From the NCBI GenBank assembly GCA_902762305.1, contig CACWNW010000003.1, positions 1 through 64,000 of the forward strand: a stretch of 64,000 nt of DNA. The letters run 5' to 3'. This document shows positions 1 through 64,000 of the stretch, piece after piece. Below the pieces are notes generated by a model. The model was not told where the DNA came from. It made no database searches and was given only the letters and a program-made list of their open reading frames with translations. Made by a program: the position numbers and the translations under genes. Source of the stretch: Fibrobacter succinogenes. Its GTDB lineage: Bacteria > Fibrobacterota > Fibrobacteria > Fibrobacterales > Fibrobacteraceae. Each line of letters starts with the position of its first letter. The stretch's first letter is position 1.

Positions 1-1
1 G

Positions 2-505
2 ATGAAGAAGGAAATCGTGGACCCGAACTACAAGGGCGAAGTCATCAAGCACGACGTGGCCAAGTACGTGCCGGAAACGGAATACGTGGTCAAGGTGCTC
101 GAACGCCATGTGGAAAAGGCCAAGCACAACCTCAAGGGCGCCCCGATCGTGGTGGCCGGTGGTTACGGCATGGGCTCCAAGGAAAACTTCGACATGCTGT
201 TTGAACTTGCCAAGGAACTCCACGCCGAAGTGGGCGCAAGCCGCGCCGCCGTGGATGCGGGCTTTGTCGATCACGACCGCCAGATCGGTCAGACCGGCGT
301 GACTGTCCGCCCGAAGGTCTATATCGCTTTCGGTATTTCCGGCCAGATCCAGCACCTCGCTGGCATGCAGGATTCAGGTATCATCATCTCCGTGAACTCC
401 GACCCCGAAGCTCCGATCAACGCTATCGCTGATTACGTAATCAACGGCACCGTCGAAGAAGTCCTCCCGAAGATGATCAAGTATTACAAGGCAAACAATA
501 AGTAG
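2..505 (+). CDS. etfA: Electron transfer flavoprotein alpha subunit, C-terminal part (5' end outside window)
   Basis: The 167 visible residues are the FAD-binding C-terminal domain of an EtfA: AGGYGMGSKENF, then GASRAAVDAG, the QIGQTG segment with VRPKVYIAFGISG and IQHLAGM, and the closing NSDPEAPINAIADY. These are the family's flavin-contact motifs in the usual order. The N-terminal domain must lie upstream of base 1, so the ATG at base 2 is internal and not the true start. ETF carries electrons from acyl-CoA dehydrogenases to the respiratory or bifurcating chain in the cytoplasm. Only 5 bases separate its stop from the following acyl-CoA dehydrogenase, so the two are almost certainly one operon and functional partners. 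Identity is firm; whether this is a bifurcating ETF cannot be told from this half. Confidence 0.95.
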   Translation: MKKEIVDPNYKGEVIKHDVAKYVPETEYVVKVLERHVEKAKHNLKGAPIVVAGGYGMGSKENFDMLFELAKELHAEVGASRAAVDAGFVDHDRQIGQTGVTVRPKVYIAFGISGQIQHLAGMQDSGIIISVNSDPEAPINAIADYVINGTVEEVLPKMIKYYKANNK

Positions 506-510
506 GCGAT

Positions 511-2157
511 ATGGCGAATTTTTATACAGATCATCCCGAGATTAAATTCAACCTCGAAAGCAATTCCCTGATGCCGCGCATTGTCGAGCTCAAGGAAAAG
601 GGCTATGCCGACAAGGACGCTTTCGACTATGCGCCGGAAGATTTTGCCGACGCGATGGACAACTACAACCGCGTGCTCGAAGTCGCTGGCGACATCACCG
701 CGAACACCGTCTTCCCGAACTCCGAAGAAGTGGACGCCGAAGGCCCGCACTGCGAAAACGGCCGCGTTCGTTACGCCGCGAAGACCTACGAAAACCTCGA
801 AGCCACCCGCAAGGCTGGCCTCAACGGTGTCACGATGCCGCGCCGCTTTGGCGGCCTGAACTTCCCGATTACCGCCTACACGGCCATCAACGAAATGATT
901 GCCTCTGCAGACGCCGGTTTCGAGAACATCTGGTCCCTGCAGGACTGCATCGAGACGATGTCGATGGACTTGACCGAACCCGATGCCGGTTCCGACCTGC
1001 AGCGCGTGATGCTCAAGGCTACCTACAGCGAAGCCGACAAGTGCTGGTACCTGAACGGCGTGAAGCGATTCATCACGAACGGCGATAGCGACATCCACCT
1101 GGTGCTCGCCCGCTCCGAAGAAGGCACCCGCGACGGTCGTGGTCTTTCCATGTTCATCTACGACAAGCGCGACGGTGGCGTTGACGTCCGCCGCATCGAA
1201 AACAAGATGGGTATCCATGGAAGCCCGACTTGCGAACTTGTCTACAAGAACGCAAAGGCTGAACTCTGCGGCCGCCGCAAGTTCGGTCTTATCAAGTACG
1301 TGATGGCCCTCATGAACGGCGCCCGCCTCGGCATTGCTGCCCAGTCCGTGGGCATCAGCCAGATGGCCTACAACGAAGCTCTCGCCTACGCCAAGGACCG
1401 TAAGCAGTTCGGCCAGGCCATCGTGAACTTCCCGGCCGTGTACGAGATGATTTCCAACATCAAGGCTCGCCTTGATGCAGGCCGCGCCCTGTTGTACCTG
1501 ACCGCCAGCTACGTGGACATCTACAAGGGCCTCGAAGACATCGAACGTGACCGCAAGCTCACTGACGAAGAAAAGGCTGAACTCAAGAAATACCAGAAGC
1601 TCGCCTCCGCATGCACTCCGCTCGCGAAGGGCATGAACTCCGAATACGCGAACATCAACAGCTACGACAGCATCCAGGTTCACGGCGGTTCGGGCTACAT
1701 GCTCGAATACGCTTGCCAGCGCCTGTACCGCGACGCCCGTATCACTTCGATTTACGAAGGTACGACGCAGTTGCAGACGGTTGCGGCTCTCCCGCACGTG
1801 ACCACCGGTACCTACAGCCAGATGCTCGAAGAATTCGAAGCCCAGGATGTGCGCCCGGAATACGAAGCACTCAAGGCCCGCGCAAAGGCCATGGACGTGA
1901 AGTACAACGAAGCTGTGGAATTCGTGAAGGCCGCGAACAACAACGAATTCACTGACCTCTGCAGCCGCCACCTGTACGAAATGGCCGCCAACTGCGTGAT
2001 GAGCCAGCTGCTCCTCCGCGACGCCACCAAGTCGCCTGAACTGTTCGACAAGAGCGTGAAGGTATACCTGAACCTCGCCGAAGCCGAAGTCGCGAAGCAC
2101 TACAACTTCGTGAAGAGCCTCGACGTCGCCGCGATGGAAAGCTACAAGCAGGCGTAA
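511..2157 (+). CDS. Acyl-CoA dehydrogenase with apparent in-frame internal deletion
   Basis: A 548-residue flavoenzyme of the acyl-CoA dehydrogenase family, partner of the upstream ETF. Visible motifs are LTEPDAGSD (flavin/substrate contact, about residues 154-162), DRKQFGQAI, the HGGSGYM segment and the catalytic-base motif SIYEGTTQLQ with Glu near residue 416. The long C-terminal extension after the dehydrogenase core is common in this subfamily. Oddity: the helix segment SLQDCIET (about 142-149) runs directly into MSMDLTEPDAG, whereas family members normally carry some 25-30 residues there, ending in a GE-x-x-x-x-x-LTEP stretch. This looks like an in-frame deletion around base 955. The rest of the frame is clean, so the protein would be made but may be misfolded or inactive. 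Start follows directly on etfA. Confidence 0.9.
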   Translation: MANFYTDHPEIKFNLESNSLMPRIVELKEKGYADKDAFDYAPEDFADAMDNYNRVLEVAGDITANTVFPNSEEVDAEGPHCENGRVRYAAKTYENLEATRKAGLNGVTMPRRFGGLNFPITAYTAINEMIASADAGFENIWSLQDCIETMSMDLTEPDAGSDLQRVMLKATYSEADKCWYLNGVKRFITNGDSDIHLVLARSEEGTRDGRGLSMFIYDKRDGGVDVRRIENKMGIHGSPTCELVYKNAKAELCGRRKFGLIKYVMALMNGARLGIAAQSVGISQMAYNEALAYAKDRKQFGQAIVNFPAVYEMISNIKARLDAGRALLYLTASYVDIYKGLEDIERDRKLTDEEKAELKKYQKLASACTPLAKGMNSEYANINSYDSIQVHGGSGYMLEYACQRLYRDARITSIYEGTTQLQTVAALPHVTTGTYSQMLEEFEAQDVRPEYEALKARAKAMDVKYNEAVEFVKAANNNEFTDLCSRHLYEMAANCVMSQLLLRDATKSPELFDKSVKVYLNLAEAEVAKHYNFVKSLDVAAMESYKQA

Positions 2158-2164
2158 GCCACAC

Positions 2165-2206
2165 GTGTCATCCTGAGTGTAGCGTAAGCGAAGTCGAAGG
2201 ATCTAG
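2165..2206 (+). repeat. Dispersed intergenic repeat, copy 1
   Basis: The stretch beginning GTCATCCTGAG and ending CGAAGGATCTAG, with an internal AGCGTAAGCGAAG, sits between the acyl-CoA dehydrogenase stop and its terminator. A related element in the opposite orientation lies at 9336-9372. The shared ends (GTCATCCTG and GGATC) suggest a REP-like or intergenic repeat family. Confidence 0.5.
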
Positions 2207-2213
2207 AAAAATT

Positions 2214-2244
2214 AAAGACCTCGGATGATGAATCCGAGGTCTTT
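2214..2244. terminator. Bidirectional Rho-independent terminator
   Basis: A 12-bp perfect stem (AAAGACCTCGGA / TCCGAGGTCTTT) with a 7-base loop is flanked by A residues on the left and TTTT on the right. It serves both the rightward acyl-CoA dehydrogenase and the leftward lipoprotein gene that converge here. Confidence 0.88.
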
Positions 2245-2277
2245 TGTTATAAACCAGTCTAATACTATAACGCAGTC

Positions 2278-2706
2278 CTATCGATTTGAATACAGAATAA
2301 ATGATTCTGGTTTTAAGACAACATTGGGCTTCGCACTCGGAGTAATTCTAACAGAATTCGTTCCATCACGCAGCCCAAATAATTCCATATTATCAAATGT
2401 GAAGTAACCTTCTGCATCTATGGATGCAGTAACATGGGTCATATTCTGCAAATGCGTCAATTGGACGGTATTTTCAAAATAAGTCGTGTCATAGCCATTC
2501 ACATGGACCTTAGAAGAGCCAGAACGAGAAACCAGACCATTAACATGGGTATCCACATTTACAGAATCAACTTTCCCTCCACCAAATGTTCCGCTCAGGG
2601 ACCAGTTTACAGTCACCGGTTCTTGGGCGGGCCCAGTGGACGAGTCCTCGTCGCTGGAGCAAGCCAACAAACCAAACAACGCTATTCCCAGAAGAATTTG
2701 TTTCAT
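2278..2706 (-). CDS. Small secreted lipoprotein, unknown function
   Basis: A 142-residue protein with a textbook lipoprotein signal: MKQILLGIALFGLLAC followed by SSDEDSST, so Cys16 is the expected lipidated residue. The mature part is short and beta-rich with no recognised domain. The start is supported by AAGGAG 6-7 bases upstream of the ATG. The gene is more AT-rich than the flanking metabolic genes. It lies just downstream of a decayed small gene and a frameshifted lipoprotein gene on the same strand, and may share their transcript. I do not recognise its function; a surface or periplasmic structural lipoprotein is the most that can be said. Confidence 0.75.
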   Translation of the reverse strand: MKQILLGIALFGLLACSSDEDSSTGPAQEPVTVNWSLSGTFGGGKVDSVNVDTHVNGLVSRSGSSKVHVNGYDTTYFENTVQLTHLQNMTHVTASIDAEGYFTFDNMELFGLRDGTNSVRITPSAKPNVVLKPESFILYSNR

Positions 2707-2725
2707 ATTATCTCCTTTTGTTATT

Positions 2726-2893
2726 TTATATTAAACAAAGCTGTTGGAAGCCTTGCAACTCACCATCATCGTTTTTAGGACCATAGGCACCATGAATCAT
2801 CATCACATTGTAATTCGTGATACTTTCCATCGGCTTGGGAATAGACCAACTAAAAATGGCGAGAGCCATCACCATCACTAAAATCTTTTTCAT
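2726..2893 (-). pseudogene. Remnant of a secreted alpha/beta-hydrolase-like gene (55 codons)
   Basis: This short frame reads as a signal peptide (MKKILVMVMALAIFSWS), then NYNVMMIHGAYGPKN and a few more residues before TAA. The MMIHGAYG stretch resembles the first beta strand and HG oxyanion turn of secreted alpha/beta hydrolases and lipases. An intact protein of that kind would run to several hundred residues, so this looks like the 5' stub of a gene whose body was deleted. It follows the upstream gene's stop by 8 bases, with AAGGG before its ATG, so it was probably the distal gene of a small operon. A genuine short secreted peptide is the alternative. Confidence 0.45.
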
Positions 2894-2901
2894 AATGACC
2901 C

Positions 2902-3797
2902 TTAATAAATTATAGTAGTCCCATCTTTACATCTATATTCCAAAGCATCCCTTATAGATACTCCTATGCATTGAAAATTATCGCTTACAATCTTGCAAAC
3001 ATTATTTTCTAAATTCAGAATGTTTCCTGCAAATCCTACTTTTGTATACTTCGACCAGCTATAGGGTTTCCCTTGCAACAATGAATCTAAGATGTTATCA
3101 TTTTTTACCAAAAGCAAATCCAGCGGTTCATTCTCCAAAGCCAAACAAAATACATCCTCGCCCCAACCCCGCACATCGTCGCATTTCCTTATCCATTTTA
3201 AATAGTCTTCTAGTTTCTTGTAAGTAATCGTTCTTTGCATCGTATCTAGCACCGCATATTGGCAACTATCTCCGCCCACGTCCAAAGACTTATCGCCACG
3301 GACAAAAAAAGTTCCTTCATGCCATTGCTTTATAGAAGTTGGCATAAATACAACAGAACATCCTTCGACAATTTTACGAAGTTTCCTTTCATGAGGTTTT
3401 TCTCCTAATTTCCACATTTTTATTGATTCAGGCACATTCCCTCCCCATACAATAGAATCGGTCATCTGCCCAATAAGAGTAGATTCGTCTCTCGTATTAT
3501 CCAAAGAATCGCACCATCTCGGTCCATCCTCTTGCACTCGATAATTATAAACACAAAGACGAGCATGTCCACATCCTGAACCAAGATCTTCGTCAGACAT
3601 TGCGAGAATTGTTTCTTCATATTTTGTCCAACAGCGTATATCACCAACCATTACCAAAGAATCATCTACAAACCCAACAACCCGCTTTGAACTACGTCTG
3701 TCATCCCAGTCATAATATGTATCCCCACACCCCACATACATACGCAAGCAAGTGCAGCTACTGCAACTACTAGAAACCTTTTGATTTCAACCATCAT
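2902..3797 (-). pseudogene. Secreted lipoprotein gene split by a one-base frameshift near its 5' end
   Basis: The long open part (2902-3747) gives 281 residues starting MRMYVGCGDTYYDW, with no signal peptide and no ribosome site. In another frame, an ATG at 3795-3797 preceded by GGGAGG at good spacing encodes a clear lipoprotein leader, MMVEIKRFLVVAVAALAC, and then stops. Adding one G in either G4 run of the sense strand (complement of 3723-3726 or 3730-3733) joins the two into a single protein of about 298 residues with CMWGCGDTYYDW at the seam. This is either a true frameshift mutation, a slippery phase-variable tract, or a sequencing error. The mature part (for example VGFVDDSLVMVGDIR) suggests beta-propeller-like blades, but I do not recognise a family. 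Gene is AT-rich compared with its surroundings. Confidence 0.6.
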
Positions 3798-3828
3798 AAG
3801 GATGCCTCCCTCGTCACCAACCACAAGA

Positions 3829-3851
3829 AAGTCCGCCACGCAAGCGGACTT
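3829..3851 (-). terminator. Rho-independent terminator of the Cys-rich lipoprotein gene
   Basis: Stem AAGTCCGC / GCGGACTT (8 bp, 7-base loop) followed on the minus strand by TTTCTTG. It lies 28 bases past the stop of the leftward gene ending at 3879. Confidence 0.7.
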
Positions 3852-3878
3852 ATATTCCCATTTTAAAGAGTTTTTTCC

Positions 3879-5294
3879 TTAATACGACATCGATGTCGAA
3901 GACGTAGCATGTTCGCCTTGTGCGTCAAGCGGGTCGTCATCATCGTCTTGCACATCGAAGTGTTCGTTTTCGCCGCCCATGTCGTGACAAACCGTTTCGC
4001 ATTTACCATCCAAGCTGTTTTCGCATACCGTGTAGCACGATTGCATAGATGCGGAACTCATGACCTCGGGCATCAAGGCCGAAAAAGTGGTATCATCGTC
4101 TTGTTCGATGGACGGAATACCTTCTCCATCCCCGTCGGTGCAAACCGTTTCGCATTTACCACCTAAGCTATTTTCGCACACTGTGTAGCACGATTGCATA
4201 GACGCGGAGCTCGTAACTTCGGGCATCGGTGCCGAAAAAGTGGTATCATCGTCTTGCATATCGAAGTGATAGTTTTCGCCGTCCATCTCGTGGCAAACCG
4301 TTTCGCATTTGCCATCTAAGCTATTTTCGCATACTGTATAGCACGATTGCATGGAAGCAGAGCTCATGACCTCGGGCCTCAAGGCCAAAGCCACGGCGGA
4401 TGACATCGATGTCGAAGACGTAGCATGTCCGCCTCGTGTGTCAAGCGAATCGTCATCATAGCCTTTTCCGGTGGACGGAATACGTTCTCCATCCTCGTCG
4501 ACGCAAACCTTTTCGCACTTGATATTGTCAAACGAAAAATGGAGAGTGTCAATCGGAAGATTATTCCCAGACGGATCCGTGCAGACAATGGAGCACTGCG
4601 GGCCCTCTGCCACCACCATGGAATCGCACCGAGCCTTATAGTAGTAATCCGCCTCATGCGTCAACACTTCCGGGGTAATGGTCAGACCGAACAGCGGCAC
4701 AGCGCAGGCAACCTGGAGGTGCCTAAAGTCATTACAACCGGTTCCATCATTATAATCCCTAAATACGCCATACAACGATTCACAACGCTGCCGGAACGCC
4801 GTAAGGTCCGCTTCGCAATCTTCTTGATCTTCTTCAAACCAATAGACATTATCAACCTTTTCTACCATGACCTCGTCCTTTGTCAGCAAAAGACTGGTTT
4901 CCATGTAGTCCGCGCTATTTCCGGTAAAGAGCATCTGGGTGCCAGATTCTTCTTCATAATAGGTAACGTTGCATCCCTGACGGCTATAATAAATTTCACC
5001 CGAAGTTTCGAAATCATGGCCTGTTTTCGGCACAGAATCTAAATCAATCGAACCTTCAGGATTCCCTGGCTTACTGGAGATTTCCTCAGAGCTAGCGCCA
5101 CCTTTTTCCATAGTCTTGAGGATGCTATCCATGATAGCAACGTGTTCCGCAGAATACGGATCTTTGGGCAAAACGGATATCTTTGTGTCAAGATCGCCAG
5201 CCGGTTCCGTCGTTACACCGGCACCTTCGTCCGAAGAACATGCCGCAAGCAAAGCCAGCGGGAAAACGAGCCCCATAAATTTTTTCTTATCCAT
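3879..5294 (-). CDS. Large lipoprotein with three tandem Cys-rich repeats
   Basis: A 471-residue exported lipoprotein. The leader MDKKKFMGLVFPLALLAAC is followed by SSDEGAG, placing the lipidated Cys at about residue 19. The first half is unfamiliar, with scattered Cys. The C-terminal third holds three near-identical 51-residue units, each with the pattern SCYTVCENSLxGKCETVC, spaced by acidic QDDDTTF-type linkers, plus two copies of HATSSTSMS. The repeats are exact at DNA level (153-bp period), so unit number could change by recombination. The paired cysteines suggest disulphide-bonded surface modules. The gene overlaps the stop of the TIGR02147 regulator gene by 8 bases, implying translational coupling and a functional link. 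No known function; an envelope structural or adhesin-like role is inference. Confidence 0.8.
   Translation of the reverse strand: MDKKKFMGLVFPLALLAACSSDEGAGVTTEPAGDLDTKISVLPKDPYSAEHVAIMDSILKTMEKGGASSEEISSKPGNPEGSIDLDSVPKTGHDFETSGEIYYSRQGCNVTYYEEESGTQMLFTGNSADYMETSLLLTKDEVMVEKVDNVYWFEEDQEDCEADLTAFRQRCESLYGVFRDYNDGTGCNDFRHLQVACAVPLFGLTITPEVLTHEADYYYKARCDSMVVAEGPQCSIVCTDPSGNNLPIDTLHFSFDNIKCEKVCVDEDGERIPSTGKGYDDDSLDTRGGHATSSTSMSSAVALALRPEVMSSASMQSCYTVCENSLDGKCETVCHEMDGENYHFDMQDDDTTFSAPMPEVTSSASMQSCYTVCENSLGGKCETVCTDGDGEGIPSIEQDDDTTFSALMPEVMSSASMQSCYTVCENSLDGKCETVCHDMGGENEHFDVQDDDDDPLDAQGEHATSSTSMSY
3960..4382 (-). repeat. Tandem coding repeat, 3 x 153 bp
   Basis: The marker TAGCACGATTGCAT recurs at 4033, 4186 and 4339 (plus-strand positions), an exact 153-base period that keeps frame (51 codons). 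Copies differ by scattered substitutions only, indicating recent duplication or gene conversion. Confidence 0.85.
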
Positions 5295-6117
5295 GATTTT
5301 CCTCCTGCCGCCTTGTCAGCGGAAACAATTGTAAATTCAACCTGTAAACTTGTTCACCGTGTTTGTCTTCACTTGCGATGGAGACAACCCTTTGTCTGAA
5401 CTTTTCCGCCTCGCACGCAATACGGCGGTACGTATCGCGAGAAATCCCCATAGTGGCACCCGCGAAGCTGCGATCTTCGACCGGGACGTTATCTATCGCA
5501 TCTATCGCCAACTTGGCCATCTGCCTGTGCATGGGGCGCATGGCCGGAGGCACCATCCCCGCGACGCCCATCACAACCTTCCCGGTCTGCACGTAATGGT
5601 ATTCGTCGTGTTTCTGGAGCAACCCCATCTGGACCAGAAAATCGAGAGTCTTCCGAATTTCGGTCGCGCTGATTTCCGGGTAGCAGAGCTTTGACAGTTC
5701 CATCGGTTTTGCGCCGGGATTCATGGGAGCGAGTTCGCGCAGCACCGGGTTGTACCATTCGCTAAAGTAGGCATAGGCATCCGCCGACAGCGTACGCACT
5801 TTGTTCTCCTTCGCGAGTTCGCGCATTCTCTTCAACGCGGCATTCTTTTTTGCCTCGTCACCGGAATCGGCGAACACGACCATCTGAGCAAAGTATTCCT
5901 TGGCGCCCCCCTCGAGTTCCATTGCCATAGCGACACGTTCCACGCCCACCTTGGAAAGGCGGGTTTTCCCATCGCACACCAACTTCATGTAGTTTGACGA
6001 AGAGAACCCCGCCAAATGCGAGAACTCCCTCCACGAGAAAGCGGAACAGCGCTTGCGTTCTTCGTAGAACTCCTGCATGTACCGCCTGTAATCAATGTAT
6101 TCGTATATTGCTTTCAT
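5287..6117 (-). CDS. TIGR02147-family protein, likely transcriptional regulator
   Basis: A 276-residue cytoplasmic protein. The N-terminus IYEYIDYRRYMQEFY, followed by FSWREFSHLAGFSSSNYMKLV and an LSKVGVERVAMAM helix, is characteristic of the Fibrobacter-enriched TIGR02147 family and resembles a helix-turn-helix with an AAKTAL-like extension. The start at 6117 is preferred over an in-frame upstream codon at 6150, because a GAGGT ribosome site precedes it and a complete promoter ends just upstream. It overlaps the start of the Cys-rich lipoprotein gene by 8 bases, so the two are co-translated. Pairing of such a regulator with a lipoprotein suggests it controls that protein or senses its state; this is inference. 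The family has no established biochemical function that I know of. Confidence 0.8.
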   Translation of the reverse strand: MKAIYEYIDYRRYMQEFYEERKRCSAFSWREFSHLAGFSSSNYMKLVCDGKTRLSKVGVERVAMAMELEGGAKEYFAQMVVFADSGDEAKKNAALKRMRELAKENKVRTLSADAYAYFSEWYNPVLRELAPMNPGAKPMELSKLCYPEISATEIRKTLDFLVQMGLLQKHDEYHYVQTGKVVMGVAGMVPPAMRPMHRQMAKLAIDAIDNVPVEDRSFAGATMGISRDTYRRIACEAEKFRQRVVSIASEDKHGEQVYRLNLQLFPLTRRQEENHG

Positions 6118-6134
6118 AGGTTGACCTCGACAAC

Positions 6135-6163
6135 AATATACCTCTTTCAAAACACAAAATCAA
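6135..6163 (-). promoter_or_regulatory. Promoter of the TIGR02147-lipoprotein operon
   Basis: On the minus strand TTGATT (6158-6163), a 17-base spacer and TATATT (6135-6140) followed by G form a near-consensus sigma-70-type promoter. The predicted transcript starts about 10 bases before the 6117 start codon's GAGGT ribosome site. Confidence 0.75.
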
Positions 6164-6254
6164 CGTTTTTAAGTCAAAATCAAAAGATTTTACAGAATTA
6201 CTAAAAATTCATTCACATATAACACAAGCCGTGGTATGTGCAGATATCGTCGAA

Positions 6255-6290
6255 AAAACAAAAAAGGTCCAGTCAAGAAATTGACGGACC
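6255..6290 (-). terminator. Rho-independent terminator of the SMR transporter gene
   Basis: On the minus strand GGTCCGTCAA, loop TTTC, TTGACTGGACC with one bulged base is followed by TTTTTGTTTTTT. It lies 37 bases past the transporter stop. Confidence 0.85.
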
Positions 6291-6326
6291 GAGTCGTTTT
6301 ATGTTAATGAGCTTTCCCTCGCCCCT

Positions 6327-6659
6327 CTAATGCACATCCATCTTAGAGAATAGATTGAGTACCGCAACGCCGGCGGCAATCAGGACTAGGCCGATGATGG
6401 CCGGGAGGTCGGGGGTCTGCTTGAAAAAGAAGATTCCGCTGATGGTGATGAGCGCAATCCCAAGCGCAGACCAGGTGGCATACGCGATGCCGATGGGGAC
6501 TGTTCGCAAGCAGAGGCTCAGCAGGTAAAGCGAGCCCACATAGCAGACGAGCGAGACGATGGAAGGGACGATTTTCGTAAACTGGTCCGACATTTTCAGG
6601 AGAGTCGTGCCGGCAGTCTCCAGGACAATTGCAAGAAAAAGAAATAGATAATTGAGCAT
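6327..6659 (-). CDS. Small multidrug resistance (SMR/EmrE-type) transporter
   Basis: With the start at 6659 the product is 110 residues, the standard SMR length, with four membrane helices. The essential membrane glutamate falls at position 14 (LAIVLETAGTTLLK), as in EmrE, and the third helix carries the family signature YATWSALGIALI. SMR proteins act as inner-membrane dual-topology dimers exporting cationic compounds or guanidinium by proton antiport; the substrate here is unknown. An in-frame codon at 6716 would add a 19-residue tail atypical of the family. A TATATT box sits only 6 bases before the 6659 ATG, with no ribosome site, so the mRNA is probably leaderless. It is a single-gene unit with its own terminator. 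Confidence 0.88.
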   Translation of the reverse strand: MLNYLFLFLAIVLETAGTTLLKMSDQFTKIVPSIVSLVCYVGSLYLLSLCLRTVPIGIAYATWSALGIALITISGIFFFKQTPDLPAIIGLVLIAAGVAVLNLFSKMDVH

Positions 6660-6665
6660 AAGAAT

Positions 6666-6671
6666 AATATA
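6666..6671 (-). promoter_or_regulatory. -10 box of the SMR gene (leaderless arrangement)
   Basis: TATATT on the minus strand is followed by ATTCTT and then the ATG at 6659. Normal spacing from -10 to +1 would put transcription start at or next to the A of the start codon. No good -35 hexamer is visible at 17 bases. Confidence 0.5.
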
Positions 6672-6789
6672 CAAATTAATGTTCGCGCACAACCACACAG
6701 CATTGTTATATTTCACGGTACAGGAGTCTTTCGAAAAAATTCACCCAAATGCCGGTGACATTTTTTCAGCCCTCAGGTGTTACAGAGAT

Positions 6790-6909
6790 ATGGACTTGTT
6801 CTTGATTATTTCGTTCCCGTTCGCATTCATCATCCATGATGCCGAAGAAATTCTCGTGCAACATCAATGGATTTTGACGCGATACCGTTTCAAGGAGAAG
6901 AGAGCATGA
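6790..6909 (+). pseudogene. Truncated HXXEE-domain membrane protein remnant (39 codons)
   Basis: The frame starting at 6790 reads MDLFLIISFPFAFIIHDAEEI followed by LVQHQWILTRYRF, then ends in a TGA that overlaps the next gene's ATG. A membrane helix followed by H-x-x-E-E and a QH-x-W motif is the start of HXXEE-domain (PF13787) membrane proteins, which normally exceed 110 residues. Here only the first helix and motif remain, fused at the deletion joint to the leader of the flavodoxin gene. Alternatively it is a tiny membrane peptide translated ahead of the flavodoxin gene through the ATGA overlap. Confidence 0.5.
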
Positions 6910-8099
6910 CCTTAGTAATAAACACCCTGGAATCTGGCGACTATTCCGAACAGATAAACGCGATACTTGCTGGAAAGGATTCCGAAATCGAAATCATAAA
7001 CACCGCCGGCATGAATATCGCGCACTGCATGGGCTGCAACCAGTGCTGGCTCAAGACTCCGGGCATCTGCGCCATCAAGGACGACTACGAGATTATCATC
7101 AAGAAACTGGTAAAGGCGGACAACGTGTGGTTCGTCACCGATACGAGATTCAGGTTCACCGACTACCGCGGCAAGCGCGTGATGGACCGCCTAATGCCGA
7201 TGCTGAACATGTACCTCACGTTCCGCGACGGATGGATGCGCCACCAGTTGCGCTACCGTGCGCAAAATATCGGCATCATCTACAAGGGCGACGGCAACCA
7301 GCAACTGCTCGAAGAATGGACCGTGCGTTCATCGGCAAACATCGGCGGGCATTCGCTTGGGGCAATCGCACTCGACAAAAGGCTAACTAGCACGGCAACA
7401 ACCGAATTCCCCCGCAACGTTGCCAGCGAACCCGAAAGAGTCAGGCACGTCGCCATCATCAACGGGAGCCCCCGCATAAAGAAATTCAGCAACACGAACA
7501 AGATCATCCAATCGTTCGCGCAGGGGCTTGACGAAGCCGGGACAACGCACGAGCTCTACTCCCTGTCGAACCGTTCGGAGTGGGAAACCGCGCGCGAAGC
7601 CATCTCGCTCAACCAGGACACCATCATCGCATTGCCGCTCTACGTAGACTGCGTACCGGCGCTACTGCTCGAATTCCTGGGCACCTTGCCTGCGAACTGT
7701 GCACAGCCAGCCAAGATGTCGTTCATCCTTCACAGCGGTTTCGAAGAAGGCCACCAGCTCCGCCTTGGCGAAAGGCTTTTGCAATCGCTGTCGGAGCAGT
7801 TGGGCTATACCTACGGCGGGACGCTCGTCAAGGGCGGCAGCTTTATGCTCCGCATGTTCGAAGGCAAGAACGCTGAAAGGGTACTAAATCCTTACCGCGC
7901 AATGGGAAGGCTGTTCGCCGAAAACGGGAACTTCTTCTTCCCTGAAGCTGCAAAATTTACGGGCCCGGAACAGTTCCCGTGGCTTGTACGCAAAATGGTC
8001 GGGATAATCTTCCGGAGCGTCATCCGCAAGCACTTCGACAGATTCGCCAAGGAATGGGGCTGCACGCGCCCGCTAGAAGACAAGCCGTACAGCGAATAG
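6906..8099 (+). CDS. Tandem two-domain flavodoxin-like (NADPH-dependent FMN reductase-type) protein
   Basis: A 397-residue cytoplasmic protein made of two flavodoxin-fold halves. The first half contains the CMGCNQCW...PGICAIKDD segment typical of iron-sulphur-flavoprotein-like reductases, followed by the KLVKADNVWFVTD strand. The second half restarts near residue 190 with a P-loop-like phosphate site, VAIINGSPRIKKFSNTNK. The start at 6906 is chosen because AAGGAG precedes it; an in-frame codon at 6867 lies inside a decayed gene. It probably binds FMN and reduces small molecules or quinones with NAD(P)H; the substrate is unknown. The first half lacks an obvious N-terminal phosphate loop, so only the second may bind flavin. 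Single gene, convergent with the lipoprotein gene ending at 8113. Confidence 0.75.
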   Translation: MTLVINTLESGDYSEQINAILAGKDSEIEIINTAGMNIAHCMGCNQCWLKTPGICAIKDDYEIIIKKLVKADNVWFVTDTRFRFTDYRGKRVMDRLMPMLNMYLTFRDGWMRHQLRYRAQNIGIIYKGDGNQQLLEEWTVRSSANIGGHSLGAIALDKRLTSTATTEFPRNVASEPERVRHVAIINGSPRIKKFSNTNKIIQSFAQGLDEAGTTHELYSLSNRSEWETAREAISLNQDTIIALPLYVDCVPALLLEFLGTLPANCAQPAKMSFILHSGFEEGHQLRLGERLLQSLSEQLGYTYGGTLVKGGSFMLRMFEGKNAERVLNPYRAMGRLFAENGNFFFPEAAKFTGPEQFPWLVRKMVGIIFRSVIRKHFDRFAKEWGCTRPLEDKPYSE

Positions 8100-8112
8100 G
8101 TTCTGCGAACCG

Positions 8113-9243
8113 CTAGGGTTCCGGCATTTCCTCGTCCAAGAAGCACCAGACGGAGTCACTTACGATTCTTTCGGGGCGGCAGAGCCTGGGATACACCCCT
8201 TCGGGAGCATTCATGTTGCGGTGGATGCAATCGATGGCACGGTTGTAATCTATCTCGTGCCCTCTGCATTCCGCCTCCGGAGAGGCTGGGACGGTATCGA
8301 GGACTGGCGGATACTTGTTACAAATATGACCCCCGAAAATCCACATGCCTTCCTTGTCCGTAATTTTCAAATTGTACTTTTCTATGAAAATGGTATCAAT
8401 ACCATCGAAACGCATCGTCAACGAATCGCCTTCAGGCATATACAAGGTATCGGTATAACCGAGAATCGTCACCAGCGAATCCCCTTCGAACATGTCGATA
8501 GGCCATCCACTTCTATGGATTATTGCGACCGTATCAACATGTTGAATGTAAATCACGGGGGTATACAACGGATTCGATTTAATCCATATCGTGATTGTAG
8601 AATCCGTCAGGCGGATCAACCGGGATTCCAACCAAGTCTTTCCCGCATCCGCAGTTATATTACCATAGTAGAAGGCTTCGTCCCCTATCATGATCTTTTG
8701 AAAATACGGATATCCATTTTTGCAATCGCCCCAGGCAGGAGACTCGCAATCATCGGCTTCGGCAAGCAAAAGGGAATCTTCGCGCACTAGGAACGCAAAC
8801 TTGATATCAGTCCAGGTAACTTTACTGGAGAACCGGGCTTTCCCACTATCATAGATTTCGTCAATACTACAATATGGGCGTTCTTTCTTTTTGGCATTAA
8901 TATAGCGCCCTAAAACTCCATCGGCACCTTCGGCAGCACGTTGTTCGGGAGTAAAGGGGTCCACTTCATCGTATTTATAATTGTAGAATTCCTGCTTTGC
9001 GTCCAAGGTATCGAACGGGAGCGAATCCAGCACGGGGTCTTTCGTCGTCACAGTCACAGTAGTCACAGATGAAGAACTCACCGCGGGAACTTCGGACGAG
9101 GAACTCTCTGCTTGCGAAGAGGAACTTTCCGCAACATCCTGGGAAGACCCCGGTGAAATAACTAGCTCCGGGGACGAAGAGGAATTATCGCAGGCGACAA
9201 GCATAAATGCAACCGCACCTATTGTCAGAAATTTTTTCAACAT
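8113..9243 (-). CDS. Lipoprotein with poly-serine linker, unknown function
   Basis: A 376-residue lipoprotein. MLKKFLTIGAVAFMLVAC followed by DNSSSS gives the lipidation signal, and residues 20-60 are a low-complexity Ser/Glu tether (SSSSQAESSSSEV) of the kind common on Fibrobacter surface lipoproteins. The mature domain is beta-rich with pairs of Cys (YCSIDE, DDCESPAWGDC, CNKYPP, CIHRNM, CRPERI) that could form disulphides. Start at 9243 is chosen over upstream in-frame codons because AAAGGAG lies 6-7 bases before it. No family recognised. It lies downstream of the rpsB-tsf terminator and is a separate transcription unit. Confidence 0.75.
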   Translation of the reverse strand: MLKKFLTIGAVAFMLVACDNSSSSPELVISPGSSQDVAESSSSQAESSSSEVPAVSSSSVTTVTVTTKDPVLDSLPFDTLDAKQEFYNYKYDEVDPFTPEQRAAEGADGVLGRYINAKKKERPYCSIDEIYDSGKARFSSKVTWTDIKFAFLVREDSLLLAEADDCESPAWGDCKNGYPYFQKIMIGDEAFYYGNITADAGKTWLESRLIRLTDSTITIWIKSNPLYTPVIYIQHVDTVAIIHRSGWPIDMFEGDSLVTILGYTDTLYMPEGDSLTMRFDGIDTIFIEKYNLKITDKEGMWIFGGHICNKYPPVLDTVPASPEAECRGHEIDYNRAIDCIHRNMNAPEGVYPRLCRPERIVSDSVWCFLDEEMPEP

Positions 9244-9287
9244 ATTTTTCTCCTTTCCAAATAAATATAATTCATTTTTCGTCCAAG

Positions 9288-9323
9288 AGAAAAAAAAACT
9301 GGCCGCCCCGAGTGGGACGACCA
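9288..9323 (-). terminator. Rho-independent terminator of rpsB-tsf
   Basis: On the minus strand a 10-bp stem (TGGTCGTCCC / GGGGCGGCCA, two G-U pairs, 4-base loop) is followed by TTTTTTTT. It ends transcription from rpsB-tsf 55 bases after the tsf stop. Confidence 0.88.
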
Positions 9324-9335
9324 ATTTAAAAAGCT

Positions 9336-9372
9336 TGGATCCTATCGCCTCTGTCGAGGCTCCAGGATGACA
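9336..9372 (-). repeat. Dispersed intergenic repeat, copy 2 (inverted)
   Basis: On the minus strand it reads TGTCATCCTGGAGCC ... GGCGATAGGATCCA, with the same ends as the element at 2165-2206. It lies between the tsf stop and its terminator. Within the element GCCTC-gaca-GAGGC forms a short hairpin. Confidence 0.5.
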
Positions 9373-9377
9373 ATCTC

Positions 9378-10259
9378 TTAGTTACCGCGTTCGAAGCGGA
9401 TGAAGTTCACGACCTTCAGGCTGGAAAGACCGAGCTGCTTGGCAACGACTTCCTGGAGGTAGTCCTTGACGGAGAGCTTCTTCGGGTTCTTTTCGGACAT
9501 GAAGAATTCCTGATCTTCGAGAACGATTTCCTTGAGCACCTTAGCCACGCGGCCATCGATCTGGCGCTGCATGAACTCAGGCTTGGTCTGCTTGCCGGAA
9601 GCTTCGATCTGGGCCTTGGCAATTTCCTTTTCCTTCTCGATCGTTTCGGCCGGGACGGAAGCATCGTTCAGGGCAACCGGAGCGAAAGCGGCAGCCTGCA
9701 TGGCGATGTCCTTGGCGGCAGCCTTGAGGGCGGCTTCGTCGGCAGAGCCTTCGAAAGTGAGTTCAGTGATGACACCAATCTTGCCCTTCATGTGGCTGTA
9801 AACACCGAACACGGAATTCGGGGCCTTCTTGAGCTCGCCGAACTTGCGGAAGTCGATGTTTTCCTGGATCTTCACGAGGACGTCCTGGAGACGGTCGTTG
9901 ATCTTGACACCGTCAACGACAGCGTTCTTGAGATCTTCGACGGAAGAGATAGCCTGCGTTTCCACGGCCTTGATGGCGAGGTTGGCGAGGGCCACGAAGT
10001 CTTCGTTGTTGGAAACCGGTTCGGTTTCGCAAGAGAGTTCGAAAGCAGCAGCCTTGTCAGCAGTTTCCACGAGGTAGATACGGCCTTCCTTGGCAGCCTT
10101 GTCGGCGCGCTTGGCAGCGACAGCGGCACCCTGCTTGCGCAGGAGTTCCACGGCCTTGTCCATGTCACCGTCAGTTTCGGTGAGGGCCTTCTTGCACTGC
10201 ATCATGCCCACGCCAGTCTTCTGGCGGAGTTCGTTAACGAGGGAAGCGGTAATCTGCAT
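9378..10259 (-). CDS. tsf: Translation elongation factor Ts
   Basis: A 293-residue EF-Ts, the cytoplasmic nucleotide exchange factor that recycles EF-Tu. The N-terminal UBA-like domain MQITASLVNELRQKTGVGMM with CKKALTETDGDMDKA matches the family signature, followed by the exchange domain with SCETEPVSNNEDFVALA. Length is typical. It starts 2 bases after the rpsB stop, the classical rpsB-tsf arrangement, and is followed by a strong terminator. Confidence 0.97.
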   Translation of the reverse strand: MQITASLVNELRQKTGVGMMQCKKALTETDGDMDKAVELLRKQGAAVAAKRADKAAKEGRIYLVETADKAAAFELSCETEPVSNNEDFVALANLAIKAVETQAISSVEDLKNAVVDGVKINDRLQDVLVKIQENIDFRKFGELKKAPNSVFGVYSHMKGKIGVITELTFEGSADEAALKAAAKDIAMQAAAFAPVALNDASVPAETIEKEKEIAKAQIEASGKQTKPEFMQRQIDGRVAKVLKEIVLEDQEFFMSEKNPKKLSVKDYLQEVVAKQLGLSSLKVVNFIRFERGN

Positions 10260-10261
10260 AA

Positions 10262-11002
10262 TTACTTGTCCTCACCGTTGTCAAACTTCTTGGGTTCTTC
10301 CTTGTCAGCCTTCTTGTCGGCGGCCACGCGGGCCTTGACGTTGGCGGCGATGTAGTCCACAATGAGCTTGATGGACTTCACGGCGTCGTCGTTAGCCGGC
10401 ACGGGGAAATCGACGAGAGTCGGGTCGACGTTCGTGTCGCAGATGCCGATGATAGGAATGTGGAGGCGGCGAGCTTCGGCCACGGCGATCTTTTCGTGAG
10501 CGAGGTCGGTCACGACGAGGAGGCCCGGGAGGTTCACCATTTCGCGGATGCCACCGAACACGGAGAGCAGCTTTTCGCGTTCACGGTTCTTGTCGAGCAC
10601 TTCCTTCTTGGAGAGAGCCTGGAACGTACCGTCGTTTTCCATGGCGTCGATCTTGTCGATCTTCTTGATGGACTTACGAACAGTCTGGAAGTTCGTGAGC
10701 ATACCACCGAGCCAGCGGTTGGTGACGGAGAACTGGTTGCAGGCAGCGGCGGCGTCGAGCACGCACTGACGAGCAGTCGGCTTGGTGCCGACGAAGAGAA
10801 CCGTCTTGCCGGATTCGGAGATCTTGGCGGCGGCCTTGGCGGCTTCTTCGAGGAGGTCGCGGGTCTTGGAGAGGTTAAGAACGTAGATGCCGTTCTTTTC
10901 CGCCAGGATGTAGGGTTTCATTTTCGGGTTCCAGCGCTGAGTCTGGTGACCAAAGTGGGAACCTGCAGCGAGCAGGTCTTCAACGGAAGGCAGATTTGCC
11001 AT
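10262..11002 (-). CDS. rpsB: 30S ribosomal protein S2
   Basis: A 246-residue S2 with the diagnostic stretches LLAAGSHFGHQTQRWNPKMK, VLFVGTKPTARQ, NRWLGGMLTNFQTV and LLVVTDLAHEKIAVAEA. The C-terminus is a charged tail rich in Lys and Glu. It is the first gene of the rpsB-tsf operon. A leader of about 140 bases separates it from a recognisable promoter, long enough for the autoregulatory structures seen in many rpsB leaders, although I do not recognise a specific motif. Confidence 0.97.
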   Translation of the reverse strand: MANLPSVEDLLAAGSHFGHQTQRWNPKMKPYILAEKNGIYVLNLSKTRDLLEEAAKAAAKISESGKTVLFVGTKPTARQCVLDAAAACNQFSVTNRWLGGMLTNFQTVRKSIKKIDKIDAMENDGTFQALSKKEVLDKNREREKLLSVFGGIREMVNLPGLLVVTDLAHEKIAVAEARRLHIPIIGICDTNVDPTLVDFPVPANDDAVKSIKLIVDYIAANVKARVAADKKADKEEPKKFDNGEDK

Positions 11003-11179
11003 AATGTATTCCTTTTCGGTTGTTACTACCCAGTATGCAAATAAGCCGCGAAGCGAAGCCCGAACCTAGGGTTGTAGACCGCGCCACCGAAGCGACTCTC
11101 GCAAACCGGTGATTGGTTTTTACCCGGGCGAAATTGCCCGAGTGGGTGCAAATATAGAAAATAATAATGGGCCGGTAAA
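11003..11179 (-). promoter_or_regulatory. rpsB promoter and long 5' leader
   Basis: On the minus strand TTTACC (11174-11179), 17 bases and TATATT (11151-11156) followed by TG form the promoter. The expected transcript begins near 11144 and opens with a hairpin CGGGC-AATTTC-GCCCG (11125-11140). The remaining ~120 bases contain GC-rich segments that could pair. A role in S2-mediated feedback is inference. Confidence 0.6.
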
Positions 11180-11215
11180 GCGCAAAAATCCGTAATTTTA
11201 ACTAAATTTGGGCAC

Positions 11216-11971
11216 ATGGCAGATAAAAAGAAGATACTCGTGATGGTAGGAAGCCCGAAAAACGAGCGGAGCGGAACGCTTATTCCCACAAAGGCGTTCG
11301 TTCAGGGGCTCGAAGAGAACGGCGACTACGAGACCGAATACCTCTTTATCGACAGGCTGAACATAAAGCCCTGCCGCGGATGCCTCAGCTGCTGGGGCCG
11401 CAAAGACGGCAGCTGCTTCATCAAGGGCGACGACGTTCCCTGGGTGCGCGAGAAGCTCACCAACGCGGACATCGTCATCTGGAGTTTCCCGCTGTACCTG
11501 TTCGGCGTTCCCGGCCAGATGAAGGTCTTGATGGACCGCATAGTCGGGATGGTCCACCCCTACATGGGCCAGAAACTGGAAAACGGCGCAAACGCCATGA
11601 ACTCGCACCTGCACGGGCTGCAGTTCCAGAAGGAAGGCCAGAAGATTATCCTGCTTTCGAGCTGCGCCTGGATGGATATAGACGTGGTGTACGAACCCAT
11701 CGTGAAGCAGTTCGACATCATCCTCGGGCACGAGGGCTACACGCTCATCGCGGCCCCCCAGATGCGCGCGCTCGACCACCGCGGCGGCCCGCGGCGCCTC
11801 GCCATGCTCCGTGAAAAATTCCGCAAGGGCGGCGAGGAACTCGCAAAGACGGGCAAGCTCTCGCAGGAAGCCATCGACATGATGCAGAAGCCCATCTTCA
11901 GCGAAGAGGCCTACGTGACGCTCGTGACCGAGTTCGTCACGCACATGTTCGACAGGCCGGACAACTTCTAG
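11216..11971 (+). CDS. Flavodoxin-family NAD(P)H-dependent oxidoreductase
   Basis: A 251-residue NADPH-dependent FMN reductase-type protein. The N-terminal phosphate-binding loop is ILVMVGSPKNERSGT, followed by the CRGCLSCWGRKDGSC-FIKGDD motif and WSFPLYLFGVPGQMKVLMDR, the standard substrate/flavin face of this family. It shares the C-x-G-C-x-x-C-W motif with the first half of the double flavodoxin at 6906, so they are distant relatives. It is divergent from rpsB and converges with the CE6 esterase gene, overlapping it by 4 bases. A TAAATT box ends 7 bases before the ATG and there is no ribosome site, suggesting a leaderless mRNA. Physiological substrate unknown. Confidence 0.85.
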   Translation: MADKKKILVMVGSPKNERSGTLIPTKAFVQGLEENGDYETEYLFIDRLNIKPCRGCLSCWGRKDGSCFIKGDDVPWVREKLTNADIVIWSFPLYLFGVPGQMKVLMDRIVGMVHPYMGQKLENGANAMNSHLHGLQFQKEGQKIILLSSCAWMDIDVVYEPIVKQFDIILGHEGYTLIAAPQMRALDHRGGPRRLAMLREKFRKGGEELAKTGKLSQEAIDMMQKPIFSEEAYVTLVTEFVTHMFDRPDNF

Positions 11972-13623
11972 AAGGAACCGACAAGCACCTTCTTCATGCC
12001 CGCCTTTCCGGCGCCACGTACCAGGTACACGCCCTGACGGATTCCCTTGAACCCATCCTTGACCATGCGTACCGCATCATCCATGCCGGCGGCCCTGAAG
12101 CTCGCCACACGCTGGCCCTGCATATCGAACAAACTAAAATTGCTTTCTGCCTCGGTCATGCCAAAGCGCACACCCGCGATTCTGTCGCTACCGCCGGAGC
12201 CGCCTACGGCCTTGAATTCCACATAGTCGATATCAATCCAGTCGTTCGTGATTTCGAGTTGGAGTTCGTGTTCGCCCGCCTTCAAGGTAGCCTTGCCGCC
12301 ACTCACGACGTTGAACGTTTCAAAGCCGTCCCCAGTATTGGCCATCTCCGTACCGATAGGCTGGTCATCCATGTAAAGCGTAAAGCTACCGGTTCCATTC
12401 TCGCCCGCCACGTTGGCAGAAATTTCGTATTCGCCATCGGCAGCGACTTTCACGGTGTACTTGAGCCATTCGCCCTTCTGGCAGTAGCCCACGACGATAC
12501 CCATGTTCGGCTGGTAAATATCCACGTCATCCTTGCGGAGCTTGCCGCCCTCGTTACCCTTGTTCAGGTCGTAGTAGGCAACGTCCGCACCGCCCTTGTT
12601 GTAGTTTTCGGCCTGTACCTTGCCCGGAATTTCAATCGGCTCGGTATAGGGGCCGTATTCCTCGGGAGGCTCGTCGGGCACCACGGACTGGCTCGGGTCC
12701 ACCAAGTTTACAGGAGGAGCATCCGGGTCAATCGTCTTGTCAATAAGCTTGAGCATCTCGGAGCAGTAGCGCCTGCCGAGTTCAATCACGCCCGCACGGC
12801 CGAAATGGTAGGGGTCCTTGCCGTTGCCCTGCAGGCCCTTCGAGGAGGCGAGCCCGAACTTCTTGAAGTTGTCCTTGAGCTGAGCGATGCCGCCGTTCTT
12901 GCTCCCGCAGCAGTTGTTGCCTTCCTGGAGCAACTCACCCGCCACGAACGGGACCTCGTTCTCGTCGAGGCCGAGTGCGTCTACGACATCCTTGTAGGTC
13001 TTGTAAACCGTCTTGCGCCAGTTAGCATCGGTACCGTCGCTTTCGCCCTGATGGAAGATGAAGCCCTTGATGACGCCGACTTCCTGCGCCTTCTTGGCAA
13101 GTTCCAGGATGCGTCCCGGAGGGTTGCCGTCGTAGTCGTTAATCCAGCCCCAGCCCTTGATATCCTTGCCGTCGCCGTTGAAATAGGCTTGGTACTGGTC
13201 CTTGTCGAAAGCGCGGATACTCACCGCACCGATAGCCACCGGGATGATGCCCACGGTGACGCCCGGGAGGGAATCCACCATAGCGCGGCCGAAGTAGTCG
13301 GCCGGGGAAAGGTTCTCGAAGGCATGGAACATCGGGGGAATCGCGGCCGCCCACTCGCCTTCCTTGATGGACTGCGTGGTGCTGCCGCTACGGTCCTTCG
13401 CATTAGCCGTGTGGGACGCCAGCATGATGAAGTTCTTGGGGGCCTGGGCCTGATCTTCGGAAGGGACGATATCGCCGTTGCCCGCCATGTTGGACTGCCC
13501 GTAGGCAATGTAGATGTGGAAATTGGGATTGGGGGCGGCACTGGCAAGCGTCGCCAACATCAGAACTCCGCCCACAAGCCACAAGACAAGGGTCAGAAAA
13601 TCCGAGATTTTTTTGACATCCAT
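11968..13623 (-). CDS. Secreted CE6-type acetyl (xylan) esterase with CBM6 and C-terminal paralogous module
   Basis: A 551-residue exported enzyme: signal peptide to about residue 29, then an SGNH-hydrolase domain of carbohydrate esterase family 6 (IYIAYGQSNMAGNGD with catalytic Ser44; FIFHQGESDG; DPYHFGRAG supplying the His). A family 6 carbohydrate-binding module follows (PGKVQAENYNKGG to NDWIDIDYVEFKAVG, about 335-475). The last ~70 residues (VRFGMTEAESNFSLFDMQG ... GVYLVRGAGKAGMKKVLV) look like the basic C-terminal Fibrobacter paralogous module found on secreted fibre-degrading enzymes and resemble a surface-sorting tail. The likely role is removal of acetyl groups from xylan so that xylanases can act. 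AGGAG precedes the ATG. Substrate inferred from family. Confidence 0.85.
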   Translation of the reverse strand: MDVKKISDFLTLVLWLVGGVLMLATLASAAPNPNFHIYIAYGQSNMAGNGDIVPSEDQAQAPKNFIMLASHTANAKDRSGSTTQSIKEGEWAAAIPPMFHAFENLSPADYFGRAMVDSLPGVTVGIIPVAIGAVSIRAFDKDQYQAYFNGDGKDIKGWGWINDYDGNPPGRILELAKKAQEVGVIKGFIFHQGESDGTDANWRKTVYKTYKDVVDALGLDENEVPFVAGELLQEGNNCCGSKNGGIAQLKDNFKKFGLASSKGLQGNGKDPYHFGRAGVIELGRRYCSEMLKLIDKTIDPDAPPVNLVDPSQSVVPDEPPEEYGPYTEPIEIPGKVQAENYNKGGADVAYYDLNKGNEGGKLRKDDVDIYQPNMGIVVGYCQKGEWLKYTVKVAADGEYEISANVAGENGTGSFTLYMDDQPIGTEMANTGDGFETFNVVSGGKATLKAGEHELQLEITNDWIDIDYVEFKAVGGSGGSDRIAGVRFGMTEAESNFSLFDMQGQRVASFRAAGMDDAVRMVKDGFKGIRQGVYLVRGAGKAGMKKVLVGSF

Positions 13624-13747
13624 GACACACTCCTATACACTACTCCAAAAGTACCCAAAAGGAGCGTCAATATCCCACGAAAAACAGCGATTTCCGTGGA
13701 TAAATAGTCAACAAACCCGCGGCCGGCGGGCCCTTGCAGCAAGCCGC

Positions 13748-13783
13748 AAAAAAAAGAAAAACCCCGGCATAGACCGGGGTTTT
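13748..13783 (-). terminator. Rho-independent terminator of rplM-rpsI
   Basis: Stem AAAACCCCGG / CCGGGGTTTT (13758-13767 with 13774-13783) followed on the minus strand by TTTTTCTTTTTTTTT. It lies 20 bases past the rpsI stop. Confidence 0.92.
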
Positions 13784-13803
13784 CCGTAAAAGCGATTCGC
13801 AGA

Positions 13804-14208
13804 TTAGCGCTTGCTGAACTGGAAGTGCTTACGAGCCTTCTTGCGGCCGAACTTCTTACGTTCAACGGCACGGGCGTCACGAGTCATGAGGCCTTCCTTC
13901 TTGAGGGCGGGCTTCACTTCGGCGTCGTTGGCGACCAAGGCGCGGGAAATGCCAAGACGGACAGCGCCCATCTGGCCGGCGATTCCACCGCCACGAGCGG
14001 TGACTTCGACGTCCCATTCTTCCGCGTTGCCGAGGATGGCGAACGGAAGGTTGGCAATCATGTTCTGCACTTCAGAGTGGAAGTAATCCTTGAAATCACG
14101 ACCATTGATAGTGCGCTTGCCGGTACCCGGCTTCAGGATCACAGCGGCGATGGCGTTCTTGCGGCGGCCCGTGCCACGGTAGATCTTCTTGTTCTTTGCG
14201 GTAGCGAT
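13804..14208 (-). CDS. rpsI: 30S ribosomal protein S9, apparently started at an ATC codon
   Basis: S9 is the 30S protein whose C-terminal KR tail reaches the P site; here it ends ARKHFQFSKR. The first ATG/GTG/TTG in frame is a GTG at 14142, but that would remove the conserved first strand. Reading upstream in the same frame gives ATAKNKKIYRGTGRRKNAIAAV, exactly the S9 N-terminus, beginning at ATC (14206-14208), which sits 8 bases after a perfect GGAGG. No in-frame ATG, GTG or TTG lies between that ribosome site and 14142. The simplest reading is a 134-residue S9, normal length, initiated at AUC. A base-call error (ATG to ATC) is the alternative. It lies 23 bases downstream of rplM. Confidence 0.88.
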   Translation of the reverse strand: MATAKNKKIYRGTGRRKNAIAAVILKPGTGKRTINGRDFKDYFHSEVQNMIANLPFAILGNAEEWDVEVTARGGGIAGQMGAVRLGISRALVANDAEVKPALKKEGLMTRDARAVERKKFGRKKARKHFQFSKR

Positions 14209-14231
14209 AGAGGTATCCTCCGTTCTAAAGA

Positions 14232-14660
14232 TTAGAAGTCAACGACTTCGGGGTTCTGCGCAGCGTGCGGATGTTCGGCGCCGGCATAGATTTTGAGTTT
14301 CTTAACCATCTTGTGGCCAAGAGCGCTGTGAGGGAGCATACCCCAGATAGCAGCGGTCAGCGGGGCGGTCGGGTCCTTCGCCATGAGGTCGGCGAAATTG
14401 ATCCAGCGTTCGCCGGCGATGTGACCGGTGTGGTGGAAGTATTCCTTGTTCAGGTTCTTGTTGCCGGTAACGGCAACCTTGCCGGCGTTGATGACAACAA
14501 CGAAGTCACCAGTGTCGACGTTCGGGGAATAGATGGCCTTGTGCTTGCCCATGAGGAGGCGAGCAACTTCGCTTGCAACGCGTCCCATCGGCTTGTCGGC
14601 GGCATCCACAAGCTTCCACTTGCGGGTGACGGACTTCGGGTTTACCGTAATGGTCTTCAT
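14232..14660 (-). CDS. rplM: 50S ribosomal protein L13
   Basis: A 142-residue L13 of normal length: KWKLVDAADKPMGRVASEVA, then LMGKHKAIYSPNVDTGDFVVV, NAGKVAVTGNK and GMLPHSALGHKMVKKLKIY. It is the first gene of the rplM-rpsI operon, with its own promoter at 14719-14747 and a shared terminator at 13748-13783. AGAGGA precedes the start. Confidence 0.97.
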   Translation of the reverse strand: MKTITVNPKSVTRKWKLVDAADKPMGRVASEVARLLMGKHKAIYSPNVDTGDFVVVINAGKVAVTGNKNLNKEYFHHTGHIAGERWINFADLMAKDPTAPLTAAIWGMLPHSALGHKMVKKLKIYAGAEHPHAAQNPEVVDF

Positions 14661-14718
14661 GTAAATCCTCTAGGTGAATTAGATTCCAGGGCATCGGCGC
14701 CCTAGGAAAAGCGAAACA

Positions 14719-14747
14719 AATATAGATGGTTTTCGCGAAGGCGACAA
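14719..14747 (-). promoter_or_regulatory. rplM-rpsI promoter
   Basis: On the minus strand TTGTCG (14742-14747), 17 bases and TATATT (14719-14724) followed by TG. Same architecture and TATATTTG core as the rpsB and 38460 promoters. Confidence 0.7.
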
Positions 14748-14798
14748 GGTGGAAAAATCACTTTTTTGCAAAAAAGTCCGAAAAATATTGGATTTTTG

Positions 14799-14825
14799 TT
14801 CTATCAATTATATTAATTGGTAGAA
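14799..14825. other. Perfect-length inverted repeat, 12-bp arms
   Basis: TTCTATCAATTA, loop TAT, TAATTGGTAGAA: 12 paired positions with a single mismatch (a U-G pair in RNA). It lies in the 208-base spacer between the CLCA-like gene and the rplM promoter. No U-run follows on either strand, so it is not a classical terminator. Operator or RNA hairpin, unassigned. Confidence 0.5.
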
Positions 14826-14869
14826 TTATATAAGTAATTTTGCTCGTTACACGTCAGTCAATAGATTTT

Positions 14870-17800
14870 TTATTGAAAAGTTCGCGAGCCAAAAAAAACT
14901 ACCTCATATCTTGTAAATACAATATTTTCGGCAACCGTCATTTCCCCAGCAACCCCATTTACCCATGCATTCATTCTATACGAACGACCACCTAAATTAT
15001 AAAGTTTCAACAAATAGCGCTTGCCTGGCACGAAATCAAATGCGTTCTCTGAATACCACCCCATTAACGGAATTGTTTCACCTTCAAACACCATAAATCC
15101 CGTCAGCGGAGCTCCATCTTCTGCAGCAAGCCCCACTTTAACCTTCATGGGAACCCAATCGTTAGGGAAGCCAACAATTTCCACCCACAAATCACCTTCC
15201 GCCACAACACGAATAGACTCGTCAACCCTCAACAACAAAGGCTTTGCCGGTTCACATCCATTATCACCAGGACATTGCGGAGTCCATTTGTTAACAGGAT
15301 TCGCAGCCATCGTTCCCACAAAGCGAAGATTATCAATCCAAACAGAATCAGCCGAATTCAAAACAATTTGGAAACGAATATCCGAATGAGGCTCGGAAAG
15401 CAATTCCAAAGCCTGTGCAGGCACATCAAATTCATAGGATTTCCAATTTCCAAAATACGGCTGGATAGTCTGTTGCGAACCTATTTGGATACGTTTGTTG
15501 GAGGACGGCACTGACATCCACAGTTCAACATTCCCAATCCAATACACATTTTGCGTATGGAGCGGGACAAAAATATCTAAACTCATTTTTTCACCAATCA
15601 ATTCAAAGTCCGCTGAAGAAACATTGCGACTCTCAATCGTTTTCCAACCAGCAGAAGTCATCAAACTTTTCATGCCTTCACTTTTTCTTTTTGAATCTAA
15701 AGAAGTTTCTGTCTCCAAAGAATGCCAATCACCATCCGTTTCAAAACGACCAATAGCAAATTCAGCGTAGCTCTTTTCAAGCAAAAGTAAATCATAATTT
15801 GCGCCATTTGAATTCGACCCGACAACACTAACAATATAACCAGGCAAGGCGTATTCTGCCGCCAACGGAACTGTTACAAAACCATTATCATTTCCCGATT
15901 CCACATTAACCGAATAAACAGGAACATCCCTATTCGACGCAGAGAATATCTGAATCTTATCAAAAGACTGCAAATCCCTTGAACTTAAGCGCAACGAATA
16001 ACTTTTCCCGGCTTGGGTCCCAACAATTTCAAAACGATCTTCATCAGTCCCAGACTGTAGGAACGCATTCACGCGAGTCTCTGGCGGGAGCTGCGCCAGA
16101 TTATCCAAAGGCTCATCACTACAGCAGCCGCTAACAACAAACTGACCATTACGAATGAGTTCAAATGAGGCCCCATCCTCTTTTTCAACAAAAAGAATTG
16201 AATCTGGCAATGACGTGCCAACACGAGTTGTATGCGCTTTACCTTTTTTATTCGATGCAGAAATTTCCCATCGATAAGTACCATTTTTATCAATAGGCGG
16301 AAAAGCAGCAAAGAAAATTCCATCACCCGCTCTGAAATCACCATTAATGCCATCGTCATGCAACATAAAAGACTGCTCAACACCATCACAATCAATCAGT
16401 TTTCCGACAACATCAATCCCCGCTAAAAGGCCATCTTCACCACGAACAGAAGCTGTAAAACTTCTTCGAGAAGGCCACTCAAAAGGTTCAGTCGAAGACA
16501 TTGACACATTCAAAGAATGCTTATGATATTCATTGGTAGAAATAATCCTGTACTCAACAGATCTATCATTCAATTTATTTTTCACCTTAACAAAAGGTTC
16601 CGGCAAACGCGATAAGGTTAACGAATCAATTTCAGCAACAAAATAATTTTCATTTCCTATTTTTTCGCTATTTATAAGAATCGGCAACACACTACCTGTT
16701 TTTGATAAAATCTCAATCGGATTACCTACAGATGTTCCCTCATAAACACCATACACCTTCGCAAGTTTAGATCTTTGCGGAACATATACGTCAAAAGAAC
16801 TATTATTCGCAGGCAAAGAAGAAGCTCCAATTTGTTCATTCCCAGAAATGGACGAAATGGGTGCTCCTACCGCATCAATAACTTTCAATGGCAAATTATT
16901 TTCATTTTCAAAATAGGAACCACCCGTTTCAGAAGCAAGACTAGAAAGCAGTTTTTTATCAGCATCAGCACCATAAGCAAATGCATGTATAGAAATACCC
17001 TTTTCTTTGATGAGGTTTATAACGTCCTCTTTCTTCTGAGTACTAGCATTATCAAGTCCATCTGAAATTACGTATATAATCTTTAAGCTAGAATTCTTTT
17101 GGAAACTATTCCCTGCAGCATAAAGTGCATCATACAACGCTGTTGAAGAGCTTGGCTGAATCGGATCAATTGAAGCATTGATAGCAGCAGCATCAGGATC
17201 AAATCTCGGGGGATACGTATTCGAGACAACTTGATTAAATGAATAAACACCAACAGATATATTAGATACATCATATGTAGTCTTCGGAAAGAAGCTCAAA
17301 AAACTCTGTGAAACAAATTTTGCAGCTTGTTTTGCCATTGAAATTTTAGTAATTGGTTGATTATAATCATCTACTACACAATTTGGTCCATTCTTTACAC
17401 AATCATCCATACTAAAAGAATGATCTAAAAGAACAATTATCTCCACTTCAGGCTTATCAACCCATTCTATTTTCAAATGTTTTTGAGCCATTGACGCAAT
17501 TTCTACATCACTCTTACCACTATATTCAACTTTCAAATATGGCAATGTATATAATGGTAACTCGTTATTGTCGGGACAAGTGCCTCGCATCCACACTGCA
17601 TAACCATCTTGAATTCTGACTTTGGTTTCGTCATAATTCAACAAAAAAGACTTGGCTGTATAAATATCAGAAGAATTTGGCGCTCTATTCCTTAACGATT
17701 TATACCAATACCTAGAATTATTATCTAAAGGTAAACCATACCATAAATCAAATTCAGGATTTTTTGTCAACATATTCCATGCAGACACAGGACGTCCATT

Positions 17801-18880
17801 TTGATCCCGATAAGCCAAACCTTGTGGAGTCAACTCATTTAAATTATAAGCAGTACTTAAATTAGCCCACTGCCATTGCACCTCATTTTTCCCACATTTT
17901 TGCCTAGACTCCGGAATATCATATGGAGAAAACATTATGGTATGCGGATTTCCAAGCATTCCCCAAGTTCCCCCATCAGCAGGATACGACACCCCCCAAA
18001 TTCCAGAACCTGCATCTTTAATATCTATTCGTTGATTTCCTACACCCTTCAAATTAAATGAATAAATTCCATTTTCAGCATCATCCCATACCTGATCTAT
18101 AACAGCATAATCGCTAATCAAATAGCCGTTATCAGGATACGGTCGACCATCACTTTGATAACGAGTTCTAATTGTACCTTGACTTAACCCTGTAGGAATG
18201 GTACCTCCCTCATCAGGAAAAAAAACAACAGGAGCACCAGACTTAAAAGGCAACATCAACAGTTTAAACTCATTCTTATTTTGTATCCACTTGTTAGTTA
18301 TAGTAATTACATCATTAACGGGATTTGCCGTTATCGCTATATCATAATCAAAATCAACGCCATTTAAGAGAATTTTATTTGGTTTCCTTGAGGTTATTGG
18401 ATACTCATCCAAAAGGGAATACGCATAATGCATCATTTCATGAAGAAGGGTCATTGCAGCAAAAAATTCTAAATCATCTGTTCCAATTTTCAGGTCATTA
18501 TTATTCACCCAATCGTCAGAATACGAAAGTCCACCATTATTTAAAAAACCTCCAACATTAGCGCTCGGCCAATATCCTGCATTCTTCCATTCAATATCGG
18601 CACTAGAGCAATATCTACCCTTAGGATAAAAGTTAACACGTCCTAAATAGTTTCCGCCATTAGTAGCCTCATAGATACCATTTGCCAAATGGCGAATTAT
18701 ATTCTCATACGAAGATTTTTCCGATGGTGTCGGATTTTTTTCCAAACATATCGTTATATCAAGAGCTTCCTCTTTAGGGCTACCATCTGCATAAACAGAA
18801 ACCGTGCGAACTCCACTAAATGTAGAATTAGCAGCATAGATACTAGAAACAAGGCTTAAAATAAGAAATATTTTTTTCAT
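14870..18880 (-). CDS. Very large secreted CLCA-like protein: metzincin-type protease plus von Willebrand A domain
   Basis: A 1336-residue exported protein with signal peptide MKKIFLILSLVSSIYA. Near residue 147 is LLHEMMHYAYSLLDEY; the HExxH with DEY seven residues later is the zinc-site pattern of the CLCA (chloride channel accessory) metalloproteases, in which Asp replaces the third metzincin His. A vWA domain follows at about 480-670 with a complete MIDAS (DHSFS at ~485, SSSTAL, SDGLD at ~606). Near 840 the stretch HDDGINGDFRAGDGIFFAAF with KNGTYRWEISA matches the post-vWA beta region of CLCA proteins. The remaining ~450 residues are beta-rich, carbohydrate-binding-like modules. Likely a surface or secreted protease with metal-dependent adhesion. 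The gene is strongly AT-rich relative to neighbours, suggesting acquisition. A TATATT box ends 9 bases before the ATG. Confidence 0.75.
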   Translation of the reverse strand: MKKIFLILSLVSSIYAANSTFSGVRTVSVYADGSPKEEALDITICLEKNPTPSEKSSYENIIRHLANGIYEATNGGNYLGRVNFYPKGRYCSSADIEWKNAGYWPSANVGGFLNNGGLSYSDDWVNNNDLKIGTDDLEFFAAMTLLHEMMHYAYSLLDEYPITSRKPNKILLNGVDFDYDIAITANPVNDVITITNKWIQNKNEFKLLMLPFKSGAPVVFFPDEGGTIPTGLSQGTIRTRYQSDGRPYPDNGYLISDYAVIDQVWDDAENGIYSFNLKGVGNQRIDIKDAGSGIWGVSYPADGGTWGMLGNPHTIMFSPYDIPESRQKCGKNEVQWQWANLSTAYNLNELTPQGLAYRDQNGRPVSAWNMLTKNPEFDLWYGLPLDNNSRYWYKSLRNRAPNSSDIYTAKSFLLNYDETKVRIQDGYAVWMRGTCPDNNELPLYTLPYLKVEYSGKSDVEIASMAQKHLKIEWVDKPEVEIIVLLDHSFSMDDCVKNGPNCVVDDYNQPITKISMAKQAAKFVSQSFLSFFPKTTYDVSNISVGVYSFNQVVSNTYPPRFDPDAAAINASIDPIQPSSSTALYDALYAAGNSFQKNSSLKIIYVISDGLDNASTQKKEDVINLIKEKGISIHAFAYGADADKKLLSSLASETGGSYFENENNLPLKVIDAVGAPISSISGNEQIGASSLPANNSSFDVYVPQRSKLAKVYGVYEGTSVGNPIEILSKTGSVLPILINSEKIGNENYFVAEIDSLTLSRLPEPFVKVKNKLNDRSVEYRIISTNEYHKHSLNVSMSSTEPFEWPSRRSFTASVRGEDGLLAGIDVVGKLIDCDGVEQSFMLHDDGINGDFRAGDGIFFAAFPPIDKNGTYRWEISASNKKGKAHTTRVGTSLPDSILFVEKEDGASFELIRNGQFVVSGCCSDEPLDNLAQLPPETRVNAFLQSGTDEDRFEIVGTQAGKSYSLRLSSRDLQSFDKIQIFSASNRDVPVYSVNVESGNDNGFVTVPLAAEYALPGYIVSVVGSNSNGANYDLLLLEKSYAEFAIGRFETDGDWHSLETETSLDSKRKSEGMKSLMTSAGWKTIESRNVSSADFELIGEKMSLDIFVPLHTQNVYWIGNVELWMSVPSSNKRIQIGSQQTIQPYFGNWKSYEFDVPAQALELLSEPHSDIRFQIVLNSADSVWIDNLRFVGTMAANPVNKWTPQCPGDNGCEPAKPLLLRVDESIRVVAEGDLWVEIVGFPNDWVPMKVKVGLAAEDGAPLTGFMVFEGETIPLMGWYSENAFDFVPGKRYLLKLYNLGGRSYRMNAWVNGVAGEMTVAENIVFTRYEVVFFGSRTFQ

Positions 18881-18889
18881 AAAGAAGAA

Positions 18890-18895
18890 AATATA
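18890..18895 (-). promoter_or_regulatory. -10 box of the CLCA-like gene (near-leaderless)
   Basis: TATATT on the minus strand followed by nine bases (TTCTTCTTT) and the ATG at 18880. No ribosome-binding sequence fits in the interval, and no good -35 is seen. Confidence 0.4.
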
Positions 18896-18969
18896 AATTT
18901 ATCTATAAAGCAGAACGTTTATTCTTTTTTTTTACAAACTCGTTTCTTTTTTTTATGTATTTTTCTTTT

Positions 18970-19671
18970 ATGCGGATTCTTTTCTTCACAATTTTCGTGT
19001 TTTCCATTTCAATTTTGGCACAAACATCGCCAAACCCAAACGAACGGTGCGATGCCATTCCAATGTGCCTACAAATTTCAACGGCATTGGGTATGCAAGT
19101 CTTTTCTATAAATACAAAATATGAAAGTACAGAAGAAAAGTATCCAGACCCAGCAACGAGACCTTCCTTAGAGCACACCATCAACATTTCGGGAATCATC
19201 GACAGCGTGTGGGATAATGACGCCTGCGTTTTTGAGCAACAGCAGAAAGAAAACTGTTCATTCAAGGTGCTCTATAAAGGAAAAAATTCCGCTGATATCT
19301 CCAACAACCAGCCCATTATGTTTACGAAACGCATTTCGTTGAAGCACTTTAAAACAATGCCCGACGGAAGCCCCAATATGAGCACAGTGATTGATTCTAA
19401 TTATATCTATGTTCCCCAAAATATCGATATAAATATATCTGATTCTGTTTATATAGAAGGATACTCCGCTATCGTCAACAATTATTGCAACAACACCTGC
19501 TCCTATACCCCCATAGCTATAGTCGTCGCTAATTACACGTTTTTTCCAACAATAACTTCTATAAAGAAAAAAACACAATCCTCAATTCCGTCAAGGCAAA
19601 AACGTAACCGCGACGCTATCGGCAAAAAACAAAAAAACAAGCGCAACACCGCCCTAAAAATAATCTACTAA
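18970..19671 (+). CDS. Secreted protein of unknown function with basic C-terminal tail
   Basis: The predicted product is 233 residues, starting MRILFFTIFVFSISILAQ, a signal peptide; an in-frame ATG five codons upstream (18955) is also possible and neither has a ribosome site. The mature part has paired Cys (RCDAIPMC, NDACVFEQQQKENC, YCNNTC) and a beta-rich character (INISDSVYIEGYSAI resembles a thin OB-like or immunoglobulin-like strand pattern). The last 35 residues are strikingly basic (SRQKRNRDAIGKKQKNKR). It is divergent from the CLCA-like gene across a 89-base AT-rich promoter region and shares its low GC, so both probably belong to one acquired island. No family recognised. Confidence 0.6.
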   Translation: MRILFFTIFVFSISILAQTSPNPNERCDAIPMCLQISTALGMQVFSINTKYESTEEKYPDPATRPSLEHTINISGIIDSVWDNDACVFEQQQKENCSFKVLYKGKNSADISNNQPIMFTKRISLKHFKTMPDGSPNMSTVIDSNYIYVPQNIDINISDSVYIEGYSAIVNNYCNNTCSYTPIAIVVANYTFFPTITSIKKKTQSSIPSRQKRNRDAIGKKQKNKRNTALKIIY

Positions 19672-19678
19672 ATCGGTG

Positions 19679-19688
19679 CCCCCCCCCC
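19679..19688. repeat. Homopolymer tract, ten C
   Basis: A run of 10 C, followed by GTCCCCG, lies 8 bases after the stop of the preceding gene. It is intergenic, so slippage would not change a protein. It may also be an assembly-prone site. Confidence 0.8.
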
Positions 19689-19793
19689 GTCCCCGTTCCG
19701 AGGATTATATCCACTAAGCAGCAAAGCTACAAGTGGCTATTAAGAACAAATCCGGGGCAGGTTCAACAGGGCCGGAATGACATTGCGGGAGGG

Positions 19794-20876
19794 TTATGCG
19801 CGGGGTTTTGGGGGACGGTTCTTGCGCATGAACGCGAGGGCCTTGCTGCGGCGGCGGGCCGTTTCTTGCAGGTTCACGGACTCGTCGTACTCGTCCACGA
19901 TTTCGCGGCCGAGGATTTCTTCGAGCACGTCCTCGAGGCTCACGATGCCCGCGATGGCCCCGAACTCGTCGACCACGCCCACCATGTGCCCGCGCTGTTT
20001 CAAGAAGCGGAGCAGGAGCTTGTCGAGCATGACACTGTCGGGAATGAGCTGCAGAGGCCGCATGAGCTGTCTGAGCTTCACGTCGCGGTGGCCTTCGGCG
20101 AGCTGGTTGTAGGCATCGCGCCGGAGGACGATTCCTATCCAACGGTCCTTGCTGTCGCCATAGAGCGGTATGCGGGAAAACGGCCAGTTGCCGCGTTCGT
20201 CGAGGGTCTCGCCGATAGTCTTGTCGGCAGGCAGGGTAAACACGACCTGCCGCGGGGTCATCACTTTGCGCGCGGCAACCGACTTGAGCGCAAGAATGTT
20301 CTTGATGACGGAAGCCTGCTGCCTGTCGATGACATCTTCGCGGAGCCCGAGGCTCACGAGGCTGTTTATGTCCTCGATGCTCACGTCCTTCTTCTCTTCG
20401 TCTTCGCGCGTCCAGCGCTTGGTAAGCGTGAGGCAGAGCCAGATTAGGCCGGTCCACCCGAGAATCTTCGTGATATAGAAGAACGGCACGGCGACCAGCG
20501 GGGCAAACGTCTTCGCCTGCTTGACCCCGAGCGTCTTGGGCGTGATTTCACCAAAAAGGAGGATAAGGATGGTGAGGATAACCGGAAGCGCCATCGCACC
20601 CGTCGAAGAAAGCCGCTTGACCGCAAGCGCCGTCGCAAGCGAGGCCCCCACCGTATTCGCCACCGTGTTCACGATAAGCACCGAGGCGATATAGCGGTCG
20701 ATATTATCCTTCACGTGCGTGAGGTACTTGGCCGTAAATTTCTTGTTCTTCTGCAGGTACTCCACCGTCGCGGGCGGCACGCTGTAGAACGAAGCCTCCG
20801 TCACGGAGCAGAACGCCGAGAAGAAAAGGCAGCACAGGACTGTGGCGACAATGGCAATCACTCTGCGCCTCCCCAA
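19794..20876 (-). CDS. CorC/CNNM-type membrane protein (DUF21 plus CBS pair)
   Basis: A 360-residue inner-membrane protein. Residues 1-150 form the DUF21 transmembrane domain with the signature [16 protein letters not shown] and [18 protein letters not shown]; a CBS pair follows (about 195-320: [48 protein letters not shown]). The C-terminal CorC_HlyC domain of longer homologues is absent; instead it ends in a basic tail. Family members are linked to magnesium or sodium-magnesium exchange and envelope stress; older annotations as haemolysin are doubtful. The start overlaps the 3' end of the SppA-like gene by 19 bases, so the pair is co-translated, an unusual partnership. Confidence 0.88.
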
Positions 20877-23146
20877 AGCAACGGGTCGATGGCCCAGAAG
20901 CGCACCTGCCCGATATCGCCAAAGTATTCGGCAAGCGCACGGACAGGAGACGGTGCGAGCAGCTTGGCATCGCCAGTCTGCAGCGAAAGGAGTTCAATTT
21001 CGCGGCCCTCGTCAATCCCGGCAAGCAGGCGGGCCTCCTTGAGGGCGAGGTCTATGCCGCCGAGGCCCTGCACAAGCCCGTAACCGAGCGCCTTCTGCCC
21101 CACGAACACGCGACCGCCACCGTACGAGGTATCGACCGTCGCCTTCGGGATTCCGGTCTGCGCCGCGACAATCCCGACAAAACGATCGTAGAATTCATCC
21201 ATGTACAGCTGAAGCGCCGCCTTCTCGGAATCGTCCCACGGGCGGGTTATGGTTTCGGCATCGGCATGCTCGTGACTCTTGACCGGCTCGGGGCGAATGC
21301 CCAGGTTGCTCAACAGGCCCGACGCATCCACCTTGCCGCCGAAGATGCCGATGCTCCCCACGATAGAATGGGGCTCGGCGACAATCTTGTCGGCAGCGCA
21401 TGCAATGTAGTATGCACCCGATGCGCCCATGTTCCCTATGCTTGCGACCACGGGGATGCCGCGCTTCTTGAGTTCCGTAATTGCGCCCCAGATCTTGTCC
21501 GAAGCGATGGCGCTGCCACCCGGCGAAGAAATGCGCAGGACGACGGCCTCGACATTGCGCGGGAGCCTCCGGAGCGATTCGGACACGTCACGTTCCATGC
21601 CGTTGTCGATTGTACCGTCGATGTTGAGGAGCGCGATACGCGAACGCTTGCGCCAGCTCTCGGAAAAGACCTTCTTGTCGGTCGGGTACCAGTCGCTGTA
21701 CCGCGCCTGCGGGGCATCCACATCGAAGAAATCCTTGAGCGCATAGGCCGGGACCTGGTCTATGTAGAGGAGCGTGTCCACAAGTTTCGATTTCACGGCC
21801 GCCGACGCGGACACCACGGGCTGTTTCGCGAGAGAATCCAGCTGACGCATCCTCTCGTAGGCATTGCCGCCACCGCGCAGGGCGATCCGCGACGAAAGCG
21901 CCGACCACAAATCCTTGTACAGAGTCTCCCTATTTTCGCGGGCCTCGACCGACATGGAATCGGCAACGTAGGGTTCCACGGCGGACTTGTAAGTACCATG
22001 CCGCAGGAATTCCACCTTCACGCCGACCTTGTCAAACAATCCCTTGTAGTAGAGCGAACTGCCGCCCAGGCCGCGCCATGCGAAATGAGCCGAAGGTTCG
22101 GCCACGACGCGGTCTACCGACGATGCCGCGAGAAGAACCGACGGACGGATATCGTCCATGTAGGCGACCACCTTCGAGCCGCGGGCCTTGATCAGGTTTA
22201 CCAGGCGGTCGATTTCGCTGGAGACGCCCACGTCGCCACGGTAACCCGAGAAGTCGAGGATAACAAGCCCAGCCGCAGGGTCGCGCAGCAGGTGTTCGAA
22301 CAAATTACGCACCTCGGCGATGCCAATCTTCTTAGGCGAGATGAACGGCAGGCCTTTCGACACTTCGACTACATCCGTATTCAGGGGAACGCGCACGATA
22401 CGCGCGAACCGGGAAGCATCGGGATTGCGGGCAGCATGGATACCCCACACACCGCGCTTCGGGAGGTAATCATCAAACAATGTGAGTGCGAAATCGTTGT
22501 AACCGCCAAGCGTCGTGGATACCGTAAGCCTCCATTCGTCATCGCCGTAAAGGGGCATCTGCAATCCAAAGCGGAAACCGTAGATTCCTAGCTCCAGGAG
22601 GAGCCTGTGGTTCTCGAAATCCTCCCAGTCGTAACTGACCGAGAATCGCTTCCCTATGCGCAGGGTCGCACCGAAACTATGGATACGCTCCTGAGACTGC
22701 GGCCCGAGATAGAGCAGGTTTTCGCACATGTAGCCGAGCGAGAAGAACGTAGTCGGACGCACGATAAAGCCCTGGTCGAGCACCCATTCCGTCCCCTGGA
22801 AATCGATACTGCGCAAGGCCATGACGCGCGTACCGGAGAACAGCAGGCGCGAAAACAATGGGAACGAATACGTAAGGTTCCAGCGGGTCTCGTCGAAATG
22901 GTCGTTGTCGGTGCGGTAATCGAACCCGACACCGATGCGGTCGAGGTTTACGCCGGCACGGAAAACGGAGATGCCGTCATCGTACTGGTAGCCAAGCAGC
23001 GCCCCCTTCGAATCGAACGCGGAAAGGCCCGCGGGGTTGCCGAAAATGCCATGCCCGTAATCGAGGGAGACAAAGCCCGATTCGCCCGGAATATAGGCGA
23101 AAGACGCACAAACAGCCGCAAAGAGAATAGCAAACAACTTTTTCAT
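20858..23146 (-). CDS. sppA: Signal peptide peptidase A (long form) with N-terminal beta-rich membrane-protein-like domain
   Basis: A 762-residue exported protein. After the signal peptide ([17 protein letters not shown]) come about 240 residues of alternating, aromatic-rich strands ([32 protein letters not shown]) resembling an outer-membrane barrel segment. From about 260 onward it is a full double-domain SppA serine protease: the first half carries the general-base Lys ([11 protein letters not shown], about Lys387), the second half the nucleophile Ser ([13 protein letters not shown], about Ser576), with [12 protein letters not shown] downstream. SppA normally digests cleaved signal peptides at the inner membrane; here the leader has replaced the usual membrane anchor, implying a periplasmic or outer-membrane location. 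It overlaps the CorC-like gene. Confidence 0.85.
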
Positions 23147-23210
23147 TACAAATATTTTAGCAATTTTTTCTAATTTATGGTGGAGTGTTTAGAACATTGA
23201 GGATTATCTA

Positions 23211-25307
23211 ATGGCTTCGTCATCGAAAAAAGAAGAAACCGATCTTTTTGACCTTCTGAAAGACATCGCCAAGAACTGGCAGATAATGGTTCCGTGCCTG
23301 ATCCTAGCCGGGCTTATCGGCGTGTTTGTCGCCATGTGGATTAGACCTGTCTACAAGGTCGATGCGTTGCTGCAAATTGAATCGAAGAACGGCAAGAACG
23401 TCGGGATGATGGCCGGCCTCGGCAACCTCTTTTCGACCACAAGCCCCGCCGAAACGGAAATCGAACTCATCAACAGCCGCCAGATTATCGGCGAAGCCGT
23501 CGAAAAAATGCACCTGCAATACGTGGCGACCCCGATAAGCAAGATAAACAGGATCCTGCACCAGGAAGGCCGCATGGAACTGAGCGCCTTCGAAGTCCCC
23601 TGGGGCAAGCTCCCTCCCGACGAAGAAACCGGCCCCTGGCATGCAGTCGTCATCGACAGCACCAATTACTACCTGCTCGACCACCACAAGAAAAAAGTCC
23701 TGACATGCACTGTTAGCCAGACATGCAGGGCGCCCTATGCCGGCGACACCGTCACGATAAACGTTTTCTACATGGACGCCGAACCCAAGCAGAAGTTCAA
23801 GCTCCTGAAAATGGAAAGGCTCGACGCCATCGCCTCGTTCAAGAGCAAATTCAAGGTGAAGGAACGCGGGAAAAAGACCGGCATCCTGGAATTCAGCTAC
23901 CAAGACATCTACCCGGACCGCGCTACAAACATCCTGAACGAGATTGCGACGACCTACCTGCGGCAGAACGTGGAACAGCGCAACGCCGAAGCGCAGAAGA
24001 CGCTCGAGTTCCTGGAAAAGCAGCTGCCCGACGTGAAAGCCCAGATGGACAGTTCGCTCCTGAAGTACAACACCTACAGGAACCGCGTCGGCTCCATCGA
24101 CATCAATGCGGAAACGCGCCTCGTGCTCGAGAAGCGCACCAAGTTGCAGCAGAACCTGCTCGAACTGCAGCAGAAGAAGCAGAGCGCCATCCGACTGTTC
24201 CAGCCGGAACACCCGACCATCAAGACGCTCGAAGAACAGGAGAACGCACTGAAGCGTGAACTCGCCAGCAACTACAACGAGACAAAGAAGCTACCCTCCA
24301 CGCAGCAGGAAGTTTTGAAGCTCACGAACGAAGTGGACATGAGCAAGATCATGTACACCACGATGCTCAACAACATCCAGCAGCTGAAGCTCGTATCTGC
24401 GGGTGAAGTCGGCTCGGTACGCATCATCGACTTTGCGGAACAGGTTTCTACACCGTCCAAGCCCAAGAAGCCCCTCATCATATGCGCAGCCATCTTTATC
24501 GGGCTCCTGGTCGGAATCGCACTTGTTTCCATCAAGAGCAAGCTGAGCAGCGGTGTCCGTGACGCGAACTTCATCGAACGCGAAACGGGATTCAGCGTCT
24601 ACGCGAAGGTTCCGAAGGGCAACCCGAAGGGAACCAAGGGAACGCGCCCGCTCGCCGTGGTCGAACCCGACGACGTGGCCGTGGAATCGCTCCGCGCCCT
24701 CCGCAGTTCTCTCGAATTCAGCATGGAAGAAGGCCAGCGCAGGATTATCGGCGTAAGCGGACTTATCCCCGGCGTGGGCAAGAGCTTCATCTCGGTAAAC
24801 CTTGCCGCCCTGTGCGCAGGCCTCGGCAAGAAGGTGCTCCTTATCGACGCCGACCTCCGCAAGGGCCGTCTGCACAAGGAATTCGGCATCAAGCGCGGAA
24901 AGGGTCTTTCGCAGGTCCTGCTGCACAGCGCTACCCTTGACGAAGTCATCTGCAATACCGAAGTCGAAAACCTCGATATCATCCCCTGCGGAAGCGTTCC
25001 GAGCAACCCTTCCGAACTGCTCGGTTCCAAGCACTACACCAGCACAATCGACGAACTGGAAAAGAAGTACGACCTCATCATCGTCGACACCCCGCCTATC
25101 ATGCTCGTAACCGACGCCGCCCTCGCATGCCGCGTCGCTTCGCAGATCGTCATGGTTATCGAATACAACAAGCACAGCATCGAAGCCATCAAGGACGGCA
25201 TGAAGCAGTTGCTCAAGGGCAACAACGGCGTTCACGCCAGCTTCGTCATCAACAAGTACGAACATGGCCATAGCGACGGATACGGCTACAAGTACGGGAA
25301 ATACTAA
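23211..25307 (+). CDS. Polysaccharide co-polymerase with BY-type tyrosine kinase (Wzc-like)
   Basis: A 698-residue inner-membrane protein. Order: short cytoplasmic leader, first membrane helix (~23-45), large periplasmic Wzz/GNVR region with coiled coil (RNAEAQKTLEFLEKQL to TKKLPSTQQEV), second helix (~418-440) and a cytoplasmic kinase. The kinase has a Walker A variant GLIPGVGKSFISV, Walker A' KVLLIDADLRKG and Walker B DLIIVDTPP. The C-terminus is a tyrosine cluster (HSDGYGYKYGKY), the expected autophosphorylation site. Wzc proteins set chain length and gate export in Wzx/Wzy-dependent capsule assembly. GAGGA precedes the ATG. It heads the rightward operon (23211-32177); the Wza-type outer-membrane exporter and initiating transferase are not in this window. 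Confidence 0.92.
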   Translation: MASSSKKEETDLFDLLKDIAKNWQIMVPCLILAGLIGVFVAMWIRPVYKVDALLQIESKNGKNVGMMAGLGNLFSTTSPAETEIELINSRQIIGEAVEKMHLQYVATPISKINRILHQEGRMELSAFEVPWGKLPPDEETGPWHAVVIDSTNYYLLDHHKKKVLTCTVSQTCRAPYAGDTVTINVFYMDAEPKQKFKLLKMERLDAIASFKSKFKVKERGKKTGILEFSYQDIYPDRATNILNEIATTYLRQNVEQRNAEAQKTLEFLEKQLPDVKAQMDSSLLKYNTYRNRVGSIDINAETRLVLEKRTKLQQNLLELQQKKQSAIRLFQPEHPTIKTLEEQENALKRELASNYNETKKLPSTQQEVLKLTNEVDMSKIMYTTMLNNIQQLKLVSAGEVGSVRIIDFAEQVSTPSKPKKPLIICAAIFIGLLVGIALVSIKSKLSSGVRDANFIERETGFSVYAKVPKGNPKGTKGTRPLAVVEPDDVAVESLRALRSSLEFSMEEGQRRIIGVSGLIPGVGKSFISVNLAALCAGLGKKVLLIDADLRKGRLHKEFGIKRGKGLSQVLLHSATLDEVICNTEVENLDIIPCGSVPSNPSELLGSKHYTSTIDELEKKYDLIIVDTPPIMLVTDAALACRVASQIVMVIEYNKHSIEAIKDGMKQLLKGNNGVHASFVINKYEHGHSDGYGYKYGKY

Positions 25308-26753
25308 TTGCCCACCAAACGAACTATAATCGCTTCGCTTTTCTGGAAATACTGCGAGCGACTGGGGACACAGCTGACCCAGTTCGTCGTCTCCATTGTA
25401 CTCGCACGAATCCTTGCCCCCGATGATTTTGGCGTGGTCGCCCTCGCCATGATATTCATCGCCATTGCGAATATCTTTGTCCAGAGCGGGCTCAACACCG
25501 CCCTCATACAGAAGAAAGAAACGGACTTCCTGGATTTCTCCTCGGTATTCTGGGCCAGCCTCGGCGTCTCGTTTATCGCCTACGCCGTGTTCTACGTAGC
25601 GGCTCCGTTCATCGCCGACTTCTACGGGAAAGAATCCCTTGCGCCGGTAATCCGGGTGCTTTCCCTGTCCATTCCCATAGGCGTCCCGTACTCCATCCAG
25701 TACGCCTATGTCGTCAAGAACATGATGTTCCGGAGCCTGTTCTACCGGAGCCTCGGTGCAATGATACCTTCGGGCATTGCGGGCATCGCGGCAGCAGTGT
25801 ACGGAGCAGGCGTATGGGCAATCGTCATCCAGCAGCTGTCCATCAGCGTCCTGAACATATTCATCATGTGGTTCCTAGTCCCGTGGCGCCCCAGTCTGGA
25901 TTTCTCGCTTCAGCGGCTCAAGGCACTATTCAGCTTCGGCTGGAAACTCCTCTGTTCGTCGCTCCTCGACACCCTATATTCCAACCTGCGCGGGCTCATC
26001 ATCGGCAAGGTTTTCTCGCCGGCGGACCTCGCCTACTACAACCGCGGTGACCATTTCCCGAACCTGGTCGTGAACAATATCGACAATTCAATCCAGTCGG
26101 TAATGCTGCCCTCCCTTTCGGCATACCAGGACGACCGTCCCATGATGAAAAAGCTCATGCGGCGTTCGATTGTCACAAGTTCATTCCTGATTATCCCGAT
26201 GATGGCCGGGCTCGCCATGCTGGCAAAGCCCCTGATCATATTCCTGCTGGGCGAAAAATGGTTGCCCTGCGTCCCGTTCGTACAAATCTACTGTTTCATT
26301 TACGCATTCAGGCCCATCCACACGTCGAACCTCTCGGCAATCAACGCCATGGGCCGCAGCGACATATTCCTCAAGCTGGAAATCATCAAGAAAATCTTCG
26401 GACTCGTTTTCCTGTTCGGAGGCCTCGCCATCTTCAGATCTCCCCTCGGTATCGCCTACGGCGCCGTCCTTTCCACGATTTCCTGCATTTTCATCAACGC
26501 GCACCCCAACAAGAGGATGCTGGGTTATGGCTACTTCGAACAGCTAAAGGATATCATGCCCTCCTTCGCCCTTTCGGCCTTCATGGCGGTATGCCTCTAC
26601 CTGTTCAGCCTCATCGACCTCCACATTTACCTATCCGCGGCAATACAGATTGTGCTGGGAATCGTGCTGTACTTCGGTATAGCGAAATTACTACATTTCG
26701 AATGTCTGGACTACCTGATAGAGACAATAAAAGGATTTCGTCATGGAAGATAA
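25308..26753 (+). CDS. Polysaccharide flippase (Wzx/WzxC-like)
   Basis: A 481-residue polytopic inner-membrane protein of the polysaccharide transporter branch of the MOP superfamily, with about 12-14 predicted helices and the N-terminal pattern FVVSIVLARILAPDDFG-VVALA typical of WzxC-like flippases. It moves lipid-linked repeat units to the periplasm. The start is TTG (25308), immediately after the TAA of the Wzc-like gene, so translation is coupled; no ATG occurs early enough. The 3' end overlaps the aminotransferase start by 11 bases. Confidence 0.9.
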   Translation: MPTKRTIIASLFWKYCERLGTQLTQFVVSIVLARILAPDDFGVVALAMIFIAIANIFVQSGLNTALIQKKETDFLDFSSVFWASLGVSFIAYAVFYVAAPFIADFYGKESLAPVIRVLSLSIPIGVPYSIQYAYVVKNMMFRSLFYRSLGAMIPSGIAGIAAAVYGAGVWAIVIQQLSISVLNIFIMWFLVPWRPSLDFSLQRLKALFSFGWKLLCSSLLDTLYSNLRGLIIGKVFSPADLAYYNRGDHFPNLVVNNIDNSIQSVMLPSLSAYQDDRPMMKKLMRRSIVTSSFLIIPMMAGLAMLAKPLIIFLLGEKWLPCVPFVQIYCFIYAFRPIHTSNLSAINAMGRSDIFLKLEIIKKIFGLVFLFGGLAIFRSPLGIAYGAVLSTISCIFINAHPNKRMLGYGYFEQLKDIMPSFALSAFMAVCLYLFSLIDLHIYLSAAIQIVLGIVLYFGIAKLLHFECLDYLIETIKGFRHGR

Positions 26754-27855
26754 ACTGATTACCGTCACCTCGCCGCTCCTCCCTTCCCTTGACGAATTCA
26801 TCCCGATGCTCAAGGATATCTGGGACCGCAAATGGCTCACGAACAACGGGCACTACCACAAGGAACTCGAAAAGTCGCTCGCTGAATATCTCGGAGTCAA
26901 GTATATCAGCCTTTTCACGAACGGCACGCTGCCGCTCATCACGGCCCTCCAGGCCATGCGAATCACCGGCGAAGTGATTACTACACCGTATAGTTTTGTC
27001 GCGACGACGCATTCCATCTGGTGGAACGGCCTCAAGCCCGTCTTTGTCGATGTCGACGAAAAGACCGGCAACATCGACCCGGAAAAAATCGAAGCGGCGA
27101 TTACCCCGCACACCACGGCCATCATGCCGGTGCACGTGTACGGCACGCCGTGCAACACGAAGCGCATTCAGGAAATTGCCGACGTCTACGGGCTCAAGGT
27201 CATTTACGATGCGGCACACGCCTTTGGCGTCAAGGTGAACGGAGAATCCATCCTCAACGCAGGCGACATGAGCACGCTCAGCTTCCATGCGACAAAGGTA
27301 TACAACACCGTAGAAGGCGGCGCCCTCGTCTGCCACGATGAAGCCACCAAGAAGCGCATCGACTACCTGAAGAATTTCGGCTTTGCCGGCGAAACGACTG
27401 TCGTCGCTCCCGGCATCAACAGCAAGATGGACGAAATCCGCGCAGCCTACGGGCTCTTGAACCTGAAGCAGGTGGACGATGCCATCGCAAGGCGCAAGGC
27501 GACCGCGGAACGCTACAGGGCAGCCCTCAAGGATGTTGCCGGCATCCGCATGCTCGAAGACGTCGAGGGAGTGCACCACAACTACGCCTATTTCCCGATT
27601 TTCATCAGCGAGGAATACGGCCTGAGCCGCGATGCCCTCTACGAGAAGTTGAAAGAACACAACGTATACGGCCGCCGCTACTTCTACCCGCTCATCAGCA
27701 CGTTCAGCGCCTACAAGGGGCTCGAATCGGCCAGACCCGAAAACCTGCCCATAGCCCACAAACTCGCCGACCAGGTCCTTTGCCTGCCCATGTTTGCCGG
27801 GCTCGACAACGAAAGCATCGACAGGATTATCGATATCGTAATCCACAAGAAGTAA
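26743..27855 (+). CDS. DegT/DnrJ/EryC1/StrS-family sugar aminotransferase
   Basis: A 370-residue PLP enzyme. The N-terminus has WLTNNGHYHKELEKSLAEYLG and FTNGTLPLITALQAM (cofactor phosphate site), then PVHVYGTPCNTKRI and YDAAHAFGVK (Asp contacting the pyridine N), and the Schiff-base Lys185 in SFHATKVYNTVEGGAL. Family members transaminate keto-sugars of nucleotide sugars, making amino-sugars for surface glycans. AAGGATTT precedes the ATG, and it overlaps the flippase gene. Next to an ATP-grasp ligase it may instead make a substrate for amide formation. It is not of the class normally making 2-aminoethylphosphonate, although a role there cannot be excluded. Confidence 0.9.
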   Translation: MEDKLITVTSPLLPSLDEFIPMLKDIWDRKWLTNNGHYHKELEKSLAEYLGVKYISLFTNGTLPLITALQAMRITGEVITTPYSFVATTHSIWWNGLKPVFVDVDEKTGNIDPEKIEAAITPHTTAIMPVHVYGTPCNTKRIQEIADVYGLKVIYDAAHAFGVKVNGESILNAGDMSTLSFHATKVYNTVEGGALVCHDEATKKRIDYLKNFGFAGETTVVAPGINSKMDEIRAAYGLLNLKQVDDAIARRKATAERYRAALKDVAGIRMLEDVEGVHHNYAYFPIFISEEYGLSRDALYEKLKEHNVYGRRYFYPLISTFSAYKGLESARPENLPIAHKLADQVLCLPMFAGLDNESIDRIIDIVIHKK

Positions 27856-27870
27856 TACGGACTTACACCC

Positions 27871-29172
27871 ATGGCGAACAAAAAGAACATTCTCGTTTTT
27901 CCGTGCGGTTCCGAAATCGCCCTGGAAGTCTATAGGTCCGTAAAGAACTCCACGCACTTCAACCTGATCGGGGCCAGTTCCATCGACGACCACGGGAAAT
28001 TCGTATTCGAGAACTACGTGGACGGCCTCCCCTTCATCACGGCGCCGGACTTCATTCCCGCCATCAAGAAGATCGTCGCGGACCATGCGGTAGACGCAAT
28101 CTACCCGGCCATGGACGCCGTCATCGAAATTCTGAAGAAGAACGAAAAAGAAATCGGCTGCAAGGTGATTGCGTCCGACGTGGAAACTACGCAGATTTGC
28201 CTTTCCAAGACCAAGACGTACAAGGCCCTGGGCGGCACTGTCAAAATTCCCAAAGTCCTTTCCGCATACAAGCTCCTGCAGGTTGGCGACAGCGCCTTCC
28301 CCATATTCGCGAAGCCCGACATCGGCTACGGTAGCCGCGGCGCCAAGAAAATCACGAGCGTCGAAGACCTCAAGGCGCACATGGATCAGTACCCGTCGTG
28401 CATCCTTTCGGAATTCTTGCCGGGCAAGGAATACACTGTAGACTGCTTTACCGCAAGCGATGGCGAACTGCTTTTTGCCGCGGCGCGCGAACGCAGCCGC
28501 ATCATGAACGGCATCAGCGTCAACACGAAGCCCGTCAAGGAAAATCCCGAAGAGTTCGAGGTCTTCGCAAGGAAAATCAATGGCGCCATCAAGTTCAGGG
28601 GCGCATGGTTCTACCAGGTCAAGCGTGACGCTAGCGGCGAACTCACCCTCCTCGAGGTCGCAAGCCGTTTCGGCGGGTCTTCTTCGCTGTTCAGGGCGCA
28701 AGGCATCAACTTCGCGCTGATGTCGCTGTTCGACGCCTTCGACATTCCCGTGTCCATCCTCCGCAACAACTACGACGTGGAAATGGACCGCGCTCTCGAC
28801 AACAAGTACAAGCTCAGCCTGAAATATGGCGAAGTCTTTGTCGATTTCGACGACTGCGTCTACCTGGAAAAGCAGTTCGTGAACGACGCCCTGATGGCGT
28901 TCCTGTACCGTTGCATCAACAACGGCATCAAGGTTACGCTCCTTTCCCGCCACGACGACGTGAAACTCGGCAAACTCGACGACCTGCTGGACAAGCTGCG
29001 CATCCGCCAGGTGTTCGACCGCGTTATCCACCTGGACCCGAGCCAGAAAAAGATTGACTTTATCGACAACACCGATTCAATTTTCATAGACGATTCCTTC
29101 GCCGAGCGCAAGGCCGTCGCCGACAAGTTCCATATCCCGGTATTCAGCCTGGACATGGTGGAGGCTCTATAA
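27871..29172 (+). CDS. ATP-grasp ligase fused to a HAD-like domain
   Basis: A 433-residue cytoplasmic fusion. Residues 1-310 are a carbamoyl-phosphate-synthase-like ATP-grasp: pre-ATP-grasp Rossmann strand ILVFPCGSEIALEVYR, ATP-binding FAKPDIGYGSRGAKKI, SEFLPGKEYTVDCF and the metal-binding LLEVASRFGGSS. Residues ~325-433 are HAD-type: FVDFDDCVY (nucleophile Asp), TLLSRH (motif II) and SIFIDDSFAERK (motif IV). ATP-grasp enzymes of this type join a carboxylate to an amine; the HAD part could be a phosphatase or a regulatory relic. Such fusions occur in surface-glycan loci, where amino-acid or similar groups are attached to sugars. Substrate unknown. It shares one base with the next gene. Confidence 0.85.
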   Translation: MANKKNILVFPCGSEIALEVYRSVKNSTHFNLIGASSIDDHGKFVFENYVDGLPFITAPDFIPAIKKIVADHAVDAIYPAMDAVIEILKKNEKEIGCKVIASDVETTQICLSKTKTYKALGGTVKIPKVLSAYKLLQVGDSAFPIFAKPDIGYGSRGAKKITSVEDLKAHMDQYPSCILSEFLPGKEYTVDCFTASDGELLFAAARERSRIMNGISVNTKPVKENPEEFEVFARKINGAIKFRGAWFYQVKRDASGELTLLEVASRFGGSSSLFRAQGINFALMSLFDAFDIPVSILRNNYDVEMDRALDNKYKLSLKYGEVFVDFDDCVYLEKQFVNDALMAFLYRCINNGIKVTLLSRHDDVKLGKLDDLLDKLRIRQVFDRVIHLDPSQKKIDFIDNTDSIFIDDSFAERKAVADKFHIPVFSLDMVEAL

Positions 29173-29924
29173 TGGATATGCCCTTTGATATAAAGCGCGT
29201 GCAGGACCGCCTTTTTGCAATGGCGAAGACTATCGCCACCATCCTCGAAAAGAACGACATTCCCTACGAAATCGCATTCGGCACACTTCTCGGGGCCGTA
29301 CGCCACGGCGGGTTCATCCCCTGGGACGACGACTTTGACTTTTTCCTGTTCGACGACACCTACGAGAAAGCGATGGATGTTCTTGCCAAAGAACTCCCAG
29401 CAGACATGTTCCTCGAAAACGAAAAGACCGAGCCGAACTTTTTCCATGCATGGTCCCGCGTTAAGGACACGGGCACCGAATGCACGTACGAACATTACCC
29501 GCAAGACGAAATCTATTCGCATCACGGGCTCTGCGTCGACCTGTTCAGGATCAAGAAAATCAACGCTCGCGATTTCGCCCAGTTCCGCTACGAGCATGCA
29601 GTCGCCTATATCGACCGCCGCAAAGCCCTCGGGCTCATTTCCCCCGAAGAATACGAGAAGCGCAAGGCTTCTTTCGATGCACGCAAGCCTACTGAAGTCA
29701 TCAACGAAGACCGCGAAATTCTTGCCTATCCGTTCGACATCGGCAAGCAATACCCCGAAGACGTATTCCCGCTCAAGCGCTACAAAATCGGCGACTACGA
29801 TTTCTGGGGCCCGGTCAATCCCGACCGCATCCTCACCATGCGCTACGGCAAATACATGGAATTGCCTCCGGTAGAAGCGAGAATTCCCCATTTCGGCAGT
29901 GTCACGTTTATCGAAAAGGAATAA
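29172..29924 (+). CDS. LicD-family phosphotransferase (first of three)
   Basis: A 250-residue protein with the LicD core [20 protein letters not shown] followed by the conserved DLFRIKKI segment. LicD proteins move phosphorylcholine or related phospho-groups from CDP derivatives onto glycans at the cytoplasmic membrane face; the DDD acidic triplet binds metal. The start overlaps the previous stop (TAATG). It is immediately followed by a cytidylyltransferase gene, giving a donor-making plus donor-using pair. It is the shortest of the three paralogues and clearly divergent from the other two. Confidence 0.9.
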
Positions 29925-29928
29925 TGCA

Positions 29929-30321
29929 ATGAAACGCGTTATTACGTACGGAACTTTCGACCTCCTCCATTATGGTCACATCAACCTGCTCAGGCGCGCG
30001 AAGGCCCTCGGCGACTACCTCATCGTAGCCCTTTCGACCGACGAATTCAACTGGAACGCCAAGCAGAAAAAGTGCTACTTCAGCTACGAGAAGCGCAAGC
30101 AGTTGCTGGAAGCCATCCGCTACGTGGACCTCGTGATTCCCGAAGAAAACTGGGAGCAGAAAAAGACCGACGTGAAGGAATACCACATCGACACGTTCGT
30201 GATGGGCGACGACTGGAAAGGCAAATTCGATTTTCTTAAGGAACAGTGCGAAGTCGTGTACCTGGAGCGCACTCCGGAAATCAGCACGACGCAAATTAAG
30301 AAAGATTTGGAGAACAAATAA
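29929..30321 (+). CDS. CTP:phospho-alcohol cytidylyltransferase (TagD/GCT-type)
   Basis: A 130-residue nucleotidyltransferase. The two signature motifs are intact: [20 protein letters not shown] (HxGH) and [12 protein letters not shown] (RTxxIST). Size and sequence fit glycerol-3-phosphate cytidylyltransferases, which make CDP-glycerol; related enzymes activate other phosphorylated alcohols. The ATG at 29929 is preferred to 29899 because homologues start here and it follows the previous stop by 4 bases. It sits between LicD genes, which would use the CDP-linked product as donor. Confidence 0.9.
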
Positions 30322-30323
30322 TC

Positions 30324-31262
30324 ATGAGTGTTAAGCAACTTATCATCAAATGCATGGGTCCCCTTTATCCAATCCTTTTCAAGACAAAAATCAGGAACAG
30401 AAAACTGGAAAAAGAAGTCAAGAACCTCACATTCCAGGTCAACTATCTGAAGCACCACTGCGATATCGGGCTGTTGAAACCCGCATCGGGCGTACTCCGT
30501 GAATTCCAGCTTGCCGAAGTTGATTTTGCAGACTACATTCTCGGCCTGCTCAAGCCCTACGGCATCCAGATGTACCTTGAAGGCGGCGCCCTGCTCGGTG
30601 CCAAGCGCCACAAGGGGTTCATTCCCTGGGACGACGATATCGATGTCGCCATGGCCCGCAGTGACTACAACAAATTGCTCGATGTGCTGAAGACAGACAC
30701 CAACTTCAAGTGGATTGATTCTTCCAAAAAGACGGGCTACTATTCCGAAAATATCGTCGTCAAGACGCCCCACTGCATGCACGTATTCAACGGCACCTGC
30801 CTGAGGGACGCCAGGAATCTCGAGTTCTTCCCGAACGACTTCCTGAAGGAAGACGTGACCGAAGAACAGTACCTCGCCTTCAGGGAAAAGGTCATCACCT
30901 TCATGCGCGTTCCGCATACCTGGAAGGAAATTTTCGACTTCTACGAAACCAACTGGAAGGAAAGCGGCATCTACTCGCTGGAACCGACTTCCCGAATCGT
31001 TCCGGGGCTCGGCAACTGGGACTTGACCATGTACGGGTTCCACGGTTTCAGGAATCACGACGACGTGTACCCCCTGACGACCATCAAGTTCGAAGGCAAG
31101 GAATTCCCGTGTCCGAACAAGGCCGAAGAAATCCTGAACCGCGAATACGGGAAGAGCTGGCGCAACTACCCCAACGACATTGGCATTCCGCACACGCTGG
31201 TGGACAAGAACAGGTACTTCGAAATGACCGGCGAGCCCCTGATCGACTTCAAAGAATTCTAG
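30324..31262 (+). CDS. LicD-family phosphotransferase (second of three)
   Basis: A 312-residue LicD protein. An N-terminal basic/amphipathic helix (VKQLIIKCMGPLYPILF) may dock it to the membrane and is followed by a short coiled segment. The core is [21 protein letters not shown] with the acidic DDDID metal site. The C-terminus contains LNREYGKSWRNYP, the usual LicD end motif. It begins 2 bases after the cytidylyltransferase stop. It probably transfers a CDP- or CMP-activated group made nearby; which one is not decidable from sequence. Confidence 0.9.
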   Translation: MSVKQLIIKCMGPLYPILFKTKIRNRKLEKEVKNLTFQVNYLKHHCDIGLLKPASGVLREFQLAEVDFADYILGLLKPYGIQMYLEGGALLGAKRHKGFIPWDDDIDVAMARSDYNKLLDVLKTDTNFKWIDSSKKTGYYSENIVVKTPHCMHVFNGTCLRDARNLEFFPNDFLKEDVTEEQYLAFREKVITFMRVPHTWKEIFDFYETNWKESGIYSLEPTSRIVPGLGNWDLTMYGFHGFRNHDDVYPLTTIKFEGKEFPCPNKAEEILNREYGKSWRNYPNDIGIPHTLVDKNRYFEMTGEPLIDFKEF

Positions 31263-31265
31263 ACC

Positions 31266-32177
31266 ATGACCGAGCCCGAAAGAATCGTTGCCAGCGGGAT
31301 TGTCCCGCCGAATTTCCTGGACGAAGAAGTCCAGTGCGAATTCCTCGTCGATTCCCACAGGAAAAAAATCTGGGCGGTGGAACTGGAGCTGATGTTGGAA
31401 ATCGACAGGGTCTGCAAGAAGCACAACCTGAGATATTTCCTCATGTGCGGCACCCTGCTCGGCGCCATAAGGCACAAAGGGTTCATCCCGTGGGATGACG
31501 ACGCCGACCTGGCCATGCCCCGCGAGGACTACGAAAAATTCATCCGGCTCGGTAGCGAATTCAAGCACCCCATCTTTTTGCAGACCCCGTATACGGACAG
31601 CGACTACGCCGCATCGTTTGCGCGCGTACGCAATGCGAACACGAGCGCGATAAGCCCCATCATCAAGTACCAGAAGATGAACCAGGGGCTCTTCGTCGAC
31701 ATCTTCCCGCTGGACAACCTTGTCGAGGAAGGCGCCCAGGAACGCTACGCGCAGATAAACCGTCTCAACATCGAGAACGGGACATTCATGCGCCTGACCA
31801 ATCCGGAACTGAACGAGAAGAACAGGCAGCGCGTCGCCGCGTACAATCGTGACCACATGAAGGATTTCGAGGAAATCCAGCGGATCGCAACGATGTACAA
31901 CGACCGGAAAACGGACAAGCTGGCTATAATGCTCTTCACGGCCGAACCGCTGGAAATCAATACCTGGAATGCAGTGGATTTCGAAAGCTCGGTCGAGGCC
32001 GAATTCGCCGGCCACATGTTCCCCATTCCGTCTGGGTACAAGAATATCCTGACACAGGCCTATGGCGACTACATGGCCTTCCCGCCCGTAGAGGAGCGCG
32101 GAAAGCACCACGGGCACTATATCCTGGAGCCGGACATCCCATACAAGGAATTCCTGGAAAAAGACTGCAAAGCTTAA
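31266..32177 (+). CDS. LicD-family phosphotransferase (third of three)
   Basis: A 303-residue LicD protein with core [21 protein letters not shown], then GLFVDIFPLDNL and the closing LTQAYGDYMAFPPVEER, all standard for the family. It is the last gene of the rightward operon, 3 bases after the second LicD, and ends 8 bases before the shared terminator. Three LicD paralogues in one operon imply at least two or three different acceptor sites or donors on the same glycan. Confidence 0.92.
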   Translation: MTEPERIVASGIVPPNFLDEEVQCEFLVDSHRKKIWAVELELMLEIDRVCKKHNLRYFLMCGTLLGAIRHKGFIPWDDDADLAMPREDYEKFIRLGSEFKHPIFLQTPYTDSDYAASFARVRNANTSAISPIIKYQKMNQGLFVDIFPLDNLVEEGAQERYAQINRLNIENGTFMRLTNPELNEKNRQRVAAYNRDHMKDFEEIQRIATMYNDRKTDKLAIMLFTAEPLEINTWNAVDFESSVEAEFAGHMFPIPSGYKNILTQAYGDYMAFPPVEERGKHHGHYILEPDIPYKEFLEKDCKA

Positions 32178-32184
32178 TACAAAA

Positions 32185-32220
32185 GGGTTCGCTACTACCG
32201 CAGCGAACCCCAATTTTTTT
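32185..32220. terminator. Bidirectional terminator between the LicD and phosphonate operons
   Basis: Stem GGGTTCGCT / AGCGAACCC (9 bp, 8-base loop) followed by CAATTTTTTT on the plus strand and by TTTTGTATTAAG on the minus strand. It ends both converging operons. Confidence 0.9.
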
Positions 32221-32234
32221 AGCACCTCTAGATA

Positions 32235-33416
32235 TTATTTCTTTGGAGCAAACGGCTCGATGATGTTCTTGATGATAAAGTCGGCCGTCTTCTCGATATC
32301 CTCGAACGCGACGCGCTTCGGCAAGTCGACGTTGAAAGCCTTCTTCACCTTCGCCACAAGTTCGTCGGTATAGACGAGCGTGCCGTTTTCCACATTCTCG
32401 ATGCCGTCGCAGTAGATGGACTTGCGGTTCGCCGCACGCATGTCATCCATGCCGAAGAGCGAAGTATCGAACGAGACTTCCGCCTTCGCGCCATCGATGA
32501 GCACTGGGTAACCACCGATTTCGCCATCGACACCGGGCGCATGCACCTTGGTCACTGTCTTTTCGCGGAGAGCCGTCAAGATGGAATCGATGATATTGAA
32601 GTTGCTCGAAGCGTTCATCATGTTGCGCTTCTGGTCCACCGGCATCGGGATGGAGCAGGCAGCAAGCACTTCGGCCTGGTCGAACGGCAAATCCTTACCA
32701 TCCTTCTTGAAGTTCAAGAGCAGCGTCTGGCCTTCGGCGTGACCTTCCTTGGAAATCACCACGTCGTGGAAATGGCTTACCGCGAGCGTCACGTCGATAT
32801 CGTTCAGGTTGTCGATACCGTACTTTTCGGCCATAAAGAACTTCATGCGCGGAATGAGGTGGTTCAGGTTGCCGCTACCGAAATCGAAGTACGTCTTGCC
32901 GGCGGACTTGAGCCAGGGAATCACCGCGTCGGAATACGAGGTATTGATGGTCACCGCATTGGAACCCGCCTTCTCGTAAGCGGCCATGATGTTCTTCGCA
33001 TAACGGATGGAAAGCGGAGACCAGATGCCGTAAGCGCGCAGGTTGCTCCACGAGATGCTCCCGTACTTGAGGCCCGAATACACGCGGCTGCTGTTCACGA
33101 TAAAGTCGGGATTTGCCTTCTTGATTGTCGCGGCAATGCTGTCGACATCGTTCAGGTCGCAGTCACCGAGAATTTCAATCTGGCTGCGCAGTTCACGACG
33201 AATTGTCGCTGCCGTGCGGACGATGTTCACGTCCATCTGCATCTTGGCGGCATTGCGGCCCGCGACGACGATTTTCAGCTGCGGGTCACGGAGGCTCACC
33301 AGGAAGTCGAGCAGGAACGTACCGACGCTCCCGAGCCCGATAATCATGATGGTAATCGTCTCGTTCTTTTCGACCTTGGACTTGAGCAGTGCAATTTTCT
33401 TGTTCAAGATTTCCAT
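32235..33416 (-). CDS. Saccharopine-dehydrogenase-like NAD(P)-dependent oxidoreductase
   Basis: A 393-residue protein with a Rossmann site MIIGLGSVGTFLLDFLVSL and VVAGRNAAKM (residues ~24-55), then FIVNSSRVYSGLKYGSISW. It belongs to the broad saccharopine-dehydrogenase/homospermidine-synthase-like fold. It is the last gene of the PEP mutase operon, 3 bases after the nucleotidyltransferase stop. Position suggests it reduces or condenses a phosphonate intermediate, for example phosphonoacetaldehyde or an imine formed from it; this is inference and no characterised phosphonate pathway enzyme of this family is known to me. An AAGGA-type ribosome site lies within the end of the upstream gene. Confidence 0.7.
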   Translation of the reverse strand: MEILNKKIALLKSKVEKNETITIMIIGLGSVGTFLLDFLVSLRDPQLKIVVAGRNAAKMQMDVNIVRTAATIRRELRSQIEILGDCDLNDVDSIAATIKKANPDFIVNSSRVYSGLKYGSISWSNLRAYGIWSPLSIRYAKNIMAAYEKAGSNAVTINTSYSDAVIPWLKSAGKTYFDFGSGNLNHLIPRMKFFMAEKYGIDNLNDIDVTLAVSHFHDVVISKEGHAEGQTLLLNFKKDGKDLPFDQAEVLAACSIPMPVDQKRNMMNASSNFNIIDSILTALREKTVTKVHAPGVDGEIGGYPVLIDGAKAEVSFDTSLFGMDDMRAANRKSIYCDGIENVENGTLVYTDELVAKVKKAFNVDLPKRVAFEDIEKTADFIIKNIIEPFAPKK

Positions 33417-33419
33417 ATC

Positions 33420-34163
33420 CTACTCCATAAGTTCACGGACAATGTTGTAGTCCGCAACGGTGTTACAGTTATACCAGGCATCAAACGTGACCACATCGTA
33501 TTCTTCACGGGAAAGCTTGTTGAAATACGCCTGGATAATCTCGAGGTTCGTTCCCTGGAGCTGCTTCTCGGTCAGGGAAGCGACGGCCTCGTGCAGTTTT
33601 TCTGCCGACTGGAACTTCCACATCTGCGCAGAATTGAATACCGCCAGGAACGGTTCCGGAATCATGAGCGAAGAATGGTTCGTGTCGTACAGATAATGCG
33701 GACGGCCATCCGTCGATACGTAAAGCGCCACGGCCTTGTTCGAATAGATGGGTTCGCGATTGATCGTGAGCACGCTCTTTTCGCTATCGTAAACCGGCTT
33801 GAAATTTTCCTTCAAGAAGAACAGGTCGCCTTCGACGAAGGTGACATCGCCCGGTTCCTTCACCGCTTCTATGCCCTTGTACAGGCTGTAGCCCGAACCG
33901 TAGTCCTTAAAGTGCTCGTTATAGGCAAGTTCGATCCTGTCACCGTACGCCTGAAGGTTTTCCTTCACGTAGGCTTCGAGAGCGGAATAGAGGTAGCCGC
34001 CCACGATGATGTACTTGTCGTATTCGCCGCAGTTTTTGATAAGCTGGTTCAACAGCGCAAACTTCGGGGAATCCTTATAGTAAAGGCACTTCAGGGTTTC
34101 CTTTTCGGTATCCCTGTTGAAGCGTGTCGCCGTACCGGCAACGGTAATAATCAAGTACTTCAT
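33420..34163 (-). CDS. MobA/LicC-like nucleotidyltransferase, candidate phosphonate cytidylyltransferase
   Basis: A 247-residue NTP transferase. The N-terminus IITVAGTATRFN...KCL is the family's G-x-x-x-R...K nucleotide site, and NEHFKDYGSGYSLYKG plus FVEGDLFFLKENF correspond to the base- and metal-binding segments of LicC/PntC-type CTP transferases. The start at 34163 overlaps the epimerase stop by 4 bases (ATGA), preferred to an in-frame codon at 34184. Placed in a PEP mutase operon it most likely makes the CMP-phosphonate donor for the LicD proteins, as nucleotidyl activation is common in bacterial phosphonate clusters. It could instead activate a sugar phosphate. Confidence 0.75.
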   Translation of the reverse strand: MKYLIITVAGTATRFNRDTEKETLKCLYYKDSPKFALLNQLIKNCGEYDKYIIVGGYLYSALEAYVKENLQAYGDRIELAYNEHFKDYGSGYSLYKGIEAVKEPGDVTFVEGDLFFLKENFKPVYDSEKSVLTINREPIYSNKAVALYVSTDGRPHYLYDTNHSSLMIPEPFLAVFNSAQMWKFQSAEKLHEAVASLTEKQLQGTNLEIIQAYFNKLSREEYDVVTFDAWYNCNTVADYNIVRELME

Positions 34164-35158
34164 CTTTCGATACTCTTCACGCACATTTCGAGGCCTTCGT
34201 CAAGCGTGACGACCGGTTTCCAGTTCGTGCGGGCACGAATCTTGTCGGTGTTCAGCAGGCGACGTTCCGGATCGGACTTGCGGAAACCTTCGAACTTGAT
34301 TTTCACATCGTCGATGCCCATCTTCTTCGCGATCAGCTTCACCAGATCCACGATGGAGATCTCTTCTTCGGTCGCGACGTTATAGACGGTACCATCGAGA
34401 GCCTCGGGCGATTCCATGAGTTCCATCACGGCGCGGCAGCTATCGATGTTGTGGAGGAACGTGCGCTTGTTGACCTTCGAGTTTTCGAGAAGCGTGACTT
34501 CGGGCTTTTCGAGAAGGTTGTTGATGATGTGCGGGATAATGTGGTCGGCAAAGCGTTCGTGCTTGCTGTACACGTTCGCAAAGCGGATAGAGCAGCCCTT
34601 GATTCGGCCCTTGTCCACGGCATCCTTCATGAAGAATTCCGTGAGCAGCTTGCCGACGGCATAGCTCGTGCGCTGGCTGTGTTCCGCGGTAGCAAGCACC
34701 AAAAAATCATCTTCGCGGACACCGCCGTTGGCGTTCCAAGACTGCATGGAGTACACTTCGGAAGTGGAGCAGTTCATGTAGGTATCCGCACCGAGGGCGA
34801 TTGCCATTTCGAGGAACATCTTCATCGACACGACATTCGTCTGGAAGGTGTGTTCAATTTCGTAGAAGTGCTTCGTATGGACTGCCGCGGCGCAGTTGAT
34901 GAAAATCAGGCGGCCGGAATACGAACCCTTGAGGCTCTTCACCTTGTCGGTGATGGAAGCCATGTGTTCCGCATTGTTGATGTCGTATTCGTAAAAGATA
35001 AAATCGTCACGACCGACCAGGTCCTTCACCGTATCGATGGAGCTGGCGAAGAAGTTGTCGAAGCCGACGACGATGTTGTCGTCCTTCAGCAGCTGGCGGG
35101 AAAGTTCGCTGCCGGTCATGCCGGTAGCACCACTTATGACATACAGATTTTTCTTCAT
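34160..35158 (-). CDS. Extended SDR-type NAD-dependent epimerase/dehydratase
   Basis: A 332-residue Rossmann protein with GATGMTGSELSRQLL (GxxGxxG), NCAAAVHTKHF, and the catalytic SYAVGK (Tyr-x-x-x-Lys) preceded by NCSTSEVYS. The fold and motifs are those of nucleotide-sugar epimerases or dehydratases, so its substrate could be a nucleotide sugar; but in this operon a reductive or epimerising step on a phosphonate precursor is also possible. It lies 13 bases after the phosphoesterase stop and overlaps the nucleotidyltransferase start by 4 bases. Confidence 0.85.
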   Translation of the reverse strand: MKKNLYVISGATGMTGSELSRQLLKDDNIVVGFDNFFASSIDTVKDLVGRDDFIFYEYDINNAEHMASITDKVKSLKGSYSGRLIFINCAAAVHTKHFYEIEHTFQTNVVSMKMFLEMAIALGADTYMNCSTSEVYSMQSWNANGGVREDDFLVLATAEHSQRTSYAVGKLLTEFFMKDAVDKGRIKGCSIRFANVYSKHERFADHIIPHIINNLLEKPEVTLLENSKVNKRTFLHNIDSCRAVMELMESPEALDGTVYNVATEEEISIVDLVKLIAKKMGIDDVKIKFEGFRKSDPERRLLNTDKIRARTNWKPVVTLDEGLEMCVKSIER

Positions 35159-35171
35159 GATAAGCCTCTGT

Positions 35172-35900
35172 TTAAATTCCTAATGTCAGACGATCCTTGT
35201 AGAACACATCTACCTCGTCCGTATAAAGTTCCTGTTCCGCCACGATATCGTACGGAACGCAAACATGCTCGTATTCCGTCGTCGCGGTATTGAGAATTCC
35301 GAACTGCGCGCAGGGATTGATATTGCGCGGCTGCCCGACGGAACCGGGATTGATAAAAACCGTTTTTTTCTTGTTCCTCGTACTCGGGGAATCCGCCTTG
35401 AAAAGCACTTCGAAGTAATGGCACACATGGGAATGGGCCGTCAGCACGAAATCGTACTGCGCATATTCTTCGCGCATGAGTTCTGCGGGCGTAAACTTGC
35501 CCCAGTACGGGTCGCCCATAATGCCATGCACCAGCAGGAACTTCTTGCCGTCGATTTCCAGGGAACAAGTGCCGTCGCGGTTCATCTTGTTGTTGATAAA
35601 GTCGATGGATTCCTGCGAAAGACGATTTTGCGTATAGTGGAGGATGGCACGCCCGCGGTCCGTCGCGAAACGGGTCGTGTCGTTGTCCATGACCGCCTTC
35701 TCGTGGTTTCCCCAGATTTTTGCGATAAACTTGTCGTCCATTTCGCGGACCATGTCCACAATTTCGTTCGGGCGCATGCCGTAATTGACCAGGTCGCCCA
35801 GCAACACGAACTTGTCGACATGGCGGCGGGCGATTTCTTCGAGAACGGCCTTCAATGCCGTCACGTTCGCATGGATGTCCGACAGCAGGGCAAGTCGCAT
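35172..35900 (-). CDS. Calcineurin-like metallophosphoesterase
   Basis: A 242-residue two-metal phosphoesterase of the YfcE-like group: SDIHANVTALKAVL (D-x-H), LLGDLVNYG (GD), IWGNHE (GNHE), VHG, TAHSHV (GHTH variant, AHSH) and FINPGSVGQPR. All metal-ligand motifs are present. It begins 2 bases after the phosphonopyruvate decarboxylase stop. In the operon it may hydrolyse a phosphomonoester or nucleotide-linked intermediate; it would not be expected to cleave a carbon-phosphorus bond. Function inferred from position only. Confidence 0.85.
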   Translation of the reverse strand: MRLALLSDIHANVTALKAVLEEIARRHVDKFVLLGDLVNYGMRPNEIVDMVREMDDKFIAKIWGNHEKAVMDNDTTRFATDRGRAILHYTQNRLSQESIDFINNKMNRDGTCSLEIDGKKFLLVHGIMGDPYWGKFTPAELMREEYAQYDFVLTAHSHVCHYFEVLFKADSPSTRNKKKTVFINPGSVGQPRNINPCAQFGILNTATTEYEHVCVPYDIVAEQELYTDEVDVFYKDRLTLGI

Positions 35901-35902
35901 TT

Positions 35903-37030
35903 TTATTTCCTCAGGAACTCCATCAAGGCGTTCTTGTTCTCGATAGGTGTCGTCGTCGGGCGGCCCAAATCCTTGCGGTTGCCCTTCTTCACCTTGACTT
36001 CGAGGAGCACGGGGCCTTCCATACCTTTGAGCTTTTCGAGAGCATCAGCAAGCGATTCCTTGCCGTCGGCAGTCAGGGCGTCCTTGTAGCCCACAGCACG
36101 GGCCACGGCGGGCAGGTCAATCTTGAGACCTACCGTCGGCTGGCCGCCCACGGAATCGTGCGCGCCGTTGTTGAATACCACGTGGACGTAATTTGCGGGA
36201 GACTTGCTAGCGACAATCGCCATGGAACCCATATGCATGATGGTCGCGCCGTCACCGTCGAAGCACCAAACCTTGCGGTCATTCTTTTCCATCGCGATGC
36301 CGAGCGCAATCTGCGATGCGTGTCCCATGGAACCCACCGTAAGGAAGTCGCGTTCGTGGCCTTCGCCCTTCTGGGCGCGGTATTCAAAGAGTTCGCGGCT
36401 GATCATGCCCGTCGTAGAGACAATGACATCCTTTTCGCCAAGCGCTGCGGCCACTGTCTGGATGGCTTCTTCGCGGCTCATCGTCAAATCGTTCTTTTCG
36501 ACACTCTGGAGCTTGTAATCCTCGAAGGTATCCTTCTCGATGACAAGCGCATAGACCTCGCCCGTTTCCTTCATCGTCTTGACGGCCTTCGCAATCTGCT
36601 TTGCGGCCTTGTCCTCTTCCTTACAGAGCACGTCGAAATTCACGCCCATCGTGTTGAGGATACCGGTCGTCACCTTGCCCTGCTTCACATGCTGCGGCTC
36701 GTCGTGAACACCCGGGCGGCCGCGCCAGCCAATGAGGAGCAGCACGGGAATGTTGTAGACTTCCTTGTCCGTAAGCGAGGCGAGCGGGTTGATGATGTTG
36801 CCTTCGCCAGAATTCTGCATATAGACAACGCCAATCTTTCCTGTAGCGAGGTGATAGCCTGCGGCAAGGCCCACGGCGGCACCTTCGTTCGCTGCAATCA
36901 CGTTATGCCTTGCATCCTTGTTGTCGGCAATGTAGGCGCAAATGTTCTTGAGCAAGGAATCGGGAACCCCGGCAAAAAAGTCAATGCCGTAGGAACCGAG
37001 CGTGTCGATAAAAAACTTCGGACTGATCAT
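35903..37030 (-). CDS. ppd: Phosphonopyruvate decarboxylase
   Basis: A 375-residue ThDP enzyme that drives phosphonate synthesis by decarboxylating phosphonopyruvate to phosphonoacetaldehyde, pulling the unfavourable PEP mutase reaction forward. The N-terminal half has FAGVPDSLLKNIC and ANEGAAVGLAAGYHLATGK (the catalytic Glu), with GEGNIINPLASL; the C-terminal half has the cofactor motif CFDGDGATIMHMG...NNGAHDSVGGQP. Length fits the family. It starts 2 bases after the PEP mutase stop, the classical pairing for authentic phosphonate production. Confidence 0.95.
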   Translation of the reverse strand: MISPKFFIDTLGSYGIDFFAGVPDSLLKNICAYIADNKDARHNVIAANEGAAVGLAAGYHLATGKIGVVYMQNSGEGNIINPLASLTDKEVYNIPVLLLIGWRGRPGVHDEPQHVKQGKVTTGILNTMGVNFDVLCKEEDKAAKQIAKAVKTMKETGEVYALVIEKDTFEDYKLQSVEKNDLTMSREEAIQTVAAALGEKDVIVSTTGMISRELFEYRAQKGEGHERDFLTVGSMGHASQIALGIAMEKNDRKVWCFDGDGATIMHMGSMAIVASKSPANYVHVVFNNGAHDSVGGQPTVGLKIDLPAVARAVGYKDALTADGKESLADALEKLKGMEGPVLLEVKVKKGNRKDLGRPTTTPIENKNALMEFLRK

Positions 37031-37032
37031 GA

Positions 37033-38343
37033 TTACTTCTTCATCGTTCCGGGAATGAGGTTCAAAATCTGCTTGATAGGCATGCAGTAGTCATTGGAAG
37101 CCTCGAGGCTACGGCTGTGCGTCAGGATAGATTCGGCGCACTTCACCATGGCGGGGTATGCAGACCTCAGCATGTGGTTTGCATAGATGACCACGTTGAT
37201 GCCCCAGGTCGCCAGTTCCTCTTCGGTAAACTGGTTGTAGGTCGTAGGCACGGCGACAATCGGCGTATGCGCATCCTTCTCGCGGAAGCGCTTGCAGAAT
37301 TCCTTGATGTCCTCGCCGCTCTTGTCCTTGGAATGGATCATGATGCCGTCAGTACCGGCAGCCACGTAGGCATGGCAGCGTTCCAGAGCATCGTCCACGG
37401 ACTTGCCCGCAATGAGCGATTCGCAGCGGGAAATCACCATGAAATCGTTCGTGATCTGGGCGTCCTTGCCCGCACGGATCTTGGTGCAGAAACCCTCGAT
37501 AGTGTCCTGCGTCTGGATGGCATCCGTCCCGAACAGGGAGTTCTGCTTGAGCCCCACCTTGTCCTCGATAATAACCGCGGAGATGCCGAGGCGCTCGAGC
37601 GTGCGGACCGTAAAGCCGAAGTGTTCCACCTTTCCACCCGTGTCCCCGTCGAAAATGACCGGCTTGGTCGTGACTTCGAGCGTGTCGTTCAGATCGTGCA
37701 GGCGGGTCGTAAGGTCCACCGCCTCGATATCCGGCTTGCCCTTGCTCGTGGAATCCGTAAGGGACGAAGACCACATGCCGTCGAACTCGCGGACGCAACC
37801 GTTGACTTCGACACTCGTGTGTTCGGCAATAAGGCCGGTAAGGCCGTTGTGAGATTCTAGAATACGGACAATCGGCTTTGCTGCGATTAGACGGCGCAAT
37901 GAAGAAAGTCTCGCCTGCGGAGTCGTGCCCAGCGATTCCATTTCCTTCTTGAGGCCGGTCGAGGTAATGCCCTGCGTATAGGGGATTTCAATCACCTTGC
38001 CGCCCAGGGATTCCATGACCTTGAAAACCTCGTCACGGATATACTTGTCCGGGCCGTAGAGCCAATCGTCGCCGTGGATGATGTAGTCCGGCTTGTACTT
38101 TTTCAGGTTCTCGACATAGCTCCATTCATCTTGCGGAACGACCTTAGACACACCCTTGATATTCTCGATGACATTCTTGCGCTGTTCGTAGTTCAAATAC
38201 GGAAGGCGCTTATGCGTCGCTATCGCCTTGTCCGTAAAAAGCCCAATCATCACGTCACCGTACTTGGTGCCCTCATTGATAATATTGATAAGACCGGGAT
38301 GCATAATATCCCCAATCATTCCTAGATAAACAGTCTTTGCCAT
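37033..38343 (-). CDS. pepM: Phosphoenolpyruvate mutase with N-terminal nucleotidyltransferase domain
   Basis: A 436-residue fusion. Residues ~150-436 are PEP mutase, rearranging PEP to phosphonopyruvate; the diagnostic EDKVGLKQNS (EDK-x5-NS, near 260) separates it from isocitrate-lyase relatives, and FDGDTGG supplies the metal site. Residues 1-135 are a TagD-like nucleotidyltransferase domain (YLGMIGDIMHPGLINIINEG; ITSTGLKKEM). Its HxGH motif reads HPGL (15-18), so the second His is Leu and activity may be altered. AAGGTG precedes the ATG. This is the first gene of a six-gene, tightly packed operon (38343 to 32235) and shares its upstream region with the divergent 38460 glycosyltransferase gene. 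Confidence 0.95.
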   Translation of the reverse strand: MAKTVYLGMIGDIMHPGLINIINEGTKYGDVMIGLFTDKAIATHKRLPYLNYEQRKNVIENIKGVSKVVPQDEWSYVENLKKYKPDYIIHGDDWLYGPDKYIRDEVFKVMESLGGKVIEIPYTQGITSTGLKKEMESLGTTPQARLSSLRRLIAAKPIVRILESHNGLTGLIAEHTSVEVNGCVREFDGMWSSSLTDSTSKGKPDIEAVDLTTRLHDLNDTLEVTTKPVIFDGDTGGKVEHFGFTVRTLERLGISAVIIEDKVGLKQNSLFGTDAIQTQDTIEGFCTKIRAGKDAQITNDFMVISRCESLIAGKSVDDALERCHAYVAAGTDGIMIHSKDKSGEDIKEFCKRFREKDAHTPIVAVPTTYNQFTEEELATWGINVVIYANHMLRSAYPAMVKCAESILTHSRSLEASNDYCMPIKQILNLIPGTMKK

Positions 38344-38421
38344 GCTTCACCTTTCTTGAAACAATCTATAGGCTTAATTTAGAAAATAAAAGTCCTACAC
38401 ATCCCGCCAACAGCCGAAAAG

Positions 38422-38450
38422 TTGACCATTTACACTCATATAGATATATT
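38422..38450 (+). promoter_or_regulatory. Promoter of the 38460 operon, near-leaderless
   Basis: TTGACC (38422-38427), 17 bases, TATATT (38445-38450) followed by TG. Only nine bases separate the -10 box from the ATG at 38460, so transcription should start within about 3 bases of the start codon; there is no ribosome-binding site. Confidence 0.75.
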
Positions 38451-38459
38451 TGTCAGCAT

Positions 38460-39401
38460 ATGCAATTACGTACCCAAGAAGAAATCACGGCGAAATGGCC
38501 CGAGAACGCCGAGCCGATTGTCTGTGTCCGCTGTATCACTTTCAAGCAAGAAAAATTCATCGCAAAATGCCTGGAAGGCTTCCTTATTCAGGAAACGGAT
38601 TTTCCTTTCGAGGTCATGATTCACGAGGACGCGAGCCCGGACAGGACCGCCGATATCATTCGCGAGTACGAGGCTAAATACCCCAGGATTCTGAAGCCCC
38701 TTTACGAGACCGAAAACCAGTGGAAAAAGCAGGACGGGACATTCACGCGAATCGTCACGGGAATGCTCAAGCGAAAATACGTCGCCATGTGCGAAGGAGA
38801 CGACTACTGGACCGACCCGCACAAGTTGCAGAGGCAAATAGACTTCCTGGAAAGCCATCCCGAATATTCCATGATTTTCCACGGGGCCACAGTTGTCGAT
38901 GCCGACGGGAACCCTTCCCCGGATGACCCCTACGCACCGCTCGAAGACCGCGACTACAATGCTTCCGAACTTTACGAGAACTGGGTCGTACCGACCGCAT
39001 CGATGATTTACAGGCGCGAAGTCCTCGACTACAAAATCAAGAACCCGGACAACATCCTGAACGGAGACATCTTCCTGGTTGAAAAATGTGCGCATTCCGG
39101 CAAGGTCCGCTGCATCAACAAGAAGATGTCCGCCTACCGAAAGCATGCCGGCGGAGTCACGTGGGACGAAAAACTCAAGATAAAGAGGGCGCTCGCACTG
39201 CCGAACCACATCCGGGAACTGAAGGTGAACTTCACCGACATCAACCGCAAGCGCATCAATACGGACTTGTGCAGGAGCCTCATACACGTCGCGCACATCG
39301 AAGGCAAGCGCAAGCACCTGCGCGACCTGATCGAAGCATTCTTCCTTTCCCCTTCGACGTTCATCAAGGCGCTCCGGAAAAAGAAGATTTTCTCGAAATA
39401 G
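38460..39401 (+). CDS. Family 2 glycosyltransferase
   Basis: A 313-residue GT-A enzyme: VCVRCITFKQEKFIAKCLEGFL at the N-terminus, HEDASPDRTADII (nucleotide site), and MCEGDDYWTDPHKLQRQIDFL containing the metal-binding EGDDYW. It adds a sugar to the lipid-linked repeat unit on the cytoplasmic face. The 38460 ATG matches the family start and follows a strong promoter; an in-frame codon at 38337 lies upstream of that promoter and is rejected. It is the first of three genes (GT2, GT4-like, lyase) spaced by 15-16 bases. Confidence 0.9.
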   Translation: MQLRTQEEITAKWPENAEPIVCVRCITFKQEKFIAKCLEGFLIQETDFPFEVMIHEDASPDRTADIIREYEAKYPRILKPLYETENQWKKQDGTFTRIVTGMLKRKYVAMCEGDDYWTDPHKLQRQIDFLESHPEYSMIFHGATVVDADGNPSPDDPYAPLEDRDYNASELYENWVVPTASMIYRREVLDYKIKNPDNILNGDIFLVEKCAHSGKVRCINKKMSAYRKHAGGVTWDEKLKIKRALALPNHIRELKVNFTDINRKRINTDLCRSLIHVAHIEGKRKHLRDLIEAFFLSPSTFIKALRKKKIFSK

Positions 39402-39417
39402 CCACGGAACGGGCCCG

Positions 39418-40464
39418 ATGAAAAAGATTCTCCTGATTTCGAACCGCGTGATGCACTACCGCAGCCGCATCTACAACAAGTTCTTCGACATGTTCAAGGA
39501 ACTCGGTTACGAATTCCATGTGGCGAGCAACGATTTCCAGAAGGTGGATTTCCCGATTCGCTACATCCGGCACGACGCTCCTTTCAGCACCGGGAACTAC
39601 ACCAGGCTCATCGCCGAAATCAAGCCCGACGTGTGCATCAACTTCTTGCACCTGAAGGACAAGCTAATCATCCCGCTAACGTTCTACTGCCGGTGGAAAA
39701 AGATTCCCATGATTTACTGGAATCACGGAATCAATATCAAGACGCCCGACGCGAAACTCAAGAATTCCATTTTCCACTTTATCCACACCATCAGCAGCGC
39801 AATTATCCTCTATTCGCCCGCGCAACTGAAATACCTGAGCAAGCGGAACCAGAAAAAGACGTTTATCGCGAAGAACACCCTCGACTTTTCCGATGTCGAC
39901 CGGAAGGCGTTGCGTACACCCGACGAAGTCAAGGCGGCCTACGGCATCAAGGAAGCGAAGGTCATCCTCTACATTTCGCGCATCCTCCCCTACAAGGGGC
40001 TCGACATTCTGCTGGAGCAGTTCAAGGACAGCACGGATACCGCACTTGTCGTTGTCGGCGGCGGGATAAGCGAGCAGCAGCAGGCCATAATCGATTCCAC
40101 CCCGCACTACTATTACCTCGGTGAAAAGTACGGCAAGGACGTGGACGAAATCTACAGCATCGGGAGCGTATTCAGCACGCCGGGCCACATCGGGCTCGCG
40201 CTGAACCAGGCCATGTTCTGGGGTATTCCCGTCGTGGTACTGAACCGCATCCACGCGCCCGAAATCATCTACCTGAAAAACGGCGAGAACGGGTTCATCG
40301 TCGATTCCGAAGCGGAACTCAAGGCAAAGATTCTCGAAATATGCAACGACACGGAACTGCACAGCCGCATGTCCGCAGCCGCCCGCCATACCTACGAGAC
40401 CGAGATGCAAATCGAGAACATGTTCCAGGGCTTTATCGACGCAATCCGCTTCGTAGGAAAGTAA
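39418..40464 (+). CDS. Glycosyltransferase, GT-B fold (GT4-like)
   Basis: A 348-residue GT-B enzyme. The N-terminal half opens ILLISNRVMHYRSRIYN; the C-terminal half has ILYISRILPYKGLDILLEQF, LVVVGGG and the donor-binding stretch STPGHIGLALNQAMFWGIPVV ... GENGFIVD. The usual GT4 E-x7-E region is degenerate (first Glu not obvious), so GT4 assignment is tentative. Sugar specificity unknown. It follows the GT2 gene by 16 bases in the same operon. Confidence 0.85.
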   Translation: MKKILLISNRVMHYRSRIYNKFFDMFKELGYEFHVASNDFQKVDFPIRYIRHDAPFSTGNYTRLIAEIKPDVCINFLHLKDKLIIPLTFYCRWKKIPMIYWNHGINIKTPDAKLKNSIFHFIHTISSAIILYSPAQLKYLSKRNQKKTFIAKNTLDFSDVDRKALRTPDEVKAAYGIKEAKVILYISRILPYKGLDILLEQFKDSTDTALVVVGGGISEQQQAIIDSTPHYYYLGEKYGKDVDEIYSIGSVFSTPGHIGLALNQAMFWGIPVVVLNRIHAPEIIYLKNGENGFIVDSEAELKAKILEICNDTELHSRMSAAARHTYETEMQIENMFQGFIDAIRFVGK

Positions 40465-40479
40465 AAAAGCAGGCCCGCC

Positions 40480-41679
40480 ATGTTCCGACTGCTCCTGGCC
40501 CTATTCCTCGCCACCCCATGCTTCGCGCAGTTCCTGTGGAACGGGGCGCACCTGAAGCAGGTCCGCGAGAGCCTCCAGGCAAAGGACAGCCCGTATGCAG
40601 AGGCGTTCCGCGGGCTCGAATCAACCGCAAAATCCATGCTGCAAGGAAAAGACGTTTCCGTCATGGACAAGAAGCATGTACCCGCAAGCGGGAACAAGCA
40701 CGACTACGCAAGCCTTTCGCGATACTTCTGGCCGGATTCCAGCAAGCCCGACGGACTCCCCTACATTTCCCGCGACGGCGTGAGCAACCCGGAACTGAAG
40801 GAATACGACCGCGAAGCACTCGACAAGATGAGCCGTCGCGTACAGACGCTCACCCTCACATGGTTCCTGGGCGGGGACACCGCGTTCGCAGCCGCAGCGC
40901 TGAAACAAATCCGTGTGTGGTTTATTAACGACTCCACCAGAATGAACCCGAACATGAATTTCGCGCAGATGATTCCCGGGCGCAATCACGGCAAGGGCTA
41001 CCCCTTCGGCGTCCTGGACGGATACTCCTTCGTGCAGATGATGGATGCGCTCGCGCTTCTGGAATCCTATGAAGGCTACAAGCCCGCCGACCGCGCCGCA
41101 ATGAAGAAGTGGTTCTCCGAATACGTGCAGTGGCTTGCCACGAGCGAGCAGGGCCTCGAGGAGAGCAGGGCAAAGAATAACCACGGCACGACATACGATA
41201 CGCAACTGCTGGCCTACAGCCTCTACACCGGTGACCGCAATACGGCAGAACGGCTCATCGCGCATTTCGCGGAAAGGCATATCCTGAAGCAGGTCGAAAA
41301 GGACGGGAGGCAGCCCGAAGAACTCAAGCGTACACTCGCGTTTCACTATTCCTGGTACAACCTCTCACACATGCTGGATTTTTACACCATCGCAAGGAAC
41401 AACGGGCTCGATATCCGCAAGGCGACCGAAATCCAGGGGCGTTCATTCTACAAAGCGTTCGACTTTCTGGCAGGCTACATCGGGAAAGATTCCAGGCAGT
41501 GGCCCTACAAGCAGATTTCCGGCTGGGACAACGCGCAAAAGGAACTGACCCGCGATCTATATCGGGTATACCTACTAGATACAAACAAAGTAAAATATCG
41601 CAACATCTATTACAGCAACAGGAACAAAGCCGGCTACGGGATGTTCAACCTGCTGTATGTCAGGGCTACGGATCTATAG
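40480..41679 (+). CDS. Secreted alginate-lyase-superfamily protein (PF05426-like)
   Basis: A 399-residue exported protein with signal peptide MFRLLLALFLATPCFA. The (alpha/alpha)-toroid signature NNHGTTYDTQ (about 233-242: Asn, His, Tyr) is the catalytic pattern of PL5/alginate_lyase-domain enzymes, with TWFLGGDTAFAAAAL and HYSWYNLSHMLDFY as flanking helices. Being the third gene of a glycosyltransferase operon, it probably trims or clears the cell's own uronic-acid-containing polymer in the periplasm, as AlgL does in alginate producers. The presence of an AlgD-type GDP-mannose dehydrogenase at 60889 fits a mannuronate-containing substrate. Possible alternative: a lyase for dietary polysaccharides. 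Confidence 0.8.
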   Translation: MFRLLLALFLATPCFAQFLWNGAHLKQVRESLQAKDSPYAEAFRGLESTAKSMLQGKDVSVMDKKHVPASGNKHDYASLSRYFWPDSSKPDGLPYISRDGVSNPELKEYDREALDKMSRRVQTLTLTWFLGGDTAFAAAALKQIRVWFINDSTRMNPNMNFAQMIPGRNHGKGYPFGVLDGYSFVQMMDALALLESYEGYKPADRAAMKKWFSEYVQWLATSEQGLEESRAKNNHGTTYDTQLLAYSLYTGDRNTAERLIAHFAERHILKQVEKDGRQPEELKRTLAFHYSWYNLSHMLDFYTIARNNGLDIRKATEIQGRSFYKAFDFLAGYIGKDSRQWPYKQISGWDNAQKELTRDLYRVYLLDTNKVKYRNIYYSNRNKAGYGMFNLLYVRATDL

Positions 41680-41686
41680 GATAAAT

Positions 41687-43183
41687 TCAGTCCTTGATGC
41701 AGCGGACAGGATAGAGGTTCCTTCTGTCTCCCAATTGATCATCAACTCCAATGTATTCTTCATCACCCCCCAATGTACAAACATACACATACCACATCGA
41801 TTCAGGCGTATATTTGCCTATCGTCGAACTCCAGAACACCCCCGAAAACGCGTTAAATCCAAACCGATTCGTGCCTCTAGGCCCATAGTCTCCCCTGCTT
41901 TCCTCAGACATCAGCATATAACCATTATAGCCGTGTTCGCCGCTTGCATCCCAATTGTAATACTCATAATAAATATTAGGCTCTGTTTCCCAAAACAGAG
42001 TGTTCCATTCGTCTTTGCTAGGGATATGCCAACCCGCAGGGCATACTCCCCGAACCGGAGTTTCCGGAGCACAAGGCGTTCCAAGGCCGCATCCTTTCGC
42101 ATTTGTAGAGTATAATGCCGCGCTATCCATCGCGGCGCTCCATAAATACTCCCTTCCGTATTTTTCGCAATACGCAAGCGAATCGTTCCGGCAGAAACTG
42201 CTCGAATCCAGCGATTCCGTCTTTTGCAGATAACGGAAATTCAGGTTTTCCGCCATCCACCACTGGTCACCGATTTTCACGGTCCTGTAGACCTGCCCGT
42301 CACGTTCATCCGTCAGTGTTCCATACTCACAATGGTCTTCTTTCGAATTCCTGCAACGGTCCAAAATGGTACCGGTAGTTAAACTATTACACGGAAGTTC
42401 TATTCCATGAGAAATTTTAGGAGCCGCACTCGTATTCTTGACGCAACGAGCATGCAACTTCATGCGAGTCTCCCATTCACTCACAAGAGAGACTCTAGCC
42501 AACGTATCTTCCAAACGAAAAGCATACCTAGCATTCTTATACATATCTGCATCAGAATCATTTTCAAAGGCTGTATCCGAGACATCGGTAGAACTCCAGA
42601 ATGATCTTTCAAGTCGGGGAGCACCCCAATATTCCCCATACACCCTAACGGCAGAAAAACCATAATCATCGGTCCCTGCCGGGCAGTTTTCACAATCATA
42701 AAGGTTGCTGGAACCGAGCACTCGCCCCGCAACAGAATCTCCACCCACCATAGCAATCAATTTCCTGAACTCAGCTTTTGTGGGCAAATGCCAACCCGCA
42801 GGACAAGCATTCAGGACTTCTTTGCTATCATAAGCACGGCCAGGCCTTATGCAAGCATCGCTCTCACAGCAATTCTTAGCAGTACTTCCGTAATTCAGGT
42901 TCTCGGCAGTCCACCACTGGTCACCAATTTTCACCGTTTTATAGACCTGACCATCGCGCTCATCCACCACGGAACCATACTCACAATTATCCTCGCTCTC
43001 CGTTTTACATGGTGGCACAACGCCGTCAGACTGTTCGCTGGAACTCTCTATTGTCGCACTGCTTGAAGATCCGGAAGGTCCGGATTCATCGGAATTCCCG
43101 GACACGCTGTTGCTACAGGCGGCAAGGTAAAGCGCCGAAAAAAGCACGGTCAACTGTAATGCAGCAAGTTTTCTCATCTTCAT
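41687..43183 (-). CDS. FISUMP-domain lipoprotein with two domains
   Basis: A 498-residue lipoprotein: leader MKMRKLAALQLTVLFSALYL with AACSNS, a Ser-rich tether (to about 50), then two copies of the Fibrobacter major paralogous domain (TIGR02145). Each begins with DERDGQVY-(K/R)TVKIGDQWW and (T/M)AENLN, contains CPAGWH-(L/I)-P (first GWHLPTKAEF, second GWHIPSKDEWN) and ends in RC-(V)-K(N/D). The first copy has WWTAENLNYG where most have WWMAENL. Family function is unknown; members are surface-exposed lipoproteins with many paralogues per genome. Its leader and upstream DNA are almost identical to those of the 45280 gene, showing a recent duplication. Convergent with the lyase gene. Confidence 0.9.
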   Translation of the reverse strand: MKMRKLAALQLTVLFSALYLAACSNSVSGNSDESGPSGSSSSATIESSSEQSDGVVPPCKTESEDNCEYGSVVDERDGQVYKTVKIGDQWWTAENLNYGSTAKNCCESDACIRPGRAYDSKEVLNACPAGWHLPTKAEFRKLIAMVGGDSVAGRVLGSSNLYDCENCPAGTDDYGFSAVRVYGEYWGAPRLERSFWSSTDVSDTAFENDSDADMYKNARYAFRLEDTLARVSLVSEWETRMKLHARCVKNTSAAPKISHGIELPCNSLTTGTILDRCRNSKEDHCEYGTLTDERDGQVYRTVKIGDQWWMAENLNFRYLQKTESLDSSSFCRNDSLAYCEKYGREYLWSAAMDSAALYSTNAKGCGLGTPCAPETPVRGVCPAGWHIPSKDEWNTLFWETEPNIYYEYYNWDASGEHGYNGYMLMSEESRGDYGPRGTNRFGFNAFSGVFWSSTIGKYTPESMWYVYVCTLGGDEEYIGVDDQLGDRRNLYPVRCIKD

Positions 43184-43222
43184 CTTCCCTATAGCAAGTT
43201 CCTAGTCCTTGACGCAGCGGAC
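43105..43222 (-). repeat. 118-bp direct repeat, copy A
   Basis: Identical to 45202-45319 except one base (43201 versus 45298). It covers the last codons of one FISUMP gene, the spacer, and the leader codons of the next. The two copies are 2,097 bases apart, exactly one FISUMP gene unit. Confidence 0.92.
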
Positions 43223-45280
43223 TGGAACCGCACTGCTAAGGCTCATCTTCTGAAAAAAAAGCTCAGGTTTTCTTTCTTCATCAATACCCACATCTACAAT
43301 CTGGGGGATTTCCTCACTAAAACGAGGGCCTTTAGACTTCTCATCGGAATAAGTCCAGAAGATAATATAATCACCATGCCAATCCATCCTCTTTCCATTC
43401 CATTTACCATAGCCCACAGCACGCATATCAAGGCCAAAACCGTTTTCACCTTCGTCTTCAGACATCAGCATCGTTCCCTGAGCGAGAAGAAAATCCGTAT
43501 CCCATTCATCCCACTTCAGGTTTTCCGGGGTTTCACCGTACCTGTCCCAATGCAGCGTGTCCATATATTTCCAAGCCCTCAAATCATGAGTGAAGCTATC
43601 CAAGACAGCCCATTCGCTCCTGCTTGGAATATGCCATCCATCAGGACAAACGCCCCGCACCTGTTTTGTCGGAGAACATTCAGCACCGTAGCCACATCCC
43701 TTTCCATCGTCCGAATACCGGCCAACACTATCCATCGCAGCGCTCCACAAATAGAACCTGCCCCTGCTTTCGCATTCCTCTGACTGATTATTGAAGCACA
43801 TGCTGCCGTCAGAATTAAGCCTCAGGTTTTCCGCCATCCACCACTGACTTCCGACCTTCACAGTCTTATAGACCTGGCCGTCGCGCGCATCCGTCAGCGA
43901 ATCATATTCACAGTTATCTTCATCCTTGTTCCTGCATCGGGAATCTCCCATGACAAACGTTCCCTCGCATGGAATCTCCGAAGAAGAAGCCTTCAATGTA
44001 GAATAGCCTTCTTCCATTCCATCGTCCACAGAAGCATCCCTTATACAACGTACAGACGCGTATGGAGTTGCAACGTCGATAAAGCAACCCATTGTAGCGG
44101 AAGAATCATTCAAATCAAAATAACAGCCCGAATATTCCAAAGATCCCCGATCCACCCAAAATCTTCTTGTATAGCTATTTTCCATCCACCAGGGCGTATC
44201 ATCCCTATCCATGTCGCTTAATCGTTGCAGCATATAGATAGCCGAAAAGCCGTAAGCGTCCGTCCCCGCCTTTTTCCCGGACCTAAAGGCATTCCTCGAG
44301 CCAAGAACCAAGCCCGCAACGGAGTCGCCGCCCACCGCAGCGAACAAGGTGTCCATATCCGAACGTTTCGGCAAGCGCCACCCCGCAGGGCAAGCTGAAT
44401 CAGCGCCGATTTCAACGTTGCTATTACCCCGAACGTGATACATGTAGGGATTACCGTGTTTAAAGCATTCTTCACCATCGCAACAGTTCCTGAAGTTTGC
44501 CCCATAATTGAGGTTTTCTGCCATCCACCACTGGTTCCCGATTTTTACGGTCTTGTAGACCTGTCCATCGCGTGCATCTGTCAACGTGCCATACTCGCAG
44601 TTATCTTCCGTTTCTGTCTTGCAGGGAACGGCAGTCTTCTCTATTGGAGGGTAATCCTTCTGACAGCGTATATGGCCATGTTCGCCATAGTCGCTGCCAC
44701 GATACAGTACCACCTTGTCATCATCATAACTAAAGTCCATGTAATAATCTTCACGGGTCAATAATTTCCCCAGGCCAGACGGGAGAAACGAAAAGCCGTA
44801 CTCATCGGTACCCGGTTCGCCATCCCATCCGTCAACCGACCTGAGAACTTTACACGCTCTATTCCAACCCACGAACGATATCAGCCGGTCAATATCATTA
44901 GTGTCGGGCACGTGCCAGCCAACAGGGCATATCGAAGGATTTCTTGCATCTTCAGAGGAGTAGGACCTTCCGAACTTTCCACAAAAATCGGGATCGTCAA
45001 AACACGTGCTACTGTCCGTTTCGTAATTCAGGTTTTCCGCCATCCAGGTATAGCCCCCGATGGTTACCGTCCTGTACCTCTGGCCATCGCGGGCATCGAC
45101 AAGGTACTCGCCATTAGAAGGCAGGGAATCATTGCTCTCGGCGGACGTATCGGGTTCCGAAGCAGAATCGCCGGAACTATCCCTAGAAATATCTAGCGAA
45201 CCGCTGTTGCTACAGGCGGCAAGGTAAAGCGCCGAAAAAAGCACGGTCAACTGTAATGCAGCAAGTTTTCTCATCTTCAT
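43202..45280 (-). CDS. FISUMP-domain lipoprotein with three domains
   Basis: A 692-residue lipoprotein with the same 25-residue leader as its downstream neighbour (lipidated Cys in AACSNS), a Ser/Asp tether, then three FISUMP domains: the first starts VDARDGQRYRTVTIGGYTWMAENL, cited in part, the second and third carry DARDGQVYKTVK and WWMAENL. Each has a CP-(V/A/D)-GW-(H/R) motif and the last ends VPVRCVKD. It is 18 bases upstream of the two-domain paralogue and bounded by 118-bp direct repeats, so it forms a unit that recombination could delete or amplify. Role unknown; probably presented on the cell surface. Confidence 0.9.
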   Translation of the reverse strand: MKMRKLAALQLTVLFSALYLAACSNSGSLDISRDSSGDSASEPDTSAESNDSLPSNGEYLVDARDGQRYRTVTIGGYTWMAENLNYETDSSTCFDDPDFCGKFGRSYSSEDARNPSICPVGWHVPDTNDIDRLISFVGWNRACKVLRSVDGWDGEPGTDEYGFSFLPSGLGKLLTREDYYMDFSYDDDKVVLYRGSDYGEHGHIRCQKDYPPIEKTAVPCKTETEDNCEYGTLTDARDGQVYKTVKIGNQWWMAENLNYGANFRNCCDGEECFKHGNPYMYHVRGNSNVEIGADSACPAGWRLPKRSDMDTLFAAVGGDSVAGLVLGSRNAFRSGKKAGTDAYGFSAIYMLQRLSDMDRDDTPWWMENSYTRRFWVDRGSLEYSGCYFDLNDSSATMGCFIDVATPYASVRCIRDASVDDGMEEGYSTLKASSSEIPCEGTFVMGDSRCRNKDEDNCEYDSLTDARDGQVYKTVKVGSQWWMAENLRLNSDGSMCFNNQSEECESRGRFYLWSAAMDSVGRYSDDGKGCGYGAECSPTKQVRGVCPDGWHIPSRSEWAVLDSFTHDLRAWKYMDTLHWDRYGETPENLKWDEWDTDFLLAQGTMLMSEDEGENGFGLDMRAVGYGKWNGKRMDWHGDYIIFWTYSDEKSKGPRFSEEIPQIVDVGIDEERKPELFFQKMSLSSAVPVRCVKD

Positions 45281-45319
45281 CTTCCCTATAGCAAGTTTCT
45301 AGTCCTTGACGCAGCGGAC
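45202..45319 (-). repeat. 118-bp direct repeat, copy B
   Basis: Partner of 43105-43222 with a single mismatch. Its far end contains the C-terminal codons of a FISUMP gene that is no longer present. Confidence 0.92.
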
Positions 45320-45349
45320 GGAGTGCGCAAAACGGCTTTGGCTATTTGA
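45299..45349 (-). pseudogene. C-terminal remnant of a third FISUMP lipoprotein gene
   Basis: Reading the minus strand in frame to the TAG at 45299-45301 gives YSNSQSRFAHSVRCVKD, the standard ending of a FISUMP domain. The rest of the gene is missing: a CotH gene ends at 45342, inside this remnant. It shows that another FISUMP copy once stood here and was lost by deletion, leaving its last codons next to the 118-bp repeat. Confidence 0.75.
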
Positions 45350-47579
45350 ATATGGCCGTAAAAGTCACGTTTCCCTTGGGCGATACAAGGCGTGGATTTT
45401 CATTGCTTCCGTCAGACCATCCGGCAAACACGCTTCCGCCCTGCGGAACGGCCTCTAGAAGAAGGTCGTTTCCCTCAAAAAAAGTACATTCATAGCCATC
45501 CGATTGGGAATCAACAGGCAGTTCCATTTCGTCTACGGTAATTTTCCCACGTCCTTTCGCAAATAGCGTTATGGCAATATCCTTGCCGAGATTGAATTCT
45601 TGTCTATAATCCTCTCGAACGGAAACATCGCGTTCCTTAGCCCACTGTATAATGGCGTCGCCATCCTTCGACGATTTTCTAGGGAACTTCTGCTTGTCCC
45701 TATCCATTTGCTTGGACTCTATGGTTTTTCTCAATTTTTGAATTATAGTCGATATTTTTTTCTCGGTTAGGTAGCTATTGAACATTATTGCGGAGTGGTT
45801 GATAAACTTTCTCTTGAAATCCTTGTTTTGAATGAGTTTCGTATAGACTTGAGCAAAGGAACGCTCCGTCGACTTGTTCCTAATCCAATTGAAAATATTC
45901 TTGTCGCTATTTTCCCATGATGGCAAGTCCTTGTCGTAACCACAATCCATGTCGTAAGCCATGAATTTCCAAGGGGTATTTTTCGCTTTCCATACGCGGA
46001 CATTATTTGTCGGCCAATCGTCATTGAGGCTGTAAATTTCGAAGGCCATGTAGTTCGCAAAGTTGTTGAGATCCATTCGCTGGAGTATAGAATTGTACGA
46101 CAGGCTATCGGACAAGTCCGATTCTGCAATCCACCTGATTAGACTTTCATATTCCCCCGAGGAGTCACCTTCGAAGCTGTTGTTAATGTGTTTTACGACG
46201 GTGACATCTTCTGCCTTTATTCCGTAATTCGTTTCGATATAGTATCTATTGAGCTTTTCGCGAATGTAGTGGATTCCATAGAATTCACCGTTGTAGAAAA
46301 CGAGAACCGGATGATGGCGTTGGTAGTCCACACCGGTACCTTCGAGTTGGCTTGTAAAGGCCGCATCGCCAAAGAAATCTTGACTGTATCGGTTTCCGAG
46401 GTTTCTCAGGCGGAAAGCCTTGAATATGTTCTTTTCAGGCCGGACATCAAAAAGAGCATACTGGAGTCTTCCGTCTTGATAGTCTTCACGCATTTTTATA
46501 TCGACTGACTTCTTGGGCAAATAGCGGGTGCAGTTGCCGCCGATGGTTAAGCCGGCATCAATTTCAAAGGCTCTTTCCTTGGACTGTATACCATTTTCAA
46601 AGTATTCCACATGAACAGGATATTCAGTGTCTTTGAGATAGCCGGCGTCAGGATCAGGGTTATTGCAAGAATGGTTGTTGTAATAATAGGTTTCTTCGAA
46701 GAATTTTGGATCGATGCTAATAGAAACAATCGACATCTTTGTATTTTCGCCGATGAAATAGGAATTTGTCGTAATCGACTTTGTGAGTGTTTTCGCCTTA
46801 AAAAGACCACAACGCAATATTGTGTTTTGCCGTATAGTGATGGGCGCATCAAAAATAGGAGACAGGCTATCGGGGATACTCCCGTCTTGAGTACAGCGGA
46901 CAGTTCCCGAAGAATTTACAACGGGTGGTTGTATGGTTATGGGTTCCGAGTAAAAGCCCGCTTCTGTTTCGACTGGAACTTTCTCGCTTAGGTTTTTGTA
47001 CCAAGTCGAATTCCTATTTACAGCTTCCGGCGACGGAACCGAAATGAAGCCCCAAACCTTTTTTTTGTTTTTACCGAAACTGACTCCCGAAGGTAGATCT
47101 GGGTATGAGGCGGAATCGACTACATTAAGCAAGGAATCTAGCAGAAAGATTGTTCCACCACTTTCTTTCAATTTCCAACTGGCATGGTTCGCAGTATTCT
47201 TTTTGTCACAGAAAAAAACTTTATATGAATTGGCCTTGATTACAATGTCGCCGAACCGCCACTTTTGTTCCAAGGCAGAATCATTCGACAAATAGAAGTT
47301 CTTCAAAGAAAACGAGCTGCTGTTCGGGTTGTGTATTTCTATCCAGCTTGGGGTTTCTCCGTATTCATCAACCCAGTCTAAATTGTGCGTCAGGATTTCA
47401 GAAATTTCCAAGGGCTGCAAATCACCTGTGTTCAAGCATAATTCGACATTTTCATTCACGTCCTCTTTGCTAGGCATAAATTCTGCATTTTCGTCAAATC
47501 CCGTGGCAGACGCATCAAACTTTTCGCTGTTGCTGCAGGCAACGACAAGCAGGAATAAGCAAACAAGCAAGTATCTCAT
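45342..47579 (-). CDS. CotH-family lipoprotein with lamin-tail domain and C-terminal beta repeat
   Basis: A 745-residue lipoprotein from MRYLLVCLFLLVVAC (47579), preferred to an in-frame codon at 47609 that lies inside the previous gene's end. Domains: lamin-tail-like domain (LEISEILTHNLDWVDEYGE to SYPDLPSGVSFGK, about 60-190), a chitobiase/FN3-like strand region (~210-285), and a CotH kinase-like domain (~290-640) with FYNGEFYGIHYIREKLN and the metal motif FMAYDMDCGYD. The C-terminal ~75 residues form a beta-repeat ending GWSDGSNENP...VTFTAIFK, homologous to the protein at the right window edge. CotH proteins phosphorylate proteins in spore coats and are found on surface proteins in other bacteria; the substrate here is unknown. 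Confidence 0.85.
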   Translation of the reverse strand: MRYLLVCLFLLVVACSNSEKFDASATGFDENAEFMPSKEDVNENVELCLNTGDLQPLEISEILTHNLDWVDEYGETPSWIEIHNPNSSSFSLKNFYLSNDSALEQKWRFGDIVIKANSYKVFFCDKKNTANHASWKLKESGGTIFLLDSLLNVVDSASYPDLPSGVSFGKNKKKVWGFISVPSPEAVNRNSTWYKNLSEKVPVETEAGFYSEPITIQPPVVNSSGTVRCTQDGSIPDSLSPIFDAPITIRQNTILRCGLFKAKTLTKSITTNSYFIGENTKMSIVSISIDPKFFEETYYYNNHSCNNPDPDAGYLKDTEYPVHVEYFENGIQSKERAFEIDAGLTIGGNCTRYLPKKSVDIKMREDYQDGRLQYALFDVRPEKNIFKAFRLRNLGNRYSQDFFGDAAFTSQLEGTGVDYQRHHPVLVFYNGEFYGIHYIREKLNRYYIETNYGIKAEDVTVVKHINNSFEGDSSGEYESLIRWIAESDLSDSLSYNSILQRMDLNNFANYMAFEIYSLNDDWPTNNVRVWKAKNTPWKFMAYDMDCGYDKDLPSWENSDKNIFNWIRNKSTERSFAQVYTKLIQNKDFKRKFINHSAIMFNSYLTEKKISTIIQKLRKTIESKQMDRDKQKFPRKSSKDGDAIIQWAKERDVSVREDYRQEFNLGKDIAITLFAKGRGKITVDEMELPVDSQSDGYECTFFEGNDLLLEAVPQGGSVFAGWSDGSNENPRLVSPKGNVTFTAIFK

Positions 47580-47592
47580 AACGCGCCAAGCC

Positions 47593-50454
47593 TTAGTTCT
47601 CAAAATCAATATTCAATGTCTTGATGAGGGAATCAATGCGGTGAGTGAGCTGTTCGGCACCAGCATGGTTTAAATGACTACAGTCAAGAGCCATTTCACT
47701 TGTATAATCGTGATTTCCCATTTTATTTTCGTCCAACAAGATAAATCTCGAATATTTATCGCTCAAACCAGATATTTCTTCTATCAAATCCGGCGCAACA
47801 CTCCTTCTAATGCCTCCAAAGCCAAAAGCGCCCGTATTTTTGTAGTCAGGACTTTGCGGCAAAATAACTCCAATAATATAGACACCTCTTTCCTGACATT
47901 TTTTTATAAAATCTTCCAAAACCTGAAAATTGTCGTAGTACAACTTGGGATTCTCATCATACCAAGAACTATCATTCTTCACAGTAGGAGAAGATCCCCA
48001 CCCACTAGATGACGAGTATTTAAAATGTCCACGCGTAGGCAAAATGATCTCTGAATATTTCGTTGAACCAGGAGCATTCCTCACGGCTTTAACCATAAAA
48101 TCCGTAGACTGATTTTTCCAGTACTGATGATTTACATCATAAGAAAAACCGGGTATTTCCTTGTATTTTTTATGGAAGAAACTATTTCCCGAAACCAAAT
48201 ATCCTCGATCAATATCAACACCCAAGACAACATATTTCAAGTTTTTCATATGCGTAATTACATAATTATCGAAAATATACTTTGACCCCTTTATCGTATT
48301 GTGCAAGTTAGCCATACTAATCGCAAGATGGTCCTCAGAAAACAATGTCGGGTCAATTCCATAAAGCACTCGTGATGACCCCAAGACAACGACATCGGCC
48401 AAATCCTTATATTCCCACAGCAATTCCATCTTGTATCGCCATATGATACTTTCTTCATCACCGCCAGGCAAAAAGTAAATCCCTGCAGAATCCAAATCTG
48501 GAATGAAGGCACGGCCTGTTCCAGTAGAGTCATCGGCCTGCGTAGCATCGGAGGGAAAATTTGACGCATTGCGATTGACCCACAGGCACGGGTGCCAGAT
48601 TTCCTCGCCTGCGGCGAGTTCCAGGACGCTGCTGTCGGAGGGGCTTACAAGCACGATTCTCGTATGCGCGCCGTCCGCATTCGCGAGCGTCGCCACGATG
48701 TTCGAGGTTTCGCCATCGCCCGCCCATTCGCTGTGATCAAACGTGTAGCCCGCAGGAGCCTTGAGGGTCTGTACCAGTTTCCCGCTGCTGTCGGCGACGA
48801 GGATGCGTTCGTGCGTGGCGTACTTCTCCCCGGCAAACTTGCGGCCGGGTTTCCCGCCGAAGTCGAGGAACGCGGTTCGCTTGCTGCCATCCTGCGCGAG
48901 CGATGCGTTGCAGGCCTGTGCGCTGTCGTACCAGATGGTGTTGTGGGCATTTTCTGTGAGCGATGAGCCGGCAGCAGCGATGCGGGCGCGGAGCAGACGC
49001 GCCCCCGTAACGGCGAGCGTGTTGTCCTTGCTGATGCCACCGTGAAAGGCTCCGTCGAAGAGTTTTTCCGGCGTACCGAACTTGCCTGCGGCGAACTTGA
49101 CCTGCCATGTGGAAGCGCTTCTGAACGCGGTCTCGTCCTTGTTGTTGCCCGCGTCGGTCACATAGACGATTACAGTGTCGCCGTTCCCGAGCACACGCCA
49201 GCGCGGGATGGCGGCGCTCCCGACGTCGAGTTTCACGAGGATGCCCCCCTCAGCATCCAGGTCGCGCACGTACAGCACGGACTTGCCCGCGATACCCTCA
49301 GGCCTGGTGCAAAAGGCCACGCGACTGCCATCGGGAGAAATATCCGGATGGTAGACTTCTAGGGAATCCTCAATCTCTGTTACGGAAAGGCTACCATCGC
49401 GGTAGTCGATGTAGGCAATATTCCCGCTGATATCATTGCGGAAGGCGAGGACCATGTTGTAGGTCCCGGTACGGGCCTTCAGTGACGTCGCGCCGGCAAG
49501 CGGCGTGACGACGCTCGCTTTCGCGTGCCCGCTGGCGTCGAGCCATACTGGGTCCGGGATGCGGCCGAAGGCGAGTCTGAACCCGATGCGCGCAGCACGG
49601 GTCGAAGCTTCCACCGTGTATTCGTCCCCGCGGGCGACGACGTTCATTTCGGAAATCTTTTCGGAGAAATAGCCGCCCTTCAGCACGCGTTCACCGAGAT
49701 CTCCCCCGTCGGGGGCGCCCAGGTAGTTCGTGACCGTCGTGTCGAAGAAACTGCCGGCCCAGTCGTTCACCCACTCCTTCACGTTGCCCGCGAGATCGCA
49801 GAACCCGAGGGTATCCTCACCCGCACTGCAAACGGTATGCGCATGGTATTCCGAGTTGTCCGCATTCCAGCTGTACTTCGCGGGGTTCCAGCCCTGCGAT
49901 GCGGCGAGCACCCATTCCGCCTCGGTCGGCAGGCGGTATGCTTCTGCTTCAGGGTGGAACACGAGCGCTTCCAGGTTCGTGCAGTGGCCCTCGGCATCGT
50001 ACACCGCGTTGCCGTAGGCGTAGGCCGTATCGCGTTTCCCGTTTTTACTCTTGGCGTTTGCGAAGAGTACCGCATCGTAGTAGGTGACGTCGGAAAGCGG
50101 CAAGCTATCATTTTCGCACTTGCCAAATTTCTTGAGGCTCATCTTCTTCGCGAGTTCGCGGTATTCCCCGCAGGTCACCTCGTGAATGTCAAGATTAAAA
50201 TCATAGTCCAAACGCACCTTCATGGCGGGGCGTTCCGATGGCCTGTACTTTGTGTCGTCGCTACCGAGCGTCACCGTACCGCCACGGACAACAATCATTC
50301 CTTCTATTTCGGGAATATTCTCAGATGCCTCGGAACTGGACGAATCCAACGCGCCCTCTCCTTCCATACACTCAGACGCGCTATTGCTGCAAGCAATAAC
50401 AAAGAAAAATGTGAGAAACCAGAGAACAAAAAAAGGCGCCCATCTAGTCATCAA
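47593..50454 (-). CDS. TIGR02171-type lipoprotein: formylglycine-enzyme-like domain, beta-propeller, SGNH-like C-terminus
   Basis: A 953-residue lipoprotein (leader ending FFFVIAC-SNSASEC). Residues ~50-300 are an FGE-sulfatase/SUMF1-like domain (MIVVRGGTVTLGS; EVTCGEYRELAKKM; YRLPTEAEWVLAASQ; DLAGNVKEWVNDW; RAARIGFRLAF). Residues ~310-640 contain TolB-like propeller blades (YHPDISPDGSRVAFCTR). Residues ~650-953 look SGNH/AlgX-like (VVVLGSSRVLYGIDP; a late CSHLNHAGAEQL giving Asp/His). Architecture and length match Fibrobacter paralogous family TIGR02171, whose function is unknown. The first two thirds are very GC-rich and the last third is AT-rich, with a sharp change near 48,540, suggesting domain shuffling. 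It follows a glycosyltransferase gene by 29 bases. Confidence 0.85.
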   Translation of the reverse strand: MMTRWAPFFVLWFLTFFFVIACSNSASECMEGEGALDSSSSEASENIPEIEGMIVVRGGTVTLGSDDTKYRPSERPAMKVRLDYDFNLDIHEVTCGEYRELAKKMSLKKFGKCENDSLPLSDVTYYDAVLFANAKSKNGKRDTAYAYGNAVYDAEGHCTNLEALVFHPEAEAYRLPTEAEWVLAASQGWNPAKYSWNADNSEYHAHTVCSAGEDTLGFCDLAGNVKEWVNDWAGSFFDTTVTNYLGAPDGGDLGERVLKGGYFSEKISEMNVVARGDEYTVEASTRAARIGFRLAFGRIPDPVWLDASGHAKASVVTPLAGATSLKARTGTYNMVLAFRNDISGNIAYIDYRDGSLSVTEIEDSLEVYHPDISPDGSRVAFCTRPEGIAGKSVLYVRDLDAEGGILVKLDVGSAAIPRWRVLGNGDTVIVYVTDAGNNKDETAFRSASTWQVKFAAGKFGTPEKLFDGAFHGGISKDNTLAVTGARLLRARIAAAGSSLTENAHNTIWYDSAQACNASLAQDGSKRTAFLDFGGKPGRKFAGEKYATHERILVADSSGKLVQTLKAPAGYTFDHSEWAGDGETSNIVATLANADGAHTRIVLVSPSDSSVLELAAGEEIWHPCLWVNRNASNFPSDATQADDSTGTGRAFIPDLDSAGIYFLPGGDEESIIWRYKMELLWEYKDLADVVVLGSSRVLYGIDPTLFSEDHLAISMANLHNTIKGSKYIFDNYVITHMKNLKYVVLGVDIDRGYLVSGNSFFHKKYKEIPGFSYDVNHQYWKNQSTDFMVKAVRNAPGSTKYSEIILPTRGHFKYSSSSGWGSSPTVKNDSSWYDENPKLYYDNFQVLEDFIKKCQERGVYIIGVILPQSPDYKNTGAFGFGGIRRSVAPDLIEEISGLSDKYSRFILLDENKMGNHDYTSEMALDCSHLNHAGAEQLTHRIDSLIKTLNIDFEN

Positions 50455-50483
50455 TACACCTCAGCGGACTCTTTTAATATATA

Positions 50484-51353
50484 CTAGTTTTCGCCATTCC
50501 GCATTACATCCAGCATGACTTTAGCCGAATTGATGTAATGTTTGTACTGGAAACGGCGTTTCAGGCGGCTTTTTTCCGAAACGGTCTTCGTTGCGGCATC
50601 TTCCTTGTGGAAGATTTCGATATCCGGTGTAAAGACGGATTTCATGCCGTTTTGCAGGAGGCGCAGGAACAGCAGGCGTTCTTCGTGATACAGGAACGTG
50701 CGGTCGTTCAGGCCATCAAACTTGGAAATGTAGTCTCGCGAGAATATCAGGAAGCTCCCGTGCAGCAACACATTTTCCGCACGGCGTTCCAACAGGGATT
50801 CATCGAACTTCTTGTCCTTCTGCCCGAGCAACTTGCGCAGGAGCCACTCATAGGCGGCATCCAGTCCGAAAATCCTGTTCAGGAACAGTTTGAACGAGAC
50901 CTTGCGCACATACTTCTTGTACCAGTTTTCCGACGGCAACTTCGAAGGTCCCGGGTTGGAACTGTAGGGCTTGTGCGGCGTCTTGATAACCGGTCCCAAG
51001 ACGGCAAAATGACTTTGTTCGTATTCCTTCTCTACGCGCTCAGCAAAGTCATCCTGCAAAATCATCGTGTCGTTATTGAGCATCACGATAAAGTCAGGAT
51101 TCTGGTATTCCTTCGCATACCGGAATCCGACATTGTTCCCGCGGGCAAACCCCTCGTTTTCGGGATTCAGGATTACCGTCACCTGGGTATCATCGCGGTA
51201 CTTCGCATCGAGTTCCACGCCAGTCCCGTTCGGGGACTTGTTGTCGACAACCACGATACCGCAATCCCTTCCGACGCACTTCTTTATCGAATCGATGCAC
51301 TCGATGGTATCGGGCAAGGCATTGTAATGCAAGATGACGAACGAGAATTTCAT
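50484..51353 (-). CDS. Family 2 glycosyltransferase (rhamnosyltransferase-like)
   Basis: A 289-residue GT-A enzyme. The N-terminus SFVILHYNALPDTIECIDSI, GIVVVDNKSPNGTG and NEGFARGNNVGFRYA, followed by VMLNNDTMIL, is the WcaA/rhamnosyltransferase-type GT2 pattern; NND supplies the metal site. The later ENVLLHGSFLIFSRDYI and FLYHEERLLFLRL fit acceptor-side conservation (E near the base). Its ATG overlaps the preceding stop by one base (TAATG). It is the fourth gene of the leftward Glf-GT2-GT4-GT2 operon. Confidence 0.92.
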   Translation of the reverse strand: MKFSFVILHYNALPDTIECIDSIKKCVGRDCGIVVVDNKSPNGTGVELDAKYRDDTQVTVILNPENEGFARGNNVGFRYAKEYQNPDFIVMLNNDTMILQDDFAERVEKEYEQSHFAVLGPVIKTPHKPYSSNPGPSKLPSENWYKKYVRKVSFKLFLNRIFGLDAAYEWLLRKLLGQKDKKFDESLLERRAENVLLHGSFLIFSRDYISKFDGLNDRTFLYHEERLLFLRLLQNGMKSVFTPDIEIFHKEDAATKTVSEKSRLKRRFQYKHYINSAKVMLDVMRNGEN

Positions 51354-52540
51354 TATACCCTAGCCTCGTAGCAGTTCAGGTACTGCGTTACCACCTCTTC
51401 CCAACCGTTCCTTTCGAGCCATTCACCGGCGATATACTTGCGGAACGATACCAGTTTTTCAGGATGTTCCACGAGATCCGCCATCGCGCCTGTCAGCGCA
51501 TCGACATCGCATGGCGGGACAATCACACCGGACTTTCCGTTCTCTATGGCTTTCGCAAAGTTACCTACATCCGAAGCGACTATCGGAGTCCCCATGGAGA
51601 ACGCCGTCTGCACCACGCCACTCTGGGTCGCGTCCTTGTAGGGGCAGACCGTAAACAGGGCGTTTTTCAGCAAATCTGCCAACTGGGCCAAGGGCACATA
51701 GCGATTCATCAGGACCACATTCGCGTTCCCCCTGTACAGTGACTCGTCGAAATACAATTTGCCGGAGCCCGCAATCAGCAACTTGATATCAGGGTGCTTC
51801 TGTTGCAGTTTACCGAAAGCCTGCAGCAGGAATTCAACGCCCTTGTAGGGAGCAATCAGGCCGAAAAACAAGATGTACTTCTGCCCGCGCAGGGATTCCG
51901 GCAACCCAACCAGATTTTCTTGCGAGCTGGAAGATTTTTCGGACAGGTAGTTGATGCAGTCGTATTTCCCGAGCCGTGCATGGAAAAGCCGGCTCCGCGG
52001 GAACTTGTACACCTCGCAGAACTTTTCCGTCTGGGCATCGTTCAGCAGGATTATTTTAGGGATCCACCGGAAGGCCAACTTGCGGCAAAACTCAAACTCG
52101 CGGTTGTTCTTTGCGGAATGCGGGAACGGGTCGTGCAGGGTAAACACCAGCTTTTTCCGCAACAGGTACAGGAGCATCTTGTTGCGGCGCGGGGGCCAGG
52201 TAATGTTCACCACATCTACGCCCAGCTTCTTGATCCTGCGCACCAGCGACAGCATCGTGCGGATATTCGCCGGGTGGAAATCGGACTGGTGCAGGCTATT
52301 GACCACAAAGACCTTGGACATGTCCATGTAGCCTTCATACGCCTTGAATTCCTCGTAGACCGTTGCCGGAAAAATTCCCTGCTTCCTGTAAACTTCGGGA
52401 ATATCTACAAGCGTCGCACGGTGGCTGTAGACAGATACATATATGAAAAAGTATACATCGACACCCTGCCGCTGCATCTCGCGCACTAGCGGGAAATCCG
52501 CATCTGCAAAAGGCAGGTTACTGATGTACGCGACCTTCAT
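51353..52540 (-). CDS. Family 4 glycosyltransferase
   Basis: A 395-residue GT-B enzyme: N-terminal YISNLPFADADFPLVREMQ; C-terminal YILFFGLIAPYKGVEFLLQAFGKL, LLIAGSGKL, LADLLKNALFTVCPYKDATQSGVVQTAFSMG (cited in part) and GTPIVASDVGNFAEAI-like donor segment, ending SGVIVPPCDVDALTGAMADL. The G-x-V-Q-T-A-F pattern corresponds to the GT4 donor-binding region. It starts 3 bases after the upstream GT2 stop. Specificity unknown. Confidence 0.92.
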   Translation of the reverse strand: MKVAYISNLPFADADFPLVREMQRQGVDVYFFIYVSVYSHRATLVDIPEVYRKQGIFPATVYEEFKAYEGYMDMSKVFVVNSLHQSDFHPANIRTMLSLVRRIKKLGVDVVNITWPPRRNKMLLYLLRKKLVFTLHDPFPHSAKNNREFEFCRKLAFRWIPKIILLNDAQTEKFCEVYKFPRSRLFHARLGKYDCINYLSEKSSSSQENLVGLPESLRGQKYILFFGLIAPYKGVEFLLQAFGKLQQKHPDIKLLIAGSGKLYFDESLYRGNANVVLMNRYVPLAQLADLLKNALFTVCPYKDATQSGVVQTAFSMGTPIVASDVGNFAKAIENGKSGVIVPPCDVDALTGAMADLVEHPEKLVSFRKYIAGEWLERNGWEEVVTQYLNCYEARV

Positions 52541-52543
52541 ACG

Positions 52544-53554
52544 CTACTTCTGGTTGCCCATGAGCCTATGCAACTTCACGCACAGGCGGAATTTCAAGGA
52601 CGGCTTGTAATTCTTGCGCCATTCACGAATAAACGGAATCTTTTCGCGACGTCCGTAGAGGCAAGCATCCAGAAGTCCGTACAGCTTGCCGGAATGTTCC
52701 TGGATGAACTTATCCATCTCTATCAGGAAATCGTTGTCGCCTTCTTCGTTCCGCACCATGTTCTGCATGTAGATGCGACGGAGGCGGTGCAGCAGGTACT
52801 GGTCGAAATACCCCTGGACAGGGAGCTCCTGGTGGGCATCCCAGAATTCCACCATGCGCTTCGTAATTATCAGTTCCTGGCTACGGCCCCGCTTGTAGAC
52901 CTCCGGAGCCATCGTTTGCCCGGCACGGCCAATGAGGTAGCGGTAAAGCACCTTCGGGAAATAGAAACAGGTCTTCACCGATTCCATCGGGAAGAACGCC
53001 CATTCCGTATCGGTATACGAAATTCCCTCCGTCTGCCTGTAGCCCAGCCTGCGGACGTTCTCCAGTTTATACGCGATGCAGTGCATGGGCATTTCATCGA
53101 CCTTGGTATAGCCTCCGAAATCTACCACCTGCATCGGCGGGATGGAAAAGTCGTTCTTCAGGACAAAGGAGCCGTCTTCGTGAATCTGGACGGTATCGGT
53201 CAGGAACAGGTCCGCATCGACGGTCTTCATCTGTTCCAGCACATCGTCAAGGACCTGCGTATCGAAATGGTCATCGGCATCCAGGATCTTCACATACTTT
53301 CCGCAACCTTCGGCGACACCCCTGTTAATGCAGGAGCCGTAATTGCCGTTCTCCTTGTCGATAACGCGGATGGAGCGGGGATACTTCTCGCTGTATTCGT
53401 GGGCAATGGCCGACGAGGCATCCTTGCTGCCGTCATTTACTACCAGCACTTCAAGGCAGTCCAGATTCCTTGCGACAAGCAGCGAATCCAGGCATTTTTT
53501 CAAGTACCTTTCCATGTTGTACGTAGGAATGATAAGAGTCAGCAATTTTTCCAT
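52544..53554 (-). CDS. Family 2 glycosyltransferase
   Basis: A 336-residue GT-A enzyme: LTLIIPTYNMERYLKKCLDSLL, EVLVVNDGSKDASS, NGNYGSCINRGVAEG and KILDADDHFDT, the complete set of GT2 donor and metal motifs. The C-terminus is basic and amphipathic (EWRKNYKPSLKFRLCVKLHRL), suggesting peripheral membrane attachment. It follows the UDP-galactopyranose mutase gene by 17 bases and may be the galactofuranosyltransferase that uses its product, but that is inference from position. Confidence 0.92.
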   Translation of the reverse strand: MEKLLTLIIPTYNMERYLKKCLDSLLVARNLDCLEVLVVNDGSKDASSAIAHEYSEKYPRSIRVIDKENGNYGSCINRGVAEGCGKYVKILDADDHFDTQVLDDVLEQMKTVDADLFLTDTVQIHEDGSFVLKNDFSIPPMQVVDFGGYTKVDEMPMHCIAYKLENVRRLGYRQTEGISYTDTEWAFFPMESVKTCFYFPKVLYRYLIGRAGQTMAPEVYKRGRSQELIITKRMVEFWDAHQELPVQGYFDQYLLHRLRRIYMQNMVRNEEGDNDFLIEMDKFIQEHSGKLYGLLDACLYGRREKIPFIREWRKNYKPSLKFRLCVKLHRLMGNQK

Positions 53555-53571
53555 GGTCAGATTCCGGGATT

Positions 53572-54753
53572 CTAGATTTCCATTTCAAGGACACGCTCGA
53601 TAATCGGAGCCATGTCGTAATACTTGTATTCGGCAAGGCGCCCGCCGAAAATCACGTTCTTTTCGGTGCGGGCAAGCTGCCTGTATTTTTCGGCAAGTTC
53701 GTTGTTGCGGGAATCGTTTACGGGATAGTAGGGTTCCATGCCCTCGGTCCATTCCGTCGAATACTCCCTGGAAACAACCGTCTTCGGGCAGGCATAGACA
53801 TCCTGGCCGAACATTTCGAAATGCTTGTGCTCGATGATGCGGGTATAGGGGACTTCGCGCTCAGTATAGTTCACCACGGCGTTGCCCTGGTAATTCGGCA
53901 TATCGAGGATTTCCGTTTCGAAGCGGACCGTGCGGTATTCCAGCTTGCCGAAACGGTATCCGAAAAACTCGTCCAGCTTTCCCGTAAACACAATCTTGTC
54001 CGCCATTGATTCCAGGCGTTCCCGGTCTTCGAAGAAATCCACGTTCACCCGAGTTTCTATGCCTTCCAGCAGGCCGTCAATCAGTTTGTTGTACCCGCCA
54101 ATGGGAATGCCCTGGTAGCGGTCGTTGAAGTAGTTGTTGTCAAAAGCCAGGCGCACCGGGAGGCGCTTTATGATGAAGGCGGGCAAGTCCTCGCACTTGC
54201 GGCCCCACTGCTTTTCTGTATAGCCCTTGATTAGCTTCTCAAATATATCCCTGCCCACCAGCGTAAGCGCCTGCTCTTCCAGGTTGGCAGGCTCGCGACC
54301 ATTCAGCGACGCTACGGCATCCGCCTTCTGTTCCTCGATTTTCGCACGCGCTTCTTCCGGAGTCTTCACGCCCCACATCTGGTAGAACGTGTTCATGTTA
54401 AACGGCAGGTTGTAAAGCTTGCCCTTGTAGTTGGCCACGGGGCTATTGGTATAGCGGTTGAATTCGACAATCGAATTCACGAAATCCCATACCGCCTTGT
54501 TGGACGTATGGAAAATATGCGCACCGTATTTGTGGACGTTGACACCTTCCGTATTTTCGCAATAGACATTTCCGCCCAGGTGGGAACGCTTGTCTATCAC
54601 CAGGCACGATTTTCCCGCCCTCCTTGCCCGATAGGCGAATGTCGCACCGAATAGGCCTGAGCCAACAATCAAGAAATCGTACTTCTTTTCCATACCAAAT
54701 AAGGGATTCGTGGTTTTGGTATAAAATTTAATTATTGTCTTTCTGTCCATCAT
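53572..54753 (-). CDS. glf: UDP-galactopyranose mutase
   Basis: An FAD enzyme converting UDP-galactopyranose to UDP-galactofuranose, so the glycan probably contains Galf. Motifs: YDFLIVGSGLFGATFAYRA and VIDKRSHLGGN (FAD), VHKYGAHIFHTS, NLPFNMNTFYQMWGV, GYTEKQWGRKCEDLP, and the C-terminal NVIFGGRLAEYKYYDM. The start is uncertain: ATG at 54753 has AGGAAG upstream but adds 20 residues (MMDRKTIIKFYTK...) before the usual N-terminus; an ATG at 54693 matches homologues exactly but has no ribosome site. It heads the leftward glycosyltransferase operon and is divergent from the polymerase gene. Confidence 0.94.
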   Translation of the reverse strand: MMDRKTIIKFYTKTTNPLFGMEKKYDFLIVGSGLFGATFAYRARRAGKSCLVIDKRSHLGGNVYCENTEGVNVHKYGAHIFHTSNKAVWDFVNSIVEFNRYTNSPVANYKGKLYNLPFNMNTFYQMWGVKTPEEARAKIEEQKADAVASLNGREPANLEEQALTLVGRDIFEKLIKGYTEKQWGRKCEDLPAFIIKRLPVRLAFDNNYFNDRYQGIPIGGYNKLIDGLLEGIETRVNVDFFEDRERLESMADKIVFTGKLDEFFGYRFGKLEYRTVRFETEILDMPNYQGNAVVNYTEREVPYTRIIEHKHFEMFGQDVYACPKTVVSREYSTEWTEGMEPYYPVNDSRNNELAEKYRQLARTEKNVIFGGRLAEYKYYDMAPIIERVLEMEI

Positions 54754-54789
54754 CAAAATCTTCCTATATTTAAAGAAAAAACAGCCTGT

Positions 54790-56154
54790 ATGTCAACTGC
54801 GATTGTCTACGTCATCCTATTCTCTCTTTTGACCATCATGGTCATCGGGTCGTCGAAAGCTCGCTTTTTGGCTTTATTTACCGGCATCGTCCTTTTCCCC
54901 CTCGGCATCAGTTTCCTGAAATCTCCCACGCTCAGGCCGCAAGATTTGTTCCTTTACGGGTTCCTCGTGGTCGCCTTCATGAAGGACCGTGAATACTTCT
55001 GGGAAGACTTCAAGGCGTTCCCGCTGAAAACCCCACTGCTCCTGATTCTCCTCTGCCATTTCGCATCGGTCTATTTCAATGAAGGTTTCAAGGTCAAGCA
55101 GTTCTATGCCTGCACCCGAGAATTCGTCGAACTTTACGGGTACCTGTTTGCCGCGTTCATCACCACGAAACGGATAAGCATATCCCATCTCATGAAAGGG
55201 CTGTACCTGTTCACGGCGGCCATCTGCATTCTGGGAATCCTCGAAATCCTCCTGCAGGGGAACTACCCCTACACCTATATCTGCCGTGCATTCCCCATTT
55301 ATAGCGGGTACTATTCGCTGGACAGCATCATCAGTTGTATCCAGGAATACAGAATCAGGGCGATGGTCACTACGGCCCACCCGACCGCCTACGGTACGCT
55401 GCTGTGCTGCCTCACGCTCTTTTTCGCATCGATCTGGAACCGTTCCTATATCGAAAAGAACAAGCTTCTGGCCCTTTACGCCGTACTCGCGATAAACCTG
55501 TTCCTTTGCGGTTCAAGGACGGGCATGCTTTGCGCCGGCATCGGAATACTCCTGATTTTCCTTCAGAACCGGTCCATCGTTCTGAAATTCGCCTGTGCGG
55601 GGCTCTGCTTTTTCATCGCAGCCACATACATAAACACCGCCATCGAAGAATTTTCACAGCAAAGCAAGGGTAGTTCACTGTCCCTGCGCGAGCAACAGAT
55701 GCTGTTCACCCTGTTCCAGATACAGCAAAGTCCCATCGTCGGGAACGGAACCGGATATACGAAAAACGTATTCGATTACGATGACGAAGGCCGTCCCATC
55801 AACGATGCCTCGATCGGAGGGCTCGAATCCATAGTATTCCGTTCGCTCATCGATTACGGGTTTATCGGGCTCGCCGCATACTACTTCTACGACCTGTGCC
55901 TGTTCCTGCTGTTCTTCCGGCGACGAAAAGTCATGTGGACAGCCTCTGTCGGCTATCACATGGTTTTCGTAAGCACGCTGTTCTTCACGCTATCCGGGCA
56001 CATCGGCAACAACACGGCCTTTGCCTTCCTGCTAGACGGAATACTCCTGGGTTCGCTCTACAGGGATAAGGACGACAGTGAAAATTCCGAAGACGCTCCG
56101 GAATCAGAAAGTTCAGAAACAAAGCAGATCGAAGAAGCGCCTACAGCACCTTAA
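54790..56154 (+). CDS. O-antigen ligase/polymerase-type membrane protein (Wzy-like)
   Basis: A 454-residue protein with about 10-12 membrane helices and a large periplasmic loop. The Wzy_C-type pattern is visible around NLFLCGSRTGMLCAGIGILL (R-T/S in the periplasm-facing segment) and the loop REQQMLFTLFQIQQSPIVGNG, typical of O-antigen ligase-family proteins (GS-R-G; 'PI-x-G-x-G'). The tail after residue 425 is acidic and disordered (SENSEDAPESESSET). It would polymerise flipped repeat units or transfer the finished chain. TATATT lies 19 bases before the start. Its 3' end overlaps the convergent heparinase-like gene by 14 bases. Confidence 0.85.
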   Translation: MSTAIVYVILFSLLTIMVIGSSKARFLALFTGIVLFPLGISFLKSPTLRPQDLFLYGFLVVAFMKDREYFWEDFKAFPLKTPLLLILLCHFASVYFNEGFKVKQFYACTREFVELYGYLFAAFITTKRISISHLMKGLYLFTAAICILGILEILLQGNYPYTYICRAFPIYSGYYSLDSIISCIQEYRIRAMVTTAHPTAYGTLLCCLTLFFASIWNRSYIEKNKLLALYAVLAINLFLCGSRTGMLCAGIGILLIFLQNRSIVLKFACAGLCFFIAATYINTAIEEFSQQSKGSSLSLREQQMLFTLFQIQQSPIVGNGTGYTKNVFDYDDEGRPINDASIGGLESIVFRSLIDYGFIGLAAYYFYDLCLFLLFFRRRKVMWTASVGYHMVFVSTLFFTLSGHIGNNTAFAFLLDGILLGSLYRDKDDSENSEDAPESESSETKQIEEAPTAP

Positions 56155-58078
56155 TCCGGGTCACGAACTCGACAGACCCTTCACAATCCGTCTTCACATA
56201 CAGGTATTTCGCCGGGACCTTTTCGCCGAAGTGTTCCGAATACCAGCCGTCCTCACGGATTTCGTAAGAGAGTTTCGAATCTAGCGTCATGGACACGCGG
56301 CGGCTTCCCGGTACGGAGATTTCAGCAACCGCTCCATCGAGCGTCACCGCAGCCGACGGATGCAGATGGAACGGGATTTCAATGGAAGCCTTGCGGTCGC
56401 AATGCAAGGTGTCGGTAATAATGAATTCCTCGGCGTCGCGGTTGAACTCCACGCGACGCGTATGCGAAACACCCTCAGAAGCATACCCGTTGTGGGTCGC
56501 CTCGACAACGCCTTGCGCCTCGTCGCAAGAAAGCACCTTCGCCTTGTAGTGCTTGAGCCACAGCGTCGGGCCCGCTTGTTCTGCCTGGTTCTTGCCGTTC
56601 ACGCAAACCGTATTGTGCGCAAGCGTGCTGACAAAATAATTTCTCAAATCCCTGTGGGTATGGTAAGTGAACGTGCCCGGGTCCACGATGACCGGGTTGC
56701 CGTCCACATGCAGAATGAACGAAAGCGCATCGGCATGCCCGTGCGCGGCGATGCTCAGGTAACCCAGCGGGGCGGCATCGAAATGCATGTACGTCTCGCG
56801 CGTCATGTTGCCAACGGCATCCTGCTCCGTATCGGCACAGCCTTCCGCCGCGGTGCAAGCCTCCGCCTTCCGGAAAATGAAATGCCCGCTTTCCGCAAAG
56901 AACTTGTTCCCGTCCTGGACGGCAGGGGCCGCAAGCAGGGCCTCGAATTTCTCGCGCCCTTCCTTCCCGAAGAGGATTTCGTTCTTTTCGTCCCAGACAA
57001 GGCCCGCACGCTTGAACGAGGCATCGCCGAAATACGTCGCGAAAGAAACGAGCAGCGACTTGAAGTTGTTGAAATGTCCACCCGCATCGGGGCGCAGCAC
57101 GAACCCGTCGTCACCGTCACCGTACATCGGGTAATTGCAATTCACGTCCAGCATGGCGTTCATGTATTCGGCCATGGCATGCAGGCGCTCATTGTACGCG
57201 GTAGAAAATTCAATCCCGTAGCGACGACCTGCGACCGCCGCAATCAAGAAGAAGTCATCGACAAACTGGATGTATTCCGCAGCCTCTTCGCGGTTCAATC
57301 CCTCGGGCGTGTTCTGCCTGAGGATTTCGCGTTCGAGCCCCTTGCGCGCATATTTCAGCCTCGATTTCCGGTGCGGAATCTGCCATTTGCACGCAGCAAG
57401 GAAGAGTCCCGTATATTCCGCAACAAGGTGGTTGTTCGCCGAAGAGTAAAGCGACGGGTGCTTATACGAATATTCCGCATGGTCGCAAATCAGGTGCGTC
57501 CATATCTCGATAACAAATTCTTCGACAATCGGGTCTTCCTTGCGGAGGCTGTCTATGTCCAGGAGTTCCCAGCCGAAAAACAGGCCAATCAGGCGCAGGT
57601 TCACTTCTATATTGCTGTACCAGTTGACACCAACCAGGTAAGGGTTCGCGTCCCTCCACATCCCGAGATGGTGGCAGAAAAGCACCAGGTACTTGTGCTG
57701 GCCCGTAGTCTTGTACAGCCAGGCGACATGCAGCAGGTACTGCCAACGGTTCACTTCCCACACGTGCTTCGCGCTGCCATACTTGTCGCTCCGGATATCA
57801 ATCTTGTGCGAGAACTGCATGGGGAACCGCCTGCCCGTCGACACATCCAGATGCCAGTCGATATCCTTGAAGATATCCACGCTGGATTCAAAAATCGGGT
57901 AGAAGCAGTGGGCATTCGAATCCATGATAATCGAGCAATCCGGCTTCGCATGCGTAAAATCGCTCTCGTCGAGCTTTATCCAGTCCAGCACATGCGTGCG
58001 GATCCGTTGACGTATGCGGTAGAAGATTTCCCCCACCGAAAAAGTACGTAATCTTTTTAAATACCAGGATTGTGCCAT
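56141..58078 (-). CDS. Heparinase II/III-family protein (polysaccharide lyase-like)
   Basis: A 645-residue protein starting MAQSWYLKRLRTFSVGEI (58078), the usual N-terminus of heparinase II/III-domain proteins in capsule loci; in-frame codons upstream to 58204 would add unrelated residues. N-terminal toroid (~90-350) has YSNIEVNLRLIGLFFG, NNHLVAEYTGLFLAA and DDFFLIAAVAGRRYG; the C-terminal beta-sandwich holds AHGHADALSFILHVDGNPV, GTFTYHTHRDLRNYF and STLAHNTVCVNGKNQ. No signal peptide is evident, as for many relatives of this type. It may epimerise, lyse or edit the uronic-acid polymer made here. Convergent with the polymerase gene. Confidence 0.85.
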   Translation of the reverse strand: MAQSWYLKRLRTFSVGEIFYRIRQRIRTHVLDWIKLDESDFTHAKPDCSIIMDSNAHCFYPIFESSVDIFKDIDWHLDVSTGRRFPMQFSHKIDIRSDKYGSAKHVWEVNRWQYLLHVAWLYKTTGQHKYLVLFCHHLGMWRDANPYLVGVNWYSNIEVNLRLIGLFFGWELLDIDSLRKEDPIVEEFVIEIWTHLICDHAEYSYKHPSLYSSANNHLVAEYTGLFLAACKWQIPHRKSRLKYARKGLEREILRQNTPEGLNREEAAEYIQFVDDFFLIAAVAGRRYGIEFSTAYNERLHAMAEYMNAMLDVNCNYPMYGDGDDGFVLRPDAGGHFNNFKSLLVSFATYFGDASFKRAGLVWDEKNEILFGKEGREKFEALLAAPAVQDGNKFFAESGHFIFRKAEACTAAEGCADTEQDAVGNMTRETYMHFDAAPLGYLSIAAHGHADALSFILHVDGNPVIVDPGTFTYHTHRDLRNYFVSTLAHNTVCVNGKNQAEQAGPTLWLKHYKAKVLSCDEAQGVVEATHNGYASEGVSHTRRVEFNRDAEEFIITDTLHCDRKASIEIPFHLHPSAAVTLDGAVAEISVPGSRRVSMTLDSKLSYEIREDGWYSEHFGEKVPAKYLYVKTDCEGSVEFVTRIKVL

Positions 58079-58221
58079 TGTAACATAATAATAGGATATT
58101 TTCGTCCAAACAGGGAGCCCGTTTACAATTTGACAACAGAACTTTGATAAGAGGGGGCCCAAAAAGGCACCCACTAATATATTTTTCACGGAAAAGACCA
58201 CCAAAAAACTCGGATTACCCC

Positions 58222-59679
58222 ATGAAAAGCGCCCGCCTTTATATTGCCTGCGTTTTTTTAGCTACCGGACTCGGTAGCTTTTTGAGCAGTTGCGGCAATT
58301 TCGAAGACATGGCCGCCGTCTCCACAAACTCTTCCGTAAAATCCGACGACGAACTAATAATCGGTTCCGTAGACATCATGGCAAACACGGTCCAGCCCTT
58401 CCCAGCAGCCGGCCTGGTTCCAGACACCCGCTCACCGAAATTGTTCATCCAATGCGAGAAGCCCAACTCATCGGAATTCGTTTCCGCGAACTTTCAGTTC
58501 TTTGATGCCGTAGAGCACTACTCCTACTTTTCGCCGACTCCGGACCGCACAGAACCCGGCTATATCCGCATCCGGGGAAACTCAACCGCAGGTGCCCCGA
58601 AGAAACCGTACAATATAAAATTCAACCAGAAAATCGATTTCTTCGGCATGGGAAAAGCCAAGAAATGGGTTCTCCTCTCCAATCCCTTCGACCCGACCCT
58701 AATCCGGAACAAACTGATTTTCGACCTCGCAAGCAACCTATCTTTTGAATACTCCCCCAAATCGTATTTTCTGGATGTCTGGTTCAACGACGAATACGTC
58801 GGCAATTATCAGCTTGCAGAAAAAATCGAGTTTGGCAAGAACCGCATTCCCTACGATGTCAGCAAAGGGGATTTCCTTTTCGAATACGTCGAAAAACGCA
58901 AAAAGAAGGACGTTACCTACACCCTATCCCCGCTCGATTCCTTCCGGCTTGCCATGGCAGAACCCGAGTCCCCTACAGAAGCCCAGCAGGCTTCTCTAAA
59001 AAAGGAACTCTACAATATTGAAACTGCGATTTCGACCAAGGATATCAGGGAGTACATGAAATTCGTCGACCTGCGCTCCATGATAGACCACTACTGGATC
59101 GAGGAATTCGTCAACGACCCCGACATGCATACCGGTTCAAGATACTTTTCCATCCATAACGGCATACTGAGGGCCGGCCCCGTATGGGATTACGACCTCT
59201 CCATGGGCAATACAAAATCATCCTCCCGTTCATCCACCACTGGGATACATGCAAGAGCCATATGGTGGAAGGATTTATTCCAGGATTCCGTCTTCGAAAA
59301 AATCGCCTGCGAGCGGTTCCTGCAAATCGAGCCCCTCTTCGAGAATCTTGTCAGTGACAACGAACTCGGCAAGAACAAGCTCGATTCTATCCTAGAATTT
59401 TTCGGAGAATCCTTCCAACGGAACTACTCTGACTCCGGCTGGGCATACTGCGGCGCTCCCGCTGGCGCGGGCAATTCCAAGCGTACGCTCACCTGCCCAT
59501 ACAACCCCATTCCGCAACCGACCTACGACGAAAACATCCTTTTCTTGAAGGACTGGATTATACAGAGGCATGCATACCTCAAAAAGACAGCTCGAAAGAA
59601 ATTAACCGAACTTGATTACATCAAGATAGACCTGGAAAGCATTCTTGCCTCCCAAGATTCCATTTTCGCCCAGAAATAG
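58222..59679 (+). CDS. CotH-family lipoprotein kinase-like protein
   Basis: A 485-residue lipoprotein: MKSARLYIACVFLATGLGSF then LSSC gives the lipidated Cys; this ATG (58222) is chosen over 58144 for that reason. The CotH domain fills the rest: YIRIRGNSTAGAPKKPYNIKF, KKWVLLSNPFDPTLIRNKL, VWFNDEYVGNYQLAEKIEF and the metal motif AGPVWDYDLSMGN. Those R-G-N-S...K-K-P-Y and W-D-x-D motifs are the CotH core. It lacks the lamin-tail and C-terminal beta repeat of the 45342 protein. It sits alone on the plus strand between a heparinase-like gene and a glycosyltransferase gene, so a surface substrate made or anchored through this locus is plausible. Confidence 0.9.
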   Translation: MKSARLYIACVFLATGLGSFLSSCGNFEDMAAVSTNSSVKSDDELIIGSVDIMANTVQPFPAAGLVPDTRSPKLFIQCEKPNSSEFVSANFQFFDAVEHYSYFSPTPDRTEPGYIRIRGNSTAGAPKKPYNIKFNQKIDFFGMGKAKKWVLLSNPFDPTLIRNKLIFDLASNLSFEYSPKSYFLDVWFNDEYVGNYQLAEKIEFGKNRIPYDVSKGDFLFEYVEKRKKKDVTYTLSPLDSFRLAMAEPESPTEAQQASLKKELYNIETAISTKDIREYMKFVDLRSMIDHYWIEEFVNDPDMHTGSRYFSIHNGILRAGPVWDYDLSMGNTKSSSRSSTTGIHARAIWWKDLFQDSVFEKIACERFLQIEPLFENLVSDNELGKNKLDSILEFFGESFQRNYSDSGWAYCGAPAGAGNSKRTLTCPYNPIPQPTYDENILFLKDWIIQRHAYLKKTARKKLTELDYIKIDLESILASQDSIFAQK

Positions 59680-59684
59680 ACGAA

Positions 59685-60881
59685 TCAGAGTTTCAGCAGT
59701 TTCTTGTATGCGCCAATCAGCTTGGGCTTTTCGAAATCCCAACTGAGTTCGTTTACCACGCGTTCGCGACCGAAGCGGCCCATTTCGGCAGCCTTTTCCG
59801 GATTTTCGAGCAACCAGAGGATTTTCTCCGCAAAGTCGTCCGTGTCGGTATTCTTCGCATAGAGCGAAGCCTCCTGCGCGGAGAACTGACCTTCCTTGAG
59901 CGTAAACTGCACGATGGGCTTGCCGAACGCCATGTATTCCATTATCTTGTTCATAGTGGACTTGTCGTTCATCTCAGAAGGCAGGTCCGGATTCACGCAT
60001 ACGTCCGCAGTATTGAGCACATCGGCCAGATATTCGTCGGAGACGCGCCCCGGGAATTCCACGTAATCCGTCAGTCCCATCTTCGTATTCATTTCGCGCA
60101 GTTCATCGAGAGCGGGGCCACCGCCCATGATGCAGAAACGAATATCAGTACGGCCCTTCTTGCGAACAAGATAATCGACCGACTGCAACAGGAGGTCAAT
60201 TCCCTCCTGCTTGCCCATCACGCCGATATAGCCGACAAGGTACTTGGCGCCCTTCTTGACTTCGGGCTTCGCGGGGCCCACCTTGAGCTTCGAGATATTC
60301 GGGCCACTGCGGACAATCGTCACATCCTCTTCGCATTTCCGCCCGCGGCGCATGGCGATTTCCTTGTACGATTCGTTCGTCACAATAGCATGCTTCGCGA
60401 AGTGGTACGTGAGGCGTTCCACCAGGAGCATTGCACGGTAGCCGAGGCCCTTCTTGCCGAACTTCGCAATCCAGAGTTCGGGATTGATGTCGTGGTGGTC
60501 GAACAGGAACTTGCAGCGGGTAAAGAAGTAGAACGGTGCAGCCGCAATGAAAATCAGGTCGGGCGGATTGCAGGCATGAATCACGTCCTGCACACCCTGC
60601 TTGCGGAACACCTTGAACAGGAGGCGCGTCTCGTGGTAGAGCGCACCGAGGTATTCCTTGATGTATTCGATAGAGCGGTTCGCCTCGGGAAGCGCATGAC
60701 GGTAAATCTTGATACCGTCCAGTTCCTCGTATTCCTGCGGATATGCTTTTGTTTTCGGACAGATGACCGTAACTTCTGCACCCGCCTCCTTCAAGGCAAG
60801 CGATTCCTGCCACACACGGCGGTCAAAAGGTACAGGAAGATTTTCGACAACAATACAGACTTTTTTACCAGCGAGTTCCAT
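59685..60881 (-). CDS. Family 4 glycosyltransferase
   Basis: A 398-residue GT-B enzyme: KVCIVVENLPVPFDRRVWQESLALK at the N-terminus (cited in part), FDHHDINPELW, TNESYKEIAMRRG, YLVGYIGVMGKQEGIDLLLQ, FCIMGGGPALDEL and the GT4 donor region NPDLPSEMNDKSTMNKIMEYMAFGKP, of which PSEMNDKSTMNKIMEYMA is the E-x7-E part. Start 60881 is preferred because it matches homologues and lies 7 bases after the AlgD-like stop; an in-frame ATG at 60908 would overlap that gene by 20 bases. Neither has a clear ribosome site. It shares an operon with the two sugar-nucleotide dehydrogenases upstream. Confidence 0.9.
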   Translation of the reverse strand: MELAGKKVCIVVENLPVPFDRRVWQESLALKEAGAEVTVICPKTKAYPQEYEELDGIKIYRHALPEANRSIEYIKEYLGALYHETRLLFKVFRKQGVQDVIHACNPPDLIFIAAAPFYFFTRCKFLFDHHDINPELWIAKFGKKGLGYRAMLLVERLTYHFAKHAIVTNESYKEIAMRRGRKCEEDVTIVRSGPNISKLKVGPAKPEVKKGAKYLVGYIGVMGKQEGIDLLLQSVDYLVRKKGRTDIRFCIMGGGPALDELREMNTKMGLTDYVEFPGRVSDEYLADVLNTADVCVNPDLPSEMNDKSTMNKIMEYMAFGKPIVQFTLKEGQFSAQEASLYAKNTDTDDFAEKILWLLENPEKAAEMGRFGRERVVNELSWDFEKPKLIGAYKKLLKL

Positions 60882-60888
60882 GACGTTA

Positions 60889-62202
60889 TTACCAGCAGAA
60901 TCCTTCATAGTTCGGCAGAGTTTCCACAGTGGGATCCTTCAGGCGCACAAGATCCAAGAAATGTATTTCCGGGTACTTGCGGATGAGGTCGGGTATTTCA
61001 GGATTCTTGACCGTCACAATGACAAGCGAAGTCTTGCTCACCACGCTTTCCACATCCTTGTCCAACAGCGGGAGCAAGTGCGGGATGCGCTTGTTGAGTT
61101 CGTTCAGGTTCGTTTCCTTCTCGCGCGCGATGTTCAGGTAGCGGTCGTAAATACGGAGGGTGCATCCCTTGCCGAGCACCGCTTCTGCAAGGCGGATGGC
61201 CGCAGAATTGCGGAGGTCATCGGTACCGGCCTTGAAGGTAAGGCCGACAATGCCCACGGAACGCACGCCAATCTGCTGCACGCGTTCGAGCACGCGGTGA
61301 ATATGGAGGTTGTTGCTGTTCTCGATGGAACCAAGAATCGGGGTCTCCACCTGGTTCGATTCCGCGAGGAAGTTGAGCCCGCGCAAATCCTTCGGGAGGC
61401 ATGAGCCGCCATAGGCGAACCCGGGCTTGAAGTAGTACGGCGAAATGTTCAACTGCGTATCCTTGCAGAACAGGTCCATCACCTGGTGGCTGTCGATATC
61501 GAGCTTCTTGCAGATGGCTCCGATTTCGTTACCGAAGGCGACCTTAAGCGCATGATAGGAGTTGTTCACGAACTTGATAATCTCGGCGACCTTCGGGTCG
61601 ACTTCCACGACCTCGCTCCCGAGTCCCGAATACATTTCCTTGAGCTTGCTGAGAGCCCTGCGGTTCCTGCTCCCGATAACCGTAATCGGCGGGTTCAGGA
61701 AGTCGGAGACTGCCATGCCCTCGCGCAGGAATTCCGGGTTCGAGACCACCGTGAAGTTGATGCCCTCGCGCTTGCCGGAAACCTTCTCTATCAGTTCGCT
61801 GACCGCGGCATTCGTTCCGGGCGGCACCGTACTGCGGATGACCACAATGTGGAACGTGGACTTGGAGCGGATGGCGCCGGCAATGGATTTCACAGCCGAC
61901 ATCAGGAACGACGTATCCAGGCGGCCATCCGGAGCGTTCGGCGTACCGACGCACAGGAACGAAATCTCGGACTTAAGCACGGCTTCTTCAGCAGAAGACG
62001 TCGCCGAAATCAATCCGGCCTTGAACCCTTCCTGCATGACCTCGTCGATATCGCGTTCGACTATCGTGGGAAGTCCCATGGCAACACGGGAAACCTTATT
62101 GAAATCTACATCGCAGCCAATAACCCGATGGCCGAGCTTTGCGAGACACGCGATGCCTACACATCCAACATATCCCAAACCGAACACACTGATAGAAGCC
62201 AT
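60889..62202 (-). CDS. algD: GDP-mannose 6-dehydrogenase (AlgD-type)
   Basis: A 437-residue NAD-dependent four-electron dehydrogenase. FGLGYVGCVGIACLAKLGH binds NAD; SNPEFLREGMAVSDFLNPPITVIG matches the AlgD form (PP-x-TVIG) rather than the DRIVIG of UDP-glucose dehydrogenases; YHALKVAFGNEIGAI, SPYYFKPGFAYGGSCLPKD (catalytic Cys268, the same number as in Pseudomonas AlgD) and the terminal EGFCW also match AlgD. It would make GDP-mannuronate, so the glycan probably contains mannuronic or a derived uronic acid. It starts 20 bases after the UDP-glucose dehydrogenase stop. Confidence 0.88.
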   Translation of the reverse strand: MASISVFGLGYVGCVGIACLAKLGHRVIGCDVDFNKVSRVAMGLPTIVERDIDEVMQEGFKAGLISATSSAEEAVLKSEISFLCVGTPNAPDGRLDTSFLMSAVKSIAGAIRSKSTFHIVVIRSTVPPGTNAAVSELIEKVSGKREGINFTVVSNPEFLREGMAVSDFLNPPITVIGSRNRRALSKLKEMYSGLGSEVVEVDPKVAEIIKFVNNSYHALKVAFGNEIGAICKKLDIDSHQVMDLFCKDTQLNISPYYFKPGFAYGGSCLPKDLRGLNFLAESNQVETPILGSIENSNNLHIHRVLERVQQIGVRSVGIVGLTFKAGTDDLRNSAAIRLAEAVLGKGCTLRIYDRYLNIAREKETNLNELNKRIPHLLPLLDKDVESVVSKTSLVIVTVKNPEIPDLIRKYPEIHFLDLVRLKDPTVETLPNYEGFCW

Positions 62203-62222
62203 AATAAGAACCTATTCCGTTA

Positions 62223-63593
62223 CTACTCTGCCTTACCCTTGCCAATGCTGGAGACTTCGAAACCGATCTTGCGGAGGGCGTCGGCATCCAGGATATTACG
62301 TCCGTCGAATACGAACGCGGGCTTTGCCATGCCCTTGTAGATGCGCTTCCAGTCGAGTTCGGCGAAGCACTTCCATTCCGTGCAGACCACCACGGCGTGT
62401 GCGCCTTCGGCAGCCTTGTACGGGTCATCCTCGAACTGGACCTGGTCGATAACATCCTTCAGGTCGCGCTTTGCATCGGGGATAGCCTTCGGGTCGGTCA
62501 CGACCGGCTGTGCATGTTCGGCGAGCAAGTCTCGCACCACGAGGTTTGCGGGGCTTTCGCGCGTATCACCGGTGTTAGCCTTGAAGGCAAATCCGAACAC
62601 GGCAATCTTCTTCCCTGCAATCGTATTGAACATCGTCTCGAGCATGCGATCCACAACGCGGTGGGTCTGCCACTCGTTAATCTTCACAACGCTTTCCCAA
62701 TAAGCAGCCACTTCGGGAAGTCCGTAATAGCCGCAAAGGTACACAAGATTCAGAATATCCTTCTTGAAGCAGGAACCACCGAAACCGATGGAAGCCTTGA
62801 GGAACTTGGGCCCGATACGGCGGTCCTTGCCCATCACGTAGGCGACTTCGTCCACGTCGGCGCCGGTCTTTTCGCAGAGGGCGCTGATGGAGTTGATGGA
62901 GCTGATGCGCTGCGCGAGGAATGCGTTCGCGGTGAGCTTCGTGAGTTCGGAGCTCCAGAGGTTCGTCGTAAGGATGCGGTCACGCGGAACCCAGTGGGCA
63001 TAGACGTCCACGAGCTTCTGGCAGGCGGCAAGTCCCGATTCCGTCTGATGGGAGCCGATAAGCACCCGATCGGGCTCAAACAAGTCGTTGATGGCAGTAC
63101 CTTCGGCGAGAAACTCGGGGTTGCTGAGCACTTCGAAGTGCAGGCCCTTGTCGTTGGAATTCAAGATGCGTTCCATCGCGGCGGCGGTACGGACGGGGAG
63201 CGTCGACTTCTCGACGATAATCTTGCCTTCGTCGGCAATTTCAAGAATATTGCGCGCGGTCTTTTCCCAGTACTGCAGGTCAGATGCCTTGCCGGCACCA
63301 TGGCCGAACGTCTTTGTCGGGGTATTCACCGAAACGAAGATGATGTCCGCTTCCTTGATAGCGGCAGGAATATCGGTACTAAAGAAGAGATTGCGGCCAC
63401 GGGCACGCTTCACCACATCGTCGAGGCCAGGTTCAAAAATCGGCAGGTTGTCGCTATTCCAGGCATCGATACGGGCCTGGTTGATATCGACTACGGTCAC
63501 TTTCACATCGGGACACTTGTCGGCAATAACAGTCATAGTGGGGCCACCGACGTAGCCCGCGCCAATACAAAGAATCTTGGTATTGAAATTCAT
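62223..63593 (-). CDS. ugd: UDP-glucose 6-dehydrogenase (eukaryotic-like subgroup)
   Basis: A 456-residue enzyme making UDP-glucuronate. [20 protein letters not shown] holds the NAD site, then [48 protein letters not shown] (cited in part) and the catalytic [18 protein letters not shown] with Cys275. The [10 protein letters not shown] and VNTPTK-x-G forms mark the subgroup shared with animal and plant enzymes. Start 63593 is chosen because homologues begin there; upstream in-frame codons would add 40 unrelated residues. A TATTTT box ends 9 bases before the ATG with no ribosome site. First gene of the leftward ugd-algD-GT4 operon. Confidence 0.95.
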
Positions 63594-63654
63594 AATGTGT
63601 AAAAAATAGCAATAAATCCCCTCGCAGGCACACCCTTTACGGAAAGGTCGTTGT

Positions 63655-63681
63655 AAAAAAGAAAATGGGCTTTTTTCGCCC
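63655..63681 (-). terminator. Rho-independent terminator of the CotH gene at the window edge
   Basis: On the minus strand GGGCGAAAAAAGCCC is followed by ATTTTCTTTTTTT, 62 bases past the stop at 63743. The spacer between also has repeated GCCCGTTTTT/GCGTTTTTT segments. Confidence 0.55.
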
Positions 63682-63742
63682 GTTTTTAGCGTTTTTTGCC
63701 CGTTTTTGCACAAGCGGGCCTAACCAAAAAATGTGAGCAAGG

Positions 63743-64000
63743 TTACTTGAAAATCGCAGTAAGCGAACTCACCTCTTCGGGCATTACAGTCCGGGTAATT
63801 TCCTTGGAGCCGTCGTCCCAACGCGAAAACACCCCACCATCGGTCGCCTGAGCCGTCAGCGTAACCGGGAACCCCTTGAAGAACTCGATTACCTTATTGT
63901 CGGAATCCAGCGGAAGCCCATGCACCAGGATGCGCCCCCGGCCTTCGACCTTCAGCGTCACCGCAATCGGTTCGTCAAGTTCGAAATGCTCGCGCAGTTC
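63743..64000 (-). CDS. C-terminus of another CotH-type surface protein (5' end outside window)
   Basis: The last 85 residues of a leftward gene. They begin ELREHFELDEPIAVTLKV and end with a beta-repeat, GGVFSRWDDGSKEITRTV...SLTAIFK. The same arrangement closes the 45342 CotH protein (VREDYRQEFNLGKDIAITLF ... VFAGWSDGSNENP ... VTFTAIFK), so this is very probably the tail of a third CotH-family protein, although the kinase-like domain itself is beyond the window. The repeat resembles InlB/flg_new-type cell-surface beta modules. It is upstream of, and on the same strand as, the ugd operon but separated by a terminator. Confidence 0.75.
   Translation of the reverse strand, partial: ELREHFELDEPIAVTLKVEGRGRILVHGLPLDSDNKVIEFFKGFPVTLTAQATDGGVFSRWDDGSKEITRTVMPEEVSSLTAIFK

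What the first reader, a model, noticed from the sequence alone, without database searches (positions are those of the whole stretch)
14870..18880. Bacterial CLCA-like protein: HExxH...DEY protease joined to a vWA domain in an AT-rich island
The alignment of HEMMHYAYSLLDEY with the CLCA zinc-site pattern, a complete MIDAS vWA after it, and a post-vWA HDDGINGDF...GDGIFFAAF segment like that of animal CLCA proteins together reproduce the CLCA domain order in a bacterium. Animal CLCA proteins self-cleave and modulate chloride channels and mucus. In a gut or rumen bacterium a secreted version with extra carbohydrate-binding-like modules could act on host or plant surface glycoproteins. The low GC suggests horizontal acquisition.
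Basis: partly seen in the sequence, partly recalled or inferred. Interest (0 to 1): 0.7.

Follow-up and report, generated by a model that had tools for sequence, protein, structure and literature searches.

The report
Secreted CLCA-like protease with paired partner
A rumen Fibrobacter makes a secreted zinc-protease-like protein built like the animal CLCA proteins, always encoded next to a small secreted partner that is swapped together with the protease part and is kept when the protease is lost, which looks like a protease and its antidote.

Summary
ORF 14870-18880 (-) is an intact 1336-aa secreted protein with HEMMHYAYSLLDEY at residues 147-160, a complete-MIDAS vWA, and a post-vWA 'DDGxxGD..AGDGIFF' segment, in an AT-rich island. 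'Bacterial CLCA' is only partly right. PF08434 (CLCA_N) is not reached in this protein or anywhere in the phylum, but the best sub-threshold hits in both Fibrobacterota and Chloroflexia are relatives' zinc sites, and three of nine full-length orthologues match the animal CLCA model TIGR00868 (not this protein). Bacterial CLCAs were published in 2013. The 'CLCA-like' post-vWA motif is the common choice-of-anchor-X domain.

New: the gene is half of a pair. A small secreted protein (18955-19671 +) lies beside all 10 copies found, often in tandem. Its probable OB-fold core co-varies with the protease domain (Mantel r 0.90) and not independently with the C-terminal part. In one genome pair, protease domain plus partner form a divergent block between 95% identical flanks. 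The partner persists without the protease in 23 genomes, five beside protease remains, and orphan copies are under purifying selection. Best reading: a secreted metalloprotease with a cognate inhibitor/immunity protein, exchanged as one cassette. Inhibition itself is untested.

The parts
14870..18880 (-). c1: CLCA-like metalloprotease-vWA gene, 1336 aa
   Evidence: full-length homologues
18830..18880 (-). signal peptide (residues 1 to about 17)
   Evidence: sequence; a hydrophobic N-terminus ending near Ala is seen in the homologues
17447..18823 (-). zincin-like protease domain (residues about 20-478), the part that co-varies with the partner
   Evidence: (predicted order strand-helix-strand-strand-helix, with HExxH in the second long helix)
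18401..18442 (-). zinc-site motif HEMMHYAYSLLDEY (residues 147-160)
   Evidence: invariant H147, E148, H151, D158, Y160
16841..17446 (-). vWA domain with complete MIDAS (residues about 479-680)
16256..16366 (-). choice-of-anchor X motif (residues 839-875)
   Evidence: NF041940 3.8e-9; 9 of 9 members
15281..15760 (-). module at residues about 1041-1200, possibly a carbohydrate-binding jelly roll (inferred), shared with other Fibrobacterota proteins including a C25 peptidase of the same genome
14873..15280 (-). conserved C-terminal region (residues 1201-1336), 89-99% identical among four copies whose protease domains differ
18881..18954 (.). 74-bp head-to-head intergenic region between the two genes
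18955..19671 (+). c0: small secreted partner, 238 aa (start more likely at 18970, MRIL..., by comparison with the family)
19156..19554 (+). variable, probably OB-fold core of c0 (residues about 68-200)
   Evidence: low-confidence model; nearly all best structural rows are OB-fold proteins, Z 3-4
19606..19671 (+). conserved c0 C-terminal tail NRDAxGK...IxY
   Evidence: the only occurrence of this coding pattern in the genome
15783..18943 (.). stretch deleted in sister genomes G141 and G110, which removes c1 residues 1 to about 1033 and leaves c0 intact
   Evidence: shared junction 15782|18944

Best explanation
c1 is an exported zinc metalloprotease of the broad bacterial CLCA-like group: a zincin domain with HExxHxxxxxxDEY, then a vWA that probably grips a protein ligand through a metal, then beta-sandwich modules. 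c0 is its cognate exported partner, a small probably OB-fold protein that most likely binds and blocks the protease domain, protecting the producer and its kin from it. The two are encoded head to head, so protease domain and partner core can be exchanged in one recombination event while the outer parts stay constant. Lineages that lose the protease keep the partner because it still protects against proteases of neighbours. Shown: both proteins, their linkage, co-variation, block exchange, loss of the protease with retention of the partner, purifying selection on orphan partners. Inferred: catalysis, binding, inhibition, and the use against competitors.
For: Zinc-site residues and MIDAS invariant. 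All 10 c1 copies in 9 of 168 Fibrobacterota genomes have c0 beside them, 7 of 10 directly head to head, 3 with one gene between. c0 occurs in 32 genomes, so in 23 without an intact c1; five of these keep c1 remains beside an intact c0. Orphan c0 pairs with dS over 0.05 have dN/dS 0.11-0.21. Among four copies with 89-100% identical residues 1041-1336, protease domains are 89% (G136a/G105), 70% (G136b/G112) or 58-62% identical across the two types; adjacent c0 cores are 66, 55 and 31-40%. Mantel protease versus c0 core r 0.90, p 5e-5; partial r 0.86 with the C-terminal part held constant, -0.44 for the converse. In G136a versus G112, flanks are 95-98% identical and the stretch from mid-c1 through c0 drops to 54-76%. 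c0 tails stay 93-98% identical in that set. Spare tandem c0 genes match the adjacent c0 of other genomes (91%).
Against: No biochemical data. Head-to-head linkage alone could produce the co-variation. c0 lacks the N-terminal Cys that TIMPs use, and its model is weak (pLDDT 57). No type 9 secretion tail was found in c1 or c0, so export beyond the periplasm is not shown. No lethal target is known. The vWA varies partly independently of the protease domain. The exchange evidence rests on one set of four related copies in three genomes.
Confidence: 0.45

Rival explanations
1. Resistant-target replacement, as for Bacteroidales BSAP toxins: c0 is a surface or periplasmic protein that the protease of other strains attacks, and the cassette carries the protease together with a resistant version of its target.
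For: The same facts fit: toxin-like gene beside c0, c0 without protease at the same chromosomal site in other genomes, block exchange. BSAP genes lie beside genes for resistant target replacements (PMC4999547).
Against: c0 is absent from most genomes (136 of 168), so it is no common target. It occurs in 2-3 tandem copies, which suits inhibitors better than an allele replacement.
Confidence: 0.15
2. c0 is the protease's substrate or processed partner: c1 cleaves or anchors c0 (for example at the conserved NRDAxGK tail) and the OB-fold part does a separate job such as adhesion.
For: Conserved charged tail unique to this family; strict linkage; animal CLCA2 cleaves its own precursors in trans, abolished by E165Q (PMC10669480).
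Against: c0 stays under purifying selection where the protease is gone, and three c0 copies lack the tail altogether.
Confidence: 0.17
3. Ordinary secreted protease for digesting feed or mucus glycoproteins, with c0 a harmless neighbour.
For: Fibrobacter lives in the rumen (named relatives); the C-terminal module is shared with other secreted proteins, including a C25 peptidase.
Against: 10 of 10 linkage at several chromosomal sites, co-variation and tandem copies do not suit a chance neighbour.
Confidence: 0.1
4. Variable surface protein under selection by phages or protozoa, with c0 as its chaperone or co-anchor; the protease may be a structural remnant.
For: Mosaic divergence of vWA and N-domain; relatives with substituted active sites exist (L063, REFAR for HExxH).
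Against: In this family all zinc-site residues are kept, and the N-domain is under purifying selection (dN/dS 0.07-0.25).
Confidence: 0.13

Closest known systems
CLCA family (animal CLCA1-4; Pfam PF08434, NCBIfam TIGR00868) and the bacterial CLCAs of Lenart et al. 2013 (PMC3650047)
   Same: Order zincin motif HExxH(x6)DEY, vWA with MIDAS, beta-sandwich with DDG..DG motif; some members match TIGR00868 in order; part of the group has substituted active sites, as in animals.
   Different: Below every curated cut-off; a long insertion between the zinc site and the vWA; no Cys-rich region and no Fn3 hit; extra C-terminal modules; a cognate partner gene.
Peptidase M64 (IgA peptidase)
   Same: Motif HExxHxxxxLxDEY; Lenart et al. 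name it the nearest known protease family to CLCA.
   Different: One weak PF09471 hit in a distant relative only (0.0074); vWA present.
RTX (serralysin-type) metalloproteases with periplasmic Inh/APRin inhibitors
   Same: Secreted metalloprotease with a small Sec-exported inhibitor encoded beside it (PMC3034196).
   Different: Different protease family; Inh lies in operon order, not head to head, and (own knowledge) is an 8-stranded barrel rather than an OB fold; no exchangeable block was looked for there.
Polymorphic toxin-immunity and polyimmunity loci (PMC3482391)
   Same: Variable effector domain with linked variable partner, tandem partners, orphan partners.
   Different: Variable domain is N-terminal; no known trafficking module; toxicity unproven.
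TIMP/NTR OB-fold inhibitors of metzincins
   Same: Small exported, possibly OB-fold protein linked to a zincin; TIMP-2 is among the weak structural rows (Z 3.1 and 3.0).
   Different: No TIMP-type N-terminal Cys; Z is too low for homology and many unrelated OB folds score higher.
Bacteroidales BSAP toxins with adjacent resistant-target genes
   Same: Antagonism-type gene beside a variable partner, exchanged together.
   Different: BSAPs are MACPF pore formers.

Membership tests
CLCA (PF08434 / TIGR00868) | CLCA_N domain over the Pfam cut-off | tested here: not met
   No hit in the own genome at E 0.001; no genome over the cut-off among 168 Fibrobacterota. Best hits in the relatives' zinc sites are sub-threshold: G082 8.6e-4, Chloroflexia 0.004-0.2.
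CLCA (PF08434 / TIGR00868) | Zinc site HExxHxxxGxxDEY | tested here: met
   HEMMHYAYSLLDEY, spacing exact; G is S here but G in most orthologues. The same spacing is shared by M64.
CLCA (PF08434 / TIGR00868) | vWA domain after the protease domain | tested here: met
   PF00092 6e-11; complete MIDAS.
CLCA (PF08434 / TIGR00868) | Order vWA - post-vWA - beta-sandwich colinear with the CLCA model | tested here: inconclusive
   L058 4.6e-10 over model 307-689 and 3 of 9 members, but not this protein, and all far below the curated cut-off of 900 bits.
CLCA (PF08434 / TIGR00868) | Cys-rich region after CLCA_N and fibronectin-III tail | tested here: not met
   Two Cys between residues 160 and 478 (329, 435); no fn3 hit.
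CLCA (PF08434 / TIGR00868) | Zinc-dependent self-cleavage | not testable with these tools
   needs expressed protein and an E148Q mutant.
CLCA (PF08434 / TIGR00868) | Zincin fold of the HExxH domain | tested here: inconclusive
   Predicted order (model numbering) E20-31, H37-57, E62-70, E81-83, H120-139 carrying HExxH suits a zincin, but mean pLDDT is 57 and fold searches returned no clear match.
Peptidase M64 | PF09471 match | tested here: not met
   None in this protein; one relative at 0.0074, below cut-off.
Polymorphic toxin-immunity system | Variable effector domain linked to a co-varying partner, with constant flanks | tested here: met
   based on four related copies plus six others
Polymorphic toxin-immunity system | Orphan partner genes kept without the effector | tested here: met
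   23 genomes, five with effector remains; purifying selection.
Polymorphic toxin-immunity system | Toxicity of the effector and protection by the partner | not testable with these tools
   bench work needed
TIMP-like inhibitor (for c0) | OB/NTR fold | tested here: inconclusive
   Most best rows are OB-fold proteins, but Z is 3-4 and pLDDT 57.
TIMP-like inhibitor (for c0) | N-terminal Cys of the mature protein chelating zinc | tested here: not met
   Signal-peptide ends read by eye put Q, T or G at the mature start; the invariant Cys lies further in.

The most novel reading that the evidence does not exclude
A family of secreted CLCA-like metalloproteases used in competition between Fibrobacter lineages, each with a matching OB-fold secreted immunity protein, encoded head to head so that catalytic domain and antidote swap as one recombination block between constant ends.
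Probability: 0.35. Interest if true: 0.8.

Novelty: new variant of a known kind. Interest (0 to 1): 0.58.

Why it matters
If right, it gives the bacterial CLCA-like proteases, described in 2013 without a function, a testable role, and provides natural cognate protein partners for a CLCA-type protease domain. It would also be an antagonism system in Fibrobacter, a key rumen cellulose degrader, with a simple head-to-head layout that explains how effector and antidote stay matched during exchange.

Tried and rejected
PDB sequence search with the single protein and the protease profile: nothing useful; the full profile found only vWA proteins. Foldseek and VIA-align with the 465-residue protease model were filled by unrelated matches in the low-confidence middle; no zincin was listed, which does not exclude the fold. 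Foldseek with the c0 model: no significant match. The c0 tail as a general sorting tag: rejected, as its coding pattern occurs once in the genome. PHROGs: weak vWA-region hits only. PADLOC: none. Pfam and NCBIfam for c0: none credible. Promoter scan: no excess over shuffles, none in the intergenic gap. A long inverted repeat or element boundary around the cassette was not found.
Full report
What is there. The ORF at 14870-18880 (-) encodes 1336 aa. It is intact and begins with an apparent signal peptide. HEMMHYAYSLLDEY lies at residues 147-160. Pfam gives one strong domain, vWA (6e-11), and the MIDAS residues D486, S488, S490, T580 and D607 are invariant among homologues. The region is AT-rich, and so is the divergent neighbour gene. 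The genome belongs to the genus Fibrobacter: loci found by name (L096-L099, Fibrobacter from rumen and yak reticulum) carry the same genes as genomes listed as same genus.

Is it a CLCA? PF08434 gives nothing in this genome and nothing over its cut-off in 168 Fibrobacterota. However, its best hit in the phylum (8.6e-4, G082) overlaps the zinc site of a relative that reads AHEWGHYAYGLGDEY, and its best hits in Chloroflexia mostly fall on the zinc sites of the same kind of protein. A Fibrobacterota relative (L060) and a Chloroploca protein (L101) align over about 700 residues, from the protease domain through vWA to the choice-of-anchor X motif (6e-50), and L060 aligns with the window protein in the zinc-site region (2e-18) and the vWA. 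The animal CLCA model TIGR00868 is hit by L060 (1.2e-13), L101 (3.5e-6) and the orthologue L058 (4.6e-10, in order over vWA to beta-sandwich), and by 3 of 9 full-length Fibrobacter members, though not by this one. So it belongs to a broad bacterial CLCA-like group and works, on sequence grounds, like a CLCA-type zincin, but it fails the formal membership test. Lenart et al. (PMC3650047) reported bacterial CLCAs in 2013, including Chloroflexi with their own architectures, and noted that the motif is shared with M64. The predicted secondary structure order suits a zincin, but the model is weak and fold searches were uninformative.

The partner gene. Comparing the neighbourhoods of the homologues showed that a small secreted protein, here 18955-19671 (+), is beside every one of the ten copies found. 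Seven are directly head to head; in three a PDZ-domain gene lies between and a second copy sits at the 3' end. Several loci carry two or three tandem copies. The family has no Pfam or NCBIfam match. The window copy's model is poor (pLDDT 57), but nearly all its best structural neighbours are OB-fold proteins at Z 3-4, TIMP-2 among them; this supports an OB-like fold and nothing more specific. The C-terminal tail NRDAxGK...IxY is conserved and its coding pattern occurs only here in the genome.

Distribution. Full-length c1 is in 9 of 168 genomes (the G122 copy runs off its contig end); c0 is in 32. Of 23 genomes with c0 but no intact c1, five keep c1 remains beside c0 (G141, G110, G004, G007, G158). 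In G141 and G110 the same junction, 15782|18944, removes c1 residues 1 to about 1033 and spares c0. Orphan c0 genes are intact in most cases, with dN/dS 0.11-0.21 where dS is large enough to judge. Not all are intact: the copy in G143 contig 2 is split.

Exchange as a block. Four copies (G136a, G105, G136b, G112) have 89-100% identical residues 1041-1336 but differ in the protease domain: 89% within one type, 70% within the other, 58-62% between them. Adjacent c0 cores follow the same pattern (66, 55, 31-40%), while c0 tails are 93-98% identical. Between G136a and G112, flanking DNA is 95-98% identical; identity falls to 54-76% from mid-c1 through c0 and recovers in the next gene. dS in the protease domain is about 2 against 0.17 in the flanking gene, so the difference reflects imported alleles rather than fast local change. 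Over all ten pairs, protease-domain distance and c0-core distance correlate (Mantel r 0.90, p 5e-5); with the C-terminal part held constant the partial correlation is 0.86, against -0.44 the other way round. Linkage alone could yield this, because the two variable parts face each other across 74 bp; it does not by itself prove contact. The vWA is exchanged partly on its own. Spare tandem c0 genes of one genome match the adjacent c0 of another (91%).

Interpretation. The pattern (linked variable effector domain and partner, tandem spares, orphan partners under selection, effector decay) is that of effector-antidote systems. The nearest worked-out analogue for a secreted metalloprotease is the Inh/APRin inhibitor beside RTX proteases (PMC3034196); polyimmunity loci (PMC3482391) and BSAP-type target replacement (PMC4999547) are the other models. 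I put inhibitor/immunity first because of tandem copies and retention without the protease; target replacement and substrate readings stay open. Against a toxin role: no type 9 tail in c1 or c0, although a type 9-like C-terminal domain occurs in the intervening PDZ protein of other genomes, and no target is known. No step here shows catalysis or inhibition.

Noticed in passing
window about 13750-19900 versus G141 (L105) and G110 (L106): About 6 kb around the cassette is 97-100% identical to two other genomes (apart from the deleted stretch) while flanks are mostly 83-97%: a recent exchange tract, or cross-assembly of metagenome genomes, since contigs break there.
   Followed up: partly
L062 and L063 (G044), near residue 140: Relatives with the zinc site replaced (AREFARYTYAxNYQY for HExxH...DEY), like the inactive animal CLCAs in which H to R is common (PMC3650047).
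   Followed up: partly
L057:6853-7662, L056:8463-9356, L058:10973-11806, L115:6558-7205: A secreted PDZ-domain protein, with a type 9-like sorting domain in the copy scanned from L057, lies between c1 and c0 in three genomes and beside an orphan c0 in a fourth; c0 ends in IxY-COOH, a possible PDZ ligand.
   Followed up: no
L012:106-2232 (own genome, contig 8): A C25 (gingipain-type) peptidase carries the same module as c1 residues 1051-1202.
   Followed up: partly
window 11968-13623 (-): SASA-type acetylesterase with CBM6 and a weak match to the type 9 sorting tail, a typical Fibrobacter fibre-degrading enzyme.
   Followed up: no
L126:6302-7001 (G143 contig 2): At the same chromosomal site as the window, a c0 split by a frameshift with no c1.
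   Followed up: no
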